Made by a program: the position numbers and the translations under genes. Positions 1-64,000 of a stretch of DNA of 64,000 bases are shown one piece after another. The notes beneath the pieces were generated by a model. The model saw nothing but the letters and a program-made list of their open reading frames with translations, did not search any database and was not told the DNA's origin. Numbering within the stretch: the stretch's first letter is position 1; each line of letters starts with the position of its first letter. The stretch is from Pasteuria penetrans (GTDB taxonomy: Bacteria > Bacillota > Bacilli > Thermoactinomycetales > Thermoactinomycetaceae): positions 1,116,001 through 1,180,000 of the forward strand of contig NZ_UZAC03000001.1 in assembly GCF_900538055.1 (NCBI RefSeq). The letters run 5' to 3'.

Positions 1-45
1 CCAGAAACACAGGTAAAATAAGCCTGGGGAGACATCTTCCCCTTC

Positions 46-300
46 CTAAATAAGGATTTCATCACCCTTTCTGTCACCCGACGTATCCCTTGCTTTAGAT
101 CGATTCCTGCAAGATGATTTATCAAACCATCCACGGCACCATCCGAAATCATTTGTAAATTTTTCAAGGGGTGCTCTTGAAGGAAGACCAATGTGTTTTT
201 TGTTGGCGTATATGCTGTCCCTACACCTATTACATTCTACTGAAACATTGATCGCATAGGTAATCCAGCATGCAATTGCAGGGATTATATCACTAACCAA
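46..300 (-). pseudogene. Possible fragment of a Cys-rich secreted peptide gene
   Basis: A short minus-strand reading frame with five cysteines and no convincing ribosome binding site; its only usable start is TTG. The first residues (SDIIPAIAC) resemble the region before a Cys in the Cys-rich protein at 46.1-46.5 kb (SDVGSAAVPAVVC). It lies divergently beside the Cys-rich gene that starts at 390. It may be the 3' remnant of a third member of that family, or an accidental frame. The match is a short by-eye alignment only. Confidence 0.22.
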
Positions 301-389
301 GTAAAAGAGTATCCTGCCCAGGGAAAAATCCCCTGAAAAAATTTACATAATCAACCGGAGGCTGCCCCATTCACAGGGAGTGATCAAGT

Positions 390-1334
390 TTGTCTACACA
401 TTCTGGGCATCACAAATTTAACCGGTGGGTTGCTCTCCCCATAGTAGCAGCAATGACCCTCTCTCTCAACAGCAACGCTTCTCTTCAAGTAGGGGCGCAG
501 AGTATAGCCCCTACAGAAAATATACCTATCGACGGTAGTCATATGCAAGGAGGAGTTAAGGAATGTAATAGCATAAACCCAAAGGACCTCTTTAAACAAC
601 AGGAAATACTACCCCCCCAACTCCCGGGATTCGATGAAGAAAAGTTCAATAATATAATTCAGAAAATTGATGAATTCGGGGCAAAAACCTACTTAGAAAA
701 TAAACAATTACAAATTGATACAAAAACGAATGACTATAAAATTTATAATATTAGTATAGATAAGGGGAAAATCAAGGATATCCCCCTAGAACAAAAAAAT
801 CATCTAAATTCATCCTTTCCCGTTTTTATGATCTCACATGCAATCTACCATAAAGAAACGGAAACACAGGTAGGCCAAGTTATGCAAAAATGGACAGACG
901 ACGCTGTCGCACCAGTTATAGCAAGGGTTATGTTGAATGGGAAAAAATCTTTCTATATTTTCCATAAGGGCAAAAGGGACGTATTTACCATTGATGAAAA
1001 TAAGAACGTATTGGATGAAGAGGGAAAAATTCTCATGGAGAATCCCTTCTCCACATCATTAGAGGGTAATAATGTGCTCCTCCACAAAATAAATAAACGA
1101 TACACTCGTTTCTGGAACTGGTGCAATACCTGTCATACAGCTATGAATTACGTTTGCTCCGCCCTCATTGGAGGATGTTCGTGGGCATGTTGGTTAGCAG
1201 CTGACATATTCTTTGGTTTGTGGCCTGCTGTAGAAGTCGCCTTTGGAAGTGCTTGTTCCGGTCTTTGTTGGTATTTAGGTACCTGGGGTTGTAGTAGATG
1301 GACAACAGAAAAAGTTTGTAGCGGTTTTTGTTGA
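390..1334 (+). CDS. Secreted protein with Cys-rich C-terminal domain, putative bacteriocin-like precursor
   Basis: A 314-residue protein of unknown function. The start is TTG, preceded by a GGGAG box about 9 bases upstream. Residues 1-35 form a signal peptide: a basic stretch (HHKFNR), a hydrophobic core, and a small-residue cleavage region near VGA-QS. Residues 40-235 are polar and charged like a pro-region. Residues from about 242 to the end hold ten cysteines, several in C-x2-C or C-x3-C pairs, within a hydrophobic Trp/Ala/Gly-rich domain that ends in Cys. This layout resembles precursors of Cys-rich bacteriocins such as halocin C8-like proteins, but no family signature is certain. A membrane protein gene with a strong ribosome binding site starts 62 bases downstream, and a similar pair recurs near 46-48 kb. 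A bacteriocin or toxin role is inferred. Confidence 0.7.
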   Translation: MSTHSGHHKFNRWVALPIVAAMTLSLNSNASLQVGAQSIAPTENIPIDGSHMQGGVKECNSINPKDLFKQQEILPPQLPGFDEEKFNNIIQKIDEFGAKTYLENKQLQIDTKTNDYKIYNISIDKGKIKDIPLEQKNHLNSSFPVFMISHAIYHKETETQVGQVMQKWTDDAVAPVIARVMLNGKKSFYIFHKGKRDVFTIDENKNVLDEEGKILMENPFSTSLEGNNVLLHKINKRYTRFWNWCNTCHTAMNYVCSALIGGCSWACWLAADIFFGLWPAVEVAFGSACSGLCWYLGTWGCSRWTTEKVCSGFC

Positions 1335-1396
1335 TTTTACTGAACAGGGAAGGTAATTTGCTTCCCTATATTTATATTGCTAAAGGAGGATTGCCC

Positions 1397-2302
1397 ATGT
1401 ATTGTATGATCCTATTTCTAAGATATATTTTTTTACCAAGATTTTTACTCAGTATTCTGATCGCAATGTGGTTGGAATCATGTGTTCCTATCCATAAAGA
1501 TGCCATAGAAACTCGCCACTTGCCCCTTACCTTTATCTTCATTTCCCTATTACTCCTCTCCGTAGTGCAAACAACGAAGACAAGGCACGGGTTGAGGAAT
1601 AGAGAGAAAAATCCTATAAAAATGGAAAAAAATACCAAAATTGGTTTGTCTGTTTTCTTCATTTCTCTAGGATTGGGTTCAATCCTGTTGATCCTAGAGC
1701 AAGGGACTGCAATGAAAATTGTACCTACCCCCTTACTCATTGGATTACTTGCTCCCATCCCACTAGCGGGCATGCTGATGGCCCTTTACCCTGAGCTACT
1801 GTGGATGTGGAAATCACGTCAGGGGCTGAGCGGTCATTTACGCAATTGGCATGAGGAGGTAAAAAATATATCTTATAAACGAAAAATATTCATTTTAGTG
1901 GGATCGATACTATCTGGATCCATTGCAATGTTCATGTACAATTATGTCATCAATTTGTGGATTGTTTTCATGGGATTCGAGATCATTTGTGGCGGCCTGA
2001 TAGCATTGATTTTCTGGTGGGGAAAAAATCTATCCCCCTCCCATCCTTGGAACCCCCACTACTGGCGTAGATTATTGTTTTGGGTTATGGTAACAATCCC
2101 CCTAAGCTATTGTCTTATGACGTACGTATATTTCCCCCTCATCCAACCCTGGCTGCGGGAGGGTATCCCCCATTCCTTATGGAAAAACATGCCCTCCTTT
2201 TACAATATGATCCCCATGTATAGTGTTTTACCTTTTCTCTATGCCAATCGTAAGATGACTGATGTTACCAACCCTCCTGCAACTACAACCGGTACCGGCT
2301 AA
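1397..2302 (+). CDS. Polytopic membrane protein, putative immunity or export partner
   Basis: A 301-residue integral membrane protein with about seven or eight hydrophobic segments (roughly residues 5-25, 42-58, 82-101, 107-132, 162-180, 184-205, 225-250 and 270-290). The ATG at 1397 is chosen because a perfect AAAGGAGG lies 7 bases upstream; the open frame extends further 5' but overlaps the preceding gene. It is clearly homologous to the protein at 46919-47818. Both carry LPR near the N-terminus followed by IAMW-x-E, a cytoplasmic H-L-x3-W-H-x-E motif, SHP before a Trp/Arg turn, and the block QPWL-x3-IP before the last membrane span. I do not recognise a named family. Its fixed place behind a Cys-rich secreted protein suggests immunity, export or maturation of that product. 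Confidence 0.8.
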   Translation: MYCMILFLRYIFLPRFLLSILIAMWLESCVPIHKDAIETRHLPLTFIFISLLLLSVVQTTKTRHGLRNREKNPIKMEKNTKIGLSVFFISLGLGSILLILEQGTAMKIVPTPLLIGLLAPIPLAGMLMALYPELLWMWKSRQGLSGHLRNWHEEVKNISYKRKIFILVGSILSGSIAMFMYNYVINLWIVFMGFEIICGGLIALIFWWGKNLSPSHPWNPHYWRRLLFWVMVTIPLSYCLMTYVYFPLIQPWLREGIPHSLWKNMPSFYNMIPMYSVLPFLYANRKMTDVTNPPATTTGTG

Positions 2303-2674
2303 CGCAAAACCCACCCAATACTACTTTCGCACAAGGAGCTCCCTACGATCAAAGGGGACTGGATCATAAAAAAACCTCCCAAGGATTCAATGAACATTGC
2401 ATAGGGTAAACCATTTTCCGCATTTCCCCACAATCCTCTTCCCCATGGAAAGAGGATTTTTGCATGCCTATCCATTAGCACCAACATCGTTAAAAGTACC
2501 CTATTGGCACCATCGCCATGTAGTGTCTAATACACATAGGATGGCAGCATCCGAACGGGTGTGTGCATTTTCCGGGGGTATTTTTGGTCCTACCTCCTTG
2601 ATCCCTTCGGGTGACCTTTTCCTGTATTTTTTAAAGCATAATTGTTTTATTAATTTGTATAGATAGAAAATTCG
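2303..2674. other. Intergenic stretch between the membrane gene and IS256 copy
   Basis: No gene is supported here. It contains the terminator at 2432-2461 and then AT-rich sequence up to the left inverted repeat of the insertion sequence. The flank directly before the element does not match the flank after it, so no target duplication is visible. Confidence 0.6.
2432..2461 (+). terminator. Intrinsic terminator after the Cys-rich/membrane protein pair
   Basis: An inverted repeat (AATCCTCTT at 2432-2440 with AAGAGGATT at 2450-2458, plus an inner CC/GG step) is followed by a short T run. It lies 130 bases after the membrane protein stop and would end the two-gene unit. Confidence 0.7.
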
Positions 2675-4757
2675 GGTTGCATCCCAAATTTGGTGTCAGG
2701 GCCCCACAGGGGCCCTTTTTTGTCCTTCCCGCGTCGTCTAATGACCCGTCTCTGAATCTATTTTTTTATTAATTATTTCAATCTAATATATAATAAAATC
2801 TAAATTGACCCTAATTACCATATATATCCATTTTCCCCCATTACTTTTCCTCCACGTAGAACCCCTTTGTTTGGACCTGTCTTAGTTACTCCCGGCTGAA
2901 ATCCCTTGCGGGGGCAGATTTTTTCCTACGGATCCTTGTTCCCCGCGCAGGGAGCCCCAACGGACTCCTCTTCCCCTGAAAAGGGCCCTTCGCCCCCTAA
3001 CCATTACTTGTGTTTCCCCAAATTAGTGATGATCCCAAGGTTCCCTACCTATCCTGTTTTTTTATTGTGCGATACCAAAAATATCATAGACAAAATTACT
3101 TGCAAATATTATAATATCTATTATAAATTTCTAAATTTATAATAGATAGGGTGACACAACACCATGAGTGATCAAAATTCTGGCCCCATTCACTGGACAT
3201 GTGAAGAAGATATGCGCTCTTTCTTACAATACCGATTGAAATATCTGCAAAAAAGGGGGAGTTCGTTCAAGGAGGCTATTTTGCATTTGGAGCGAGATCT
3301 TTCCAAAGATTCCAATATTGGTTTGCATGCTTTTTCCAAGGCTTTCGAGTGGTTGGTTGATCATGAGTGTGATCATTACCGACGACAGGAGCTGCAAGAG
3401 AGGAGTCCTGACGGTTCCGGTACGATGATTCGCAGAAACGGTTACAGGAAAAGAATCATACAGACAGGTTGCGGTTCTATCACGATTTTCTTTCCTAAAT
3501 TACGGGAGGGAGGATTCGAATCCGTTCTTGTGGAGCGTTATCAGAGATATACCCACTGTTGGTTGGAGAAATTGTACCCCCTCCGTGCTGATTGTGTATC
3601 CCTGCAGGATTTGTCGAGACGATCCCCGTTGTTATGCCATAGTGATATCCCACGCTCCACTCTTTCTCGTCGGTTTAGACGCTATTATGATTCCTATCTA
3701 AGTGTATGGAATCAACGTTCCCTACAAGGTAACAGCTATAGCTTCGTTCAAGCAGATGCTACCTACACTTATGTTCGTGGTAGGGGATCCGTAGCCGTAT
3801 ATATCGTCATGGGATTCAGCAACCGAAATGGTGTTCGCATTCAAGACATTTTGTACTATGGGATCGATCAGCCAGAATGTGTTCAGACCTGGCGCAAGGT
3901 CTTTCAAAACCTCCGTTCACGCGGTTTACATACAATACCCCTGATCACTACAGATGCCCATGACGGCCTCATACAGGCCATACAAGAGGAGTACCCCCTG
4001 TCTGATTGGCAACGGTTGTATAGCTCATTGGACCCGAAATCTGCGAAAGGCAGCCCTAAAGAGGGATCATCTCCCTATCGCGGAGTGGGGATCTCTCTCA
4101 GAAAGAATTCGTGAGGAGGTTTGGGAAGCCCCCAACCGGGAAGTGGCCCATAAGGCGTCCATGGAGATCTATCATGAATACCGCTCTCTTGCGCCTCGTA
4201 CCATGAGGATTTTTCGAAGGGGGTTGCCCCAGATTACGATTCATCTTCGCCACGATGGAAATGATCGCGTGGCCTGTCGTACCACCAATATCACGGAACG
4301 ATGGAATGGGGAAATCAAACGTTTCACAAAAAAGGTTCGCTGCCATCCGACCTTGGGTGCCCTTCATCAAACGGTGGGTCTTTGCGTCCTAAAACACAGC
4401 AGAAAACAACGGGAAAAAGCCATGCGAAGGACGGGTTGATTATACTATTCTAAAATGTTATATATATAGTTTATATTTTCCGTTTTATATAATAATATTT
4501 TATTAATGAATATATAAACCGGGGCTTTTTAGATGATGCCGGAAATGGATGCCAGGGCGGTCTTCCTATATATTTTTCAAAATATTTACATAATTTACTC
4601 AATTATACAGAACGTAGCCTCCGTGCATTTTAACTTTTATATTATTAATAAAAATTATTATTGATTAGAAAATCCCTCCGGGGGAGCGATTCGCGAGCAA
4701 GGATGAGGAACCTAAAATCACCTTTTTGGGGGGTGACACCAGATTTGGGATGCAACC
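2675..4757 (+). mobile_element. IS256-family insertion sequence, copy 1 (inactive)
   Basis: A 2083-bp element bounded by near-perfect inverted repeats: GGTTGCATCCCAAATTTGG on the left and its complement, with one T/C change, on the right, ending at 4757. It is almost identical to the 2082-bp copy at 52036-54117, but the transposase frame is broken by one extra G. The bases at 2667-2674 and 4758-4765 do not match, so there is no target duplication. The right end sits inside a CPBP gene and truncates it. Loss of the duplication suggests recombination or deletion after insertion. Confidence 0.93.
3164..4439 (+). pseudogene. IS256-family (Mutator-type) transposase, frameshifted
   Basis: DDE transposase. 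It matches the intact 424-residue copy at 52525-53799 except for an extra G at about 4014-4015, inside the codons for the W-Q-R-C motif. The frame is therefore split into 3164-4114 and a second frame running to 4439. Visible family motifs are the first catalytic Asp in QADATY, the second in TTDAHDGL, the W-Q-R-C-x2-H signature at the break, and the Glu in NITERWNGEIKR. One further difference (Asp for Glu near residue 45) separates the copies. The product is probably inactive unless ribosomes shift frame. Confidence 0.92.
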
Positions 4758-4897
4758 TGGAGTAATTCCCGACGAGAACTATTTTTCAACACTACTGTAT
4801 GCTGATAGTAAACACGATCGAATCTTACAACAAATAGAACAAGTAACGTCTCAAGCAACATTCTTACTAAAAGATCTATTGTAATATACTTAGACAT
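4758..4897 (-). pseudogene. CPBP-family membrane protease, N-terminal fragment truncated by IS256
   Basis: Only the first 46 or so codons remain. The ATG at 4897 is preceded by GGGAGG, and the residues match the start of the intact genes at 6821 and 8758. The frame ends exactly at the right inverted repeat of IS256 copy 1, and all catalytic segments are missing. This is the third and most distal unit of the 1.92-kb tandem array. Confidence 0.85.
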
Positions 4898-5221
4898 GAT
4901 CAAACCTCCCTATTCCTGTATGGTTTTCCTAAAATTAGCATCTTTTCAATCTCGGGTCTCTAGACCCCCAAAGAATAAAAAACGGTAAAAAATGCAATGG
5001 TCCTTAGCCCTAGCGGTCCCCTGAATCATAAAAGAAGGGTATTCACATAGATCCCTTACGCTACAAAGAAACGTACTAACCCCGAACAACGATATATAAA
5101 AATACACAGAAATGAACCAACCCAGAGGACCCATGGCGATCATGCAAAACGCAACATTTTCAGCAGCACAACAAAGCCGTTCATTCACGGGGAACCTAGG
5201 GACAAAGGAACCCTTTTCCCA

Positions 5222-5355
5222 GCCGGACACGCTAGATACTGTAATCGGAAAAGTCAGAGTACTATTCCCCCCGAAGGTGTCTGTATCAGAGTGAATCCTA
5301 ACATTTGTTGTAGCTGCCCCGATCCCCATACAACCACACTAAAACCATTGATATT
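5222..5355 (-). pseudogene. Collagen-like protein C-terminal domain remnant, copy A
   Basis: The minus-strand translation reads [18 protein letters not shown] and then a Thr/Ser-rich strand matching the last 45 or so residues of the collagen-like protein encoded at 10219-11019. No start, no Gly-X-Thr repeats and no N-terminus are present. The frame then runs on into unrelated sequence containing a CCAAEN segment. It is probably a fragment copied into the tandem unit. Confidence 0.75.
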
Positions 5356-5439
5356 ATATAAAATTGTCCCAAAGTACCGTAGAGCTTTCCTGAGATATGA
5401 GGGGTCAAAGACACCATAGTAGTTCATCCAGAAGAGTCC

Positions 5440-5797
5440 CTCAATATGGGATTGGACCCCCCCGCTACCTCATGCAGTTCCATACCTGGCCCCACGTATT
5501 TTCCTATTTCCTTCCCCCTACTGGAGTGGGTTATCTTTCGTGACTTCTCCCAATGTGCCAAGACACACCTCGGTTTTGACATGGACTGTTCCTTTCGATG
5601 CGTCCTTGAACGGTTCACTCTCGTTGAGCTCCCTAATCCCTACCTGACGGGGATTCTAGCCCTGCCTTTTCCTGAACCGCTCACCACCGGGGTGTTTCCA
5701 CACCAGCATTGTTAGGTGGTTGGAAGCCTGCTGCCTATCAACCGGCCCCGAAGGGCCACTTACAACCTTCATCGCTTGTACAGCTTACTGGACACAC
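5440..5797 (-). mobile_element. Group II intron 5' fragment, copy 1
   Basis: Read on the minus strand, the piece starts with GTGTGTCCAGTAAG, matching the GUGYG start of group II introns, and continues with structured, domain I-like sequence. It lies 23 bases after the stop of the CPBP gene at 5820. No domain V and no reverse transcriptase gene are attached. A related sequence is found at 7362-7719 and, more diverged, in the 37.6-37.9 kb intron. The assignment rests on the 5' end and on intron 3' ends elsewhere in the window. Confidence 0.6.
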
Positions 5798-5819
5798 TCT
5801 CAGTTCAATACCATGATCA

Positions 5820-6821
5820 TTACGAAAAAACTATGAAATTATTGTACATGTGAAATCCTATAGACAACCATATGGAATAACGGTGTGCAATCCATCCAAA
5901 TAATAGTGAATTCAAAAAAATAATAAGAAGACCGTACCAATCATACTGCGTATGTACCAGGGTGAACAGAATACTGGTAACCCAAATACCCACACGTGGC
6001 TGAAGAGCACCCCGAAAGAACAACTCTTCCCCAATCGCCGGTGCAATGGTTACTGCCATAAGAGCCGACCAATCCAACGGCGAAGGCAGGGGATCGCTAG
6101 ATTCAGGTAAAAATAAATATAAAAATAAAAATTTATGTATAGTTGATTGTAAAAAATCACATCCCGTCTTAGAAACCCAAGCCCATCCAAAATCTATGAC
6201 TGTGGGTTTCCTGTTCAGTCCTAGTCGAACTAGCATTTCCTTCCAGTTACGAGTAACACCACCACCTATGGCCAACACAACAAGCAATATCTCTTGACAA
6301 TTTATAAGCCATATAGACTGAATATCCTCAATCCAATCCAAATATTCATACGAGGTATTAGGATGAAAGAACTTCGCGAATATAAAATTAATAAAACGGG
6401 AAAACACCCACCATACCAAGATGCGATAAAGGTATCGCCGGGGATCAAGTCGTAATTGGGATAGTATATACGATCGAAACGCGGGCCACACAAAAAATAT
6501 ACCCAACGATAAGTACAGAATCATGAGACCATAGAGAGCAAACTGCTCTGGTGCTGATAAATAGAAAAAATGTGCAGGTGATGACCATTTTTCAATAACA
6601 GGTATAAATTTTAAAGAATGGTATACCATCCAAACACCATACAGTACCACTAAGAAAACGTCCGCCATCCCACCCCATTTCTGGAGTAATTCCCGACGAG
6701 AACTATTTTTCAACACTATCATATGCTGATAGTAAACACGATCGAATCTTACAACAAATAGAACAAGTAACGTCTCAAGCAACATTCTTACTAAAAGATC
6801 TATTGTAATATACTTAGACAT
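5820..6821 (-). CDS. CPBP-family intramembrane metalloprotease (copy 1)
   Basis: A 333-residue polytopic membrane protein. Its C-terminal half has the CPBP (CAAX protease and bacteriocin-processing) motifs: EELFFRG (Glu-Glu-x3-Arg), FTLVH and GFHMYNN, which supply the Glu and His residues of the active site. The N-terminal half has about four extra membrane spans. The ATG at 6821 is chosen because GGGAGG lies 7 bases upstream; an upstream in-frame TTG is less likely. Family members process prenylated proteins or give self-immunity to bacteriocins. The tandem paralogue at 7742-8758 and the small secreted protein gene upstream at 9248-9613 fit an immunity or peptide-maturation role, which is inference. 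Confidence 0.88.
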   Translation of the reverse strand: MSKYITIDLLVRMLLETLLVLFVVRFDRVYYQHMIVLKNSSRRELLQKWGGMADVFLVVLYGVWMVYHSLKFIPVIEKWSSPAHFFYLSAPEQFALYGLMILYLSLGIFFVWPAFRSYILSQLRLDPRRYLYRILVWWVFSRFINFIFAKFFHPNTSYEYLDWIEDIQSIWLINCQEILLVVLAIGGGVTRNWKEMLVRLGLNRKPTVIDFGWAWVSKTGCDFLQSTIHKFLFLYLFLPESSDPLPSPLDWSALMAVTIAPAIGEELFFRGALQPRVGIWVTSILFTLVHTQYDWYGLLIIFLNSLLFGWIAHRYSIWLSIGFHMYNNFIVFS

Positions 6822-7145
6822 GATCAAACCTCCCTATTCCTGTATGGTTTTCCTAAAATTAGCCTCTTTTCAATCTCGGGTCTCTAGACCCCCAAAGAAT
6901 AAAAAACGGTAAAAAATGCAATGGTCCTTAGCCCTCGCGGTCCCCTGAATCATAAAAGAAGGGTGTTCACATAGATCCCTTACGCTACAAAGAAACGCAC
7001 CCAGCCCCAAACAACTATATATAAAACTACATAGAAATGAATCAACTCAGATGACCCGTAGTGATCATACAAAACGCAACATTTTCAGCAGCACAACAAA
7101 GCCGTTCATTCACGGGGAACCTAGGGACAAAGGAACCCTTTTCCC

Positions 7146-7290
7146 AGCCGGACACGCTAGATACTGTAATCGGAAAAGTCAGAGTACTATTCCCCCCGAA
7201 GGTGTCTGTATCAGAGTGAATCCTAACATTTGTTGTAGCTGCCCCGATCCCCATACAACCACACTAAAACCATTGAGATTACATGAAATT
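7146..7290 (-). pseudogene. Collagen-like protein C-terminal domain remnant, copy B
   Basis: Second copy of the scrap at 5222-5355, slightly longer at its 5' side: the matching bases include the segment that precedes [10 protein letters not shown] in the intact collagen-like gene. It runs into the same CCAAEN-containing tail. No start codon or repeat region is present. Confidence 0.75.
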
Positions 7291-7361
7291 GTTCCGAAGT
7301 ACCGTAGATCTTTCCTGAGATATGAGGGGTCAAAGACACCATAGTAGTTCACCCAGAGTCC

Positions 7362-7719
7362 CTCAATATGGGATTGGACCCCCCCGCTACCTCATGCAGT
7401 TCCATACCTGGCCCCACGTATTTTCCTATTTCCTTCCCCCTACTGGAGTGGGTTATCTTTCGTGACTTCTCCCAATGTGCCAAGACACACCTCGGTTTTG
7501 ACATGGACTGTTCCTTTCGATGCGTCCTTGAACGGTTCACTCTCGTTGAGCTCCCTAATCCCTACCTGACGGGGATTCTAGCCCTGCCTTTTCCTGAACC
7601 GCTCACCACCGGGGTGTTTCCACACCAGCATTGTTAGGTGGTTGGAAGCCTGCTGCCTATCAACCGGCCCCGAAGGGCCACTTACAACCTTCATCGCTTA
7701 TACAGCTTACTGGACACAC
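7362..7719 (-). mobile_element. Group II intron 5' fragment, copy 2
   Basis: Nearly identical to the fragment at 5440-5797. It begins with GTGTGTCC at 7719, about 23 bases after the CPBP stop at 7742. There is no 3' half and no encoded maturase. Confidence 0.6.
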
Positions 7720-7741
7720 TCTCAGTTCAATACCATGATCA

Positions 7742-8758
7742 TTATGAAAAAGAAACCATGAAATTATTGTACATATGAAATCCTATAGACAACCATATAG
7801 AATAACGATGTGCAATCCATCCAAGTAATAGTGATCCCAAAAAAATAATAAGAAGACCGTACCAATCATACTGCGCATGTACTAGGGTAAACAGAATACT
7901 GGTAATCCAAATACCCACACGTGGCTGAAGGGCGCCCCGAAAGAACAACTCTTCCCCAATCGCCGGTGCAAGGGTTACTGCCATAAGAGCCGGCCAATCC
8001 AACGATGGAAGCGGGGGATCGCTAGATTCAGGTAAAAATGAATATAAAAATAAAAATTTATGTATAGTTGATTGTAAAAAATCACATCCCGTCTTGGAAA
8101 CCCAAGCCCACCCCAAATCTATGACTGTGGGTTTCCTGTTCAGTCCTAGTCGAACTAGCATTTCCTTCCAGTTACGAGTAACACCACCACCTATAGCCAA
8201 TACAACAAGCAATATTTCTTGACAATGTATAAGCCATACACCCTGACCATCCTCAATCCAATCCAAGTATTCATACGCGATATTGGGACGGGAAAACTTT
8301 ACGAATATAAGATCAATGAAACAGGAAAACATCCACCATACCAGGATGCGATGAAGGTATCGCTGGGGATCAAGTTGTAATTGGGACAGTATGTACGATC
8401 GAAACGCGGGCCACACAAAAAATACACCCAACAAAGAGTACAAAATAAGGAGGCCACAGAGAGAAAACTGCTCCGGTACGGGTAAATAGAAAAAATGTTC
8501 AAGTGATAACCATTTCTTGATAACGGGCATAAATTTGAATGCATAGTATACTGTCCAAACACCATACAATACCACTAAGAAAACGTCCGCCATCCTACCC
8601 CATCTCTGGAGTAATTCCCGACGAGAACTATTTTTCAACACTACCGTATGCTGATAGTAAACACGATCGAATCTTACAACAAATAGAACAAGTAACGTCT
8701 CAAGCAACATTCTTACTAAAAGATTTATTGTAATATACTTAGACATGATCAAAGACAT
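7742..8758 (-). CDS. CPBP-family intramembrane metalloprotease (copy 2)
   Basis: A 338-residue paralogue of the protein at 5820-6821, carrying the same EELFFRG, FTLVH and GFHMYNN motifs. The N-terminus has a small internal duplication (MSLIMSK), caused by a repeated GATCATGTCT-type segment, and GGAGG lies 7 bases before the ATG at 8758. Differences from copy 1 cluster in the N-terminal membrane half, while the protease core is conserved. This suggests that both are functional and that the N-terminal half sets specificity. It is the promoter-proximal unit of the array and lies downstream, on the same strand, of the small secreted protein gene at 9248. Confidence 0.88.
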   Translation of the reverse strand: MSLIMSKYITINLLVRMLLETLLVLFVVRFDRVYYQHTVVLKNSSRRELLQRWGRMADVFLVVLYGVWTVYYAFKFMPVIKKWLSLEHFFYLPVPEQFSLCGLLILYSLLGVFFVWPAFRSYILSQLQLDPQRYLHRILVWWMFSCFIDLIFVKFSRPNIAYEYLDWIEDGQGVWLIHCQEILLVVLAIGGGVTRNWKEMLVRLGLNRKPTVIDLGWAWVSKTGCDFLQSTIHKFLFLYSFLPESSDPPLPSLDWPALMAVTLAPAIGEELFFRGALQPRVGIWITSILFTLVHAQYDWYGLLIIFLGSLLLGWIAHRYSIWLSIGFHMYNNFMVSFS

Positions 8759-9130
8759 GATCAAACCTCCTTATTCCTGTATGGTTTTCCTGAAATTAGC
8801 CTCTTTTCAATCTCGGGTCTCTAGACCCCAGAGAAATGATAAAAATGCAATGGTCCCTAATCCTAGCAGTCCTCTGAATCATAAAAAATAGTGTTCACAT
8901 GGATCATTTACACTACAAAGAAACATATCAGCCCTGAACAACGATATATAAACTGCATAGAAATGAATCAACCCAGAGAAACCATGGTGATCATACAAAA
9001 CGCAGCGTTTTCAGCAGCACAACAAGGACGTTCATTCGCAGAGGACCTAGGACAAAGTGATCTTTTCCCTTGAAATGCATAACTCCGAAAAATGATGCGG
9101 AAACCATCCATGCCACGGACCCGGAAAGCA

Positions 9131-9174
9131 ATAAAAAACCATGGAGCCACTATCGAAGTAACGATAGCAGCTCC
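9131..9174 (-). terminator. Intrinsic terminator after the 121-residue secreted protein gene
   Basis: On the minus strand GGAGC-TG-CTATCG pairs with CGATAG-TG-GCTCC (9143-9174), followed by a run of six T. It lies about 75 bases after the stop at 9248 and separates that gene from the CPBP array. Confidence 0.7.
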
Positions 9175-9247
9175 ATTCCTAAAAATTCCATACAACTACG
9201 TTGGCAGCCTCCCTTCTTTGCTTGGGAACTACCCTCTTCGGAGGTCT

Positions 9248-9613
9248 CTAGGTTTGGATCTCACCACGGCCATGGTACTTTACGGACGAACCATCTGGAT
9301 TTTTCTTCTCTACCTCACCCTCACAACCGGCGACCCAGAGAGTAACTGCTGCTCCTACAAGAAGTAAGGGAACCAATCGCTTGGAACGCTTATGTGTTTT
9401 TTCTCCCGGATTCTCTTCAGACATACCGGTAAAGGGCCGTTCAGAACCTGACAAGACGTCTTCCAGATGATTTTCCCTTGTCATAGATCCTATATCCATA
9501 GTTTCTCCCGCGGCAGACACCTGCCCAACATTTGCTGTAAACGAACCCATCATAACAGAAAAACATGCAAAAGTGATGATAGTCTTTCTAATACGGGTAC
9601 CTTTGCTAAACAT
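9248..9613 (-). CDS. Small secreted or membrane-anchored protein, putative peptide precursor
   Basis: A 121-residue protein of unknown family. The ATG at 9613 is chosen because GGGTGG lies 9 bases upstream; the longer frame starts with an unsupported codon. Residues 1-35 form a signal peptide (basic RIRK, hydrophobic core, cleavage region QVSAA). A charged middle region ends in the basic cluster HKRSKR, directly followed by a hydrophobic stretch (LVPLLLVGAAVTLWVAG), one Cys and a polar tail. The basic cluster before a hydrophobic C-terminal part resembles GRRSKR before the Cys-rich domain of the 46-kb gene, a possible processing site. It is upstream of two CPBP protease genes. Precursor status is inference; a plain membrane-anchored envelope protein is equally possible. 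Confidence 0.62.
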   Translation of the reverse strand: MFSKGTRIRKTIITFACFSVMMGSFTANVGQVSAAGETMDIGSMTRENHLEDVLSGSERPFTGMSEENPGEKTHKRSKRLVPLLLVGAAVTLWVAGCEGEVEKKNPDGSSVKYHGRGEIQT

Positions 9614-9928
9614 TAAACTCAACCACCCTTTACACACTAGGATCTGGACATCCTACCAAGGGACAGGGGACTCGAGTCAAAAATCTAGTCGGTATCAGTC
9701 AAGATCAAATCTCACCTTGCCCCGAGGAAAGAATAAACCATACATAAAATTTTAACTTATTAGACAAATTAAAGTCAATCCCCCTCGCAAATCGCAAAAC
9801 AAGTAGCTGGTTGACCCACACGGACTTTTGGCTTCCTTCGATGGATCTCCAGACCTTTACGCATATGAATACGGAAGTTCCCATGGATTTGCATCCCAAT
9901 TCTTCTACACAGAATCCACAGAACGTTA
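9614..9928. other. Intergenic region without a recognisable gene
   Basis: Contains the upstream region of the secreted protein gene. Only short frames without ribosome binding sites are present. Confidence 0.5.
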
Positions 9929-9959
9929 AAACCTGTCCACCAAGGACAGGTTTTTTATT
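9929..9959 (+). terminator. Strong, possibly bidirectional intrinsic terminator
   Basis: AAAACCTGTCC (9929-9939), a five-base loop, then GGACAGGTTTT and a further T run. It is perfectly paired. On the minus strand it also gives four T after the stem, so it may end transcripts of the collagen-like gene, whose stop is 260 bases away at 10219. Confidence 0.75.
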
Positions 9960-10218
9960 TTATTTACATTATTCATATCACTATTCCCTTTGGTATGAAC
10001 ACACCTCCTCGTTCCCGCTCGGTGCCCACACACTACTATGTAGGATGGGGGGGAAGAGAAACCCTACTATTGTAGTTCTACAAATTTTCTCTACCATAGT
10101 AATTATTGAATAATTATAATAAAATATTATTGATAAAAACATAATTTAAAATAAAATTATTATACATTAAGATCATTGATTTTCCCATTCCCTAATCACA
10201 ACCCCAAAAGAGAGATCC

Positions 10219-11062
<844 letters not shown>

Positions 11063-11282
11063 TGATAGTAGGGGTACTATACACAGGAGGGGGCATATCC
11101 AGGCCTCAAAAACAGGAAACCCGAATCAATAAATGAAATATACTAGGATAAAAATTAAACCATCTAACCCATCGTATCCATATCCCGCTACCCATACCAT
11201 CACGAAACTGTGTTCTCAACTGTACCCTATGCAGGGATGTTCCATCAGGAGACCGGTTTATTACTTGTGCCCATCCAAAGAA

Positions 11283-11313
11283 CAAAAAAAAACATGGGTG
11301 GAAACCACCCATG
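11283..11313 (-). terminator. Intrinsic terminator of the ribosomal superoperon
   Basis: On the minus strand CATGGGTGG, a TTT loop and CCACCCATG (11293-11313) are followed by ten T. It is 28 bases after the rpsI stop and is the only strong terminator found downstream of rplC in the cluster. Confidence 0.92.
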
Positions 11314-11340
11314 GTAAAAATTATATAAAAAGATGCATCG

Positions 11341-11742
11341 TTACCGCTTGGAAAACTGAGGTGCACGCCGTGCTGCCTTCAATCCATACTTTTTCCGTTC
11401 CTTCATCCTTGGGTCTCTTGTCAGGTAGCCTGACTTCTTTAAAACTGGACGAAGATCACCCTCTGCCTGCAGAAGTGCCCGCGACACACCATGGCGAATG
11501 GCACCAGCCTGCCCCGTGAATCCACCGCCCTTCACATTGACAAGGATATCAAATACTCCTTCCCGGTTTGCCAAAACGAGCGGCTGTCTCACAATCGCAC
11601 GCAAAATGGGCAAACCAAAATATTCCTCCATAGGACGACCATTGACAATCATCTTTCCACTTCCAGGACGGAGATGAACCCGTGCTACAGACTCCTTACG
11701 ACGTCCTGTTCCATACAATTGTCGTGATGATGACCCTATCAT
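11341..11742 (-). CDS. rpsI: 30S ribosomal protein S9
   Basis: A 133-residue small-subunit protein. The C-terminal tail ([17 protein letters not shown]) is the S9 extension that reaches the P-site tRNA anticodon loop and ends in the conserved S-K-R. The N-terminal [13 protein letters not shown] signature is intact. The start overlaps the rplM stop by four bases, indicating translational coupling. It is the last gene before the terminator. Confidence 0.97.
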
Positions 11743-12197
11743 CCAGTTACCTCACCTCCGTGTACTGACCAATCCTTTGGCTGCTGAGCCTCATGAGGAT
11801 GTCGAGAACCCGCATATACCTTCATTTTTTTGAATTGATTCCGACCCAATGTTGTTTTGGGCAACATCCCTCGGACGGCGATCTCAACCATACGCTCGGG
11901 ACGACTCATCCGTAATTTCCCAGCCGCTATCGACTTCAGGCCCCCAGGATAACCAGAATGTCGATGGTATATCTTCTTCACCCATTTGTCACCCGTCAAC
12001 TGTACCTTATCGGCATTGACAACAATGACAAAATCACCACCGTCCACGTGGGGTGTAAATGTGGGCTTGTGCTTCCCCCGCAAAACGGCAGCAATCTCAG
12101 AAGCGGCTCGTCCTAAACGCCTTCCCGCCAGATCCATAACATACCAGCTACGTTCCGTCTTTCCCCACTGGTCTACATACGTTTTCTGAGTCTGCAT
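11739..12197 (-). CDS. rplM: 50S ribosomal protein L13
   Basis: A 152-residue early-assembly protein of the large subunit. The ATG at 12197 is chosen for the GGGAGG 8 bases upstream; the open frame continues 5' into the truA sequence, but those residues are not L13. Family motifs are [25 protein letters not shown] and the MLPKTTLGR loop. The gap to truA is 80 bases. Confidence 0.97.
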
Positions 12198-12277
12198 AAA
12201 TGAAACCTCCCTTCCAAGCAAATACCCACAGAACAGGTCAACACCCCCGGGCAAACTTGCCCTTGCAGCAAGCACCA

Positions 12278-13030
12278 TTACAAGGAAAACCAGGGTCGGT
12301 AACCCACCTTCATCAGACAGAGACCCCGCGCCGGTAGCGTGGGACCCGCCCCACAACGTTCCCTCTGTCGTAGGATGGATGTTATGTCCTCCGGAGCTAT
12401 TCGACCAAGCCCCACATAGTAAAGCGTACCAACGAGGATGCGAACCATTCGATGCAAAAATCCATTCCCTACAACATCTACCTGCCAAATGGGGGGCTGA
12501 TAACGCACACGACATGCATAAATTACCCGTATCCGACTAGAACCGGATGAAGAGGATGCGCAAAAGGCAGTAAAATCGTGCTCACCCTTCATATGGAGAG
12601 CTGCCACCCGCATAGCCATCTCATCAACCGAAAGGGGTAGACAGGCAGCAAAACGATACACTTGTGGCAGAGGATAGGTTTGCATCGTCACAAGATAGCG
12701 ATACCACTTCCACCGCGCATCAAAACGGGAATGAAAATGGTTCGGAACTTGACAACTACCACGCACCACCACATCGGGGGGCAACGACCTCCGCAGGATC
12801 ATTGCATAGTGGGAAGGCGGAATGGGGGAACCCGTCATAAAATGACAGATCTGGCCCCGCGCATGAACCCCCGCATCCGTTCGCCCCGAGGATTGCAATG
12901 AAACCGTGTGCTGTACTAGCCCTTCTAAAGTCCCCTGTAGAACCCCCTGAACGGTCCGTTGCGCAGGCTGTACCTGAAAACCGGCAAAATCTGTTCCATC
13001 ATAGGCAGTCCACAAACGGATACAACGCAT
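12278..13030 (-). CDS. truA: tRNA pseudouridine synthase A
   Basis: About 250 residues. It isomerises uridines 38-40 of the tRNA anticodon arm to pseudouridine. The catalytic Asp lies in SSGRTDAGVHARGQ near residue 52. The N-terminal YDGTDFAGFQ and the late NGFLHRMVRI motif are also typical. The ATG at 13030 gives the family N-terminus; a TTG 12 bases upstream is possible. In Bacillus the energy-coupling transporter genes ecfA1, ecfA2 and ecfT lie between rplQ and truA; here only 21 bases separate them. Confidence 0.96.
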   Translation of the reverse strand: MRCIRLWTAYDGTDFAGFQVQPAQRTVQGVLQGTLEGLVQHTVSLQSSGRTDAGVHARGQICHFMTGSPIPPSHYAMILRRSLPPDVVVRGSCQVPNHFHSRFDARWKWYRYLVTMQTYPLPQVYRFAACLPLSVDEMAMRVAALHMKGEHDFTAFCASSSSGSSRIRVIYACRVRYQPPIWQVDVVGNGFLHRMVRILVGTLYYVGLGRIAPEDITSILRQRERCGAGPTLPARGLCLMKVGYRPWFSL

Positions 13031-13051
13031 CCCCACTACCAAGGGGATACC

Positions 13052-13462
13052 CTATACCAGCTCGAGATAGGCCAACATGGCACCATCACCACGGCGCGGC
13101 CTAATCCGGGTCACACGGGAATAACCACCCTTGCGATCCTCATATTGTGGCCCCACCTCATCGAACAAGATCCTCACAGCATCCACGTGGCGCTCATGGG
13201 TCTGCCATTGTTGCTTGGGTACCCTGCTACCTTCCTTAAATTCCGTAATCGAACGCCTCTTATAAACAAAAGCAGCTGCCCGGCGCCTAGCATGCAAATC
13301 ACCACGTTTGGCAAGGGAAATCATTTTCTCGACAATCGGTTGAACCGCCCGCGCCTTTGCCTCTGTCGTTTTGATCCTACGATGCAAAATCACATCCGTC
13401 ACGAGATCACGCAACATTGCCTTACGGGGACCGGTGGAACGTTTAAAACGGGAGTGACCCAT
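13052..13462 (-). CDS. rplQ: 50S ribosomal protein L17
   Basis: A 136-residue protein near the peptide exit tunnel of the large subunit, somewhat longer than the usual 120. The N-terminal signature RFKRSTGPRKAMLRDLVT and the central TTEAKARAVQPIVEKMI are intact. The extra length lies in the middle (KEGSRVPKQQWQTHERHVD) and in an Arg-rich segment before the C-terminus. It follows rpoA after 38 bases, the standard alpha-operon order. Confidence 0.96.
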   Translation of the reverse strand: MGHSRFKRSTGPRKAMLRDLVTDVILHRRIKTTEAKARAVQPIVEKMISLAKRGDLHARRRAAAFVYKRRSITEFKEGSRVPKQQWQTHERHVDAVRILFDEVGPQYEDRKGGYSRVTRIRPRRGDGAMLAYLELV

Positions 13463-13500
13463 ATACCTACCCCCTCTCTCCCTTTCCTAGAAAATCCCCC

Positions 13501-14463
13501 TCAATCCGGCCGCAAACCATGCCCTAACTCAATCAATCGTTCCTCAATCTCACCCAGGGACTTGCTACCCATATTACGAACACGCATCATATCGGCCCGA
13601 GTCTTTTGTGTCAACTCCAACACCGTATTGATCCCTGCCCGTTTCAAACAATTATACGAACGAACCGATAAGTCTAACTCTTCAATCGTCATCTCTAGAA
13701 CCTTGCCAGCCTCATCTTCTTCCTTCTCTACCATGATTTCCGTACGCTGCGCGTTCTCCGTCAGACCCACAAATAACATAAGGTGCTCATTGAGTATCTT
13801 AGCCCCGAGACTCACCGCCTCATCTGGGGATAAACTACCGTCCGACCACACCTCCAGGGTCAGTTTGTCATAGTTCGTCACCTGGCCCACACGCGTATTC
13901 TCGACATGATAATTGACACGTTCCACCGGTGTATAAATGGCATCGATAGGAATGACCCCAATGGGCTTCCCTTCCCGCTTGTTACGGTCCGCTGCCATAT
14001 ATCCACGACCCCGATTGGCCGTCATACGGATATTCAACTCAGCATCCTCCGACAACGTTGCCAGAACAAGAGAGGGGTTGAGAACTTCCACATCATCATC
14101 GGACGAGATATCATCCGCTGTCACCATGCCAGGACCCGATTTATCGATAACCAGGGTGACTTCATTTTCGCTATGGATCTTAAGCACTAAACGCTTGATT
14201 TGCAGGATAATTTGCGCCGTATCCTCTACCACACCGGGTATGGTGGAAAACTCGTGCAACACACCATCGATTTGCACAGAATGGACAGCCGCACCGGGAA
14301 GAGAGGACATAAGGATCCGGCGTAATGAGTTCCCCAAGGTGGTTCCATAACCCCTCTCCAGGGGCTCAATCACGAACTTACCGTACCGGTGATCCTCACT
14401 CAGATCGACAGCCTCAATCTTAGGTTTCTCAATCTCAATCATCCGACTTGCCATACGCCCCAC
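13501..14463 (-). CDS. rpoA: DNA-directed RNA polymerase alpha subunit
   Basis: About 313-320 residues. The N-terminal domain ([20 protein letters not shown]) dimerises and seeds polymerase assembly. A short acidic linker leads to the C-terminal domain ([16 protein letters not shown]) that binds UP elements and activators. The GTG at 14463 lies just after GGGGAGG and the ATG at 14454 is in frame, while the family N-terminus [10 protein letters not shown] begins at 14442, so the true start is uncertain by seven codons. The 228-base gap from rpsK is the largest inside the spc-alpha part of the cluster and could hold a promoter, although none is clear. Confidence 0.97.
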
Positions 14464-14691
14464 GTAACCTCCCCGCCTCCAACTACATCCCGATGCCCAT
14501 GAAACGAGCGATCGGGCAGGGATCTTGAAGGAATGACAATCCTAAGGTTAGACCCCCAACCCGTGGACGCACCCATCAAGCTACCTACACAGCACGCCCC
14601 CAGTTGTGAACCCACGCGAAGGTCTCCGATCAACCCGCCCCACACTTGGAACGTGGGACCCTCTCATCCAAAACCCCACACACATCCCCCT

Positions 14692-15093
14692 TTAGACACG
14701 GCGACGCTTGGGTGGACGACAACCATTGTGTGGAATCGGTGTCATGTCCTTGATCAGCACAACCTCTAAACCAGCTGCCTGTAAAGAACGAATGGCCGCC
14801 TCGCGACCTGCACCCGGACCCTTCACCATGACCTCTACCGAACGCATCCCGTGCTCCATAGCCGTTTTGGCCGCACGGTCGGCTGCCATCTGAGCAGCAA
14901 AGGGCGTACTCTTGCGAGATCCCTTGAAACCCATCACCCCTGCACTAGCCCAAGCAATAGAATTCCCCTGTGGGTCTGTTACGGTGATGATGGTATTGTT
15001 GAATGTGGAGTGGATGTGCACAACCCCCGATTCAATATGTTTCTTGATGACACGCCGTCCCCCACGTCCGCCAACGCGACGTTTTACTACCAT
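14692..15093 (-). CDS. rpsK: 30S ribosomal protein S11
   Basis: A 133-residue platform protein contacting the E-site and mRNA path. The [14 protein letters not shown] signature, the [19 protein letters not shown] helix region and the C-terminal [18 protein letters not shown] tail are all present. The gap to rpsM is 42 bases. Confidence 0.97.
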
Positions 15094-15135
15094 ATTCCCT
15101 CACCCCCTCACGCTGTTTCTCCCCAATACCTATCA

Positions 15136-15504
15136 CTACTTTTTCTTGTTAGCCACGGTACGCCGCGGCCCTTTCCTCGTTCGTGCATTCGTCTTAGTAC
15201 TCTGTCCCCGCACGGGTAAACCACGGCGATGACGTACCCCGCGATAACAGCCAATCTCCACTAGACGCTTGATCTGCAGGGCTGTATCGCGGCGCAGATC
15301 CCCCTCTACGATACAATTCTTCGTGATGTAGGCACGTAACTTGGCAATGTCATCCTCAGAGAGATCACGAACACGGGTATTCGGATCTACACCTGTAACA
15401 CTAATGACACGCTGAGCTACGGACCGACCTATACCAAAAATATAGGTCAGGGCGATCCCCACCCGTTTATCACGAGGTAGGTCGATACCCTCGATCCTTG
15501 CCAT
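15136..15504 (-). CDS. rpsM: 30S ribosomal protein S13
   Basis: A 122-residue head protein forming bridges to L5 and touching P-site tRNA. Its N-terminus ([21 protein letters not shown]), helix-hairpin-helix region, [14 protein letters not shown] motif and lysine-rich tail (NKKK) match the family at its normal length. Confidence 0.97.
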
Positions 15505-15549
15505 CCATTTCCCCCCTCTCCATAGAAGCCTACATGAAATCAGTACACC

Positions 15550-15663
15550 CTAACCCTGCCTCTGTTTGTGTTTAGGATCCACGCAAATTACACGTGTCAC
15601 ATTTTTGCGGCGAATGGTTTTACACTTCTCGCAAATTTTCTTGACAGAAGGACGAACCTTCAT
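15550..15663 (-). CDS. rpmJ: 50S ribosomal protein L36
   Basis: A 37-residue zinc-ribbon protein starting [15 protein letters not shown]. The zinc ligands are C-x2-C, a later Cys and a His (CVDPKH), i.e. the zinc-containing form. It sits between infA and rpsM, as in other Bacillales. Confidence 0.96.
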
Positions 15664-15701
15664 AGTTGCTCCCTAACCCCCCCAGCGTACCCTTCGTACG
15701 C

Positions 15702-15920
15702 CTATTTATAGCGATACGTAATCCGCCCCCGTTCAAGATCGTATGGGGAGAGCTGCACGGTAACACGATCGCCCGGCAAAATCCGAATGTAATTCATGCG
15801 AATCTTGCCTGATATATCCGCCGTAATGAGGTGCCCATTGCGCAACTCCACCTCAAATTTGGCATCGCGGAGGGATGTCTTCACAACCCCCTCCACTTCA
15901 ATCACGTCCTTTTTGGACAC
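15702..15920 (-). CDS. infA: Translation initiation factor IF-1
   Basis: A 72-residue OB-fold protein binding the ribosomal A site during initiation. It is full length, ending in the usual [10 protein letters not shown]. It is the downstream member of a 300-bp tandem duplication. The sequence just before its start is a leftover copy of the map 3' end, and a truncated second infA lies upstream at 15980-16219. Because it alone keeps the C-terminal strand, it is the copy expected to work. Confidence 0.95.
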
Positions 15921-16328
15921 ACTCAGGCCCCCTCTGTGTCAAAATCTCGCTTCCCTCGGTTGTAATAGCTACCGTGTGCTCAAAATGGGCACGCCATTCG
16001 CCGTCCACCGTCGCCACAGTCCAACCATCGTTTAAGATCGTATGGGGAGAGCTGCACGGTAACATGATCGCCCGGCAAAACCCGAATGCAATTCATGCGA
16101 ATCTTGTCTGATATAGCCACCGTAATGATGTGCCCATTGCGCAATTCCACTTCACATTTGGCATCGCGGGGGAATGTCTTCACAACCCCCTCCACTTCAA
16201 CCACGTCCTTCTTGGACACACCCAGGCCCCCTCTGTGTCAAAATCTCGCTTCCCTCGGTTGTAATAGCTACCGTGTGCTCAAAATGGGCACACCACTCAC
16301 CATCCACCGTCGACACAGTCCAACCATC
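15730..16328. repeat. 300-bp tandem duplication of map 3' end plus infA 5' part
   Basis: Two units with an offset of 299 bases, about 15730-16029 and 16029-16328. Each holds the end of map (the codons around [16 protein letters not shown]) and the first 60 or so codons of infA. The junction cuts infA copy 2 after SPYDLKR. The units differ at scattered positions, so the event is not very recent. Confidence 0.9.
15980..16219 (-). pseudogene. infA: Truncated second copy of infA
   Basis: A 79-codon frame whose first 63 or so residues match IF-1 and whose last 15 or so ([15 protein letters not shown]) come from out-of-frame map sequence after the duplication junction. The last IF-1 strand (RITYRYK) is missing. 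Substitutions relative to the intact copy (Phe to Cys, Gly to Asp, Tyr to Cys, Arg to His) hit conserved fold positions. It overlaps the map stop by 23 bases, which is probably the ancestral infA start context. It is likely a decaying duplicate. Confidence 0.85.
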
Positions 16329-16973
16329 CGCATGGGTATAAACATATCGACTACCTAGGTTGACCATAGGCTCAATCGCAATCACCATACCTGGCCGCAA
16401 CAATGGACCCTCACCAGGCGAACCCACGTTCGGAACGTTCGGACTCTCGTGTAACGATCTACCAATACCATGGCCGGCATACTCCAAAACCACCGCCATG
16501 TTCGCATCTTCTACCACACCCTGGACCGCCACACCAATATCCCCCACGTGATTACCCGGAACTGCCACCGCAAGTCCTGCCATCAACGATTGTTCCGTAA
16601 CGTCGAGCAAACGTTGCGCTACGGGATCGATCTTGCCTACCGGATAGGTCCAGGCGGAATCACCATGGAAACCTCGATAACAGGCACCTATGTCTATCGT
16701 CAGTAGATCACCTTCCTGGAGAACACGCCTACCGGGTATACCATGTACCAACTCATCGTTGACACAAATGCACGTGCTAGCTGGGAAACCATTATAACCC
16801 TTGAAGGAAGGTACCGCACCCACGGATCGTATATATTCCTCCGCTATGGAATCCAATTGGCCGGTGGTACTACCAGGTCGGATGTGGGACACCACATGGG
16901 CATGTGTGGCCGCAACGATAGCCCCAGCCTGACGCATCAGATCCAGATCTTCGGCCGATTTGAGAATGATCAT
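16197..16973 (-). CDS. map: Methionine aminopeptidase, type I
   Basis: 258 residues. It removes the initiator Met from nascent proteins. The metal ligands are visible in order: Asp in TIDIGA, Asp in FHGDSAWT, His in [10 protein letters not shown], Glu in AIEPM and Glu in HFEHT. The start overlaps the adk stop by four bases. The last 130 or so bases are duplicated downstream with infA. Confidence 0.97.
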
Positions 16974-17620
16974 GAGGCTCTCGACCGCACGGCACTCAAA
17001 ACGGCTGCTGTCACAGCCTCAATGGGACGATGCCCATCTACCTCACACAACAGCCCCCGCTCATCATAGTAAGCAAGCAACAAATCCATTTCAGCCTTAT
17101 TGATACGCAAACGCTCCAAAACCGTCTCTTCTCGATCGTCCTGTCTCTGATAAAGGGGTCCCCCACAACTACATGCGTCCGGATGGGGAGGAGGAGCCAG
17201 TTCTGAATGATACGAAGCACCACAACGACGACAGAGAAAGCGCCCCGCTAGTCGGCCCAACAAAACATCACGTGACACTTTCAGGAAAACAACCGCTTCC
17301 ACATGACGCCCTCGCTCACGCAAAACCCGATCCAACTCGTGAGCCTGCGCCACCGTACGAGGAAAACCGTCTAACACACAACCCTGTGCACAATCATGAT
17401 CATCCAAACGTTCCTCCACCAAAGCCACCGTAACCCGATCGGGAACCAACCAGCCTCGTTCCATGTAGGCCCTTGCCTCATTTCCTAACGGCGTCTCCGC
17501 CCGCGATGCCTGCCGGAAGAGATCGCCTGTCGCAACATGCGTTGTATGCAAAACAGCTGCCATGCGGGAAGCCTGCGTACCCTTTCCCGCACCCGGTAAA
17601 CCCAACAAAACAATATCCAA
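16970..17620 (-). CDS. adk: Adenylate kinase
   Basis: A 216-residue enzyme for ATP + AMP = 2 ADP. The P-loop is [10 protein letters not shown] at about residues 7-16; LDGFPRT and the LID region follow. The LID carries a four-Cys zinc site (CRRCGASYH and CSCG), typical of Gram-positive enzymes. The TTG at 17620 is chosen because AGGAGG lies 9 bases upstream and the product then starts [10 protein letters not shown] as in relatives; the open frame extends 17 codons further 5'. The 135-base gap to secY contains nothing recognisable. Confidence 0.96.
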
Positions 17621-17755
17621 ACCGTCACCCCTCCTGTAACCATCCCCCCTTCGCAACCAATACGTACCCACAAATATCGCATAGTCTCGGTACTATGCAT
17701 ATGCACGGCGGGAGGTGCACACACGCCTACCCTATTACCGGTAGACGCACTTTGA

Positions 17756-19063
17756 TCATAAAAAACCCCTGTAATTACGGCGAACCAACTGATTCTGTAC
17801 GGTCTTCATTACCTCTAACGCCACCCCTACAACAATCAACAGCGACGTACCGCTCAATCCCACTCCGGGAGGCAAACCCAACGCAAACGCAGAGATAGAT
17901 GGCAAAATGAAAATCGCAGACAGGAAGAGCGCCCCTGACATCGTCAAACGAGTCAAAATCCTCGAAACGTATTGCTCCGTTGCCTTCCCAGGCCTCACAC
18001 CCGGGATGAAACCACCATTTTTCTTCATCTGCTCAGCCAGTTGAGGTGGATTCAACGTCATATAGGCATAGAAAAAGGTAAACAAGGTAATCAATAGAAC
18101 GCTGATCAGCATACCAAAACCTAGATCATGCGGGTTGGTCATACGAAGAACGGAACTCCAGAAGGGACTCCGCTCACCACCCAGCACCTTGACAATCGTC
18201 TGGGGGATAAAAAATAGCGCCACCGCCAAGATAACAGGAACAACACCTGCTGTATTGACCTTCAATGGAATATGAGTGGAACGACCACCATACATCCTAC
18301 GCCCTACCACCCGCTTGGTATACTGCACGGGAATACGGCGTACCCCTTCCTGGATATAGATGACCGAAACTACGACCAACAGCAGAATGAGTGCGATCAG
18401 ACCAGCCTTGAGACCCCCAACCAACACCGCTTCCCTCTGTTCTTCGCTGAAGAAGGCATCCTTCATTTGACTCACAAGCCCGGGCAAACTAGCAACGATT
18501 CCCGCAAAAATAAGGATGGAAATTCCATTGCTGATCCCGTGTTCTGAAATTTGTTCCCCTATCCACATCAGAAAGATTGTTCCTACCACTAGGGTAACCA
18601 TGACCAACAAATAGGGCCAGAACCCTGTCTCCTTAAGGAGGCTGGCCCCCCCCGCAGACATCCTCAGCGCACTCAGGGCCGTGTAACCTTGAATCACGGC
18701 AAAACCTGCGGTAAGGTAGCGGGTTACCTTATTCATCTTACGACGCCCTGACTCCCCCTCCTTCATCCAGCGTGTGAACGCAGGGACAACATCCATAGAT
18801 AACATCTGTACCACGATCGACGCCGTTATGTAAGGCGCAACCGTCAATGTAAAGACAGAACTCCTCCCCAGCGCCCCACCGGAAAAGGCATTGAGGAAAT
18901 CAAAAATCCCCCCGCTATTCACCTGTTTAGCCACCGTGGCGAGATCTAGATAGGGCACCGGAATATGGGCCCCAATCCGAAAAACGACAATCATGAGCAG
19001 TGTAAACAAAATGCGATCCCGTAGGTCGCGGATCCTATAAATATTGCGTAAACTATCAATCAT
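17756..19063 (-). CDS. secY: Preprotein translocase subunit SecY
   Basis: A 435-residue channel subunit of the Sec translocon with ten membrane spans. The N-terminal [15 protein letters not shown], the plug-region Gly/Ser stretch after IPVPYLD, and the cytosolic loop with GIRPGK-type sequence ([15 protein letters not shown]) are conserved. The start overlaps the rplO stop by four bases. It would export the signal-peptide proteins encoded elsewhere in the window. Confidence 0.97.
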
Positions 19064-19530
19064 TCGCCCTTATCAGCGGTCAAATCCACCGCAACTCCAC
19101 CTGCAGCCTCAATTTTCCTTCTAGCAGCCCCGGAAAAGTAATGAGCCTGAACCTTCACCATCTTGGTCAATTCACCATCCCCCAGGACCCGCAACCCCGC
19201 TCTATGCAACTTGCGCACAATCCTACGCTCGTGCAACAGCTGCGGCGTAATTTCCTGAACACCTTCCTCCGCCAGGGACTGCAAACTACTCACATTGACT
19301 ATAGCATACTCTGTTCGAAAAGGATTGGTAAACCCACGCTTGGGCAACCGCCGATACAAGGGGTTTTGTCCACCCTCAAAACCGGGCCGTACCCCACCCC
19401 CGGAACGAGAATTCTGCCCCTTCATCCCGCGTCCAGCAAATTTTCCTTGCCCCGCTGCCTTACCGCGTCCCACCCTCTTGGGCTTTCGACGGGCGCCGGG
19501 CGCCGGTTGAAGCTCATGCAGCCTTACCAT
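19060..19530 (-). CDS. rplO: 50S ribosomal protein L15
   Basis: 156 residues, slightly longer than the usual 146. It has the N-terminal Arg/Gly-rich tail ([20 protein letters not shown]) that threads into 23S rRNA, then [17 protein letters not shown] and the C-terminal globular domain ending around [19 protein letters not shown]-like sequence. GGGGAGG lies upstream of the ATG. Confidence 0.97.
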
Positions 19531-19570
19531 GATTGACTACACCTCCCCCTCTGAACCTACAAACCAACCC

Positions 19571-19777
19571 TCATCCTCCATCGGACAAGGGATCTACATG
19601 AACCAGATGCCCTACCTTAGCCACCATACCACGTACAGAAGCATCGTCGGGACGCACCACAGTACTACCCATTTTCCGGAGCCCAAGGGCTGCCAGCACA
19701 CGGCGCTGACGCTCTGGCCGCCCAATCATGCTACGACGCAGCGTAATGCGCAATTTTCCCCTGTTCTCATCAGCCAA
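19571..19777 (-). CDS. rpmD: 50S ribosomal protein L30
   Basis: A small 23S-binding protein with the KLRITLRRSMIGRPERQR signature and the C-terminal RGMVAKVGHLV strand. The frame is open back to a GTG at 19801. The TTG at 19777 is preferred because AGGGGG lies 9 bases upstream and the product (68 residues) is nearer the usual 60. The exact start is uncertain. Confidence 0.92.
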   Translation of the reverse strand: MADENRGKLRITLRRSMIGRPERQRRVLAALGLRKMGSTVVRPDDASVRGMVAKVGHLVHVDPLSDGG

Positions 19778-19813
19778 CTTCACCAACCCCCTGACTTCCA
19801 CCCTTGATACCTA

Positions 19814-20350
19814 TTATTCACTCGCTCCCGGACCTATCAGATCGGAAAGACTCTTACCACGTAAGCGTGCCACATCCTGTGGACGCTTCATGGACCTCAA
19901 ACCCTCCATAGTCGCCCGCACCGTGTTGATAGGATTCGTTGAACGATAGGATTTCGTAATCACATCCGTCACCCCGGCCACCGCCATAATGTGCCGAACC
20001 GCACCGCCCGCCTTAAGCCCCGTACCCGGCGAAGCCGGCTTGATCATCACCCGTGCGGCGCAAAAGCAACCATCCACCTCATGGGGAACCGTTCCCTTCC
20101 GTAGGGGAATCGTGATCAGATTCTTCTTGGCCGCCTCAATGGCCTTACGAATCGCCTCCGGCACCTCTAATGCCTTCCCGATCCCGTAGCCCACACGACC
20201 CTTACGATCACCAATCACCACAGTGGCACTGAACCCGAAACGACGTCCACCCTTCACAACCTTAGCCACACGACGAATGTCCACTACTTTCTCCTCAAAC
20301 TCAGACGATACAGACTCTCTACGACGGCGCGGCTTTTCCATAGCACTCAA
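19814..20350 (-). CDS. rpsE: 30S ribosomal protein S5
   Basis: A 178-residue protein important for decoding fidelity and mRNA unwinding at the entry tunnel. The double-stranded RNA-binding fold begins at [21 protein letters not shown]; the loop around VKGGRR is where spectinomycin and ram mutations map in relatives. The TTG at 20350 overlaps the rplR stop and has GGAGGGGGG 9 bases upstream; an ATG three codons later is less well placed. Confidence 0.96.
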
Positions 20351-20703
20351 AAATCAAGTCCCCCCTCCCGGGCTCCCTCAGCAATAGCTCTTACCCGTCC
20401 ATGGTACTGATACCCACCGCGATCAAAAACAGCAGCTGTGAGCCCCCTAGCAGTTGCACGTTCTGCCAACCTCTTACCTACCTCACGCGCCGCCTCCACC
20501 GTAGCAGACGAGCCTCCACCCGCCGCCTCCAGGGTAGAAGCCGCTGCCAGGGTATGACCCGCCTCATCATTGATCAGCTGTGCATACATATTCTTAGAAG
20601 AACGAAAAACACAAAGCCGTGGTCTCGCTGCTGTGCCAACTACCTTCTTACGCACACGCAAATGGCGCCGCTTGCGCCGTACATTACGGCTCCCTTCCTG
20701 CAA
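20347..20703 (-). CDS. rplR: 50S ribosomal protein L18
   Basis: A 118-residue 5S rRNA-binding protein. The Arg-rich N-terminus, [18 protein letters not shown], and the C-terminal [24 protein letters not shown] are all typical. The stop overlaps the rpsE start, so the pair is coupled. Confidence 0.97.
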
Positions 20704-20741
20704 AAAGAATCACCCCCAAAGATGGATCTTCGATCCCGTTG

Positions 20742-21281
20742 CTATTTCTTACCTGTCTTACCCTCTTTGCGACGCACATATTCGTCCACGTAGCGAATTC
20801 CCTTACCCTTATAAGGCTCCGGCCTACGAACCGAACGAATCAGCGCAGCCATCTCACCCACACGATTCTTATCAATTCCCTTGACCACCACCTGCGTGTT
20901 CGACGGAACCTCAAACTCAATCCCCGGTTCCGGTTCGATATCCACAGGATGGGAGTACCCAACATTCAGTTGCAACTTTGTGCCCTTTTTGGATGCACGA
21001 TAACCAACCCCTACTAAATCGAGCGTACGTGTAAAACCAACAGACACGCCCTGCACCATATTGGCTACCAAACTACGCGTTGTGCCATGCATAGCACGCA
21101 ACTGCCGTCGTTCACCCGTACACTCTACCCAAAGCATACCATCCTCTTGACGGATCCCAATCTCAGGATGGTATGCAAAGACAAGCTTACCCTTTCCGCC
21201 CTGCACCCTAATGGAATGACCCTCAATAGTCACCGCAACACCACTAGGAACGGGTATGGGTTTGCGACCAACGCGAGACAT
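20742..21281 (-). CDS. rplF: 50S ribosomal protein L6
   Basis: A 179-residue two-domain protein near the factor-binding site. It starts [15 protein letters not shown], carries the [10 protein letters not shown] turn between domains and the C-terminal [14 protein letters not shown] loop that contacts the sarcin-ricin region. Length and order (rpsH-rplF-rplR) are standard. Confidence 0.97.
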
Positions 21282-21302
21282 CGTACCACCATCCCTCCCC
21301 TG

Positions 21303-21701
21303 TTACCATATACAAGCCAACACCTCGCCACCTACATTACGTTTCCGGGCATCTCGATCCGTCATAACCCCCTGATTGGTGGAGAGAATCGCGATCCCCA
21401 AACCACGTAAAACACGCGGAATCTCGAATGCCTTCGCGTAAACACGTGAACCAGGCATACTGATACGCTTCAGACCCGAAATCACCCTCTCATTCCTCTG
21501 ACCATACTTGAGGAAAATTCGCAAGACCCCCTGCTTTCCATCCTCAATATACTCAATATCGCGAATGAAACCCTCCTGTTTCAATACACTTGCGATTGAT
21601 CGCTTCAGACGCGACGAAGGTAATTCCACACTTTCACGCCGTACCATATTGGCATTACGTATACGCGTCAACATATCAGCAATAGGATCCGTCATCCCCA
21701 A
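21303..21701 (-). CDS. rpsH: 30S ribosomal protein S8
   Basis: A 132-residue central-domain assembly protein; in other bacteria it also represses its own operon. The N-terminal [19 protein letters not shown] and the C-terminal [23 protein letters not shown]-binding signature are intact. I could not identify a repressor-binding mRNA structure. Confidence 0.97.
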
Positions 21702-21749
21702 AGTCCATGCCCCCCTTCCTTACTTGATTACAACCAACCCCAAAAAGCT

Positions 21750-21935
21750 TTACCAACTTGATTTACGCAAACCAGGAATTTGCCCCAGATGTGCGAACTC
21801 TCGCAAATGTACACGACAAAGGCCAAATTTGCGGGAAACGGAGCGCGGCCGACCACAAAAGCTGCACCGTGTATACCCCTGCACCGCGAATTTTGGCTTT
21901 CGCCGAGACTTAACAATCAAGGACTTCTTTGCCAA
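21750..21935 (-). CDS. rpsN: 30S ribosomal protein S14, zinc type
   Basis: 61 residues starting [16 protein letters not shown] from a TTG at 21935, with an AAGGGGG box 7 bases upstream. The zinc site is C-x2-C in YTRCSFCGR followed by C-x2-H in LCRVHLRE, whereas Bacillus S14 has Cys at the last position. A CCCH site can still bind zinc. The frame continues upstream, but those residues are not S14. Confidence 0.95.
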
Positions 21936-21978
21936 TACCTTTCCCCCTTCCTCCTCCTCGCTCCCAACTACCGCATCC

Positions 21979-22551
21979 CTAGGAAGCTGCAGAAACCCTT
22001 TTATCGTTTCGGAATGGCATACCCAACAACGACAATAGAGCATGTGCCTCTTCGTCGTTTGTGGCAGTTGTTACAATGATTACATCCATACCACGAATCT
22101 TATCAATAGAATCATAATCAACCTCGGGAAAAATCAATTGCTCCTTCAGCCCCAAGGAATAATTCCCGTGTCCATCAAATGAACGCACAGGCAAACCGCG
22201 AAAATCACGCACACGGGGCAGGGCAATATGAACCAAACGATCAAAAAAATGGTCTCTATACTGCCCACGCAACGTTACCTTTACACCAATGGGCATCCCC
22301 TCACGAAGCTTGAAACCAGCCACAGAACGCCTCGCACGCGTGATCACAGGCTTTTGTCCCGTGATCGTAGTAACGTCCTGTACAGCGTTCTCAATAGCCT
22401 TAGGATTCTGAGTGGCCTCACCCACACCGACATTGACGACAATCTTTTGCAAACGAGGCACCTGCATAGGCGAGGTGTACTGAAAACGACGCATCAATGC
22501 GTCCTTCACCTTGGCCTCAAAGCGTTCTTGCAACCGGGACACATCAGCCAT
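21979..22551 (-). CDS. rplE: 50S ribosomal protein L5
   Basis: A 190-residue 5S rRNA-binding protein of the central protuberance. The ATG at 22551 ([12 protein letters not shown]) is preferred over upstream frame extension. Motifs include [33 protein letters not shown] and [19 protein letters not shown]. The C-terminus is about ten residues longer than in Bacillus. Confidence 0.97.
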
Positions 22552-22583
22552 AAAACCCCCCCCTACACTCTTGCTACCTACTC

Positions 22584-23042
22584 TCACTTCTTATGAGGCT
22601 TGCGATCGGGTATCAACTCACCCGAGCGTTTCGCATAGCGCTCCTTACGACGCTTGCCATCTCGATCCTCCACAAACCGGTAACCCACACGCGTCGGCTC
22701 CCCTGTCTTCGGATCCTCCAGCATAACATTCGATATATGAATCGAACCCTCCATTTCCAAAATTCCACCCCTCCGATTCTGGGGGTCACGATTCGCACCT
22801 ACATGCTTTTTTATGATATTCCGACCCGTAACAATGACACGATTCTGCCTGCGCAGTACCTCTTTCACTATACCGCCCTTGTATACCTTCTTACCATGGG
22901 CAACCTCTGGGCGGTCCTTATCCGTCTTACTACCATCTCTACTCGTTCGCCCCCCACGGACCACAAGCACCTTATCCCCCGCCCGAATAGGGAATTGGTT
23001 GGGAACGGGCCGCTCTACCTTTCGCCCGCGCTTCTGCAGCAT
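22584..23042 (-). CDS. rplX: 50S ribosomal protein L24 with KOW-domain insertion
   Basis: A 152-residue assembly initiator of the large subunit; most relatives have about 103. The KOW start ([11 protein letters not shown]) is followed by about 20 extra polar residues (around [19 protein letters not shown]) before the second strand ([18 protein letters not shown]). There is also an N-terminal Arg-rich extension and a C-terminal Lys/Arg tail. The conserved [20 protein letters not shown] block is intact. The ATG at 23042 has AGGGAG 8 bases upstream. Confidence 0.95.
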
Positions 23043-23082
23043 CCACAGCACTCCCTTCTCGAATGTCTCACTGACAACGTGC

Positions 23083-23454
23083 CTAAAGGACCTCCGGGGC
23101 CAACGAGAGAATCTTCATGAAATCACGATCACGCAACTCCCTAGCCACAGGGCCAAAGATCCTGGTTCCACGCGGACTCTGATCGTCGTCCTTAATGACA
23201 ACTGCTGCATTCTCATCGAAACGAATATACGAACCATCGGGACGTTGCGTGGGTCGTACCGTGCGCACAATCACGCAACGGACCACGTCGCCCTTCCTCA
23301 CGGCCGCGCCAGGAATGGCCTGTTTGACAGCAGCCACAATGAGGTCACCCACACCGGCCGCACTGGAGGGTGCATTGCCAAGAATCCGTATACACATAAC
23401 CTCCTTAGCACCAGAATTGTCTGCCACACGCAACCGCGTCTGAACCTGAATCAT
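23083..23454 (-). CDS. rplN: 50S ribosomal protein L14
   Basis: A 123-residue protein at the subunit interface. The ATG at 23454 ([19 protein letters not shown]) has GAGGAGG 8 bases upstream; the longer open frame is out-of-phase rpsQ sequence. The [23 protein letters not shown] block and the [25 protein letters not shown]-terminus match the family. Confidence 0.97.
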
Positions 23455-23467
23455 ACCCCCATCCTCC

Positions 23468-23764
23468 TCATCTGAGAGGTTTACCCATGGCCCCCTCACT
23501 GAGGGATCCTCTTCCGATAATCTGTACCAAACGCCAGCGCTTCTTTTTGGACAAAGGCCTTGTTTCCATGATGAAAACTGTATCACCCATTTTTGCCTCA
23601 TTCTTTTCATCATGAACATGATACTTTTCCGTACGGCGGATACGCTTTTTGTAAACCGGGTGAGCTTTGTAGGACTCGATCGCCACAACGACCGTTTTCA
23701 TCATTTTATCACTCACGACACGACCCGTCCGAACCTTACGACGAACTGCTCTTTCCTTGATCAA
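23468..23764 (-). CDS. rpsQ: 30S ribosomal protein S17
   Basis: A 98-residue OB-fold protein binding 16S rRNA. Motifs: [29 protein letters not shown] and [15 protein letters not shown]. The TTG at 23764 is chosen because AAGGGGG lies 8 bases upstream; an ATG ten codons earlier is also in frame. The 5' end overlaps the extended rpmC frame by about 29 bases. Confidence 0.95.
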
Positions 23765-23996
23765 AGCCCCCGCCCCCTTCCATGGTAAGCTCACGGGCCC
23801 GCAACAATGTCTTGCAACGTGCCATCCTTATTCTTACCCTGCGAATCCTCGAAGTGTCCTCGAGTTTATTCAGCTTCTTTTGGAAGCGTAAATTGAACAA
23901 CTCCTCCTTACAATCCCGTACGCACTGTTCGAGATCCGGAGTAGGCAACCCACCCAATTCCTCCATCTCCTCCAGCCTCTTTGCACCCTTTTTCAT
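23736..23996 (-). CDS. rpmC: 50S ribosomal protein L29 with C-terminal extension
   Basis: 86 residues against about 66 in relatives. The core [22 protein letters not shown] is typical of this exit-tunnel protein. The last 13 residues ([13 protein letters not shown]) are encoded by sequence shared with the rpsQ start, so the extension probably reflects loss of the original stop. The start overlaps the rplP stop by four bases. Confidence 0.94.
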
Positions 23997-24418
23997 CCTC
24001 CACCACGACTCTCTTCCCGCTGCACAAATTTCGCCTTGATTGGCAGCTTCATCTCGGCCAGCCGCATTGCCTCCTTTGCCATAGCAGCGTCCACACCCGA
24101 AAGTTCAAACAAAATGCGCCCGGGCTTGACAACGGCCACCCACTTCTCAGGAGCTCCCTTTCCGCTTCCCATTCGTACTTCGAGCGGCTTTTGGGTCACG
24201 GGTTTGTCTGGGAAAATACGAATCCATACCTTCCCCTCCCGCTTGATACGGCGGGTCATTGCAATCCGCGCGGCTTCGATCTGCCGATTGGTAATCCAGC
24301 TTGGCTCCATAGCCTTCAGACCATAGTCACCAAAAGCGACATAGGAGCCCCCCTTGGCACAACCCTTCATACGTCCACGATGTTGACGACGATGCTTGAT
24401 ACGCTTAGGCATCAACAT
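23993..24418 (-). CDS. rplP: 50S ribosomal protein L16
   Basis: A 141-residue protein near the A-site tRNA elbow. The ATG at 24418 gives [19 protein letters not shown] as expected. The conserved [20 protein letters not shown] region, including the Arg that is hydroxylated in some bacteria (PLEVRMG), is present. The gap from rpsC is 4 bases. Confidence 0.97.
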
Positions 24419-24422
24419 GACA

Positions 24423-25094
24423 TTATGACCCCTTTCGCCGTTGTGACCTCTGTTTGGACGGCAAAATCTCGCCACGATAGATCCAAACCTTCACACCCGT
24501 CCGGCCATACGTCGTATGGGCCTCGGCAAAACCATAATCGATATCGGCCCGTAACGTATGTAGGGGAACCGTTCCCTCACTATACCCTTCCGTACGTGCT
24601 ATATCAGCCCCACTCAAACGACCGCTCACCTGCATTCGTACACCTTTGGCCCCCGCCCGCATGGTACGCTGTAGGGACTGCTTCATGGCACGGCGAAAGG
24701 CTACCCGATGCGACAATTGCTGAGCGACGTTGGCAGCCACTAGGTAGGCATCCAATTCCGGTTTCTTGATCTCATTGATATTGATCCTCACCTGCTTGCC
24801 CGTCATCCGGGTCAAACCCTTACGCAGGTACTCGACCTCAGCCCCACCTTTTCCGATCACCATGCCTGGCTTGGCCGTATGCAGCATAACATTCACACGG
24901 TTACCCGCACGCTCGATCTCGATCATGGAAACCGCTGCATCCTGCAAACGTCTCTTCAAAATACGACGAATCCGCAAATCCTCATGTAAAACCTTAGCAT
25001 AATCCTTCCCCGCGTACCAACGCGACCGCCAATCCTTGTTGACACCAATTCGGAAACCTATTGGATGGACCTTTTGTCCCAAACGCTCCCCCAC
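24423..25094 (-). CDS. rpsC: 30S ribosomal protein S3
   Basis: A 223-residue protein at the mRNA entry tunnel. A KH domain ([18 protein letters not shown]) is followed by the C-terminal domain with [32 protein letters not shown]. The GTG at 25094 is used; a TTG four codons later would give the usual MGQKVHP N-terminus and cannot be excluded. Confidence 0.96.
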
Positions 25095-25128
25095 CCTCTA
25101 TTCGCTCGATTTGCACAATATAACGCTC

Positions 25129-25530
25129 TCACCTCTCATTAGCCACAACAAACAACGTCACATTGCTACTACGCTTTCGAATCCGGCCCGCCTTTCCCAT
25201 CGCACGCGGTGAGAATCGCTTCATGGTCGGTCCCTCGTCCACGAAGACACTGTGTACATACAGCTCTTCCCTCCCCAAACCGTGCAACTGTTCCGCATTG
25301 GCAGCAGCCGAACGCAAAGCATGCAACACCCTCGGTGCAACACCGCGCTGTGTATGGCGTAGGATAGCCTCTGCCTCTGCCACCCACTTACCACGCACCA
25401 AATCAACTACCAAACGCGCTTTACGTGGTGGTACCCTAATGCCCCGCAAAATTGCGACGCCCCATGCCTGGGGATGCCTTTCCTCAAACTGTCGGCGTAA
25501 CAACGGCGACAAACCCCGCTTGCCCAACAC
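25129..25530 (-). CDS. rplV: 50S ribosomal protein L22
   Basis: 133 residues, about 20 longer than normal at the N-terminus (Arg-rich GLSPLLRRQFEERHPQ). The core IRVPPRKARLVVDLVRGK and the beta-hairpin that lines the exit tunnel, ending GPTMKRFSPRAMGKAGRIRKRSSNVT, are intact. Macrolide-resistance changes in other species map to this hairpin. Confidence 0.96.
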   Translation of the reverse strand: MLGKRGLSPLLRRQFEERHPQAWGVAILRGIRVPPRKARLVVDLVRGKWVAEAEAILRHTQRGVAPRVLHALRSAAANAEQLHGLGREELYVHSVFVDEGPTMKRFSPRAMGKAGRIRKRSSNVTLFVVANER

Positions 25531-25542
25531 GATTCCCCCTAT

Positions 25543-25824
25543 CTAACGTTTCCGTGTACGCCGATCATCGCCCGCATGGCTCCTAAAGGAACGCGTGGGA
25601 ACAAATTCACCCAACTTATGACCCACCATATCCTCCGTCACATACACAGGGACATGCTTGCGTCCATCATGCACAGCGAAGGTATGACTCACAAACTGCG
25701 GAAAAATCGTCGAACGGCGTGACCACGTCTTGATCACCCTTTTCTCCTTCTTCTTGCCCATCGCCTCCACCTTCTTGAGCAGGTGCTCATCGGCAAAGGG
25801 ACCCTTCTTCAAACTACGTCCCAT
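25543..25824 (-). CDS. rpsS: 30S ribosomal protein S19
   Basis: A 93-residue head protein partnering S13. It starts [20 protein letters not shown] at ATG 25824, with a GGGGGG run 7 bases upstream, and has the [21 protein letters not shown] block and the C-terminal [20 protein letters not shown]. Confidence 0.97.
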
Positions 25825-25850
25825 CAATTCACCCCCCCAATCTATCTACC

Positions 25851-26681
25851 CTAGCGTTTCTTACGTCGGCGAATGATGTAGGCGTCCGAAATCCCGCGTT
25901 TCCGCGTCCGATAGCCCAACGTCGGTTTCCCCCACGGCGTTACCGGGGAGGGGAGACCAATCGGGGCCTTGCCGTTACCCCCACCATGTGGGTGATCCAC
26001 CGGATTCATCGCCGAACCTCGCACAGTAGGTCGACGTCCCTTCCAACGGGAACGACCCGCCTTACCTATGCTGACCAACTCGTGGTCCGCATTCCCCACC
26101 TCGCCTATTGTGGCTCTACAGGTAGCTAGCACCAACCGCGTCTCGCCTGAGGTAAGACGGAGAATTGCATACTTACCCTCCTTCCCCAACAGCTGCACCG
26201 AGGACCCAGCTGACCGTGCTATCTGTCCACCCTTGCCAGGTTTGAGTTCAATGTTATGAAGCAAGGTCCCCGCTGGGATCGCCGACAGGGGCAGAGCATT
26301 GCCCACCCGAATATCCGCATCCACGCCGGACACAATCCCCATACCAACACCCAAACCTACGGGGGCCAATATATACCGTTTGTCTCCATCAGCATAGTGA
26401 ATCAACGCAATTCTAGCCGATCGATTGGGGTCATACTCAATGGTAGCCACCTTACCTGGAACCCCATCCTTATTCCGCTTGAAATCAATCACGCGATACC
26501 GCCGTTTGTGTCCCCCACCCTGATGACGTGTCGTAATACGCCCCTGATTGTTGCGACCTGCGCAATTTTTCAATCGCTTCGTCAATGATTTGGACGGCTT
26601 AGATGTTGTGATTTCCTCAAACGTGGATACGGTCATATGGCGGCGAGTCGGTGTCATCGGCCGATAGGAACGAACACCCAT
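25851..26681 (-). CDS. rplB: 50S ribosomal protein L2
   Basis: A 276-residue protein required for peptidyl-transferase activity and subunit association. The ATG at 26681 ([14 protein letters not shown]) has a GGGGG box 9 bases upstream. The essential [17 protein letters not shown] loop, with its His in HPHGGG, and the basic C-terminus are intact. Confidence 0.97.
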
Positions 26682-26727
26682 GAGGTACATCCCCCTCTCC
26701 TTCGCCCCTTTTCGGGCTTATTGTCTC

Positions 26728-27018
26728 CTATACATCAAAAGCAGTGATTGGTGCACTCCCCTCACGCAACGTCACAATAGCCTTTTTGCGCATGGGCCGC
26801 CGTCCACTCGTGCGTCCCTGTCGTTTCACCTTACCACGAACACGGAGCGTGTTGACACTCGCCACCTGTACGCCTGGAAAAACGGCTTCTACCGCCTTAC
26901 GAACCTCGACCTTGTTAGCTTTCGGGTCCACCTCAAATACGTACTTATCCAACGCGCGAACGAGCGTTGCCTTTTCCGTAACCACAGGACCAACCAAAAT
27001 ATCATGGGGGGATTTCAT
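26728..27018 (-). CDS. rplW: 50S ribosomal protein L23
   Basis: A 96-residue protein at the exit tunnel and the docking site for trigger factor and SRP. It starts MKSPHDILVGPVVTEKATL, with the EVDPKANKVEVRKAVEAVF strand and KRQGRTSGRRPMRKKAIV loop. The start overlaps the rplD stop by four bases. Confidence 0.97.
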   Translation of the reverse strand: MKSPHDILVGPVVTEKATLVRALDKYVFEVDPKANKVEVRKAVEAVFPGVQVASVNTLRVRGKVKRQGRTSGRRPMRKKAIVTLREGSAPITAFDV

Positions 27019-27695
27019 GTACCAAACACCTCATCCACCACTTTTACCGCGTCTCTTGTCAAAATCATCTGTTCGTGACGAACAATATCTAGTGCATTCA
27101 AATTAGCAGCAGACACCACACGAACGCCCGGAATGTTGCGGGCTGCGCGTAACTCGTTCTCCCCTGGCTTCTGTTCCGTCACCACGAGCAGACGCGCTTT
27201 GGTCAATTGATTTCTTTTGTCCATCATCTGCAAGTTTTTTAACACATGCACCATAGCCCGGGTTTTGGGCTCCGCCAGGGATAAACCCTGCACAACCGAC
27301 AAATTCCCCTCTTTGGCGCGTGCCGAAAGGGCAGAACGAATGGCCAAACGACGTACCTTACGATTGATCCGATAGTTATAACACCGGGGTTGTGGACCGA
27401 ACGTCACGCCACCCCCTACCCATAACGGGGAACGGATGCTACTGTGACGAGCACGTCCCGTCTTCTTCTGACGCCAGGGCTTCCTACCACCACCACGAAC
27501 CGCAGCACGATTCTTCACAGCATGCGTTCCACGCCGTAGGGCTGCCAACTGTTGTACAACCACATCGTGTAGAACGGATCGATGGGGTGAAATAGCAAAG
27601 ACACGCTCAGGCAGGGAAACAACGCCTACCTCTTTCCCTTCCATATCACACACGGGCACCTCAAGCAAAATCTCGACCCCCTCTCCCTTTCCCAT
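27015..27695 (-). CDS. rplD: 50S ribosomal protein L4
   Basis: About 217-226 residues. It lines the exit tunnel through the loop GGGRKPWRQKKTGRARHSSIRSP and acts as autogenous repressor of the S10 operon in Escherichia coli. The ATG at 27695 lies 7 bases after the stop of the Gly/Cys-rich ORF; a TTG at 27668 has a better ribosome binding site (GAGAGGGGG, 8 bases) and gives MLEVPVCDMEGKEVG. The long open frame further 5' is Val-rich antiphase sequence of the repeat region, not L4. Confidence 0.95.
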   Translation of the reverse strand: MGKGEGVEILLEVPVCDMEGKEVGVVSLPERVFAISPHRSVLHDVVVQQLAALRRGTHAVKNRAAVRGGGRKPWRQKKTGRARHSSIRSPLWVGGGVTFGPQPRCYNYRINRKVRRLAIRSALSARAKEGNLSVVQGLSLAEPKTRAMVHVLKNLQMMDKRNQLTKARLLVVTEQKPGENELRAARNIPGVRVVSAANLNALDIVRHEQMILTRDAVKVVDEVFGT

Positions 27696-27702
27696 AATCC
27701 TG

Positions 27703-27927
27703 TCATCCACCACCACAATCGCCCGTACCGCCACAATCGCCGGTACCACCATCACCGCCACAATCGCCAGTACCACCATCACCGCCACAATCACCCGTAC
27801 CACCATTGTGACTGTGCATACCCCCGAAGATAGGGAAAACGCGACGATGGTCGGACGACGAGGACCCCTGGTCTGGTCCTTTGGGCCGCCGTAAGGCGTC
27901 AAACCAGCGCTTCACCCTACAAAACAT
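27703..27927 (-). CDS. 74-residue Gly/Cys-repeat ORF inserted in the S10 operon
   Basis: A small frame in the 378-base gap between rplC and rplD, where most bacteria have a few bases. It starts ATG TTT TGT, with a TGGGGG box about 10 bases upstream, and ends 7 bases before the rplD ATG, so it could be coupled to rplD. The N-terminal half is basic (CRVKRWFDALRRPKG) and the C-terminal half consists of repeats of GGTGDCGGD, encoded by a 27-base DNA tandem repeat, giving four evenly spaced Cys. I do not recognise a family. Gly/Cys-rich tails occur in some peptides and coat proteins. It could instead be a non-coding repeat expansion that happens to stay open. Confidence 0.45.
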   Translation of the reverse strand: MFCRVKRWFDALRRPKGPDQGSSSSDHRRVFPIFGGMHSHNGGTGDCGGDGGTGDCGGDGGTGDCGGTGDCGGG

Positions 27928-28073
27928 CCGTGATTAACCCCCACACATGATTTGCTCCTGGTTTGCTCGTGGTTTGCTCATGTGAAAACGATATCGCTCT
28001 ACCATCATCCATCGGTTGATCCCTCGTATGCAGGGAAACTTCATCCGCAAACCCTATACAGGGCCGAAAATTT

Positions 28074-28715
28074 TCAAGAGGAATAAGCTTCAGAATGCAA
28101 AATGGCGGAACGGACGATGACATAACCACGCTTGGGTCCAGGAACCGTTCCGTGAACCACCAACAGATTCCTGTCCTCATCAACGGCCACGATCTCCAAA
28201 TTGAGGACGGTCACACGACGTCCCCCCATCCTCCCCGGTAGGGTTTGCCCTTTGAAAACGCGCTGCGGGTCGATAGACCCCAACGAACCCGGACGACGAT
28301 GATAGTTAGAACCGTGACTCATCGGTCCCCGCGAGTGGCCATAACGCTTGATGGTACCAGAAAACCCCTTACCTTTGGAGGTACCCGTAACATCTACAAA
28401 CTCACCAACAGAGAACATGGAAACAGTGACCTCATCCCCCAATTGGTAAGGGGCCGTATCCATAGCGCGGATCTCACGAATGAGTTTCTGCGGTGCAGCC
28501 TCCGCCTTCTTGGCGTGTCCCTTCTCCGGTCGGGTAGCCCTCTTCAAACGCTTGGGATCAAAACCCAACTGCACCGATTGATATCCATCTGTAGCTTCCT
28601 CCTTGCGTTGCAATACCACGCAGGGACCCGCCTGTATAACAGACACGGGGCGTACCACATCGCCCTCTGTAAATATCTGCGTCATACCCAATTTCCGACC
28701 CAAAATTCCCTTCAA
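28074..28715 (-). CDS. rplC: 50S ribosomal protein L3
   Basis: A 213-residue assembly protein near the peptidyl-transferase centre. It starts [15 protein letters not shown]. It has the [23 protein letters not shown] loop, containing the Gln/His region that reaches the A-loop, and the [16 protein letters not shown] segment. The gap from rpsJ is 12 bases; the gap to rplD is unusually large and filled by the Gly/Cys ORF. Confidence 0.97.
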
Positions 28716-28727
28716 AATCCTCCCCTC

Positions 28728-29048
28728 CTATCCCAGATTGATTCGAATATCGACACCTGATGGAAGATCCAAACGCATCAGGGCCTCCACGGTTTGATTC
28801 GATGGATTATCAATATCAATCAAACGTTTATGAACACGCATTTCGAACTGCTCACGGGAATCCTTGTACTTATGGACCGCCCTCAATACGGTATACACAG
28901 AACGCTTGGTCGGCATGGGAATGGGGCCCTTCACAACGGCTGATGTTCGCCGCGCCGTATCCACAATCTTACCCGCTGACTGATCCAATATCCGATGGTC
29001 ATACGCCTTCAAGTGAATGCGAATTCTCTTCCTTTCACTCGTACCCAC
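28728..29048 (-). CDS. rpsJ: 30S ribosomal protein S10
   Basis: A 106-residue protein of the 30S head, which also acts as NusE in antitermination. The GTG at 29048 is chosen because GGGGAGG lies 7 bases upstream and the product begins just before the conserved [19 protein letters not shown]. The [20 protein letters not shown] block is intact. Confidence 0.97.
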
Positions 29049-29132
29049 GCTTTCACCTCCCCCAGCCGCTTCCCATACCCAACCCTCCCCGATTCTCCCC
29101 CACAGCAACGGGGGGGCCGGATAGGTCCAACA

Positions 29133-29163
29133 TAAAACCTTCCGCTCCCTTCTGAGAACGGAA
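29133..29163 (-). terminator. Probable weak terminator or attenuator between tuf and rpsJ
   Basis: On the minus strand TTCCGTTCTC pairs with GGGAGCGGAA around an AGAA loop, followed by GGTTTT. It includes G-U pairs and has a short T tract, so read-through into the S10 genes is likely. Confidence 0.5.
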
Positions 29164-29200
29164 TATCACAATCTCTACTTCTCACGCATCCAAGAAAAAT

Positions 29201-30388
29201 TCACTCTTCTACTTTGGAAACCGTACCGGCGCCTACCGTACGACCACCTTCACGAATCGCAAAGCGGGTTCCATCCTCAATAGCAATGGGGTCAATCAAT
29301 TCCACCGAGATCTGCACATTATCACCCGGCATACACATTTCCGTACCCTCAGGTAGAGTCACAACGCCCGTTACGTCTGTAGTCCGGAAATAAAACTGAG
29401 GGCGATATTTAGAAAAGAAAGGTGTATGCCGACCACCCTCCTCTTTTGACAGTACGTAAATTTGCGCGGTGAATGCGGTATGCGGTTTTACCGTACCTGG
29501 CTTAGCTAGCACCTGACCACGACGGATTTCTTCGCGGCTGATCCCACGCAGAAGAGCCCCTACGTTGTCACCCGCTTCTGAAAAATCGAGCTGCTTGCGG
29601 AACATCTCCAAACCCGTCACTGTGGTTTCACGGGTTTCACCCAGACCCACAATCATGACCTTATCTCCCACCTCAACACGTCCACGTTCCACACGACCCG
29701 TCGCCACCGTACCACGGCCGGTAATCGTGAACACATCCTCTACAGGCATCAGGAAGGGCTTGTCAGTATCCCGCTCAGGATCTGGAATGTAGGAATCGAC
29801 CGCATCCATCAGTTCCACGATGGACTCCGCATATTTACCCTTAGGATCCTCTAACGCCTTTAGGGCTGATCCGCGAACTACAGGAATATCGTCCCCGGGG
29901 AAACCGTACTCGGACAGCAGTTCACGTGCTTCCATTTCCACAAGTTCAACCAGCTCTTCGTCATCTACCATATCTACCTTGTTGAGAAAGACAACGATGT
30001 GAGGCACCCCTACCTGCCGAGCCAATAGAATATGCTCACGCGTCTGCGGCATAGGACCATCCGCAGCCGAAATAACCAGAATGGCACCGTCCATCTGTGC
30101 TGCCCCGGTGATCATATTCTTCACGTAATCGGCATGACCAGGACAATCCACGTGTGCATAATGACGGTTTTCCGTTTCATACTCCACGTGCGCCGTTGCA
30201 ATCGTAATCCCACGAGCACGTTCCTCCGGCGCCTTATCAATTTGATCATAGGCAGTTGCTTGCGCCCCACCCCTGAGCGACAATACGGTGGTAATGGCAG
30301 CTGTTAACGTTGTCTTACCATGGTCCACGTGACCAATGGTACCAATATTGACATGCCGCTTCGTCCGCTCAAATTTTTCTCTTGCCAT
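29201..30388 (-). CDS. tuf: Elongation factor Tu
   Basis: A 395-residue GTPase delivering aminoacyl-tRNA to the ribosome. The G motifs are [17 protein letters not shown] and NKVDMVDD, with the switch I region [15 protein letters not shown]. Domains II and III follow, with [13 protein letters not shown]. The gap from fusA is 32 bases, the usual str-operon arrangement. Confidence 0.98.
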
Positions 30389-30420
30389 ATCTCTTCAATA
30401 CCCCTCTCGAACAGATACCC

Positions 30421-32496
30421 CTACGTACCTGCCATCTTAGAAACAATCTCGTCCGAGATACCCTTCGGCACTTCACCGTAGCACTCGAACTCCATAGAGA
30501 AAGTTCCCCGACCCTGCGTACTCGACCGTAGGTTATTCACATAACCAAACATCTCCATCAGAGGCACCACACCGCGGATGACCTGTGCACCCGCTCGCGC
30601 ATCCATTCCCTCTACGCGACCCCGTCGCGAATTGATGTCGCCAATGACATCGCCCATGTACTCCTCAGGAACCACTGCCTCAACCCGCATGAGGGGTTCT
30701 AGTAAAACGGGCGCACACTGACTCTTAGTACCCCGTAAAGCAAGCGAACCCGCAATCTTAAAGGCCATTTCCGAGGAATCAACGTCATGATAGGATCCAT
30801 CAAAAAGAATAGCGCGAACGTCTACAAGAGGATATCCTGCCAACACACCATTCTGCATAGATTCTTCGATCCCGGCCTGGACCGCAGAAATGTATTCACG
30901 TGGAATCACACCACCTACAATCTTATTGACGAACTCAAAGCCGGAACCTGGTTCGAGAGGCTCGAAACGAACCCAAACATGGCCGTACTGACCCCGACCC
31001 CCAGTTTGGCGAACAAATTTCCCCTCGATTTCAGCAGCACGACGGATGGTCTCCTTGTAGGCCACCTGGGGTGCCCCTACATTGGCCTCTACCTTGAATT
31101 CACGACGCAACCGATCGACAAGAATATCAAGGTGGAGCTCACCCATTCCAGAGATGATCGTCTGGCCCGTCTCCTCATCCGTATGCGTTTTGAAAGTAGG
31201 ATCCTCTTCATCGAGTCGAGATAAGGCAACCGCCATCCGATCCTGATCTGCCTTTGTTTTCGGCTCAATCGCTACCGAGATGACAGGCTCAGGAAAATCC
31301 ATGGATTCCAGTATCACAGATTGCTTCTCGTCGCAAAGCGTATCCCCAGTGAAGGTGTTCTTCAACCCAACGGCCGCGGCAATATCCCCCGTATACACAC
31401 GACCAACCTCTTGACGATGATTCGCATGCATCTGCAGAATTCGTCCGATCCGCTCACGTTTCTCCTTGCTCGCGTTGTATACATAGGAGCCCGAAGACAA
31501 GGTCCCGGAATAAACACGAAAGAACGTCAACTTGCCCACATAGGGATCGGTCATAATTTTAAAAGCTAGTGCGGAAAAGGGCTCCTCATCACTCACAAGC
31601 CGCTCTATCTCCTCCCCCTTGTCATTGACACCCTCCACAGGGGGCACATCGAGGGGGGAAGGCAAATAAGCCACTACAGCATCAAGTAGGGGTTGGACAC
31701 CCTTGTTGCGATAAGAGGAACCACACAACACAGGCGTCATTTGAACGGAACAGGTGGCGGACCGCAGGCCACTGGCAATTTCTTCCTCTGTCAAGGTACC
31801 GTTCTCCAGATATCGCTCCATCAGTTCATCATCCGAATCGGCGATAGCCTCCATCATCACACTACGGGCCTCTTCAACCTTCCCCTGATACTCCTCAGGG
31901 ATTTCGAGGGCCTCCGAAGTGGTCCCGAGATCATCGACGTAAACGATTGCCTTTTGCGTGACGAGATCAATCACGCCCTTGAAGCCGTCCTCAGCGCCAA
32001 TGGGTAATTGAATGGGCACCGCGTTGGACCCGAGCCTCTCACGCATTTGCTGCACGGTACCTAAAAAATCTGCACCCATGATATCCATTTTATTGACATA
32101 GGCAATCCGTGGTACCCTGTATCGCTCCGCCTGACGCCAAACGGTCTCCGACTGCGGTTCCACACCACCCTTAGCACAGAAAACACCGATAGAACCGTCC
32201 AGAACGCGCAAGGAACGCTCCACTTCAACCGTGAAATCCACGTGCCCGGGTGTATCGATGATGTTGATACGATGGTCCCTCCACCGTGCCGTGGTAGCAG
32301 CCGAGGTGATCGTAATTCCACGCTCCTGTTCCTGCTCCATCCAATCCATGGTGGCGGCACCTTCATGCACCTCACCAATCTTATGCACCCGACCTGTGTA
32401 AAACAGAATACGTTCTGTGGTGGTTGTTTTACCTGCATCAATATGTGCCATAATCCCTATGTTTCTTGTTGCCCGCAACGTGAACTCACGTGTCAC
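30421..32496 (-). CDS. fusA: Elongation factor G
   Basis: A 691-residue translocation GTPase. G motifs: [23 protein letters not shown] and NKMDIMGAD. It has switch I ([13 protein letters not shown]), the five-domain length, and the domain IV tip region ([17 protein letters not shown]). It starts with GTG, with AAGGGAG upstream. Confidence 0.98.
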
Positions 32497-32581
32497 CGGA
32501 AACTTCTCCCTTCTACTATTACAAAGCTACCGGCGTCACCTCCGCTCCCCTTGCCGCAGCAATCTAGATTCAACATCCATC

Positions 32582-33052
32582 TTACCAGCGATAATGGGCA
32601 AAGGCACGGTTAGCTTCAGCCATACGATGGGTATCTTCCTTCTTTTTCACAGCGGCACCCGTACCATTAGCCGCATCCAAAATTTCACGTGTGAGACGAT
32701 CCTGCATCGTCTTTTCGCCGTGTTTACGGGCAAAATCTACGATCCACCGAATCGCCAGGCTGGTCCTCCGCTCTGGCTTTACCTCCACAGGTACCTGGTA
32801 ATTGGCTCCTCCCACGCGGCGAGCTTTTACCTCCAGCACGGGCATCACATTCTCTAACGCCTGTTCCAGCACGGTCAGCGGATCCTTTTCCGACTCCTCG
32901 CGAATCTTCTCCATGCTCCCGTATAGGATACGCTGCGCCTTCCCCTTCTGCCCGTCATACATCAAACGATTCATCAAGCGAGTCACCAGTTTACTTCCAT
33001 ACACAGGATCAGCGATGACCTCGCGTCGTGGTACCGGCCCCTTTCTTGGCAC
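32582..33052 (-). CDS. rpsG: 30S ribosomal protein S7
   Basis: A 156-residue 30S head assembly protein. The GTG at 33052 ([16 protein letters not shown]) has AAAGGGGG 8 bases upstream; the longer open frame adds non-homologous residues. The C-terminal [21 protein letters not shown] matches the Gram-positive form. Confidence 0.97.
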
Positions 33053-33166
33053 CCATCCATCCCCCTTTCTTCCTGCTGCTTGATTCACAACGCCACAAAC
33101 AAAACAAATCCGCACGAACAGGAACAAAAAACAGGGAGGAAAGGGTAAAACACCCGTATCAACCCC

Positions 33167-33577
33167 CTACTTGGGCCGCTTGGTACCATACCGGGAACGA
33201 CCCCGACGGCGATCAACTACACCGGCAGCGTCCAAAGCTCCACGCACCACTTGGTAACGGACACCCGCAAGGTCCTTAGTCTTTCCGCCCCGTACAAGAA
33301 CAACGGAGTGTTCTTGTAGATTATGGCCAATCCCCGGGATATAAGCATTGACCTCCATGTTATTACTCAGACGCACCCGGGCATACTTCCGTACAGCCGA
33401 ATTCGGCTTCCTGGGCGAAAGAGTAGCAACACGGATACAGACGCCACGCTTTTGTGGAGAACTTTGCAACACATTAGACTTGTGGAAACTATTGTAAGCA
33501 AACTGCAGAGCTGGTGCCTTTGCTTTCCTACGGCGCCGCTTCCGTCCCTTGCGAATCAACTGATTGATGGTTGGCAT
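33167..33577 (-). CDS. rpsL: 30S ribosomal protein S12
   Basis: A 136-residue decoding-centre protein. The [15 protein letters not shown] and [16 protein letters not shown] loops are present. The residue equivalent to Lys43, in the LSPRKPNSA loop, is Arg or Lys in most species; here the string reads [11 protein letters not shown], i.e. with Lys at the streptomycin-sensitive position. It is the first gene of the transcribed cluster in this window. Confidence 0.97.
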
Positions 33578-33649
33578 ATTTCTTCACTTCCTCCTCCCCT
33601 TTAGAATCCCCCCCTTTCCTCTGAGGGAACTACCCCAGAAAAAACGAAA

Positions 33650-33681
33650 CGGGTACGGAGGCCGATCCCTCCGTACCCCCT
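33650..33681 (-). terminator. Terminator-like hairpin in the rpsL leader
   Basis: On the minus strand GGTACGGAGG pairs with CCTCCGTACC around GATCGG, followed after a few bases by GTTTCGTTTTTT. It lies between the promoter at 33739-33767 and rpsL, so it may act as a leader attenuator controlling entry into the cluster. Confidence 0.7.
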
Positions 33682-33738
33682 AAGACCCACATCAGGGAGG
33701 CCAATATCTACTGTGCGGACCCGCAAACACACGTGGTA

Positions 33739-33767
33739 ATTCTACCACCGACTTCCCCCTAAGTCAA
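33739..33767 (-). promoter_or_regulatory. Sigma-A type promoter for the str operon
   Basis: On the minus strand TTGACT (33767-33762), a 17-base spacer and TAGAAT (33744-33739) match the vegetative consensus closely. The start would be near 33730, giving a leader of about 150 bases with the attenuator-like hairpin before rpsL. Confidence 0.8.
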
Positions 33768-34324
33768 CGAAGGGAATAGGGTTCCGCATTTTTTCCCCGT
33801 TGCCGCTTTCCACCATGCATACCACCCCACCGAAAAGGACGAACCAAGGAGACCATCCCATCCCATTCACCCCATTGGCAACATCCCGCTGCGGACGTAC
33901 ATTTCTAGACAGGGTTTTCAGGAAAAATCCCCCTGGATCCCGGCTGAATATCGGGCCTGGAGATTTCGTCCAGAAAGTGAGGATAGAACTGTTGTTTTAT
34001 AGGTTGAAGGTTACAGGGTAGGGGTTTCGTGTTCCCATCCGCCAATATGGGAACGTCCCTGTGGCGTAAACTTGTGTATAATCGAACGGTATACACAAAA
34101 GGGCCGCCGCAAAAACAGAACCCCCACCCGATCCATAATCTATTTTTGTATTTTTTTATCCTTGTATAAAATTTTTTCAAATGACGTGTTGGGGACATCG
34201 GCTATTACCGCCATAATTATGTACACTGCCCTTGCGATTCAAAACAATACATTTAGGGTAGATCCCATTATGGGTCGTATTTCCATACAAATTCAGCAGG
34301 TATATTTTTTGGAGGATGGGGTTT
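33768..34324. other. Intergenic region between the str promoter and the permease gene
   Basis: No gene is supported. It contains the divergent upstream regions of rpsL (minus) and of the permease (plus). I see no ATPase or regulator gene for the permease here. Confidence 0.6.
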
Positions 34325-36409
34325 ATGACACTCTTCCAATGTGTAATCCGCATGATGATCCGGAAACCACAGGTCTATATAGGCTTGGCGTTGAATACAG
34401 CTGTCGTTGCGGCTGTGGTTTTTGCTTATGCCACGTTTGTGTTTCACCCCCAACTCGATATGCTTTGGCATGGGGAAAAGCAAACCATCACGGAACAGCT
34501 ACTTCGAATCATGTTTGGTGTACTTATGCTCTGTTCCCTCCTCTCCCTGCTCTATTTTCTCTCGGTCCTCTGTAGGGAAAGAAGGAAACAATTTGGTATA
34601 TTCATCCTATTGGGTATGAAAATTTCCCAACTACAACTTATGCTGATATGGGAAATCCTATCCATCGGTAGTTGCTCTACTATCGCAGGGATTTTCCTGG
34701 GCGTCCTATTGAATATGAGTTTACTGCATCTCCTCAAACTGAACGTGGAGTACTTTCAGCTGGCGTTTCATTTTTCCGAGAAATCCCTCTACATTTCTAC
34801 GGCCTCGTGCCTATTGTTGTTCCTCTTAGCAGCCTTGATCATGCCCCTTTTGGTTCGGGAACAACACATCCTCCGATTTTTCCGTGATGGGGGGGAGAGA
34901 AGAGAGGGTAAATCGGATCTTTCCATAGGGATTCTTCGTTCCATTCTGTCCTTTTTCTTTCTGGGATTGGTAATCGTCCTCTGTTGGTTTTGGCCTATCC
35001 CCGTCGAACTTACGTTTCATAGGTACACCCCCTTTATCCCCACGTTGTTAGTCTGTTTGGTTCTTACGACATTGGGCATTTACTTTTTTTATCGTCAGGG
35101 TATGGTAATGATAGCGAAATTTCTTCTCCAGAAACACCAGTTTTCCTGGAGAAAATCTCGACTGTTATGGATGAGCAGTATAACCTACCGGTTGCGTGAA
35201 AACGCCCATTTCCTATCCCTTTTTTCCCTATTGCTCACAATCTCATTTATTTCTATTAGTTTGTTCCCTCCTCTTTTTTCCGTGTTCTTTTCTTCGCAAT
35301 ATGATTCACACCTAAATACATACTATTATAATTATTCAAAAGAGAAAAACGTAATGCCATCAATCATTTATTCCCTAGGGGAGAAGGGAAGGTCTTCCCC
35401 CCTAGAAAAGCAGTGGAGATCATTAGATTCCATTCTTACTGCCGGTGGTCTGGTACGCTTCGTTTCCCAACCACTGGTGCTTGTGCACAGAAGGAACACG
35501 CAACTGGAATATACGGAAGGCTATTTTATTCGGGCGAGGGATTACAATGAAATGGCCCGGAGAAGCGGAAAACCCTTTCTCACCCTGGGTACTAATGATG
35601 CCATGGGTATGGATTATGCGTATGCAAACGATACAGGCTCGGAGTTTCCCTATCCACTGCTCAAAGATTTGGGGATCCAGGAGGTGCAGCATTCCGGAAC
35701 CAAAGGGAATACCGTTTTTCCTCGTATGGATGTACCACAGTGGATATTGGGGGATTATGCGTATGCAAAGGTTTCAAAACACTACAAAATAAAAAAAGTA
35801 CAACATGTGAATTATTTTTTGCCATATAATGGTACAAATATTTATATTATAAACACTATGATTAGATTAAATAAGTATTTCCGGGGAGCTTCCCCTCCTA
35901 CCTATTCTACCCACCTTTCCAACGGTATGTCGGGGGGAGTCGTATATGCAAAGAATTATGAACCCTATTTGTGGAAGGTATTGGCCCAGTCCACTGCTAT
36001 TTCCTATGTAATCGTGTTTTTTGTTTTTATGATCGCAGCAGATGGCTTTCTTTTGTCCCGCATCTACACGGATATAGAGGGTCAAAGGCAGCAGTTTCTC
36101 AACCTGTTGCGGGTGGGTTTTTCCGTCCGTGATGTACGAAGATCAATCACAAACCAGATGGCCTTCATTTTCTTCTCGCCCCTGTTGCTATCCACCATTT
36201 TTACCGCCTCCGCACTTCGTTATGGATGCCGTTACCTGTTGAAATATCCTATTCTTGGGGAGGAAATCGAATTTCCTGACTGGTCCAGTTTGGTAGGGGT
36301 GATCGCTGTAGCCCTGGGTGTACATTTTGCCATGTTTTTCCTAACTCGTGCGTGGGTATGGCGTAACATACAAGGACAATGGAATTCCACAAGGGGTGGT
36401 GTTCCCTAG
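34325..36409 (+). CDS. FtsX/BceB-like ABC transporter permease
   Basis: About 694 residues, plus strand, opposite to the ribosomal genes. It has the BceB-type layout: one N-terminal span, three spans around residues 60-180 (first FtsX-like domain), more spans to about 330, a large extracellular domain of about 200 residues, and three C-terminal spans. The ATG at 34325 is chosen because GGAGG lies 9 bases upstream; an ATG at 34316 directly abuts that box. BceAB-type systems detect and give resistance to cell-wall-active peptides such as bacitracin and lantibiotics, usually with an ATPase and a two-component system next door. None is adjacent here, so the partner must be elsewhere or the gene is orphaned. 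Confidence 0.82.
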   Translation: MTLFQCVIRMMIRKPQVYIGLALNTAVVAAVVFAYATFVFHPQLDMLWHGEKQTITEQLLRIMFGVLMLCSLLSLLYFLSVLCRERRKQFGIFILLGMKISQLQLMLIWEILSIGSCSTIAGIFLGVLLNMSLLHLLKLNVEYFQLAFHFSEKSLYISTASCLLLFLLAALIMPLLVREQHILRFFRDGGERREGKSDLSIGILRSILSFFFLGLVIVLCWFWPIPVELTFHRYTPFIPTLLVCLVLTTLGIYFFYRQGMVMIAKFLLQKHQFSWRKSRLLWMSSITYRLRENAHFLSLFSLLLTISFISISLFPPLFSVFFSSQYDSHLNTYYYNYSKEKNVMPSIIYSLGEKGRSSPLEKQWRSLDSILTAGGLVRFVSQPLVLVHRRNTQLEYTEGYFIRARDYNEMARRSGKPFLTLGTNDAMGMDYAYANDTGSEFPYPLLKDLGIQEVQHSGTKGNTVFPRMDVPQWILGDYAYAKVSKHYKIKKVQHVNYFLPYNGTNIYIINTMIRLNKYFRGASPPTYSTHLSNGMSGGVVYAKNYEPYLWKVLAQSTAISYVIVFFVFMIAADGFLLSRIYTDIEGQRQQFLNLLRVGFSVRDVRRSITNQMAFIFFSPLLLSTIFTASALRYGCRYLLKYPILGEEIEFPDWSSLVGVIAVALGVHFAMFFLTRAWVWRNIQGQWNSTRGGVP

Positions 36410-36570
36410 GTCCCCTGTGTTGCAACACTACCTGCGCCTTTTGACGCTTTCCTCCCATGGTTCTTCGCCTTACTCATCTCCCGAACCCACATCGGACGGG
36501 AATCTTCCGTCCTGCCTTTTCCCAAAATGCTCATCACCTGCTGATCCCGGAAAGCCCTCTCCCCCGTCCT

Positions 36571-37864
36571 CCGTAGGACACGACACACATTACCCTACAC
36601 GTACTCCTCCCACATTATGTGACTCTTACGAGTTCCATGGGGTTTTGCCCATTCAGTACCCGTCTGATGTTACGTTCTTCCTCCGTACCCCCTCCCTGCT
36701 GTGTTCTATCCGGGTTTCGATCCAATGTTGCCTGGTCCAACTTGTGATCGTCCCCTTATTTCGCGATTGTGTGTGAGCCGATTCAGCTAAACCCTTTACC
36801 CTCCCTTTACAAGGGTTTTATCGCTACCATAGGCTAACGATCCGACTATTGTGCACAGGGAGCCCTGGTTGTCCTGGGTTTTTATTACGCCTTGCTGTGT
36901 GTGACCAGACGGCGTTGTTCCGTGCGACGTCGAGTGGACCCAGTATTTCAACCGATACCCTCACAGAACTGAACACTCTCACGTGATCCGGCCCTTATCA
37001 TCCCGCATAAATCAACGGTGCACAACGTGGTGTGTCCACTATGATGGTTGTGTGGATGGCGGCAAGACCGATATGATTTCTCGTTTTCCACTTGATCGTT
37101 CCGGAACCCGTGATGATATCTCTTGGCCCTTTACAGCCTGGCGACGATCAAGCCGTTAGACGTCTGTACGACAGGTTTCCAGGTTGCACACAGGAAGGAC
37201 TGGGTTGGGTTCATTCCGCCCATACACCACAGGCCACTAGGACATAAGGTCTTCTTCCCTAGCTTGGTCCCAGAAGGATCCTTACCCTCTAGTTTCGACA
37301 TGAATGGCTCGTTTCGATGCCGTCGCCCAGCCGGTTCGATTGCGCCAATCTCCTCAAACACCCACCGAACGGGGTCGGGCCCCGCCTTTTCCCCCCTAGC
37401 TACCCAAGACCCCATGCTCTTACCATGGACCGCGCTAGGGCGGTTGGGAACCTACCACCTATCGATCGGTTCCCAACCAAGGGCCTACCTCCATCTTTTC
37501 TGCACCCTAGCTTGGGTGCACACCCATAATAAGCGCCTGGACTGGATTCCACCCATCCGTGTGCACCGCATGCCCACCCAGATCGTAAGTTGGTCGTCCC
37601 CCGTGACTTTCCCCGATGTGTCAAGCCACGCCTCGGTTTTGGCATGAATGGTTCCTTTCGATGCGTGATCGAACGGTTCACCCGTGTTGAGCTCCCTAAC
37701 CCCCACCGGACAGGGGTTCTAGCCCCGCCTCTTCCGAGACCGATCCCCACCAGAAATCTTTCCACACCATCATTGTTAGATGGTTTGAGGCCCGCTGCCC
37801 ACCAACTGGCCTCGAAGAGGGACCATGTACAATCTCCATCACTTATATAACCTACTTGACACAC
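36571..37864 (-). mobile_element. Degenerate ORF-less group II intron
   Basis: The 5' end reads GTGTGTCAAGTAGG at 37864 and continues with domain I-like sequence shared with the fragments at 5440 and 7362. The 3' end has a decayed domain V (GAGTCACATAATG to GTACGTGTAGG, about 36590-36625) preceded by the same domain IV-like segment found at 45.1 and 49.8 kb. A second diverged copy of part of domain I seems to lie at about 37130-37490. No reverse transcriptase is encoded and the domain V stem has mismatches, so it is probably dead. Intervening open frames here are spurious. Confidence 0.6.
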
Positions 37865-38625
37865 GCCTGAGTAGTAGAATACTAACTTTATAGAGGAAAA
37901 GATTCCCCCTATCCAAAGTAGCCATCCTAAGAGAGCAAACAAAAAATGGGGGGCCACTGGAAACGGATTGGAATCTCGTCGTTCTGTACAAGGTCATAGG
38001 GGCCGGTTATCTAGATGGATTTATTCCTTGTTACGGTGGGTTTTCCCGTGGGCGAGGGGGAACGGAAAACAGGTACGATTATACTTTACAGTCTATTTGC
38101 AAAAGACATGTAAAGTATTGTGTTGGAACTGTTTACATGATATATTATCAATGTACCTAATATACCATTGATTTCAAGAGAATTGTAGACTCGCCGGTAC
38201 GTTCCCCCCAAGGACCGGTATTCCCCCTTCCTCATCCCTGTATAGGATGTAGGGTTTGAAGGGGAGAGGAGTTATACACAATCAAATCATTCCATGTGGT
38301 TAGAGGTGCGTTGTTGATGGGTGTAGGTATAGACGAAAATCATGGCGGGTCGTTGTGGTGGTATCTATGGGAAATAGAGGAATATCTATATTTTCTATAA
38401 TTTTGTCCATGTGTGTTCCATAGTTTCATAGGGGTATAAGGGTATTTTATGTGGTTTTCCTTACGGCGCCTCTGGGTTCAGGTATTGATATACCTAATCT
38501 TAGGATCATACACTCGTTTTTCCTCTCGTATGAATTGATAGAGTGGGATTCCCATTATGCAATATTCATTCGGGATTTATTTTAGTTTTATTATATAATT
38601 TGAATCAAGGAGAGATTGGGTCACT
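37865..38625. other. Region between intron and surface protein gene; no gene recognised
   Basis: AT-rich toward the 3' end; a TATAAT at about 38590 may be part of a promoter for the gene at 38626. No conserved frame is seen. Confidence 0.5.
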
Positions 38626-39927
38626 ATGACAGGAAATAGAGCAAACCGTATACAAGCTTTAATTTTATCAACAAGTCTCTTGGCAATGCCCTTTATTTCA
38701 TACCCCTCCCATGCCAATGCCATTGCAAGTAACATCCCCACTATAGAACCCGATGATAATCTTACTCCCAAGAGGCCTACGATACTTGATGAAACAGATA
38801 ATTGGAAGGATAATGAACATGAAAAAACTAAGAAAAAATTGTTAGAAAATAGAAAACAAATAAATGATAACTATAATAATTTTACAGAGCAAGATATCCG
38901 TATAAAAAATCGTTTGACAGACCATGATGATTCCTTACGTGCTACCAGAGAGGCAATTGATGGTAACATTGCACCCATCGTAGATAAAAATAAAAAGGAT
39001 ATTGAAACAAATAAGAATGGTATTGCAACGAACGCTGAAGGAATAAGTAAGAATGCAAAAGGAATAAGTGAGAATGCAAGGGGTAAGGAAATACTAGCAA
39101 AGGGTCTAAATGACCATCAAACATCCCTCGACCAACACGGACTTCAACTGGGTCAGCACGAGGAAAAGATAAAGGCAATTGAAGAAAAGATAAAAGGGGG
39201 AAAGATAACCCCAACGGTTATCGAAAACGGGGATCGTGCCCACGTGAAAATTGGTGCCTATGATATAGAGATTTCGTCCAGAGAATATAATGATTTAAAA
39301 ATAAAAATAAGCAGCACTAATCAAAAACTTATAGATGTGCTGAATGAAGTGAAACTGAATGGTACAACGAGGACCCTTACAATCAACGGAATTACTATAG
39401 ATATCAGCTCTACTACCACACTCCATGAGTTGAAACAGATGAGTTGGGCCATGGTGTTCCCATCTTATCTACAGCAGCACCCGAGTTTCGTTTTGAACGG
39501 CGTACCGGTTCAACAAGTAGGACTCGTTGCCAATACCACGGGAGCAGCAGTAGTACCCTCCACTGTTGCGGGTACCTCCGCAGCTAATCAAGCCAACCCA
39601 GTTTCCTCGGGTAACCCCAGATCATCTACAACAACCCCCAACGCTGACAACAAGTCCCCTGGCAATGACAAGCCATCGGGCGGTAAACCCACTGAGGGTG
39701 TACCCTCCAGCAAACCCAGTGGGAATCCTGAGGGTAGTTCACCCAGCGGGAATCCTACAAATGGTCCAATAAAGAGGGGTGGGGCGAACCCTTCCCATAA
39801 CTTGGCTGACACAGCCAATACAGAGACCTTCTACACAATCTACACTTCTGGTGCAGCGGCAGCAGTAGGTTTGGGGGTCCTCACTTTCCTCCGTCTACGT
39901 CGTCGCAAAGGAAAAGATTCTGTATAA
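38626..39927 (+). CDS. Coiled-coil surface protein with C-terminal membrane anchor
   Basis: 433 residues, not assigned to a family. A signal peptide at residues 1-32 ends in SHANA. Residues about 50-200 are heptad-rich coiled coil with repeats such as NKNGIATNAEGISKNAKGIS. A compact domain of about 100 residues with a TITPTV-like strand pattern follows, then a Pro/Ser/Asn/Gly-rich stalk (SSKPSGNPEGSSPSGNP). The C-terminus has LADTAN, a hydrophobic span (AAAAVGLGVLTFL) and RLRRRKGK, the layout of a sortase-anchored protein. The LPxTG position is occupied by LADTA, so sorting is uncertain. GGAGAG lies about 11 bases upstream. Probably displayed on the cell or spore surface for attachment. Confidence 0.75.
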   Translation: MTGNRANRIQALILSTSLLAMPFISYPSHANAIASNIPTIEPDDNLTPKRPTILDETDNWKDNEHEKTKKKLLENRKQINDNYNNFTEQDIRIKNRLTDHDDSLRATREAIDGNIAPIVDKNKKDIETNKNGIATNAEGISKNAKGISENARGKEILAKGLNDHQTSLDQHGLQLGQHEEKIKAIEEKIKGGKITPTVIENGDRAHVKIGAYDIEISSREYNDLKIKISSTNQKLIDVLNEVKLNGTTRTLTINGITIDISSTTTLHELKQMSWAMVFPSYLQQHPSFVLNGVPVQQVGLVANTTGAAVVPSTVAGTSAANQANPVSSGNPRSSTTTPNADNKSPGNDKPSGGKPTEGVPSSKPSGNPEGSSPSGNPTNGPIKRGGANPSHNLADTANTETFYTIYTSGAAAAVGLGVLTFLRLRRRKGKDSV

Positions 39928-39956
39928 ATACGGTAATCAATCCGATTGATTCAGGA

Positions 39957-39995
39957 ACAACAACCCCACGGCGAAATGCCATGGGGTTGTTGCGT
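39957..39995 (+). terminator. Strong hairpin after the surface protein gene
   Basis: CAACAACCCCA and TGGGGTTGTTG pair around a GGC/GCC inner stem, 30 bases after the stop. There is no T run, so it may be a factor-assisted terminator or an mRNA 3' stabiliser. Confidence 0.45.
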
Positions 39996-40341
39996 TCATT
40001 GGGGGAACTTTTGCATTCGTCCCCAGGATCAATAGGGAGAAAGGTGCTGGTGTACATAACCGTGATGGGAACCGTCACCATCCCAACCACGTCATTTCTT
40101 ATTTTCTAATATTCATTCATAGATCAATATAAGGAGGGGATCATTCTATTTTGCACCATCGCTATGCTGCTATGTTGAAACCATCGGAAAACACCTCTTG
40201 AGAATGCCAACCACACCGACTGGTAGATACCCTCCGTTCCCACCATCAATGTCTATTTCGATTGTATCCCGTATTTCTTCCCAGCATCACAACGGGTCAC
40301 TCCGTCCGTACCAGGTGGCCCCCATCACCCTTGTATCCGTA
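39996..40341. other. Intergenic region between convergent surface gene and rpoC
   Basis: Convergent 3' ends meet here. No gene and no clear rpoC terminator with a T run were seen. Confidence 0.5.
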
Positions 40342-43300
40342 TCAATTTCCCTGGGTCCCGTCTGCCTCGGTCCTCTCATCCGTCCCATCCATTTCAGCTA
40401 CCCCAGTTGCGTTGGTCTCCCCATCCGTTCCGGTCCTTTTGATCATATCAGTCACCTCGCCTACCTCAGTCGCCCTGGATACCCCAGTTTTGGTCGACGT
40501 CCCGGTCGATTCCTCCCCTGCCGTTCCGGTCCCTTTGGCAGCAATCCCCGTTCTACCAGCCGTCGCTGCTGTTTTGACCGCCCTAGTAGCCCCCACAGCG
40601 CCAACATTCTCCTCTTCCACAACTTCCATAATTTCCGATTCCTCTGTTTCCCCATCCACACAAAGCCGCAAAGACCGATAACGAACCATACCAGTACCCG
40701 CGGGTACCAATTTACCGATGATTACATTTTCCTTGAGACCAAGCAAACGATCCACTTTACCCTTAATAGCTGCATCCGTCAACACACGCGTTGTCTCCTG
40801 AAAAGAGGCCGCGGAAAGAAAGGACTCTGTTTCCAATGAGGCCTTGGTAATCCCAAGCAACACGGGACGCGCCACCGCGGGATCCAACTCCTTAGCAAAA
40901 GCCTCACGATTCGCTACCTCGAATTCATGAATATCCACTACAGAACCGGGCAACAAACCCGTAGCACCGGCATCCGTAAGCCGAACCTTGCGCATCATCT
41001 GACGAATGACAACCTCCACATGCTTATCGTTGATTTCCACACCCTGCATGCGATAAACCTTCTGTACTTCCTGCAAAATATACTGCTGCACACCGTGCAC
41101 GCCTTTCACGCGCAGCAACTCTTTGGGATCAATGGATCCCTCCGTAATTACATCCCCTGCCTTCATATGATCCCCTTGTCTAACCTTCATCCTGGAACCA
41201 TAGGGAACGGTATGCACCTTATTCTCTACCTTACCCTCCACCTCAACCTCACGTCGATCACGTACCTCACGAATATCAATGACCTTACCATCAATTTCAC
41301 TAACCACAGCCTGACCCTTGGGATTTCTTGCCTCAAAGAGCTCCTGAATACGCGGCAAACCCTGTGTGATATCATCACCCGCTACCCCACCTGTGTGGAA
41401 GGTACGCATGGTCAACTGCGTACCAGGTTCCCCAATGGATTGGGCAGCAATAATACCCACAGCCTCACCAATCTCCACTGCCGTACCGGAAGCCAGATTA
41501 CGACCATAGCAACGTTTGCAAACCCCGTGCCTTGTTCGACAGGCCAACACCGAACGAATTACCATACGCTCAATCCCCGCCTCCAGGATCTGAGCCGCCA
41601 CTTCCTCATCCACCAACTGATTGGGTCCAACCAAAACCTCACCCGTTTGGGGATGCACTACCGTTTGAAAAGACAACCGACCCAGGATCCGGTCCCCCAG
41701 CTCTTCTATGACCTCATTTCCATCCTGAATACGTTCCACCCAAAGACCTTTATCCGTTCCACAATCCTCCTCCCGCACAATCACATCCTGAGCCACATCC
41801 ACCAAACGGCGCGTCAGATAACCGGAATCGGCCGTACGCAAAGCTGTATCGGCCAAACCCTTTCTTGCACCGTGCGTGGAGATAAAATATTCCAGAACAG
41901 TAAGCCCTTCCCGGAAATTCGTCTGAATAGGCTGCTCGATAATCTTCCCTGCCGGATTCGACATCAGACCACGCATCCCCGCTAACTGCGTAATCTGTGA
42001 CACATTCCCCCGAGCTCCCGAATCAGCCATCATGTGAATAGGGTTGTAGTTATCCATACGGCTCATCAAGATCCCCGTAATCTTTTCCTTTGCCTGGCTC
42101 CAAATCTTGATGATCCGTTGATAACGCTCGCCGTCCGTCAGCAGACCACGCCGGAACTGCCCCGCAACCCTATCCACCTGTTCCTTAGCCTCAACAAGAA
42201 TGGCAGGCTTCTCCGTGGGAACCTCCACGTCCGAAACAGACATGGTCACCCCAGCCCGTGTGGAATACTCGTACCCCAAAGCCTTCACCTTATCAAGGAT
42301 TTCCGAGGTAGCGGTAGTCCCAAAACGACGAAAACACTCGGCGATAATACCCCCCAGATCCTTCTTTCGGAGGGGACTCGGATTAGGCAACTTTTCTATA
42401 AATTTGGCAACATCAACCCCCTTATCAAATATAAAATACTTATCTGGTGTAGAATTAAAATTATTCCGCCCTGGCTCATTGATATAAGGAAAATCCCTGG
42501 GGAAAATTTCGTTGAAAACCAGCTTTCCAACCGTTGTAACCAACAAAGCATCCCGCTGTTTCCCCAAAAACTGTTTATTTTCAACATTAGAAGCCTTAAC
42601 CACAATACGTGAATGCAGGGTTACATAACCATGATCATAAGCATTGATAGCCTCACCCACGGAGGAGAAAAACCTTCCCTCGCCAGCCGCACCACCCTTT
42701 TGAATTGTCAAATAATAACTCCCTAACACCATATCTTGTGAAGGGGTTACTACCGGCTTACCATCCTTGGGGTTCAAGATATTCTGGGATGCCAACATCA
42801 ACAGACGAGCCTCTGCCTGTGCCTCCGCAGACAAAGGAACATGCACCGCCATCTGGTCCCCATCAAAATCGGCATTATACGCTGTACAGACCAAGGGATG
42901 GAGACGAATGGCACGACCCTCTACCAGAACGGGTTCAAAAGCCTGTATACCCAATCGGTGTAGCGTGGGGGCCCGATTGAGGAGGACGGGGTGCTCACGA
43001 ATGACTTCCTCCAAAACATCCCACACCTCAGGGTGTATGCGTTCCACTTTTCGTTTGGCACTCTTGATATTATGGGCTAAATTTTTACTCACCAATTCCT
43101 TCATCACAAAGGGCTTGAACAACTCCAAAGCCATTTCCTTCGGCAAACCACATTGAAACATCTTCAAATTAGGGCCAACTACAATAACCGAACGCCCTGA
43201 ATAATCGACCCTTTTTCCCAATAGATTCTGCCTGAATCTACCCTGCTTACCCTTCAGCATATGGGAAAGGGATTTCAAGGAGCGGTTCGCTGCTCCCGTC

Positions 43301-44214
43301 ACCGGACGACCCCTTCGACCGTTGTCAATCAAAGCATCTACCGCTTCCTGCAACATACGTTTCTCATTTTGCACAATGATATCTGGTGCTCCCAAATCGA
43401 GCAACCGCTTAAGGCGATTGTTACGGTTGATCACACGGCGATAGAGGTCATTGAGATCGGAGGTAGCAAAACGTCCCCCATCCAACTGCACCATAGGGCG
43501 TAATTCAGGGGGGATGACCGGCAAAACATCCAATATCATCCACTCGGGACAGTTTCCGGAGGCACGAAAAGCCTCAATGACCTCCAACCGCTTCACAGCC
43601 CGATTGCGCCGCTGCCCCTGTGCGGTTTGCAGTTCTTCCCGTAATTGTTTGACCTCACTATCTAAATCAATCCCCAACAACAACTGCTTGATAGCTTCCG
43701 CGCCCATCATGGCTTTGAAAGTCTGACCATACTTCTCCCGATAACCCCGGAATTCCTTCTCTGATAAAAGCTGCTTCCTCTCCAGAGGCGAATCCCCTGG
43801 GTCGATCACGATGTAGGAAGCAAAATAAATCACTTCCTCCAAGGAACGGGGTGTCACATCCAGCACGAGCCCCATGCGACTGGGGATACCCTTAAAGTAC
43901 CAAATGTGCGACACCGGAGCTGCCAACTCGATGTGCCCCATTCTCTCGCGCCGTACCTTAGCACGTGTAACCTCAACCCCACACCGGTCACAAACGATTC
44001 CCTTGTAACGAACACGTTTGTATTTTCCACAATGACATTCCCAATCCTTCGTAGGACCAAAAATCTTCTCGCAAAAGAGCCCTTCCTTCTCAGGGCGCAA
44101 CGTTCGATAATTGATCGTTTCGGGCTTTTTCACCTCGCCCCGAGACCATGAACGCACCTTTTTAGGCGAAGCAAGCGCAATTTTCATATACTCAAAATGA
44201 TTTACATCGAGCAA
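40342..44214 (-). CDS. rpoC: DNA-directed RNA polymerase beta' subunit with long C-terminal tail
   Basis: About 1290 residues (Bacillus about 1200). The N-terminal zinc finger ([23 protein letters not shown]), the catalytic [12 protein letters not shown] with three Asp binding Mg2+, the trigger-loop region ([19 protein letters not shown]) and the second zinc site ([13 protein letters not shown]) are all present. The TTG at 44214 is chosen because it gives [12 protein letters not shown] as in relatives; an upstream GTG at 44280 adds 22 unrelated residues. After the normal end ([11 protein letters not shown]) there are about 95 extra residues rich in Thr, Gly, Ala and Glu. rpoB is not upstream; the 5' flank is non-coding and intron-derived. 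Confidence 0.97.
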
Positions 44215-45084
44215 TAGCCCTACACCCCCCCGATCAACGCCCACCTTCTCTGCCCCATTACAAGGGCAAACAAGCGTCACTCAGAAACCATAAGCCCGTA
44301 CCCCCGGAATCAACAACCTGAGTCAACCACACAAAAAATATCTTTCCCTCCTGCCCCGTACGGAGAAAAACCACCCATCCTGCCCCGTACGGAGAAAAAC
44401 CACACATTCATAATCCTTAAATCAGACCTGCACAAAACACCCCCGTACATCATGAAAACCACGTGACAACGATTCCTTCGCTAACCTTTTTTACCAATGC
44501 AAACAATCCCCGTCCACCGGGGTTTCCTTACTCGTTCTCGATACCCGACACAAAACTGTGGGCCCCATATTTTTCTAGCTACATCATCATCATCCCAAAA
44601 TAGTTCCCAAATCTCAACGGCCTTCGCTTTCAGTTGGAAACATGATCTATAAAGTATGCCGTATACGGTGGTCTCCTACCACAACGCCAAAGGCAAAGGA
44701 CTGCAGACGCACCCCCATTTTCCCCCATATGCGTATTCGAAAACCGTCCACAAGATCGAAGTCACTTATGAAGAAATACACTGCGCCCATGCTACCACAT
44801 TGTTCTCCCCACTGTCAAAACAAACCACGCGGCGGTATCCAACCGCCCCTCGGCAATCATTCTGGCATGGGAAATCGGAATCAAAGATCGACACTACCTT
44901 TCCCCCCGGGCTAGGAAAACGAGATTGGATCTCCAACCTTCACCCGCCTAGTACAAACAACGAAGATTTAGCGCACTCAGCATTTCTTTATTAGTATGAT
45001 CATTAAAAACATAACAATAATAATTGATGATGTAATAGTAAAGAAAATGAGATTATTATATAAATGTTTATTAAATTAAACTTA
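44215..45084. other. rpoC upstream region, no gene
   Basis: About 0.8 kb without a supported gene, where rpoB would be expected. It includes a 26-base direct repeat (44349-44374 and 44378-44403) centred on the palindrome CCGTACGG. No clear promoter for rpoC was found. Confidence 0.55.
44349..44403. repeat. 26-base direct repeat upstream of rpoC
   Basis: The unit beginning tcctgccccgtacggag occurs twice with a 29-base period, each holding the palindrome CCGTACGG. On the minus strand each palindrome is preceded by a T run. Function unknown; possibly an operator or a duplicated stem. Confidence 0.7.
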
Positions 45085-45386
45085 TCTTCCCTTCGGTTGC
45101 ATGGACCAAGCCAATGTACCATCCGAAGTAAAGAGATGATCGTGAGTTAGACCCAACGGGTCTAACTGGACGCACAATCCGCGGTAAGGAGATGATTGCA
45201 AGTTGGACCAGGCAACATGGGATCGAAACCCGTATAGAACACAGCAGAGGAGAAGGTACGAAGAACGTGACACCAGACCGGTGTTCTGAATGGGCAAAAT
45301 CCTATGGGACCATAAGAGCCACATAACGCGGGAGTATTACGTGTGGTTCTGTGAGAGGGTTGGCTGAGATGCCAGCCCTACTCGAC
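45085..45386 (+). mobile_element. Group II intron 3' end (domains IV-VI), solo fragment
   Basis: Domain V at 45316-45350 is 35 bases: GAGCCACATAAC, a GGGA-type loop and ACGTGTGGTTCT pairing back. Domain VI follows, with a bulged A in GGCTGAGATGCC, and ends CTACTCGAC at 45386, a normal intron 3' terminus. No 5' half or maturase is attached. The 3' exon sequence is the end of a membrane protein gene paralogous to 46919-47818. Confidence 0.75.
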
Positions 45387-45674
45387 GGTGTATCAAGAAA
45401 GTCGCCTAGAGGGCTATACGCCGTGGTTACGTGCGAGTCTGCATAGGGTTTATATACAAAAATTTTATATATTTTTATGTAATTGGCTGCTTCTTCCTCC
45501 CCATAGCGCGGGTCCGTTGGGAAGACAAGGGGGCTTGGAAAGATCCAGGAAGGAGCACACAACCCCGCCTTGCCCTAAATGGGGAACGAGGATCCAGGAT
45601 CTTCCCCTGCAAGGGATTTCAACCGGGGTAACTAAGGTCCAACCAAGGAGTTCTACGTGGAAGGAACACAATGG
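45387..45674. repeat. 285-bp direct repeat, left copy
   Basis: Closely matches 47797-48088. It begins with codons corresponding to the last residues of the 46919-47818 membrane protein (VKKVA) and continues into its 3' flank. It is therefore the remnant of a lost upstream paralogue of that gene, cut by the group II intron. Confidence 0.85.
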
Positions 45675-45685
45675 AATAGAATGGA

Positions 45686-45843
45686 TCTATAGGGTAATTA
45701 GGATCAATTTAGATTTTACTACATATTTTATTTAAATAATTAATAAAAAATAGATCTAGATAGACCCAGAGACAGGATATCAGATATGTCGGGGGAACAA
45801 AAAAGGTCCCCTCAGGGCCCCGACACAGAATTTGGGATGCAAC
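45686..45843 (-). mobile_element. Solo IS256-family left end (158-bp remnant)
   Basis: Reverse-complement match to the left 150 or so bases of the IS256 copies at 2675 and 52036. It includes the terminal repeat, GGGGCC-rich stem and the AT-rich stretch (ttaattatt-like), with scattered changes. No transposase remains. It sits directly upstream of the Cys-rich gene region. Confidence 0.8.
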
Positions 45844-45929
45844 CGAAGTACAATGGGCCATGGGGTGCGGAATGCACAATAGGTGGAGGCAATGTTGGGC
45901 TATGTACTAGGCAAGAATCCTGTTGTGGG

Positions 45930-46499
45930 TGTGAATTCCTGAACAAGATTTTCATACTATACGCCCTTTTCGTCGCCTTCTCCCCTCACTTGTTAGGAGG
46001 AGGGGCTTAGTTCTACTCTGCAGCTACAGATGCAGTAGAATTTGGCGATAAAGGGATCCAAGAGGGCGATACTGTGGATTCAGTGAAATTGGATAAGGGG
46101 GAGGGAAAGGCCGAAAAGAAGGATGAAGCTGTGGTAAAACAAGGGATCACACTCCACCCTTCCCGTGCAACAGATGAGTCAAAAGAAGTAGCCGCTGTGG
46201 AATATGAAAGTGAGAAGGATGGCTATAGTGAGAGAAGGGAATGTGCTGCATTACAGGGGGGAAATAGAATAGGGGAGGAATCCTTAGGAAGACGTTCTAA
46301 ACGGTGGCCGTGGTCGGTGTGTGAGAGCTGCGAAATATTGAGTGATGTGGGTTCAGCTGCAGTGCCGGCTGTTGTTTGTGGGATCATTACTAAAAATGGT
46401 TGGGTTGCTACTCAGTGTGGCATTGCAGGTAGCGTGATCGTTGGGACATTTAAGAGGAACGTATGGAATCCTTGTGAAGATCTTTGTAGTAGGAGGTAA
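45930..46499 (+). pseudogene. Cys-rich secreted protein gene, leader separated by an in-frame TAG
   Basis: A continuous frame encodes LNKIFILYALFVAFSPHLL, then GGGA, a TAG at 46008-46010, then FYSAATDA and a charged region to 46499. A hydrophobic segment followed by SAA-T is a signal peptide broken by one stop. An ATG at 46074 could start a leaderless 141-residue product. The C-terminal part after GRRSKR holds six Cys (WSVCESC, VVC, TQC, PCEDLC). It resembles the Cys-rich domain of the protein at 390-1334 in layout, and it precedes a paralogous membrane gene. It is either recently inactivated or translated by read-through. Confidence 0.6.
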
Positions 46500-46918
46500 A
46501 AATATGATCTCGACGAGGATGGCCATATCAATAGATTAGTCCGTATCATTTTACCATACAAAGGGGGATTTAATAGAGAGAGATAAGACAGTCCATCGAT
46601 CATAATACATTTTCTTATGTTGAAATTTTTGGTTATAGGGAATAGTGCACAAAGAAGCCGATGGTCTGTCATTTCTTCTTTATGTTAGAAAAAGTCCCTT
46701 ATGCAAATGTTGGAATATTCCCTAAAAAACTTTCCTAGGGTGGTTGAGATAGAGGAGAGTTCAAAATGATGGGCCAACGAGGTGCATAGACCCAGAATCT
46801 TGATTATCTATTGGGTATTAGGTACGATGCTGGGTACCATGTTCTTGATGCAGGATTCTGTCCTGCTTCCACTGAGTATTAGGGGGGTGTCAAAAATGGA
46901 GATAGGAGCGTTGGAATC
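46500..46918. other. Spacer between the Cys-rich gene and the membrane protein gene
   Basis: 419 bases without a supported gene. The equivalent spacer in the 5' module is only 62 bases, so sequence has been gained here or an intervening gene has decayed. Confidence 0.5.
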
Positions 46919-47818
46919 ATGATGAAAAATATGTATTTTTTACTGTATGTTGGTTTGCCTCGCTTATTGACCTTTATGCCCATTGCTATGTGGGTCGAAG
47001 CACTTAGTTCTTTCCGTTATGGATCGCTCCTTTTTTGGTACTTTTGTGTTTGGTCTGGTTGTCTCACCTCTCCTACTTTGAGTTCAAGGACTGCGTCTTC
47101 CCATGTGTTTCGCGGGACCGAGGGTAGGGGCCAAATCGAGACGAAACAAGAAAGAAAAAAATATTTATATATTTTTAATATTGTTGTATTAATTACGAGT
47201 ATAATAATTGCTGCGGTTGCGATTTGGGAAGATAGGCCAGCCCAAGATTTATATCAAGAAAAGGTGGTTGGTGTCCTCTGCGCTATGGTTTGCGTTGTTA
47301 TGGGCCCGCTATTGGAGAGGGAGGACCGTAAAAAGTGGACTCAGCATTTGCATCGTTGGCACAGAGAATGTAAGGCAGAGCCTTTCTTGCACCGACGGTG
47401 GCCGGTTTTGGTTGGCACCTGGCTTTTTGGGGGACTGCTTTATGGGTTGTCCATTTTTATGGTTGATCGCTATGCTGTAGAATGGTGGGCGGGGTTGGGA
47501 TTTTTGATTAGTTATGGAGTTCTTATTGGGTTGGTTCTTATGATGGGTAGAGGTCTTCCTAGTTCCCACCCCTTGAGTTTCGTTCATTGGTACCGATCAC
47601 TGTTGGTTATTATGGCGGTGATGGTGCCGTTTCACGGGTTCATGAATTTGATTTATCTACCGATGGTACAGCCTTGGTTACAAAAAAGTATACCTCTTTG
47701 GACAGAAGGAGGACTTTTTCGTATTCATGATTTCATAATTTTTTCAATTGCAGTAATTTTAATAGCAAGATTTGTTTTTCTTGGACCTGGGGTCCGGTGT
47801 GTTAAGAAAGTTGCCTAG
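46919..47818 (+). CDS. Polytopic membrane protein, paralogue of 1397-2302
   Basis: A 299-residue protein with about seven membrane spans. Features shared with the 5' paralogue: LPRLL near the N-terminus, IAMWVE, HLHRWHREC, SSHPLSFVHW and the YLPMVQPWLQKSIP block. The conserved polar motifs face the same predicted side, suggesting a common function. AGGAG lies about 10 bases before the ATG. The last codons lie in the 285-bp direct repeat. Likely immunity, export or processing partner of the upstream Cys-rich peptide. Confidence 0.78.
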   Translation: MMKNMYFLLYVGLPRLLTFMPIAMWVEALSSFRYGSLLFWYFCVWSGCLTSPTLSSRTASSHVFRGTEGRGQIETKQERKKYLYIFNIVVLITSIIIAAVAIWEDRPAQDLYQEKVVGVLCAMVCVVMGPLLEREDRKKWTQHLHRWHRECKAEPFLHRRWPVLVGTWLFGGLLYGLSIFMVDRYAVEWWAGLGFLISYGVLIGLVLMMGRGLPSSHPLSFVHWYRSLLVIMAVMVPFHGFMNLIYLPMVQPWLQKSIPLWTEGGLFRIHDFIIFSIAVILIARFVFLGPGVRCVKKVA

Positions 47819-48088
47819 AAGGCTGTACGCCGTGGTTACTTGCGAGTCTGCATAGAGTTTATATACAAAAATTTTATATATTTTTATGTAATTGGCTAAC
47901 TTCTTCCTCCCCATAGCGCGGGTCCGTTGGGAAGACAAGGGGCTTGGGAAGATCCAGGAAGGAGCACACAGCCCCGCCTTGCCCTAAATGGGGAAAACGA
48001 GGATCCAGGACCTTCCCCTGCAAGGGATTTCAACCGGGGTAACTAAGACAGGTCCAACCAAGGAATTCTACGTGGAAGGAACACAAGG
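47797..48088. repeat. 285-bp direct repeat, right copy
   Basis: Starts in the last codons of the membrane gene and matches 45387-45674, including an AT-rich segment (tttatatacaaaaatttta) and a GC-rich block ending gtggaaggaacacaa. Together the two copies bracket the module. Confidence 0.85.
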
Positions 48089-48148
48089 GACCGTACAATT
48101 TTTGGTGGGAATGTCCTATCTATAAATCTAGCCTCACCTTTTGGTAAA

Positions 48149-48226
48149 GGGGTTTCCGTACTTTAATGGTTACGGAACCAGGAGGACCTAGGATGGTCCC
48201 TATTTTTTTATGGTTCATGAGGGCTG
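48149..48226. repeat. Inverted copy of the sequence at about 60145-60222
   Basis: The block from tccgtactttaatggttac to tatggttcat matches the reverse complement of the region just upstream of the intact M1 aminopeptidase gene, with a few changes. No coding content. Confidence 0.75.
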
Positions 48227-48262
48227 TTCGCACCCCTCTTACTAGAGTATTTGTACAAATCA

Positions 48263-49288
48263 TCAGTACCCCCTTCCTCCAACCCAACCATTGGGGGTGC
48301 CGAAGAATCCAAAGTTTGATATGGACAAATCATAGGCAAGACAACAAAGCGACAATAGCGTTAAAGCACCAAGGATAGCCCAAAGTAGGCCATCTTTGAC
48401 ATCGCCATGGGACCGTAACACACCCCTCCCCTGCGTATCACAATCATAATTGAATATCTCTAGATAATTGCAAGGAGATGCACAAAATAAATTTTTTAAA
48501 AAATCGGAAATAGAATGAACTCTGGGGAAGGATCTCAAGAAAACACGGCGCTGACCTAAAAGAAGATGGGCCCAGGAAGGTAGGACGCGGGAAAATCGAG
48601 CCCAGGTATACACCAAAATACATTGAAGTATCATATCTAAGTGAAGAGGATTGATACCAGAAACAAAATGGGGAACGAAATGAAACAAATGCAGGGGTGA
48701 CAAATACCCTGATAGGCACATAATGATTTGTCTATTGACAAAATTCACATCGATGCCCTGCACCCCCAACCAGTGTTCCTCTTGCCAAATTCTCCCGCGT
48801 AAGGCAGCCATCCATCCTATTGTGCCTAGTGTCAACAACCATACGGAAGGAAAGATCCATAAGAATACACATGTCATAACCAAAAAACATAACGCCCCTC
48901 CCCATGAAACCAAGTACCACCCCCCCCTTCTCCATAAACTATGTTGTACTATAGCACGCCGACAATGTTCCCGGTCTGTGGACCACTGAATCATCTGTCT
49001 AGCAGCTACCTGGAGGAGGAATCCACCATTCTTTTTTCTTTCCTTTTTCAACCAAAGAACCACCATAATAGAAAAATATATATAACAAAAGGAACTCACT
49101 ATCAATGGTGTTCCATACTTTGACACGATCCGTCCCTTTTCTACCATGTAAAGTGACATATGAAGAAAAAGTAAAAAATGAAAGAAAAAGCTAATCCAAC
49201 CCCAACGCGCCACAACGAATCGTATAGGGTAACAAGGATCTTTATCCCCGGGCGACCCAATCATTGAAGTATATAGTCGTCTCCCCAT
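48263..49288 (-). CDS. Polytopic membrane protein of unknown function
   Basis: 341 residues with about seven hydrophobic segments (roughly residues 30-50, 62-80, 128-145, 147-165, 205-225, 235-252 and 300-322). Central and C-terminal polar parts contain Cys clusters (CASPCNYLEIFNYDC). I recognise no family. It does not share the QPWL motif of the paired membrane proteins. An AAAGGGA box lies close to the ATG. It is convergent with the membrane gene at 46919-47818; no Cys-rich peptide gene is adjacent. Confidence 0.6.
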   Translation of the reverse strand: MGRRLYTSMIGSPGDKDPCYPIRFVVARWGWISFFFHFLLFLHMSLYMVEKGRIVSKYGTPLIVSSFCYIYFSIMVVLWLKKERKKNGGFLLQVAARQMIQWSTDREHCRRAIVQHSLWRRGGWYLVSWGGALCFLVMTCVFLWIFPSVWLLTLGTIGWMAALRGRIWQEEHWLGVQGIDVNFVNRQIIMCLSGYLSPLHLFHFVPHFVSGINPLHLDMILQCILVYTWARFSRVLPSWAHLLLGQRRVFLRSFPRVHSISDFLKNLFCASPCNYLEIFNYDCDTQGRGVLRSHGDVKDGLLWAILGALTLLSLCCLAYDLSISNFGFFGTPNGWVGGRGY

Positions 49289-49599
49289 TCCCTTTCCCCC
49301 CGAAACTATGGAAATACCTACCTTCTCAATCCCTTACCTTAAACCACAACCGGTTCCATTCCCATTCAACTCCCAGTTTTCGGTCCCCCACGGTCAACTA
49401 TTTCGACATTTGCCCTATGGTGACACAGAGTAGGATCAATCTCCATTTTCTGTATCATAATTCCCACATTCGTAATCCATAACTCGTCCCTCCGACCTTA
49501 TGACAACAACCCCCTAGTTTTCCTTCTCCACACCGATTCTCCAAACGGGGCTATAGGACCCTGGCAAGTGCGCGGGTAAATCACAACCACTAGTGGAGC
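49289..49599. other. Intergenic, no gene recognised
   Basis: Upstream of the minus-strand membrane protein gene. Only short unsupported frames. Confidence 0.5.
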
Positions 49600-49905
49600 A
49601 AATCCATTTGGAGAATACCGCGCCCCGAGTAAGACTGGCATCTCAGCCAACCCTCTCACGCCGAGTAGGGATGGCATCTCAGAGCCAACCCTCTCACAGA
49701 ACCACACGTACTACTCTCGCATTATGTGGCTCTTATGGTCCCATGGGATTTTGCCCATTCAGAACCCCAGTCTGGTGTTACGTTCTCCGTGCCTTCCTCT
49801 GCTGTGTCCTATCCGGGTTCCAATCCAATGTTGCCTGGTCCAACTTGCGATCATCTCTTTGCTTCGGATTGTACATCGGCTGGTCCAGGCAAACCATTTA
49901 ACCCC
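49600..49905 (-). mobile_element. Group II intron 3' end with duplicated domain VI
   Basis: The best-preserved domain V in the window, at 49698-49732, 35 bases with a GAGA tetraloop and the two-base bulge. Domain VI (ending CTACTCGGC) is followed by a second tandem domain VI copy (GTGAGAGGGTTGGCTGAGATGCC, about 49625-49659). The domain IV-like part matches the fragments at 36.7 and 45.2 kb. No maturase gene. Confidence 0.75.
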
Positions 49906-50009
49906 TCCACTCCACCCTCATCACAAGAGTTTCTTCGCCCTAACTTTATTCAATGATAGTAATAAAACCATCGCAATGAGGATGTAGCGAATGTAGCGAG
50001 GGCTTTGAA

Positions 50010-50215
50010 TTACCCGGCTTGATCCAGCCAACGCACAATCCAAAATTAGGGGGATCACCGTAAAATGAACCAAACGACATTGGGTCAAAACTCGAACAGA
50101 TACAGCAAAAAAAGGGTACTGCACTGCAGGAACGCGACATCAGACTGGCACCCGAACAGTGTATTTACGTGTAGTTCTGTAAGAAGGGTGGGTTGGCTGA
50201 AGTGCCAACTTCGCC
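50010..50215 (+). mobile_element. Group II intron 3' end, heavily decayed
   Basis: Matches the 45085-45386 fragment over its domain IV-like part, then jumps by a deletion into the second half of domain V (TTACGTGTAGTTCTG) and a domain VI-like hairpin ending GCCCGAC. Domain V cannot fold, so this is dead sequence. Confidence 0.6.
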
Positions 50216-50748
50216 CGACAATCGTTCCCAACAACCGTTATTTATGAATACTATTCACGAACAAAATCGATCACAGACATAGGCACTACCCATACCATAA
50301 GCTATCGCCGCACGAACCCCTAACTTGCGGAATGGAGGACAGAATACGCCGGTGATATTGCCCCTTTGGTTGTAATCTACCCCCGGTTGATTTTCTTGGG
50401 AATCAAAACCGAGTAACTCCCCAGCACCCCCCTATCCCCCCTCCTTAAATACATACCAGACGAAAAAAACAAATTCTGGCCCCCCAGGACCCGGAAATTC
50501 AGTCCCGGGAATGGGGGATGAATCATTGTTCGATAGACCGGATACCCCAGTGTAGGGTCCTGTGTTTACATTCGCCTAGATTCGAAATCTCCCCCCCTAT
50601 GTGGTAACAATACGACAACTCTACCGCAACGCAGTCGATTCTGTCATAATTTCCAAGAGTTTGTCAACAACATCTTTGAATTTATTTTTATAAAATTTTA
50701 TAAGAGTGTGCGAAAAACCTTTTACAAAGAGAGAAAATGGGATATTTT
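50216..50748. other. Non-coding stretch, nothing recognised
   Basis: No ORF with a ribosome binding site on either strand and no match to other parts of the window that I could see. Confidence 0.5.
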
Positions 50749-50773
50749 GGTTGCATCCCAAATTTGGTGTGCG
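50749..50773 (+). repeat. IS256 terminal repeat remnant
   Basis: ggttgcatcccaaatttgg followed by tgt matches the left terminal repeat of the IS256 copies, but the following sequence does not. It may mark the edge of a segment once moved by the element. Confidence 0.7.
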
Positions 50774-50779
50774 CAAAAG

Positions 50780-51020
50780 GGATAAAATAGGAACCATCTC
50801 CTATGATCCCCCAGCGATTTCGGAGGTTCAACAAAAAACAACCGATCGTACGAAATTTTCATATGCACCCTTCCATAAAGGGGTACCTTCCAAAGTACTT
50901 ACGCAGAAGATACTTAAAAATACTGTTTTTATAATCATAAATAATATAAAAATTTACCATAAATATAATTTAATTTTATAAAAATATTCCAATAAATATG
51001 ATGTTTTTTCTGCAGGGGCA
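50780..51020 (-). repeat. M1 aminopeptidase 3' flank repeat, copy 1
   Basis: Downstream flank of the M1 pseudogene. It also occurs at 55305-55515 and 61960-62200, where the orientation is plus. Confidence 0.8.
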
Positions 51021-52035
51021 CCTAAAACGTATTGGAAAAAAATAGGCCCCATCCCATCCTTGAAATCAGAATTGGGGGGAAAATCCCCAACCATGATATT
51101 CCAAGCCCGGGGGTGGGGCAAAGTCCAGTAATACAAGGATTCAACTATCCTCCCGATGACCTCTTTCCCTCGCTATCGGACGCACATCCTTTGGGTAAAC
51201 GAAACAACCATTTTTTAAAAAACCCTCGTAAATCCTTATTGGACTGGTTTTCTACCAATCGAATGAAGTCACACCCTGTAGCATTTTTATAGCGATATTG
51301 GCGATGATACTCTTTCATAATAGAAAATAACTTTTCCATACCCCCTATCTCCTTAGATAACATGAATAGCATCATGGAAGAGCGTGTATAAACCATAGGA
51401 TGGAAGGTAGCAGGGGAATGATGATAAACATCATCGACAGGGGTCACCGCGGTAAACTCATTTGCTTTATCTGTCTGATTTACTACTTCTCTTATCACAT
51501 TCGGAATGAAAAAGTCATCCTTTCCCACCACATCTCGTTCATACATAACAGCAGAAAAGGTCGTTAAACCTTCATCCAACCAGGGTTCACGGACTTGATC
51601 ATTGCCCACAAACCCGTACCACCACTGATGGGCAATTTCATGAGACCCTACAGTCGCTCCTGTTTTTGCCTTCTTCTCCGATGGGGCAACCGCTGTCACA
51701 AAACCTGGATATTCCGCACCACTGAACCCAGAGTTATCCTTGATAGTCAACACAACATCCAATTCATCCGTAACTTCATCACGGTAAGAACCGAATTTTT
51801 CACTAAAGTAGCGCAAACTAGAAACGGCTTCACCTTGCATTGCATTGGCTACTGACTTCGTCACTCCTGGGGGAAACCAGAGATTGACACGCACACCATC
51901 CATCGTACCGGTAACACCCTGATACTCCGAGGAAATCAGGGCCGCAAAATCACGTCCTCTTGCCCTTGATACCTTTTGTGCCCCATGCTCCGCGGATACG
52001 GGATTCCTACCCGTAGACACAACACGATAACCCTG

Positions 52036-54117
52036 GGTTGCATCCCAAATTTGGTGTCAGGGCCCCACAGGGGCCCTTTTTTGTCCTTCCCGCGTCGTCT
52101 AATGACCCGTCTCTGAATCTATTTTTTTATTAATTATTTCAATCTAATATATAATAAAATCTAAATTGACCCTAATTACCATATATATCCATTTTCCCCC
52201 ATTACTTTTCCTCCACGTAGAACCCCTTTGTTTGGACCTGTCTTAGTTACTCCCGGCTGAAATCCCTTGCGGGGGCAGATTTTTTCCTACGGATCCTTGT
52301 TCCCCGCGCAGGGAGCCCCAACGGACTCCTCTTCCCCTGAAAAGGGCCCTTCGCCCCCTAACCATTACTTGTGTTTCCCCAAATTAGTGATGATCCCAAG
52401 GTTCCCTACCTATCCTGTTTTTTTATTGTGCGATACCAAAAATATCATAGACAAAATTACTTGCAAATATTATAATATCTATTATAAATTTCTAAATTTA
52501 TAATAGATAGGGTGACACAACACCATGAGTGATCAAAATTCTGGCCCCATTCACTGGACATGTGAAGAAGATATGCGCTCTTTCTTACAATACCGATTGA
52601 AATATCTGCAAAAAAGGGGGAGTTCGTTCAAGGAGGCTATTTTGCATTTGGAGCGAGAGCTTTCCAAAGATTCCAATATTGGTTTGCATGCTTTTTCCAA
52701 GGCTTTCGAGTGGTTGGTTGATCATGAGTGTGATCATTACCGACGACAGGAGCTGCAAGAGAGGAGTCCTGACGGTTCCGGTACGATGATTCGCAGAAAC
52801 GGTTACAGGAAAAGAATCATACAGACAGGTTGCGGTTCTATCACGATTTTCTTTCCTAAATTACGGGAGGGAGGATTCGAATCCGTTCTTGTGGAGCGTT
52901 ATCAGAGATATACCCACTGTTGGTTGGAGAAATTGTACCCCCTCCGTGCTGATTGTGTATCCCTGCAGGATTTGTCGAGACGATCCCCGTTGTTATGCCA
53001 TAGTGATATCCCACGCTCCACTCTTTCTCGTCGGTTTAGACGCTATTATGATTCCTATCTAAGTGTATGGAATCAACGTTCCCTACAAGGTAACAGCTAT
53101 AGCTTCGTTCAAGCAGATGCTACCTACACTTATGTTCGTGGTAGGGGATCCGTAGCCGTATATATCGTCATGGGATTCAGCAACCGAAATGGTGTTCGCA
53201 TTCAAGACATTTTGTACTATGGGATCGATCAGCCAGAATGTGTTCAGACCTGGCGCAAGGTCTTTCAAAACCTCCGTTCACGCGGTTTACATACAATACC
53301 CCTGATCACTACAGATGCCCATGACGGCCTCATACAGGCCATACAAGAGGAGTACCCCCTGTCTGATTGGCAACGTTGTATAGCTCATTGGACCCGAAAT
53401 CTGCGAAAGGCAGCCCTAAAGAGGGATCATCTCCCTATCGCGGAGTGGGGATCTCTCTCAGAAAGAATTCGTGAGGAGGTTTGGGAAGCCCCCAACCGGG
53501 AAGTGGCCCATAAGGCGTCCATGGAGATCTATCATGAATACCGCTCTCTTGCGCCTCGTACCATGAGGATTTTTCGAAGGGGGTTGCCCCAGATTACGAT
53601 TCATCTTCGCCACGATGGAAATGATCGCGTGGCCTGTCGTACCACCAATATCACGGAACGATGGAATGGGGAAATCAAACGTTTCACAAAAAAGGTTCGC
53701 TGCCATCCGACCTTGGGTGCCCTTCATCAAACGGTGGGTCTTTGCGTCCTAAAACACAGCAGAAAACAACGGGAAAAAGCCATGCGAAGGACGGGTTGAT
53801 TATACTATTCTAAAATGTTATATATATAGTTTATATTTTCCGTTTTATATAATAATATTTTATTAATGAATATATAAACCGGGGCTTTTTAGATGATGCC
53901 GGAAATGGATGCCAGGGCGGTCTTCCTATATATTTTTCAAAATATTTACATAATTTACTCAATTATACAGAACGTAGCCTCCGTGCATTTTAACTTTTAT
54001 ATTATTAATAAAAATTATTATTGATTAGAAAATCCCTCCGGGGGAGCGATTCGCGAGCAAGGATGAGGAACCTAAAATCACCTTTTTGGGGGGTGACACC
54101 AGATTTGGGATGCAACC
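52036..54117 (+). mobile_element. IS256-family insertion sequence, copy 2 (intact)
   Basis: 2082 bp with terminal inverted repeats GGTTGCATCCCAAATTTGG on the left and the complement of GGTTGCATCCCAAATCTGG on the right. It is flanked on both sides by TAACCCTG (52028-52035 and 54118-54125), an 8-base target duplication as typical of IS256. The 460-base non-coding 5' part contains hairpins near both ends. It is inserted in the M1 aminopeptidase gene. Confidence 0.96.
52525..53799 (+). CDS. IS256-family (Mutator-type) transposase
   Basis: 424 residues, intact. It catalyses copy-paste transposition of the element through a DDE active site: Asp in QADATY (about residue 195), Asp in TTDAHDGL (about 265) and Glu in NITERWNGEI (about 380). 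The W-Q-R-C-x2-H motif is characteristic of Mutator-like enzymes. A central C-x3-H residue set and a basic N-terminal region with R-R-N-G-Y-R-K likely bind the ends. The start is ATG after GGGTGA at about 9 bases. Expected to be active. Confidence 0.95.
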   Translation: MSDQNSGPIHWTCEEDMRSFLQYRLKYLQKRGSSFKEAILHLERELSKDSNIGLHAFSKAFEWLVDHECDHYRRQELQERSPDGSGTMIRRNGYRKRIIQTGCGSITIFFPKLREGGFESVLVERYQRYTHCWLEKLYPLRADCVSLQDLSRRSPLLCHSDIPRSTLSRRFRRYYDSYLSVWNQRSLQGNSYSFVQADATYTYVRGRGSVAVYIVMGFSNRNGVRIQDILYYGIDQPECVQTWRKVFQNLRSRGLHTIPLITTDAHDGLIQAIQEEYPLSDWQRCIAHWTRNLRKAALKRDHLPIAEWGSLSERIREEVWEAPNREVAHKASMEIYHEYRSLAPRTMRIFRRGLPQITIHLRHDGNDRVACRTTNITERWNGEIKRFTKKVRCHPTLGALHQTVGLCVLKHSRKQREKAMRRTG

Positions 54118-54752
54118 TAACCCTGAGGTACATAAAAGGAAACATAGAAATCAGCCACTCGCGTGTAAAAAGGGAACCCGGTAGATATATAGGGATAGGG
54201 ATCCACATGCCAACCTTCTTGGTCACGTACAGCCAACATAGGATACCATTGAGCTAACAGAGCTGTATTCCCATTCTGCTTCAACTGCTGCAATCCACCC
54301 TGCGGAATACGAAGATGGTAATCCATGTCCAAAGTCAGCGCTGTACCCACGGCACGCCGTGGTAAATCCACCTTCATCACGGTTTCATCTCGCCACAATT
54401 TTGCTGAGACCTCTTGACCATTTACTTTTACGTTTTGGACGCTCAAAAAACCCGGTTTTTCAGGATGTGATTCCTTATCGACCGCCCAATTGTGATGGAA
54501 AGCATTAGGATAAAGTCGAAAAAAAACTTCCTCACCCTTAGCCTCGGGAAGATCCGACGGGATTTCAACCCGCATATGTCCGGTTACATCACGTTGCTGT
54601 GGAGAATAAGTGGCCGAAATTTGATACACCGGACGAGAAGAATGATCCCCCCTATTTTCAAAAACCCTACTTGTGTAGGCATGGGAATCAAAATAACATC
54701 CGGGATCTAACAGAATACCTATCATACCCGCCCACCAAAACCATTTCTTCAT

Positions 54753-55029
54753 AAAAATACTCCTCGCCAAATTTTTATTATTCATAGTTTACCGATCTCA
54801 AATTTACCGATCTCACCTCCTTTCTATCCTGAATCAAAGGAGGCCCAAAAAAGTGATTGCACCCCAAACCCATCGGATACACAGACCCATTGGATGGGAA
54901 AAATGAAACAGCCAACACGCCCCCTCCGTCCCCCTCTATCCATCTGTTGATTGTATACGGACAGCAACGTTACACGGGACCGTGCAATTTCTTGTGAGAA
55001 ATGACCCCCCATCTATGGGGCTAGTGCGG
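54753..55029. other. 5' flank of the M1 pseudogene with a decayed IS3 OrfA-like scrap
   Basis: Similar to the flank of the intact M1 gene up to about 54860. At 54900-54980 a minus-strand sequence resembles, with frame damage, the helix-turn-helix end of the IS3 OrfA fragment at 55030-55197. Confidence 0.5.
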
Positions 55030-55197
55030 CTAGGCTAATACGCCCTCCCTGTCCTCCTTTATCCAACGGTTAATCGTGCTAACAGCAAGATCGTGCTGTC
55101 TAGATACCTGGACAACATGTTGCCCACCCCTGACCTGTTCAATTGCTCTCTGTTTGAATTCCAACGAAAATTTTCTCCGTACCATTTCCGTGTTCAT
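55030..55197 (-). pseudogene. IS3-family OrfA fragment (transposase DNA-binding part)
   Basis: A 55-codon frame with the OrfA start RRKFSLEFKQRAIEQV, then HVVQVSRQHDLAVSTINRW, a helix-turn-helix, ending at a stop shortly after. The usual leucine zipper, the rest of OrfA and all of OrfB are missing. No terminal repeats are recognisable. An old remnant. Confidence 0.8.
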
Positions 55198-55304
55198 CCC
55201 TTACGGGGAATCAGCTCCCATTATAACAGGGTACATACATAAAAAGTCAATAGTGTTGTTGCGATATAACAAGGTTTACAATTGTGGTGCTACCGCGAAA
55301 AAAG

Positions 55305-55515
55305 ATACCAAACTTATTAGAATATTTTTGTATATTAAATGATATGTTTGGGAAATGTTTATATTGTTAATGAGTATGAAAAGTCTGTTCGAGTATTTCC
55401 AGCGTAAGTGCTTGGGGGTGAAAAGGTACCCCTTTCTGGGGGATTGCACCTGAAAATTTCGTACAATCGGTTATTTTTTGTTGAACCACCGAAATCACCG
55501 CGGGATCATAGTAAC
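55305..55515 (+). repeat. M1 aminopeptidase 3' flank repeat, copy 2 (gene lost)
   Basis: About 200 bases matching 61960-62200, including gaaaatttcgtac followed by atcggtt and the gttgaacc-ccgaaatc segment. No aminopeptidase gene is attached, implying a third copy was deleted here. Confidence 0.75.
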
Positions 55516-55948
55516 CGGTTCCTATCTCGCCCTTTTTGCGTACACCAAAGAAACCGACATAAAGTCGAATTTTATTTTTTATTTAAGCTGATCGTCTCCA
55601 GATCGTAAAAACTAAAAGATAATGGAGGGCGATGAAGCGGAGGGGGCCAGCTCATCGGATTGGTTCTAGAAAGATCAAAACTGTGTGGGGCGGGAAGAGT
55701 CGTAAGACGCGAGGGGATTCGGTTCTGTAAGGGGCCCGGTTAAAATACTAGATCTACCTCGATGAGAAGTCTATAAAGAAAATTTATTTAGTAAAAATAT
55801 TTTATTGTTCTTACGCCACAGGTAATCCTATATGTTTATGGATTTCAGATTGTAATAACTATGTAAAGTTTACATTTATTTTATAAATAATAAAATTAGG
55901 AAAAAGAAATTAATCTAGGACTACCTGTGGTGGCATTCATTCATTATT
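55516..55948. other. Region between M1 flank repeat and ISL3-like element
   Basis: No gene. Contains an imperfect inverted repeat (gccacaggta near 55817 and tacctgtggtgg near 55923) that may belong to the end of the ISL3-like element. Confidence 0.45.
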
Positions 55949-57463
55949 TTATGAAACCTTATGCTTCCTCCTACCTCGTTTACAAAGATGCCGATTGCAT
56001 CGTACAAACAAGAGATTTACGTAATTTTGATGGTTCTTGATGCCATAGCTTTGGCGCGATATGGCCTTGATTGCACAATTTTTCCCTTCTACAAAACCGT
56101 TATCGATTCTATGAAGGTGATCGTTAGCTATATACTCCCCACTTTCATTCCAAGACAGGCTTTTTGCTGCGTTCTGAATCTCCTTGTATTTGGATCTCAG
56201 TCCCTCCTCTATGAATTCATGGAGAGCATCACGAGACGTTTGAACATCGGGAAAGGGTTGATCGTACCATCTCCCAATTTTTTCCACATACTCGTAAGCC
56301 TTCCCAAGGTGGGACCAGTGGGCTATGTTCTTCAAAATTCCCTCGAGAAAAGCCCTCTTTTGTTCATCCAACCCTTCTCTGTACCGAACGGATAAGGAGG
56401 ATCTCACTGATTTCTTTATTTTCGATAGATGATGCTTATACCGTAAAAGTTTTGTGTTAATTAGGATGAGATCATTGTATAAACTCCAAAGTTTTCTTCT
56501 ATGTAATTCCCAAGAATCCCCTTCTTTGTACGAGGATCGCACAACGATAATCTTACGATACTGTTCCATCGGTTCCGCGCTGTATCCCAGTATTTGTAAA
56601 AGTACTAGCTTATTCTCGTAGGTAAGACGTTCTTTATCATCGTCCTCTACCACATCTCTGAATAGCCGGTCTATAGCCGCTGTGAATTTCCTATCACCGA
56701 AGGCTTGTCGTAAAGGGGGATGGAGGGCGTGATCCCTTATATTTTGAATGATATGGAAGCGATCGAAGACAGGGGTTGCCATTCTAAATACCTTCTGCAC
56801 GATATTTTTGTAGGCCGGAGCGTGATCTGTGGACACCGCCCCTATTATCCTTGATGTCAACGCAAGCAACCTAGGATAATGATCCTCTAGACCCCCTTCT
56901 ACTTCTTTTTGACTCCCCACCCTCGATAACAACCAATACAGCCCTTGAATCCTGATCATGGATGGTTGTGAAATACCTCTGCCCCTTATGGGTTGATACA
57001 TCATCCATACCAATACGCATAGGCCCATTCCGTGATTCTGCATCCTCTAGGGATCGATTCTCCAATTCCTTTTTCCTATTAGGAAAATGTATTTTAAAGT
57101 AATGCTTGGTCAAAGCACCCCCTTGGCACACAGTAATGGTCTGCAGCTTGAGCTGCTGTAGAAATTTCTGCTGTATATCCAAACTCATCTTCGAATTCCT
57201 TCGTGTGTTTTTTCCTTCGTCCGATGATGGAATCAACGTGGGAGATTTTTCTCTTACAGTACTTACATTTCCACCGTTGCGGTTCTAGTTTTGACTCCTG
57301 AATCCATGGACCGCATCTTGGATGAAGAAAGGTTCGGGCGCTACCAAAACCTATTTTGACGAACTTTTGCCCTCTTTCTCGGGATTTTTTATAGGAACAC
57401 TGGGTTTCGGGTGAGGGTTTTTCGACCACTGATTTGAGTACAGATCGGATGGTTCTCATACCT

Positions 57464-59818
57464 GGTGCTGGTGCCGTTAAAAAGGTTCACAATTGTTTCC
57501 TGAGGTTCGAATAAAAATGGAAAGTGGGCTTTTGCGGATTCATAAAAATAACTACATAAACTTTTATGAAATCATACTATCTATAGAAGCTCGGTTCCCT
57601 AATTATGGTTAGGTTACCGATATTATAATAATATTCCGAACATATAGTCAAAATAGGATATGACCCTACCTTCCTTACGTACATTCGAAACAACTTTATA
57701 TGTATTACCTGAAAAATACCCTCAAAGAAACTTGAAGACCATCTGTTATTCCTATACAATCCTCTTTATACCCACTATAAAGGGAGGTTGATAACAGATG
57801 GTCTCAGGGTATTGTACCATAGAACAGTCGAACTTGGAAGGGATAGAGGAATGGATTGAATGCTTCGCGGATAAGTGGCGCTGGTGTTCCACCAAGGAAG
57901 AAATTAAACTTGCAACCCTTTGCGAGTATTACGCGAAACATGCTTCATGGTACAAGGAAACATATGCCGATTATCATAATACTATCGGTCAACCCTGCAA
58001 GGATATCCTTTTTACCATAATCCTGGAGTCCATTAAAGAAACCTTTGGGTGGACAGACAGGGAATTGATCGAACGTATTCCACGGGAAGGAAGGTTTTTT
58101 GAAGCTCTGGGGGGCAAAAAAGGAAAGCCCCTTATAGGTAGGAGAACATTATACGAAGGCAGAAAACGGTTGTTGGCATACGAGGAGAAAACAAAATGCA
58201 ATGTTACACGGGACTCCTTTCAGCACTTCACCACCTTCCAAAAGTCAATAGTAGGTATGACATCCACCTGCCGTAGAATGGATAGCACGCTAATCAACAG
58301 CAACATAAGGAAATTGACCCGTAATGACGTGATCTATCTGGTGGCAAAAAATGTGGTTTGTATCTCGGCTGAACTCCTGATTCCCCTCCCCGCGGAGTGG
58401 GGGGTTTTTCTGGAGAAGGGGTGCAAACTAACAGACATCGATAGTCGGCAATCATTGGGCTATCAGCCTCCCCTTCCCCCAAAAAAAGGAGCAACAGCAA
58501 GGGATCATAGGACTGCAGAGCTAATTGGGGTTTGCTTGGCTGTAAGGGAACAGGTCTCCCACTATGACAACATCAGATCAACCAAGGAGTATGCATTGCT
58601 GGAAAGGGTGATCTGGGAACAAACTGAGGAGGATGAACAAGGAAATCTCAGGATGCTCTCCAAGGTGCGTTCTGGTAGTCTACAAAGCCCTTATGATCCT
58701 GATGCTCAGTACAGGAAGAAGAACAAACAGGAATGTTGGGGATATTCCGGACAAATCGTAGAGGATCGTGATGGAGAGAAGGGAGTAAGCCTAATTTCCT
58801 TCTTTGATATGAAAGGTTCCCTTCATCCAGATACGGCCTTTGCGAAGGAGTACATAGAAACATGGGTTCCCCATGATGGAATGCGGTTGTGTGCCGATGG
58901 GGGGTACTACAGCCATGAGATAAGCGAACTTGCCCAATCAAAGGGTATTTCGCTATGCTTCACCAATATGACGGGCCGAAGGGAGAACCCCGATAAATTG
59001 AGGGCAAGCACGTTTGTGCGAGACAAAAGAACAAAGGAAATTACACGGTGCGTGGCAAACAAGGAACCCGAGAACAGCCAGTACAAACCAGGGAGAAAAC
59101 CAGGGAGCGGGACCAGTGTGGCTTATTTCAACGGGGAGGATTGCAAGAAGTGCCCCTTTGCGGATCAGTGCATTGGCAAACTCAACAAAACAGGGGGAAG
59201 AACCATAAGATTAACCGACCGAACGTACTCGGCGGCGGAGCAAAGAGATCAATTGGAGGAGACAAAATATAGGGAAGCAGGGAACAGTCGTGCGGCCATT
59301 GAGGGCGTTTGCTCCGCACTAAAAAATGCTTACGGAGCTCGCCGACTTAAGGTGCGTGGTGAACGAAGAGCTAGGTTGACAATGTTCGCAAAGTGTGTAG
59401 CGTATAACACATCTCAAGTCTCCGAATATATAGTAAAATTTATAAGAATAAGAAGGAGAGAAGTCATATCGTGATGAGCATATCTAATAATTTAAAAAAT
59501 TCATAAAATAATCGGAACTATAGGCCGGTCTATTTGGCGTGCCAAGGTGTGCGGAATAGGGCATTCATTTCCGCGCTCATGGGTTCAAAAACCGAGTTTC
59601 CATGGTTATAGTAGAAATCCAACCATAATCGTTACGTTTCACACATATCCGGTCCAAAACATTCATACTATTCAATTTTTTATTTACATTACAAATTATC
59701 CATACATATTATACAGAAGTAATTCATTAACTAATAGCAATCAATATATATTATTTTGAAATATAATTAATATCGGAAAAAACCAAATCAACTGACTTTT
59801 AATTCCAGCACCAGCACC
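57464..59818 (+). mobile_element. IS1182-like insertion sequence, copy 1 (intact)
   Basis: 2355 bp. The ends are GGTGCTGGTGC at 57464 and its complement GCACCAGCACC ending at 59818. A 6-base target duplication ATACCT flanks it (57458-57463 and 59819-59824). It is inserted in the 5' part of the ISL3-family transposase gene; removing it with one target copy rejoins the ISL3 frame. The AT-rich 3' flank inside the element is shared with copy 2. Confidence 0.94.
57798..59474 (+). CDS. IS1182-family transposase
   Basis: 558 residues, intact. It has an N-terminal helical region with RMDSTLINSN (first catalytic Asp), a central GYSGQIVEDRDG strand, CADGGYYSHE (second Asp), a four-Cys motif (CKKCPFADQC) and a C-terminal RAAIEGVCSALKNAYGARR with the catalytic Glu, followed by RLTMFAKCVAYN. 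The ATG at 57798 has GGGAGG about 10 bases upstream. Probably active. Its mobility explains the second copy at the right edge of the window. Confidence 0.93.
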   Translation: MVSGYCTIEQSNLEGIEEWIECFADKWRWCSTKEEIKLATLCEYYAKHASWYKETYADYHNTIGQPCKDILFTIILESIKETFGWTDRELIERIPREGRFFEALGGKKGKPLIGRRTLYEGRKRLLAYEEKTKCNVTRDSFQHFTTFQKSIVGMTSTCRRMDSTLINSNIRKLTRNDVIYLVAKNVVCISAELLIPLPAEWGVFLEKGCKLTDIDSRQSLGYQPPLPPKKGATARDHRTAELIGVCLAVREQVSHYDNIRSTKEYALLERVIWEQTEEDEQGNLRMLSKVRSGSLQSPYDPDAQYRKKNKQECWGYSGQIVEDRDGEKGVSLISFFDMKGSLHPDTAFAKEYIETWVPHDGMRLCADGGYYSHEISELAQSKGISLCFTNMTGRRENPDKLRASTFVRDKRTKEITRCVANKEPENSQYKPGRKPGSGTSVAYFNGEDCKKCPFADQCIGKLNKTGGRTIRLTDRTYSAAEQRDQLEETKYREAGNSRAAIEGVCSALKNAYGARRLKVRGERRARLTMFAKCVAYNTSQVSEYIVKFIRIRRREVIS

Positions 59819-59931
59819 ATACCTTCATACTCCGATTCTATTTCCTCCAGGCTTATCAGTTCCACTTCATTGGTTAGAGGGGGGCTTGGTACATTAGGAT
59901 CAATCTCCTTATCTTTTTTGGTTATCATCAT

Positions 59932-60322
59932 GAGTGTCCCTCCTACAGAAATATCTAGCATATCCATAGTAGGGTATTCCCATACAAATTTCAGCGTTGT
60001 GTCTATACACTATTCATTTTTCCCGAAGAGTACAATAAAAACCCCAGGCCCATATTCAGAATGGGACATATTCAATTTTAAATTTATTTATACTGAGAAA
60101 AACATTGCAATATGGGTATGCTGATTCAATTCTTTCCGTTGTCTTCTTTACTATGAACCATAAAAAATAGGACCATTCTAGGTTCTCCTGATTCCGTAAC
60201 CATTAAAGTACGGAGACCCTGAATTTGGGATGCAATCACTTTTTTGGGCCTCCTTTGATCAGGATAGAAAGGAGGTAAGATCGGTAAACTATAGTAATAA
60301 AAATTTGGCGAGGAGTATTTTC
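59932..60322. other. 5' side of the ISL3-like element and upstream region of the M1 gene
   Basis: On the minus strand gtactcttcgggaaaaatg (near 60010-60032) resembles an ISL3-type terminal repeat, so the element probably ends there. Between 60145 and 60236 lie the inverted repeat shared with 48149-48226 and an IS256 end remnant (gaatttgggatgcaa). Confidence 0.5.
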
Positions 60323-61840
60323 ATGAAGAAATGGTTTTGGTGGGCGGGTATGATAGGTATTCTGTTAGATCCCGAATGTTATTTTGATTCCCATGCCTAC
60401 ACAAGTAGGGTTTTTGAAAATAGGGGGGATCATTCTTCTCGTCCGGTGTATCAAATTTCGGCCACTTATTCTCCACAGCAACGTGATGTAACCGGACATA
60501 TGCGGGTTGAAATCCCGTCGGATCTTCCCGAGGCTAAGGGTGAGGAAGTTTTTTTTCGACTTTATCCTAATGCTTTCCATCACAATTGGGCGGTCGATAA
60601 GGAATCACATCCTGAAAAACCGGGTTTTTTGAACGTCCAAAACGTAAAAGTAAATGGTCAAGAGGTCTCAGCAAAATTGTGGCGAGATGAAACCGTGAGG
60701 AAGGTGGATTTACCACGGCGTACCGTGGGTACAGCGCTAATTTTGGACATGGATTACCATCTTCGTATTCCGCAGGGTGGATTGCAGCAGTTGAAGCAGA
60801 ATGGGAATACGGCTCTGTTAGCTCAATGGTATCCCATGTTAGCTGTACGCGACCAAGAAGGTTGGCATGTGGATCCCTATCCCTATATATCTACCGGGTT
60901 TCCTTTTTACACGCGAGTGGCTGATTTCTATGTTTCCTTTTGTGTACCTCAGGGTTATCGTGTTGTGTCTACGGGTAGGAATCCCGTATCCGCGGAGCAT
61001 GGGACACAAAAGGTATCAAGGGCAAGGGGACGTGATTTTGCAGCCCTGATTTCCTCGGAGTATCAGGGTGTTACCGGTACGATGGATGGTGTGCGTGTCA
61101 ATCTCTGGTTTCCCCCAGGGGTGACGAAGTCAGTAGCCAATGCAATGCAAGGTGAAGCCGTTTCTAGTTTGCGCTACTTTAGTGAAAAATTCGGTTCTTA
61201 CCGTGATGAAGTTACGGATGAATTGGATGTTGTGGTGACTAGCAAGGATAACTTTGCGGTCAGTGGTGCGGAATATCCAGGTTTTGTGACAGCGGTTGCC
61301 CCATCGGAGAAGGAGGCAAAAACAGGAGTGACTGTGGGGGCTCATGAAATTGCCCATCAGTGGTGGTACGGGTTTGTGGGCAATGATCAAGTCCGTGAAC
61401 CCTGGTTGGATGAAGGTTTAGCAACCTTTTCTGGTGCTATGTATGGACGAGATGTGGTGGGAAAGGATGACTTTTTCACTCCGGATAGGATAAGAGAAAT
61501 GGTAAATATTACAGATAAAGTAAATGCTTCCACCATGTTGACCTCTGTCGATGATATCTATCGCTATCCCGTTGCTACCTTCAATCCTATGGTTTATGCA
61601 CGCCCTGCCGTAATGCTATTCATGTTATCTAAGGAGATAGGGGGTATGGAAAAGTTATTTTCTATTATGAAAGAGTATCATCGTCAATATCGCTATAAAA
61701 TTGCTACAGGGTGTGACTTCATTCGATTGGTAGAAAACCAGTCCAATAAGGATTTACAAGGGTTTTTTAAAAAATGGTTGTTTCGTTTACCCAAAGGATG
61801 TACGTCCGATAGCGAGGGAAAGAGGTCATCGGGAGGATAG
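60323..61840 (+). CDS. M1-family zinc aminopeptidase, membrane-associated
   Basis: 505 residues. It removes N-terminal residues from peptides. The zinc site is HEIAHQWWYG (His, His) with the third ligand Glu 18 residues later in PWLDEGLATF. The exopeptidase motif is SGAEYPG in place of GAMEN, as in bacterial M1 lipoprotein-like members. The N-terminal 200 residues form the beta-saddle domain (VYQISATYSPQQRDVTGHMRVE). The ATG at 60323 is chosen for GAGGAG 7 bases upstream. The N-terminus (KKWFWWAGMIGILL) is a signal or anchor, so the enzyme acts outside the membrane. The usual C-terminal helical domain is reduced. It could supply amino acids from host peptides or trim secreted peptides. Confidence 0.92.
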   Translation: MKKWFWWAGMIGILLDPECYFDSHAYTSRVFENRGDHSSRPVYQISATYSPQQRDVTGHMRVEIPSDLPEAKGEEVFFRLYPNAFHHNWAVDKESHPEKPGFLNVQNVKVNGQEVSAKLWRDETVRKVDLPRRTVGTALILDMDYHLRIPQGGLQQLKQNGNTALLAQWYPMLAVRDQEGWHVDPYPYISTGFPFYTRVADFYVSFCVPQGYRVVSTGRNPVSAEHGTQKVSRARGRDFAALISSEYQGVTGTMDGVRVNLWFPPGVTKSVANAMQGEAVSSLRYFSEKFGSYRDEVTDELDVVVTSKDNFAVSGAEYPGFVTAVAPSEKEAKTGVTVGAHEIAHQWWYGFVGNDQVREPWLDEGLATFSGAMYGRDVVGKDDFFTPDRIREMVNITDKVNASTMLTSVDDIYRYPVATFNPMVYARPAVMLFMLSKEIGGMEKLFSIMKEYHRQYRYKIATGCDFIRLVENQSNKDLQGFFKKWLFRLPKGCTSDSEGKRSSGG

Positions 61841-61959
61841 TTGAATCCTTGTATTACTGGACTTTGCCCCAACCCCGGACTTGGAATATCATGGTTGGGG
61901 ATCTTTCGCCCAATTCTGAATTTCAAGGATGGGATAGGGCCTATTTTTTTCCAATACAT

Positions 61960-62200
61960 TTCAGGTGCCCCTGCATAAAAAATATCATACTTATTGGAAT
62001 ATTTTTATAAAATTAAATGATATGTCTGGTAAATTTTTATATTATTTATGATTATAAAAACAGTATTTTTAAGTATCTCCTGCGTAAGTACTTTGGAGTT
62101 GAAAGGTACCCCTTTATGGAAGGATGCATATGAAAATTTCGTACGATCGGTTGTTTTTTGTTGAACCCCCGAAATCGCTGGGGGATCATAGGGTGTCGGG
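61960..62200 (+). repeat. M1 aminopeptidase 3' flank repeat, copy 3
   Basis: Matches 50780-51020 (inverted) and 55305-55515. It begins around the cattt-caggtgcccctgc block and ends at gggggatcatagg, after which the copies diverge. It ends about 45 bases before the IS1182-like copy 2. Confidence 0.8.
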
Positions 62201-62247
62201 TCAAAAGTATAGATGGCACTGATTGGCCATTTAGGCACCCCATGCCT

Positions 62248-64000
62248 GGTGCTGGTGCGCGAATTAAAAATCAGTTGATTTGGTTTTTTCTGATATTAAT
62301 TGTATTTAAAATAGTATGTATTGATTGCTAATAGTAAATTAATTGATTCTGTATAATATGTATAGACGATTTTTAATGTAAATAATAAATTGAATAGTAT
62401 GAATGATTTGGGCCGGATACAATGAAACGTAACGCTTATGGTTAGATTTCTACTATAACCATGGGAACTTGGTTTTTGAATCCATATTTGTGGAAAGGAA
62501 TGCCCTATTCCGTACATCTTAGCATGACAAATAGACCAGCCTATAGTGCCGGTTATTTTATGAATATTTTTAATTATGAGGTATATTAATCACTATATTG
62601 CATCCCTCCTTCTTATTCTTATAAATTTTACTATATATTCGGAGACTTGGGATGTGTTATACGCTACACACTTTGCGAACATTGTCAACCTAGCTCTCCG
62701 TTTACCACGCACCTTAAGTCGGCGGGCGCCATAGGCATTTTTGAGTGCGGAGCAAACGCCCTCAATGGCCGCACGACGATTCCCTGCTTCTCTGTATTTG
62801 GGTTGCTCCAATTGATCCCTTTGCTTTGCCGCTGAGTACGTTCGGTCGGTCAATCTTACGGTTCTTCCCCCCGTTTTGTTGGGTTTGCCAATGCACTGAT
62901 CCGCAAAGGGGCACTTCTTGCAATCCTCCCTGTTGAAATAAGCCACACTGGTCCCGCTCCCTGGTTTTCCCCCTGGTTTGTACCGGCTGTTCTCGGGTTC
63001 CTTGTTTGCCGCGCATCGTGTAATTTCCTTTGTTCTTTTGTCTCGCACAAACGTGCTTGCCCTCAATTGATTGGGGTTCTCCCTTTGGCCCGTCATATTG
63101 GTGAAACATAGGGAAATACCCTTTGATTGGGCCAGCTCGCTGACCTCATGGCTGTAGTACCCTCCATCGGCACACAACTGCGTTCCATCATGGGGAACCC
63201 ATGTTTCTATGTACTCCTTCGCAAAGGTCGTATCTGGATGCAGGGAACCTCTCAGATCAAAGAAGGAAATCAGGCTTATTCCCTTCTCTCCATCACGATC
63301 CTCTACGATCTGGCCGGAATATCCCCAACATTCCTGTTTGTTCTTCTTCCTGTACTGAGCATCAGGATCATAAGGGCTTTGTAGACTACCAGAACGCACC
63401 TTGGGGAGCATCCTGAGATTTCCTTGTTCATCCTCCTCCGTCTGTTCCCAGATCACCCTTTCCAGCAATGCATACTCCTTGATTGATCTGATTTCGTCAT
63501 ATTCGGAGGTGTAGTTCCTTATAGCCAAGCAAACTCCAACTAGCTCCGCAGTCCTATGATCCCTTGCTGTTACTCCTCTTTGGGGGAGGAGAGGAGGCTG
63601 ATGGCCCAATGATTGCTGACAATCGATGTCTGTTTGTTTGCATCCCTTTTCCAAAAAGACCCCCACTCCGCGGGGAGGGGAATTTGAAGTTCAGCCGAGA
63701 TACAAACCACATTTTTTGCCACCAGATCGATCACTTCATTACGGGTTAATTTCCTTATGTTACTGTTGATTAGTGTGCTATCCATTCTACGGCAGGTGGA
63801 TATCATACCTACTATTGACTTTTGGAAGGTGGTGAAGTGCTGAAAGGAACCCTGTGTACCATTGCATCTTGCTTTCTCCTCGTATGCCAACAACCGTTTC
63901 CTGCCGTCATATAATGTCCTTCTACCTATAAGGGGCTTTCCTTTCTTCCCCCCCAGAGCTTCAAAAAATAGTCCCTCCCGTGGGAGACGTTCGATCAATT
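62248..64000 (-). mobile_element. IS1182-like insertion sequence, copy 2 (partial, runs off the window)
   Basis: The end GGTGCTGGTGC at 62248 and the AT-rich 3' region match copy 1 in reverse orientation. The flanking six bases are ATGCCT, close to the ATACCT target of copy 1. The other end lies beyond the window. Confidence 0.9.
62593..63998 (-). pseudogene. IS1182-family transposase, frameshifted and incomplete
   Basis: Matches the intact copy from about its residue 90 to the end. One G is missing from a G run near 63661-63665 (after the codons for PAEWG), which shifts the frame: 63998-63570 reads the N-terminal part and 63666-62593 the rest. The C-x2-C-x4-C-like motif and the C-terminal RAAIEGVCSALKNAYGARR are still present. 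Inactive unless frameshifting occurs; the 5' end is outside the window. Confidence 0.92.

Follow-up and report, generated by a model that had tools for sequence, protein, structure and literature searches.

The S10 operon of Pasteuria penetrans contains a real insert between rplC and rplD, singular among the loci examined, and this insert holds a Gly/Cys-rich ORF of 74 codons (27703-27927, minus strand, ATG start) that may well be a lineage-specific small protein gene translated within the operon. The window, that is the whole stretch of 64,000 nucleotides that was analysed, carries on its minus strand, in this order, fusA, tuf, rpsJ, rplC, rplD, rplW, rplB, rpsS, rplV, rpsC and rplP, followed by the spc and alpha clusters; these operon gene names were mostly read from translations, L4 being additionally identified by profile. 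The upstream neighbour of the ORF is rplC (L3, 28074-28715, minus strand). From the end of its stop codon, at 28074, to the first ATG in the rplD frame past the ORF, at 27695, the spacer measures 378 bases (27696-28073, minus strand).

The start of rplD (L4, 27015-27668, minus strand) is more likely the TTG at 27668 than the ATG at 27695, judging from the alignment with relatives and from the ribosome binding site: the TTG matches the Met of ten relatives in the L4 alignment, and it is preceded by a good site, GAGGGGGU (-11.1 kcal/mol). Counted to this TTG, the gap between rplC and rplD extends to 405 bases. The stop of the ORF lies 7 bases from the ATG and 34 bases from the TTG, so that the distance of 7 bases to rplD proposed in the sequence-only reading holds for the former codon and not for the likelier start, with its aligned Met and its binding site. 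The L4 protein encoded here also has about nine extra residues near MDKRNQLTK, missing from the ten aligned relatives.

The size of the gap was compared with that of 120 other loci, of which 40 come from relatives and 80 are named loci of Bacillota; the two sets may share some genomes. The relatives (22 from the same family and 18 from the same order) belong to other genera, the sole Pasteuria genome in the collection searched being that of the window itself. In all 40 the ATG at the conserved start of L4 is located 20-31 bases past the rplC stop, the distances projected from alignments being 12-32 bases, and GGAGG is present in every one of these spacers (39 found by script and one, L046, by eye). 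In the 80 named Bacillota loci the projected distance ranges from 3 to 68 bases, with a median of 26. The premise that the S10 operon normally has almost no space at this point is therefore borne out, with at most 68 bases in all 120 loci vs 378 (or 405) here. Moreover, spacer DNA found no match in the 20 other relatives that were searched (E up to 0.001). When 22 adjacent gene pairs of this operon were compared with those of six relatives, 20 of the 21 pairs other than rplC-rplD were separated by 75 bases or less; the gaps in the window range from -4 to 75 bases, with the exception of rpsK-rpoA, at 240 bases (112-165 in the relatives). Junctions of the S10 operon besides rplC-rplD are not always tight, since one relative (L164) has a gap of 153 bases between rplB and rpsS. 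In another relative (L165), two apparent gaps, one of 368 and one of 440 bases, were rejected as artefacts of an early stop, the genes there overlapping or abutting. We know of no described insertion between rplC and rplD, and a literature search on such insertions gave no relevant title or abstract among the matches listed.

The genome, of 2.52 Mb in four contigs, has a GC content of 46.7% in a 360-kb sample; according to PMC13233619, P. penetrans has 46% GC, and P. ramosa has 31% GC and 1.8 Mb. With the long G-X-Y proteins, these figures agree with a Pasteuria that is closest to P. penetrans. The region of the ribosomal protein genes is flanked in the window by a direct duplication of 2.1 kb (2674-4758 and 52035-54118, 99.9% identical), near which several more diverged repeats are found. 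A tandem duplication of 299 bases (15730-16328) covers most of infA, and the interval from infA to the 3' end of map holds a further infA-like stretch that has diverged. At the Rfam gathering score, group II introns are matched at 5642-5770, 7564-7692, 45314-45386 and 49660-49734.

The ORF combines a basic N-terminus (residues 1-41, MFCRVKRWFDALRRPKG) with a tail, GGTGDCGGDGGTGDCGGDGGTGDCGGTGDCGGG, made of eleven G-X-Y triplets that derive from a nine-residue unit (GGT GDC GGD) and bear four Cys. At the DNA level the tail corresponds to a tandem repeat (27707-27806, minus strand) with a 27-base unit, GGT GGT ACN GGY GAT TGT GGY GGT GAT, present in 3.0 copies with 94% match and a score of 139. 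The third unit is shorter by 9 bases and is followed by a partial fourth. The coordinates of the 74-codon frame in its 378-base gap, the repeat, the spacing and the basic N-terminus described beforehand were all found to be right, and the expectation that the repeat would vary in multiples of three agrees with the copy spacings of 27, 27 and 18 bases within this array. A single-sequence structure prediction gives one helix, at residues 3-12, with low confidence (mean pLDDT 49).

The tail recalls bacterial collagen-like proteins, of which BclA and the Pasteuria Pcl proteins are types, in that its eleven triplets are in perfect, uninterrupted G-X-Y register. In contrast to these proteins, the repeat of the ORF is only 33 residues long, is free of proline, often has Gly at X (7 of 11 triplets) and has Cys and Asp in its triplets, and no collagen or exosporium domain is recognised in it by Pfam or NCBIfam. 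As regards the proline- or threonine-rich triplets from which a triple helix can form, the tail has Thr at Y in 4 of 11 triplets and no proline. The other G-X-Y runs that were compared count 8 to 343 triplets. Long collagen-like proteins are present in the same genome, which encodes several longer G-X-Y frames, one of them with Cys-bearing triplets. In the window, a gene for a collagen-like G-X-Y protein of 266 codons with 45-base repeats is found at 10219-11019 (minus strand), and elsewhere in the genome (L158, 6352-6963, minus strand) there is a collagen-like open frame of 204 codons with Cys in many of its G-X-Y triplets (GCP). A second parallel is offered by orphan small ORFs inside conserved operons, which are likewise short, taxonomically restricted and placed between neighbouring genes; the in-phase repeat with synonymous differences between its copies sets the present ORF apart from them.

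These differences point to coding. The four copies of the repeat vary at 3 of 21 aligned columns, each of them a synonymous third position in the frame of the ORF, an arrangement with a probability of 0.026 if three columns were placed at random, a value that depends on those three columns only. The same differences alter residues in the rplD frame (R, L, P; V, A). An antisense frame, too, is synonymous across the copies, and no plus-strand ORF of at least 50 aa was found to overlap the repeat. Furthermore, a survey of tandem arrays of at least 2.9 copies in 424 kb of the same genome (the 360-kb sample plus the window) showed that, among the 24 other arrays whose period is divisible by three, 23 are contained in open frames that have a start codon and measure at least 180 codons, as against none of the 5 arrays with other periods; these arrays are not independent, because several share one ORF. 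The sole in-phase array outside a long open frame consists of A+T only.

Both observations, together with the small size of the remaining operon spacers, argue against a different explanation that is nevertheless only slightly less likely, namely that the insert is a non-coding, lineage-specific spacer of a few hundred bases in which a locally expanded repeat leaves the ORF open by chance, the whole being read through and either untranslated or translated as noise only. The length of the ORF is by itself within chance, at least 74 codons being obtained in the frame of the ORF in 324 of 2000 dinucleotide shuffles in which the upstream spacer was shuffled and the repeat was kept. The N-terminal codons also look non-coding. 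In a codon-use score for which 149 ORFs with a minimum length of 200 aa served as the training set and chunks from those same ORFs as the test set, codons 2-41 reach -0.10 bits/codon (equally low in 6% of coding chunks and equally high in 43.5% of out-of-frame chunks), and the whole ORF reaches 0.061 bits/codon (equally low in 30% of coding chunks and equally high in 6.4% of out-of-frame chunks). Codon use looks coding-like in the repeat and not in the N-terminal part, a mixed picture for the ORF as a whole. Codon adaptation is 0.661 for the ORF, which is inside the range of 0.63-0.75 of the reference genes and counts in favour of coding, 0.728 for the repeat, and 0.608 for the N-terminal part, which is below that range; the 149 background ORFs have a median of 0.611. 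The reference was composed of 23 genes of ribosomal proteins and elongation factors, one of 24 having been dropped for an in-frame stop in its projected stretch. Also in favour of a non-coding insert are three 11-base direct repeats of the type GAGCAAACCA (27948-27982, minus strand), located upstream of the ORF and out of phase, and the low coding density that PMC13233619 gives for the genus.

The same explanation draws on the lack of homologues of the ORF in the genome samples searched. No family of Pfam or NCBIfam matches it at E up to 10, no credible match was obtained in PHROGs (best E 1.6) or the PDB (best E 1.1), and none in viral contigs, plasmids and phages, where the low-complexity filter of BLAST may mask the tail. 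In a sample of 397 other genomes of the class there was no match at E 1e-4. Weak matches to the whole ORF were found in 4 of 22 other genomes of the family (E 8e-4 to 0.063, searched up to 0.1) and in 3 of 397 other genomes of a phylum sample (E 4e-5 to 5.5e-4, searched up to 0.001); of the 41 other genomes of the order, two gave weak matches to the N-terminal part (E 0.034 and 0.054, searched up to 0.1). All nine were discarded as spurious, on gene calls made by reading translations: six (L055, L056, L057, L060, L061 and L166) lie opposite a real-looking gene frame, two (L167 and L168, the latter interrupted by three stops) are out of frame within another plausible gene of the same strand, and one (L058) is at a site without a clear gene. 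Within the same genome, the protein matches to the ORF are only collagen-like frames, at E 2.3 or worse. Two other DNA matches to GDCGG were considered as paralogues and neither was accepted, one being a short frame that overlaps a 466-codon ORF of another frame and the other an isolated occurrence of the motif in the first part of an open frame of 521 codons. Within the databases and genomes searched, the Gly/Cys ORF is an orphan. The low confidence of the predicted structure, and the fact that the rplD frame is open over a longer stretch across the repeat than the ORF, also speak against coding.

On balance we lean slightly to a translated small gene rather than an untranslated insert, and the signals around the ORF are compatible with this choice. 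Ten bases upstream of its ATG there is a ribosome-binding-like stretch, GGGGG (27938-27942, minus strand), with -9.6 kcal/mol, a value at least matched at 6% of 400 ATGs drawn at random from the same genome, in keeping with the plausible binding site that the sequence-only reading had noticed. A mini-ORF of four codons (27934-27948, minus strand; MCGG and a stop), in frame with the ORF, overlaps this GGGGG; its own site, for which the last of the 11-base repeats supplies a GGAG, is weaker (-6.6 kcal/mol), and it is noted here as a curiosity. No promoter-like or terminator-like site was found on the minus strand of the spacer, which fits read-through transcription.

Two further readings are poorly supported. 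The insert might act as a cis-regulatory element or encode a leader peptide that tunes the translation of rplD, for example through ribosome stalling or a structure bound by L4, a role already suggested from the sequence and, in our view, improbable. Its placement directly before rplD and the mini-ORF that overlaps the binding site of the ORF would suit such a leader, and the fold of the full stretch of 417 bases is more stable than that of each of 100 shuffles (z -2.2). This is the sole favourable folding result, however: four pieces of the spacer folded separately are no better than shuffles (z 0.23, -0.42, -1.01 and 0.03), no Rfam family matches the spacer at the gathering score (best E 0.47), and rplD retains a binding site of its own. 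An N-terminal extension of L4 up to a TTG at 27902 is very improbable, for although the rplD frame is the longest one open across the repeat array (295 codons) and the codon use of the repeat is higher in it than in the ORF frame (0.54 vs 0.257 bits/codon), the repeat copies differ non-synonymously when read in that frame, the alignment places the conserved start at the TTG at 27668 with its good binding site, the bacterial L4 profiles of Pfam and NCBIfam match the long ORF only from residue 95 onwards, past the extension, and the extension would contain a long Val/Ala/Ile segment.

If the Gly/Cys ORF is indeed a translated small gene, an orphan would sit between rplC and rplD and would be read on the transcript of the S10 operon, its translation proceeding from its own GGGGG binding site. 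The ORF would end 34 bases before the probable start of rplD, close to the spacing of 20-31 bases that separates L4 from the preceding gene in the relatives. The product would be a peptide of 74 residues, with a short basic helix followed by a flexible G-X-Y tail of Gly, Cys and Asp, for which we infer a structural or a thiol- or metal-binding role in a spore former that is rich in collagen-like proteins. A more specific proposal, which we regard as tentative and rather doubtful, is that of a Cys-bearing collagen-like mini-protein of the Pasteuria lineage, born or captured in the S10 operon and made at the level of the ribosomal proteins, with a structural, thiol or metal-binding function tied to growth or sporulation. 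Should the ORF prove to be untranslated, even the junction between rplC and rplD would tolerate about 375 extra bases; should it be translated, it would be a clear example of how a core operon with high expression can take up a new small gene, here in an organism that does not lend itself easily to experiments.
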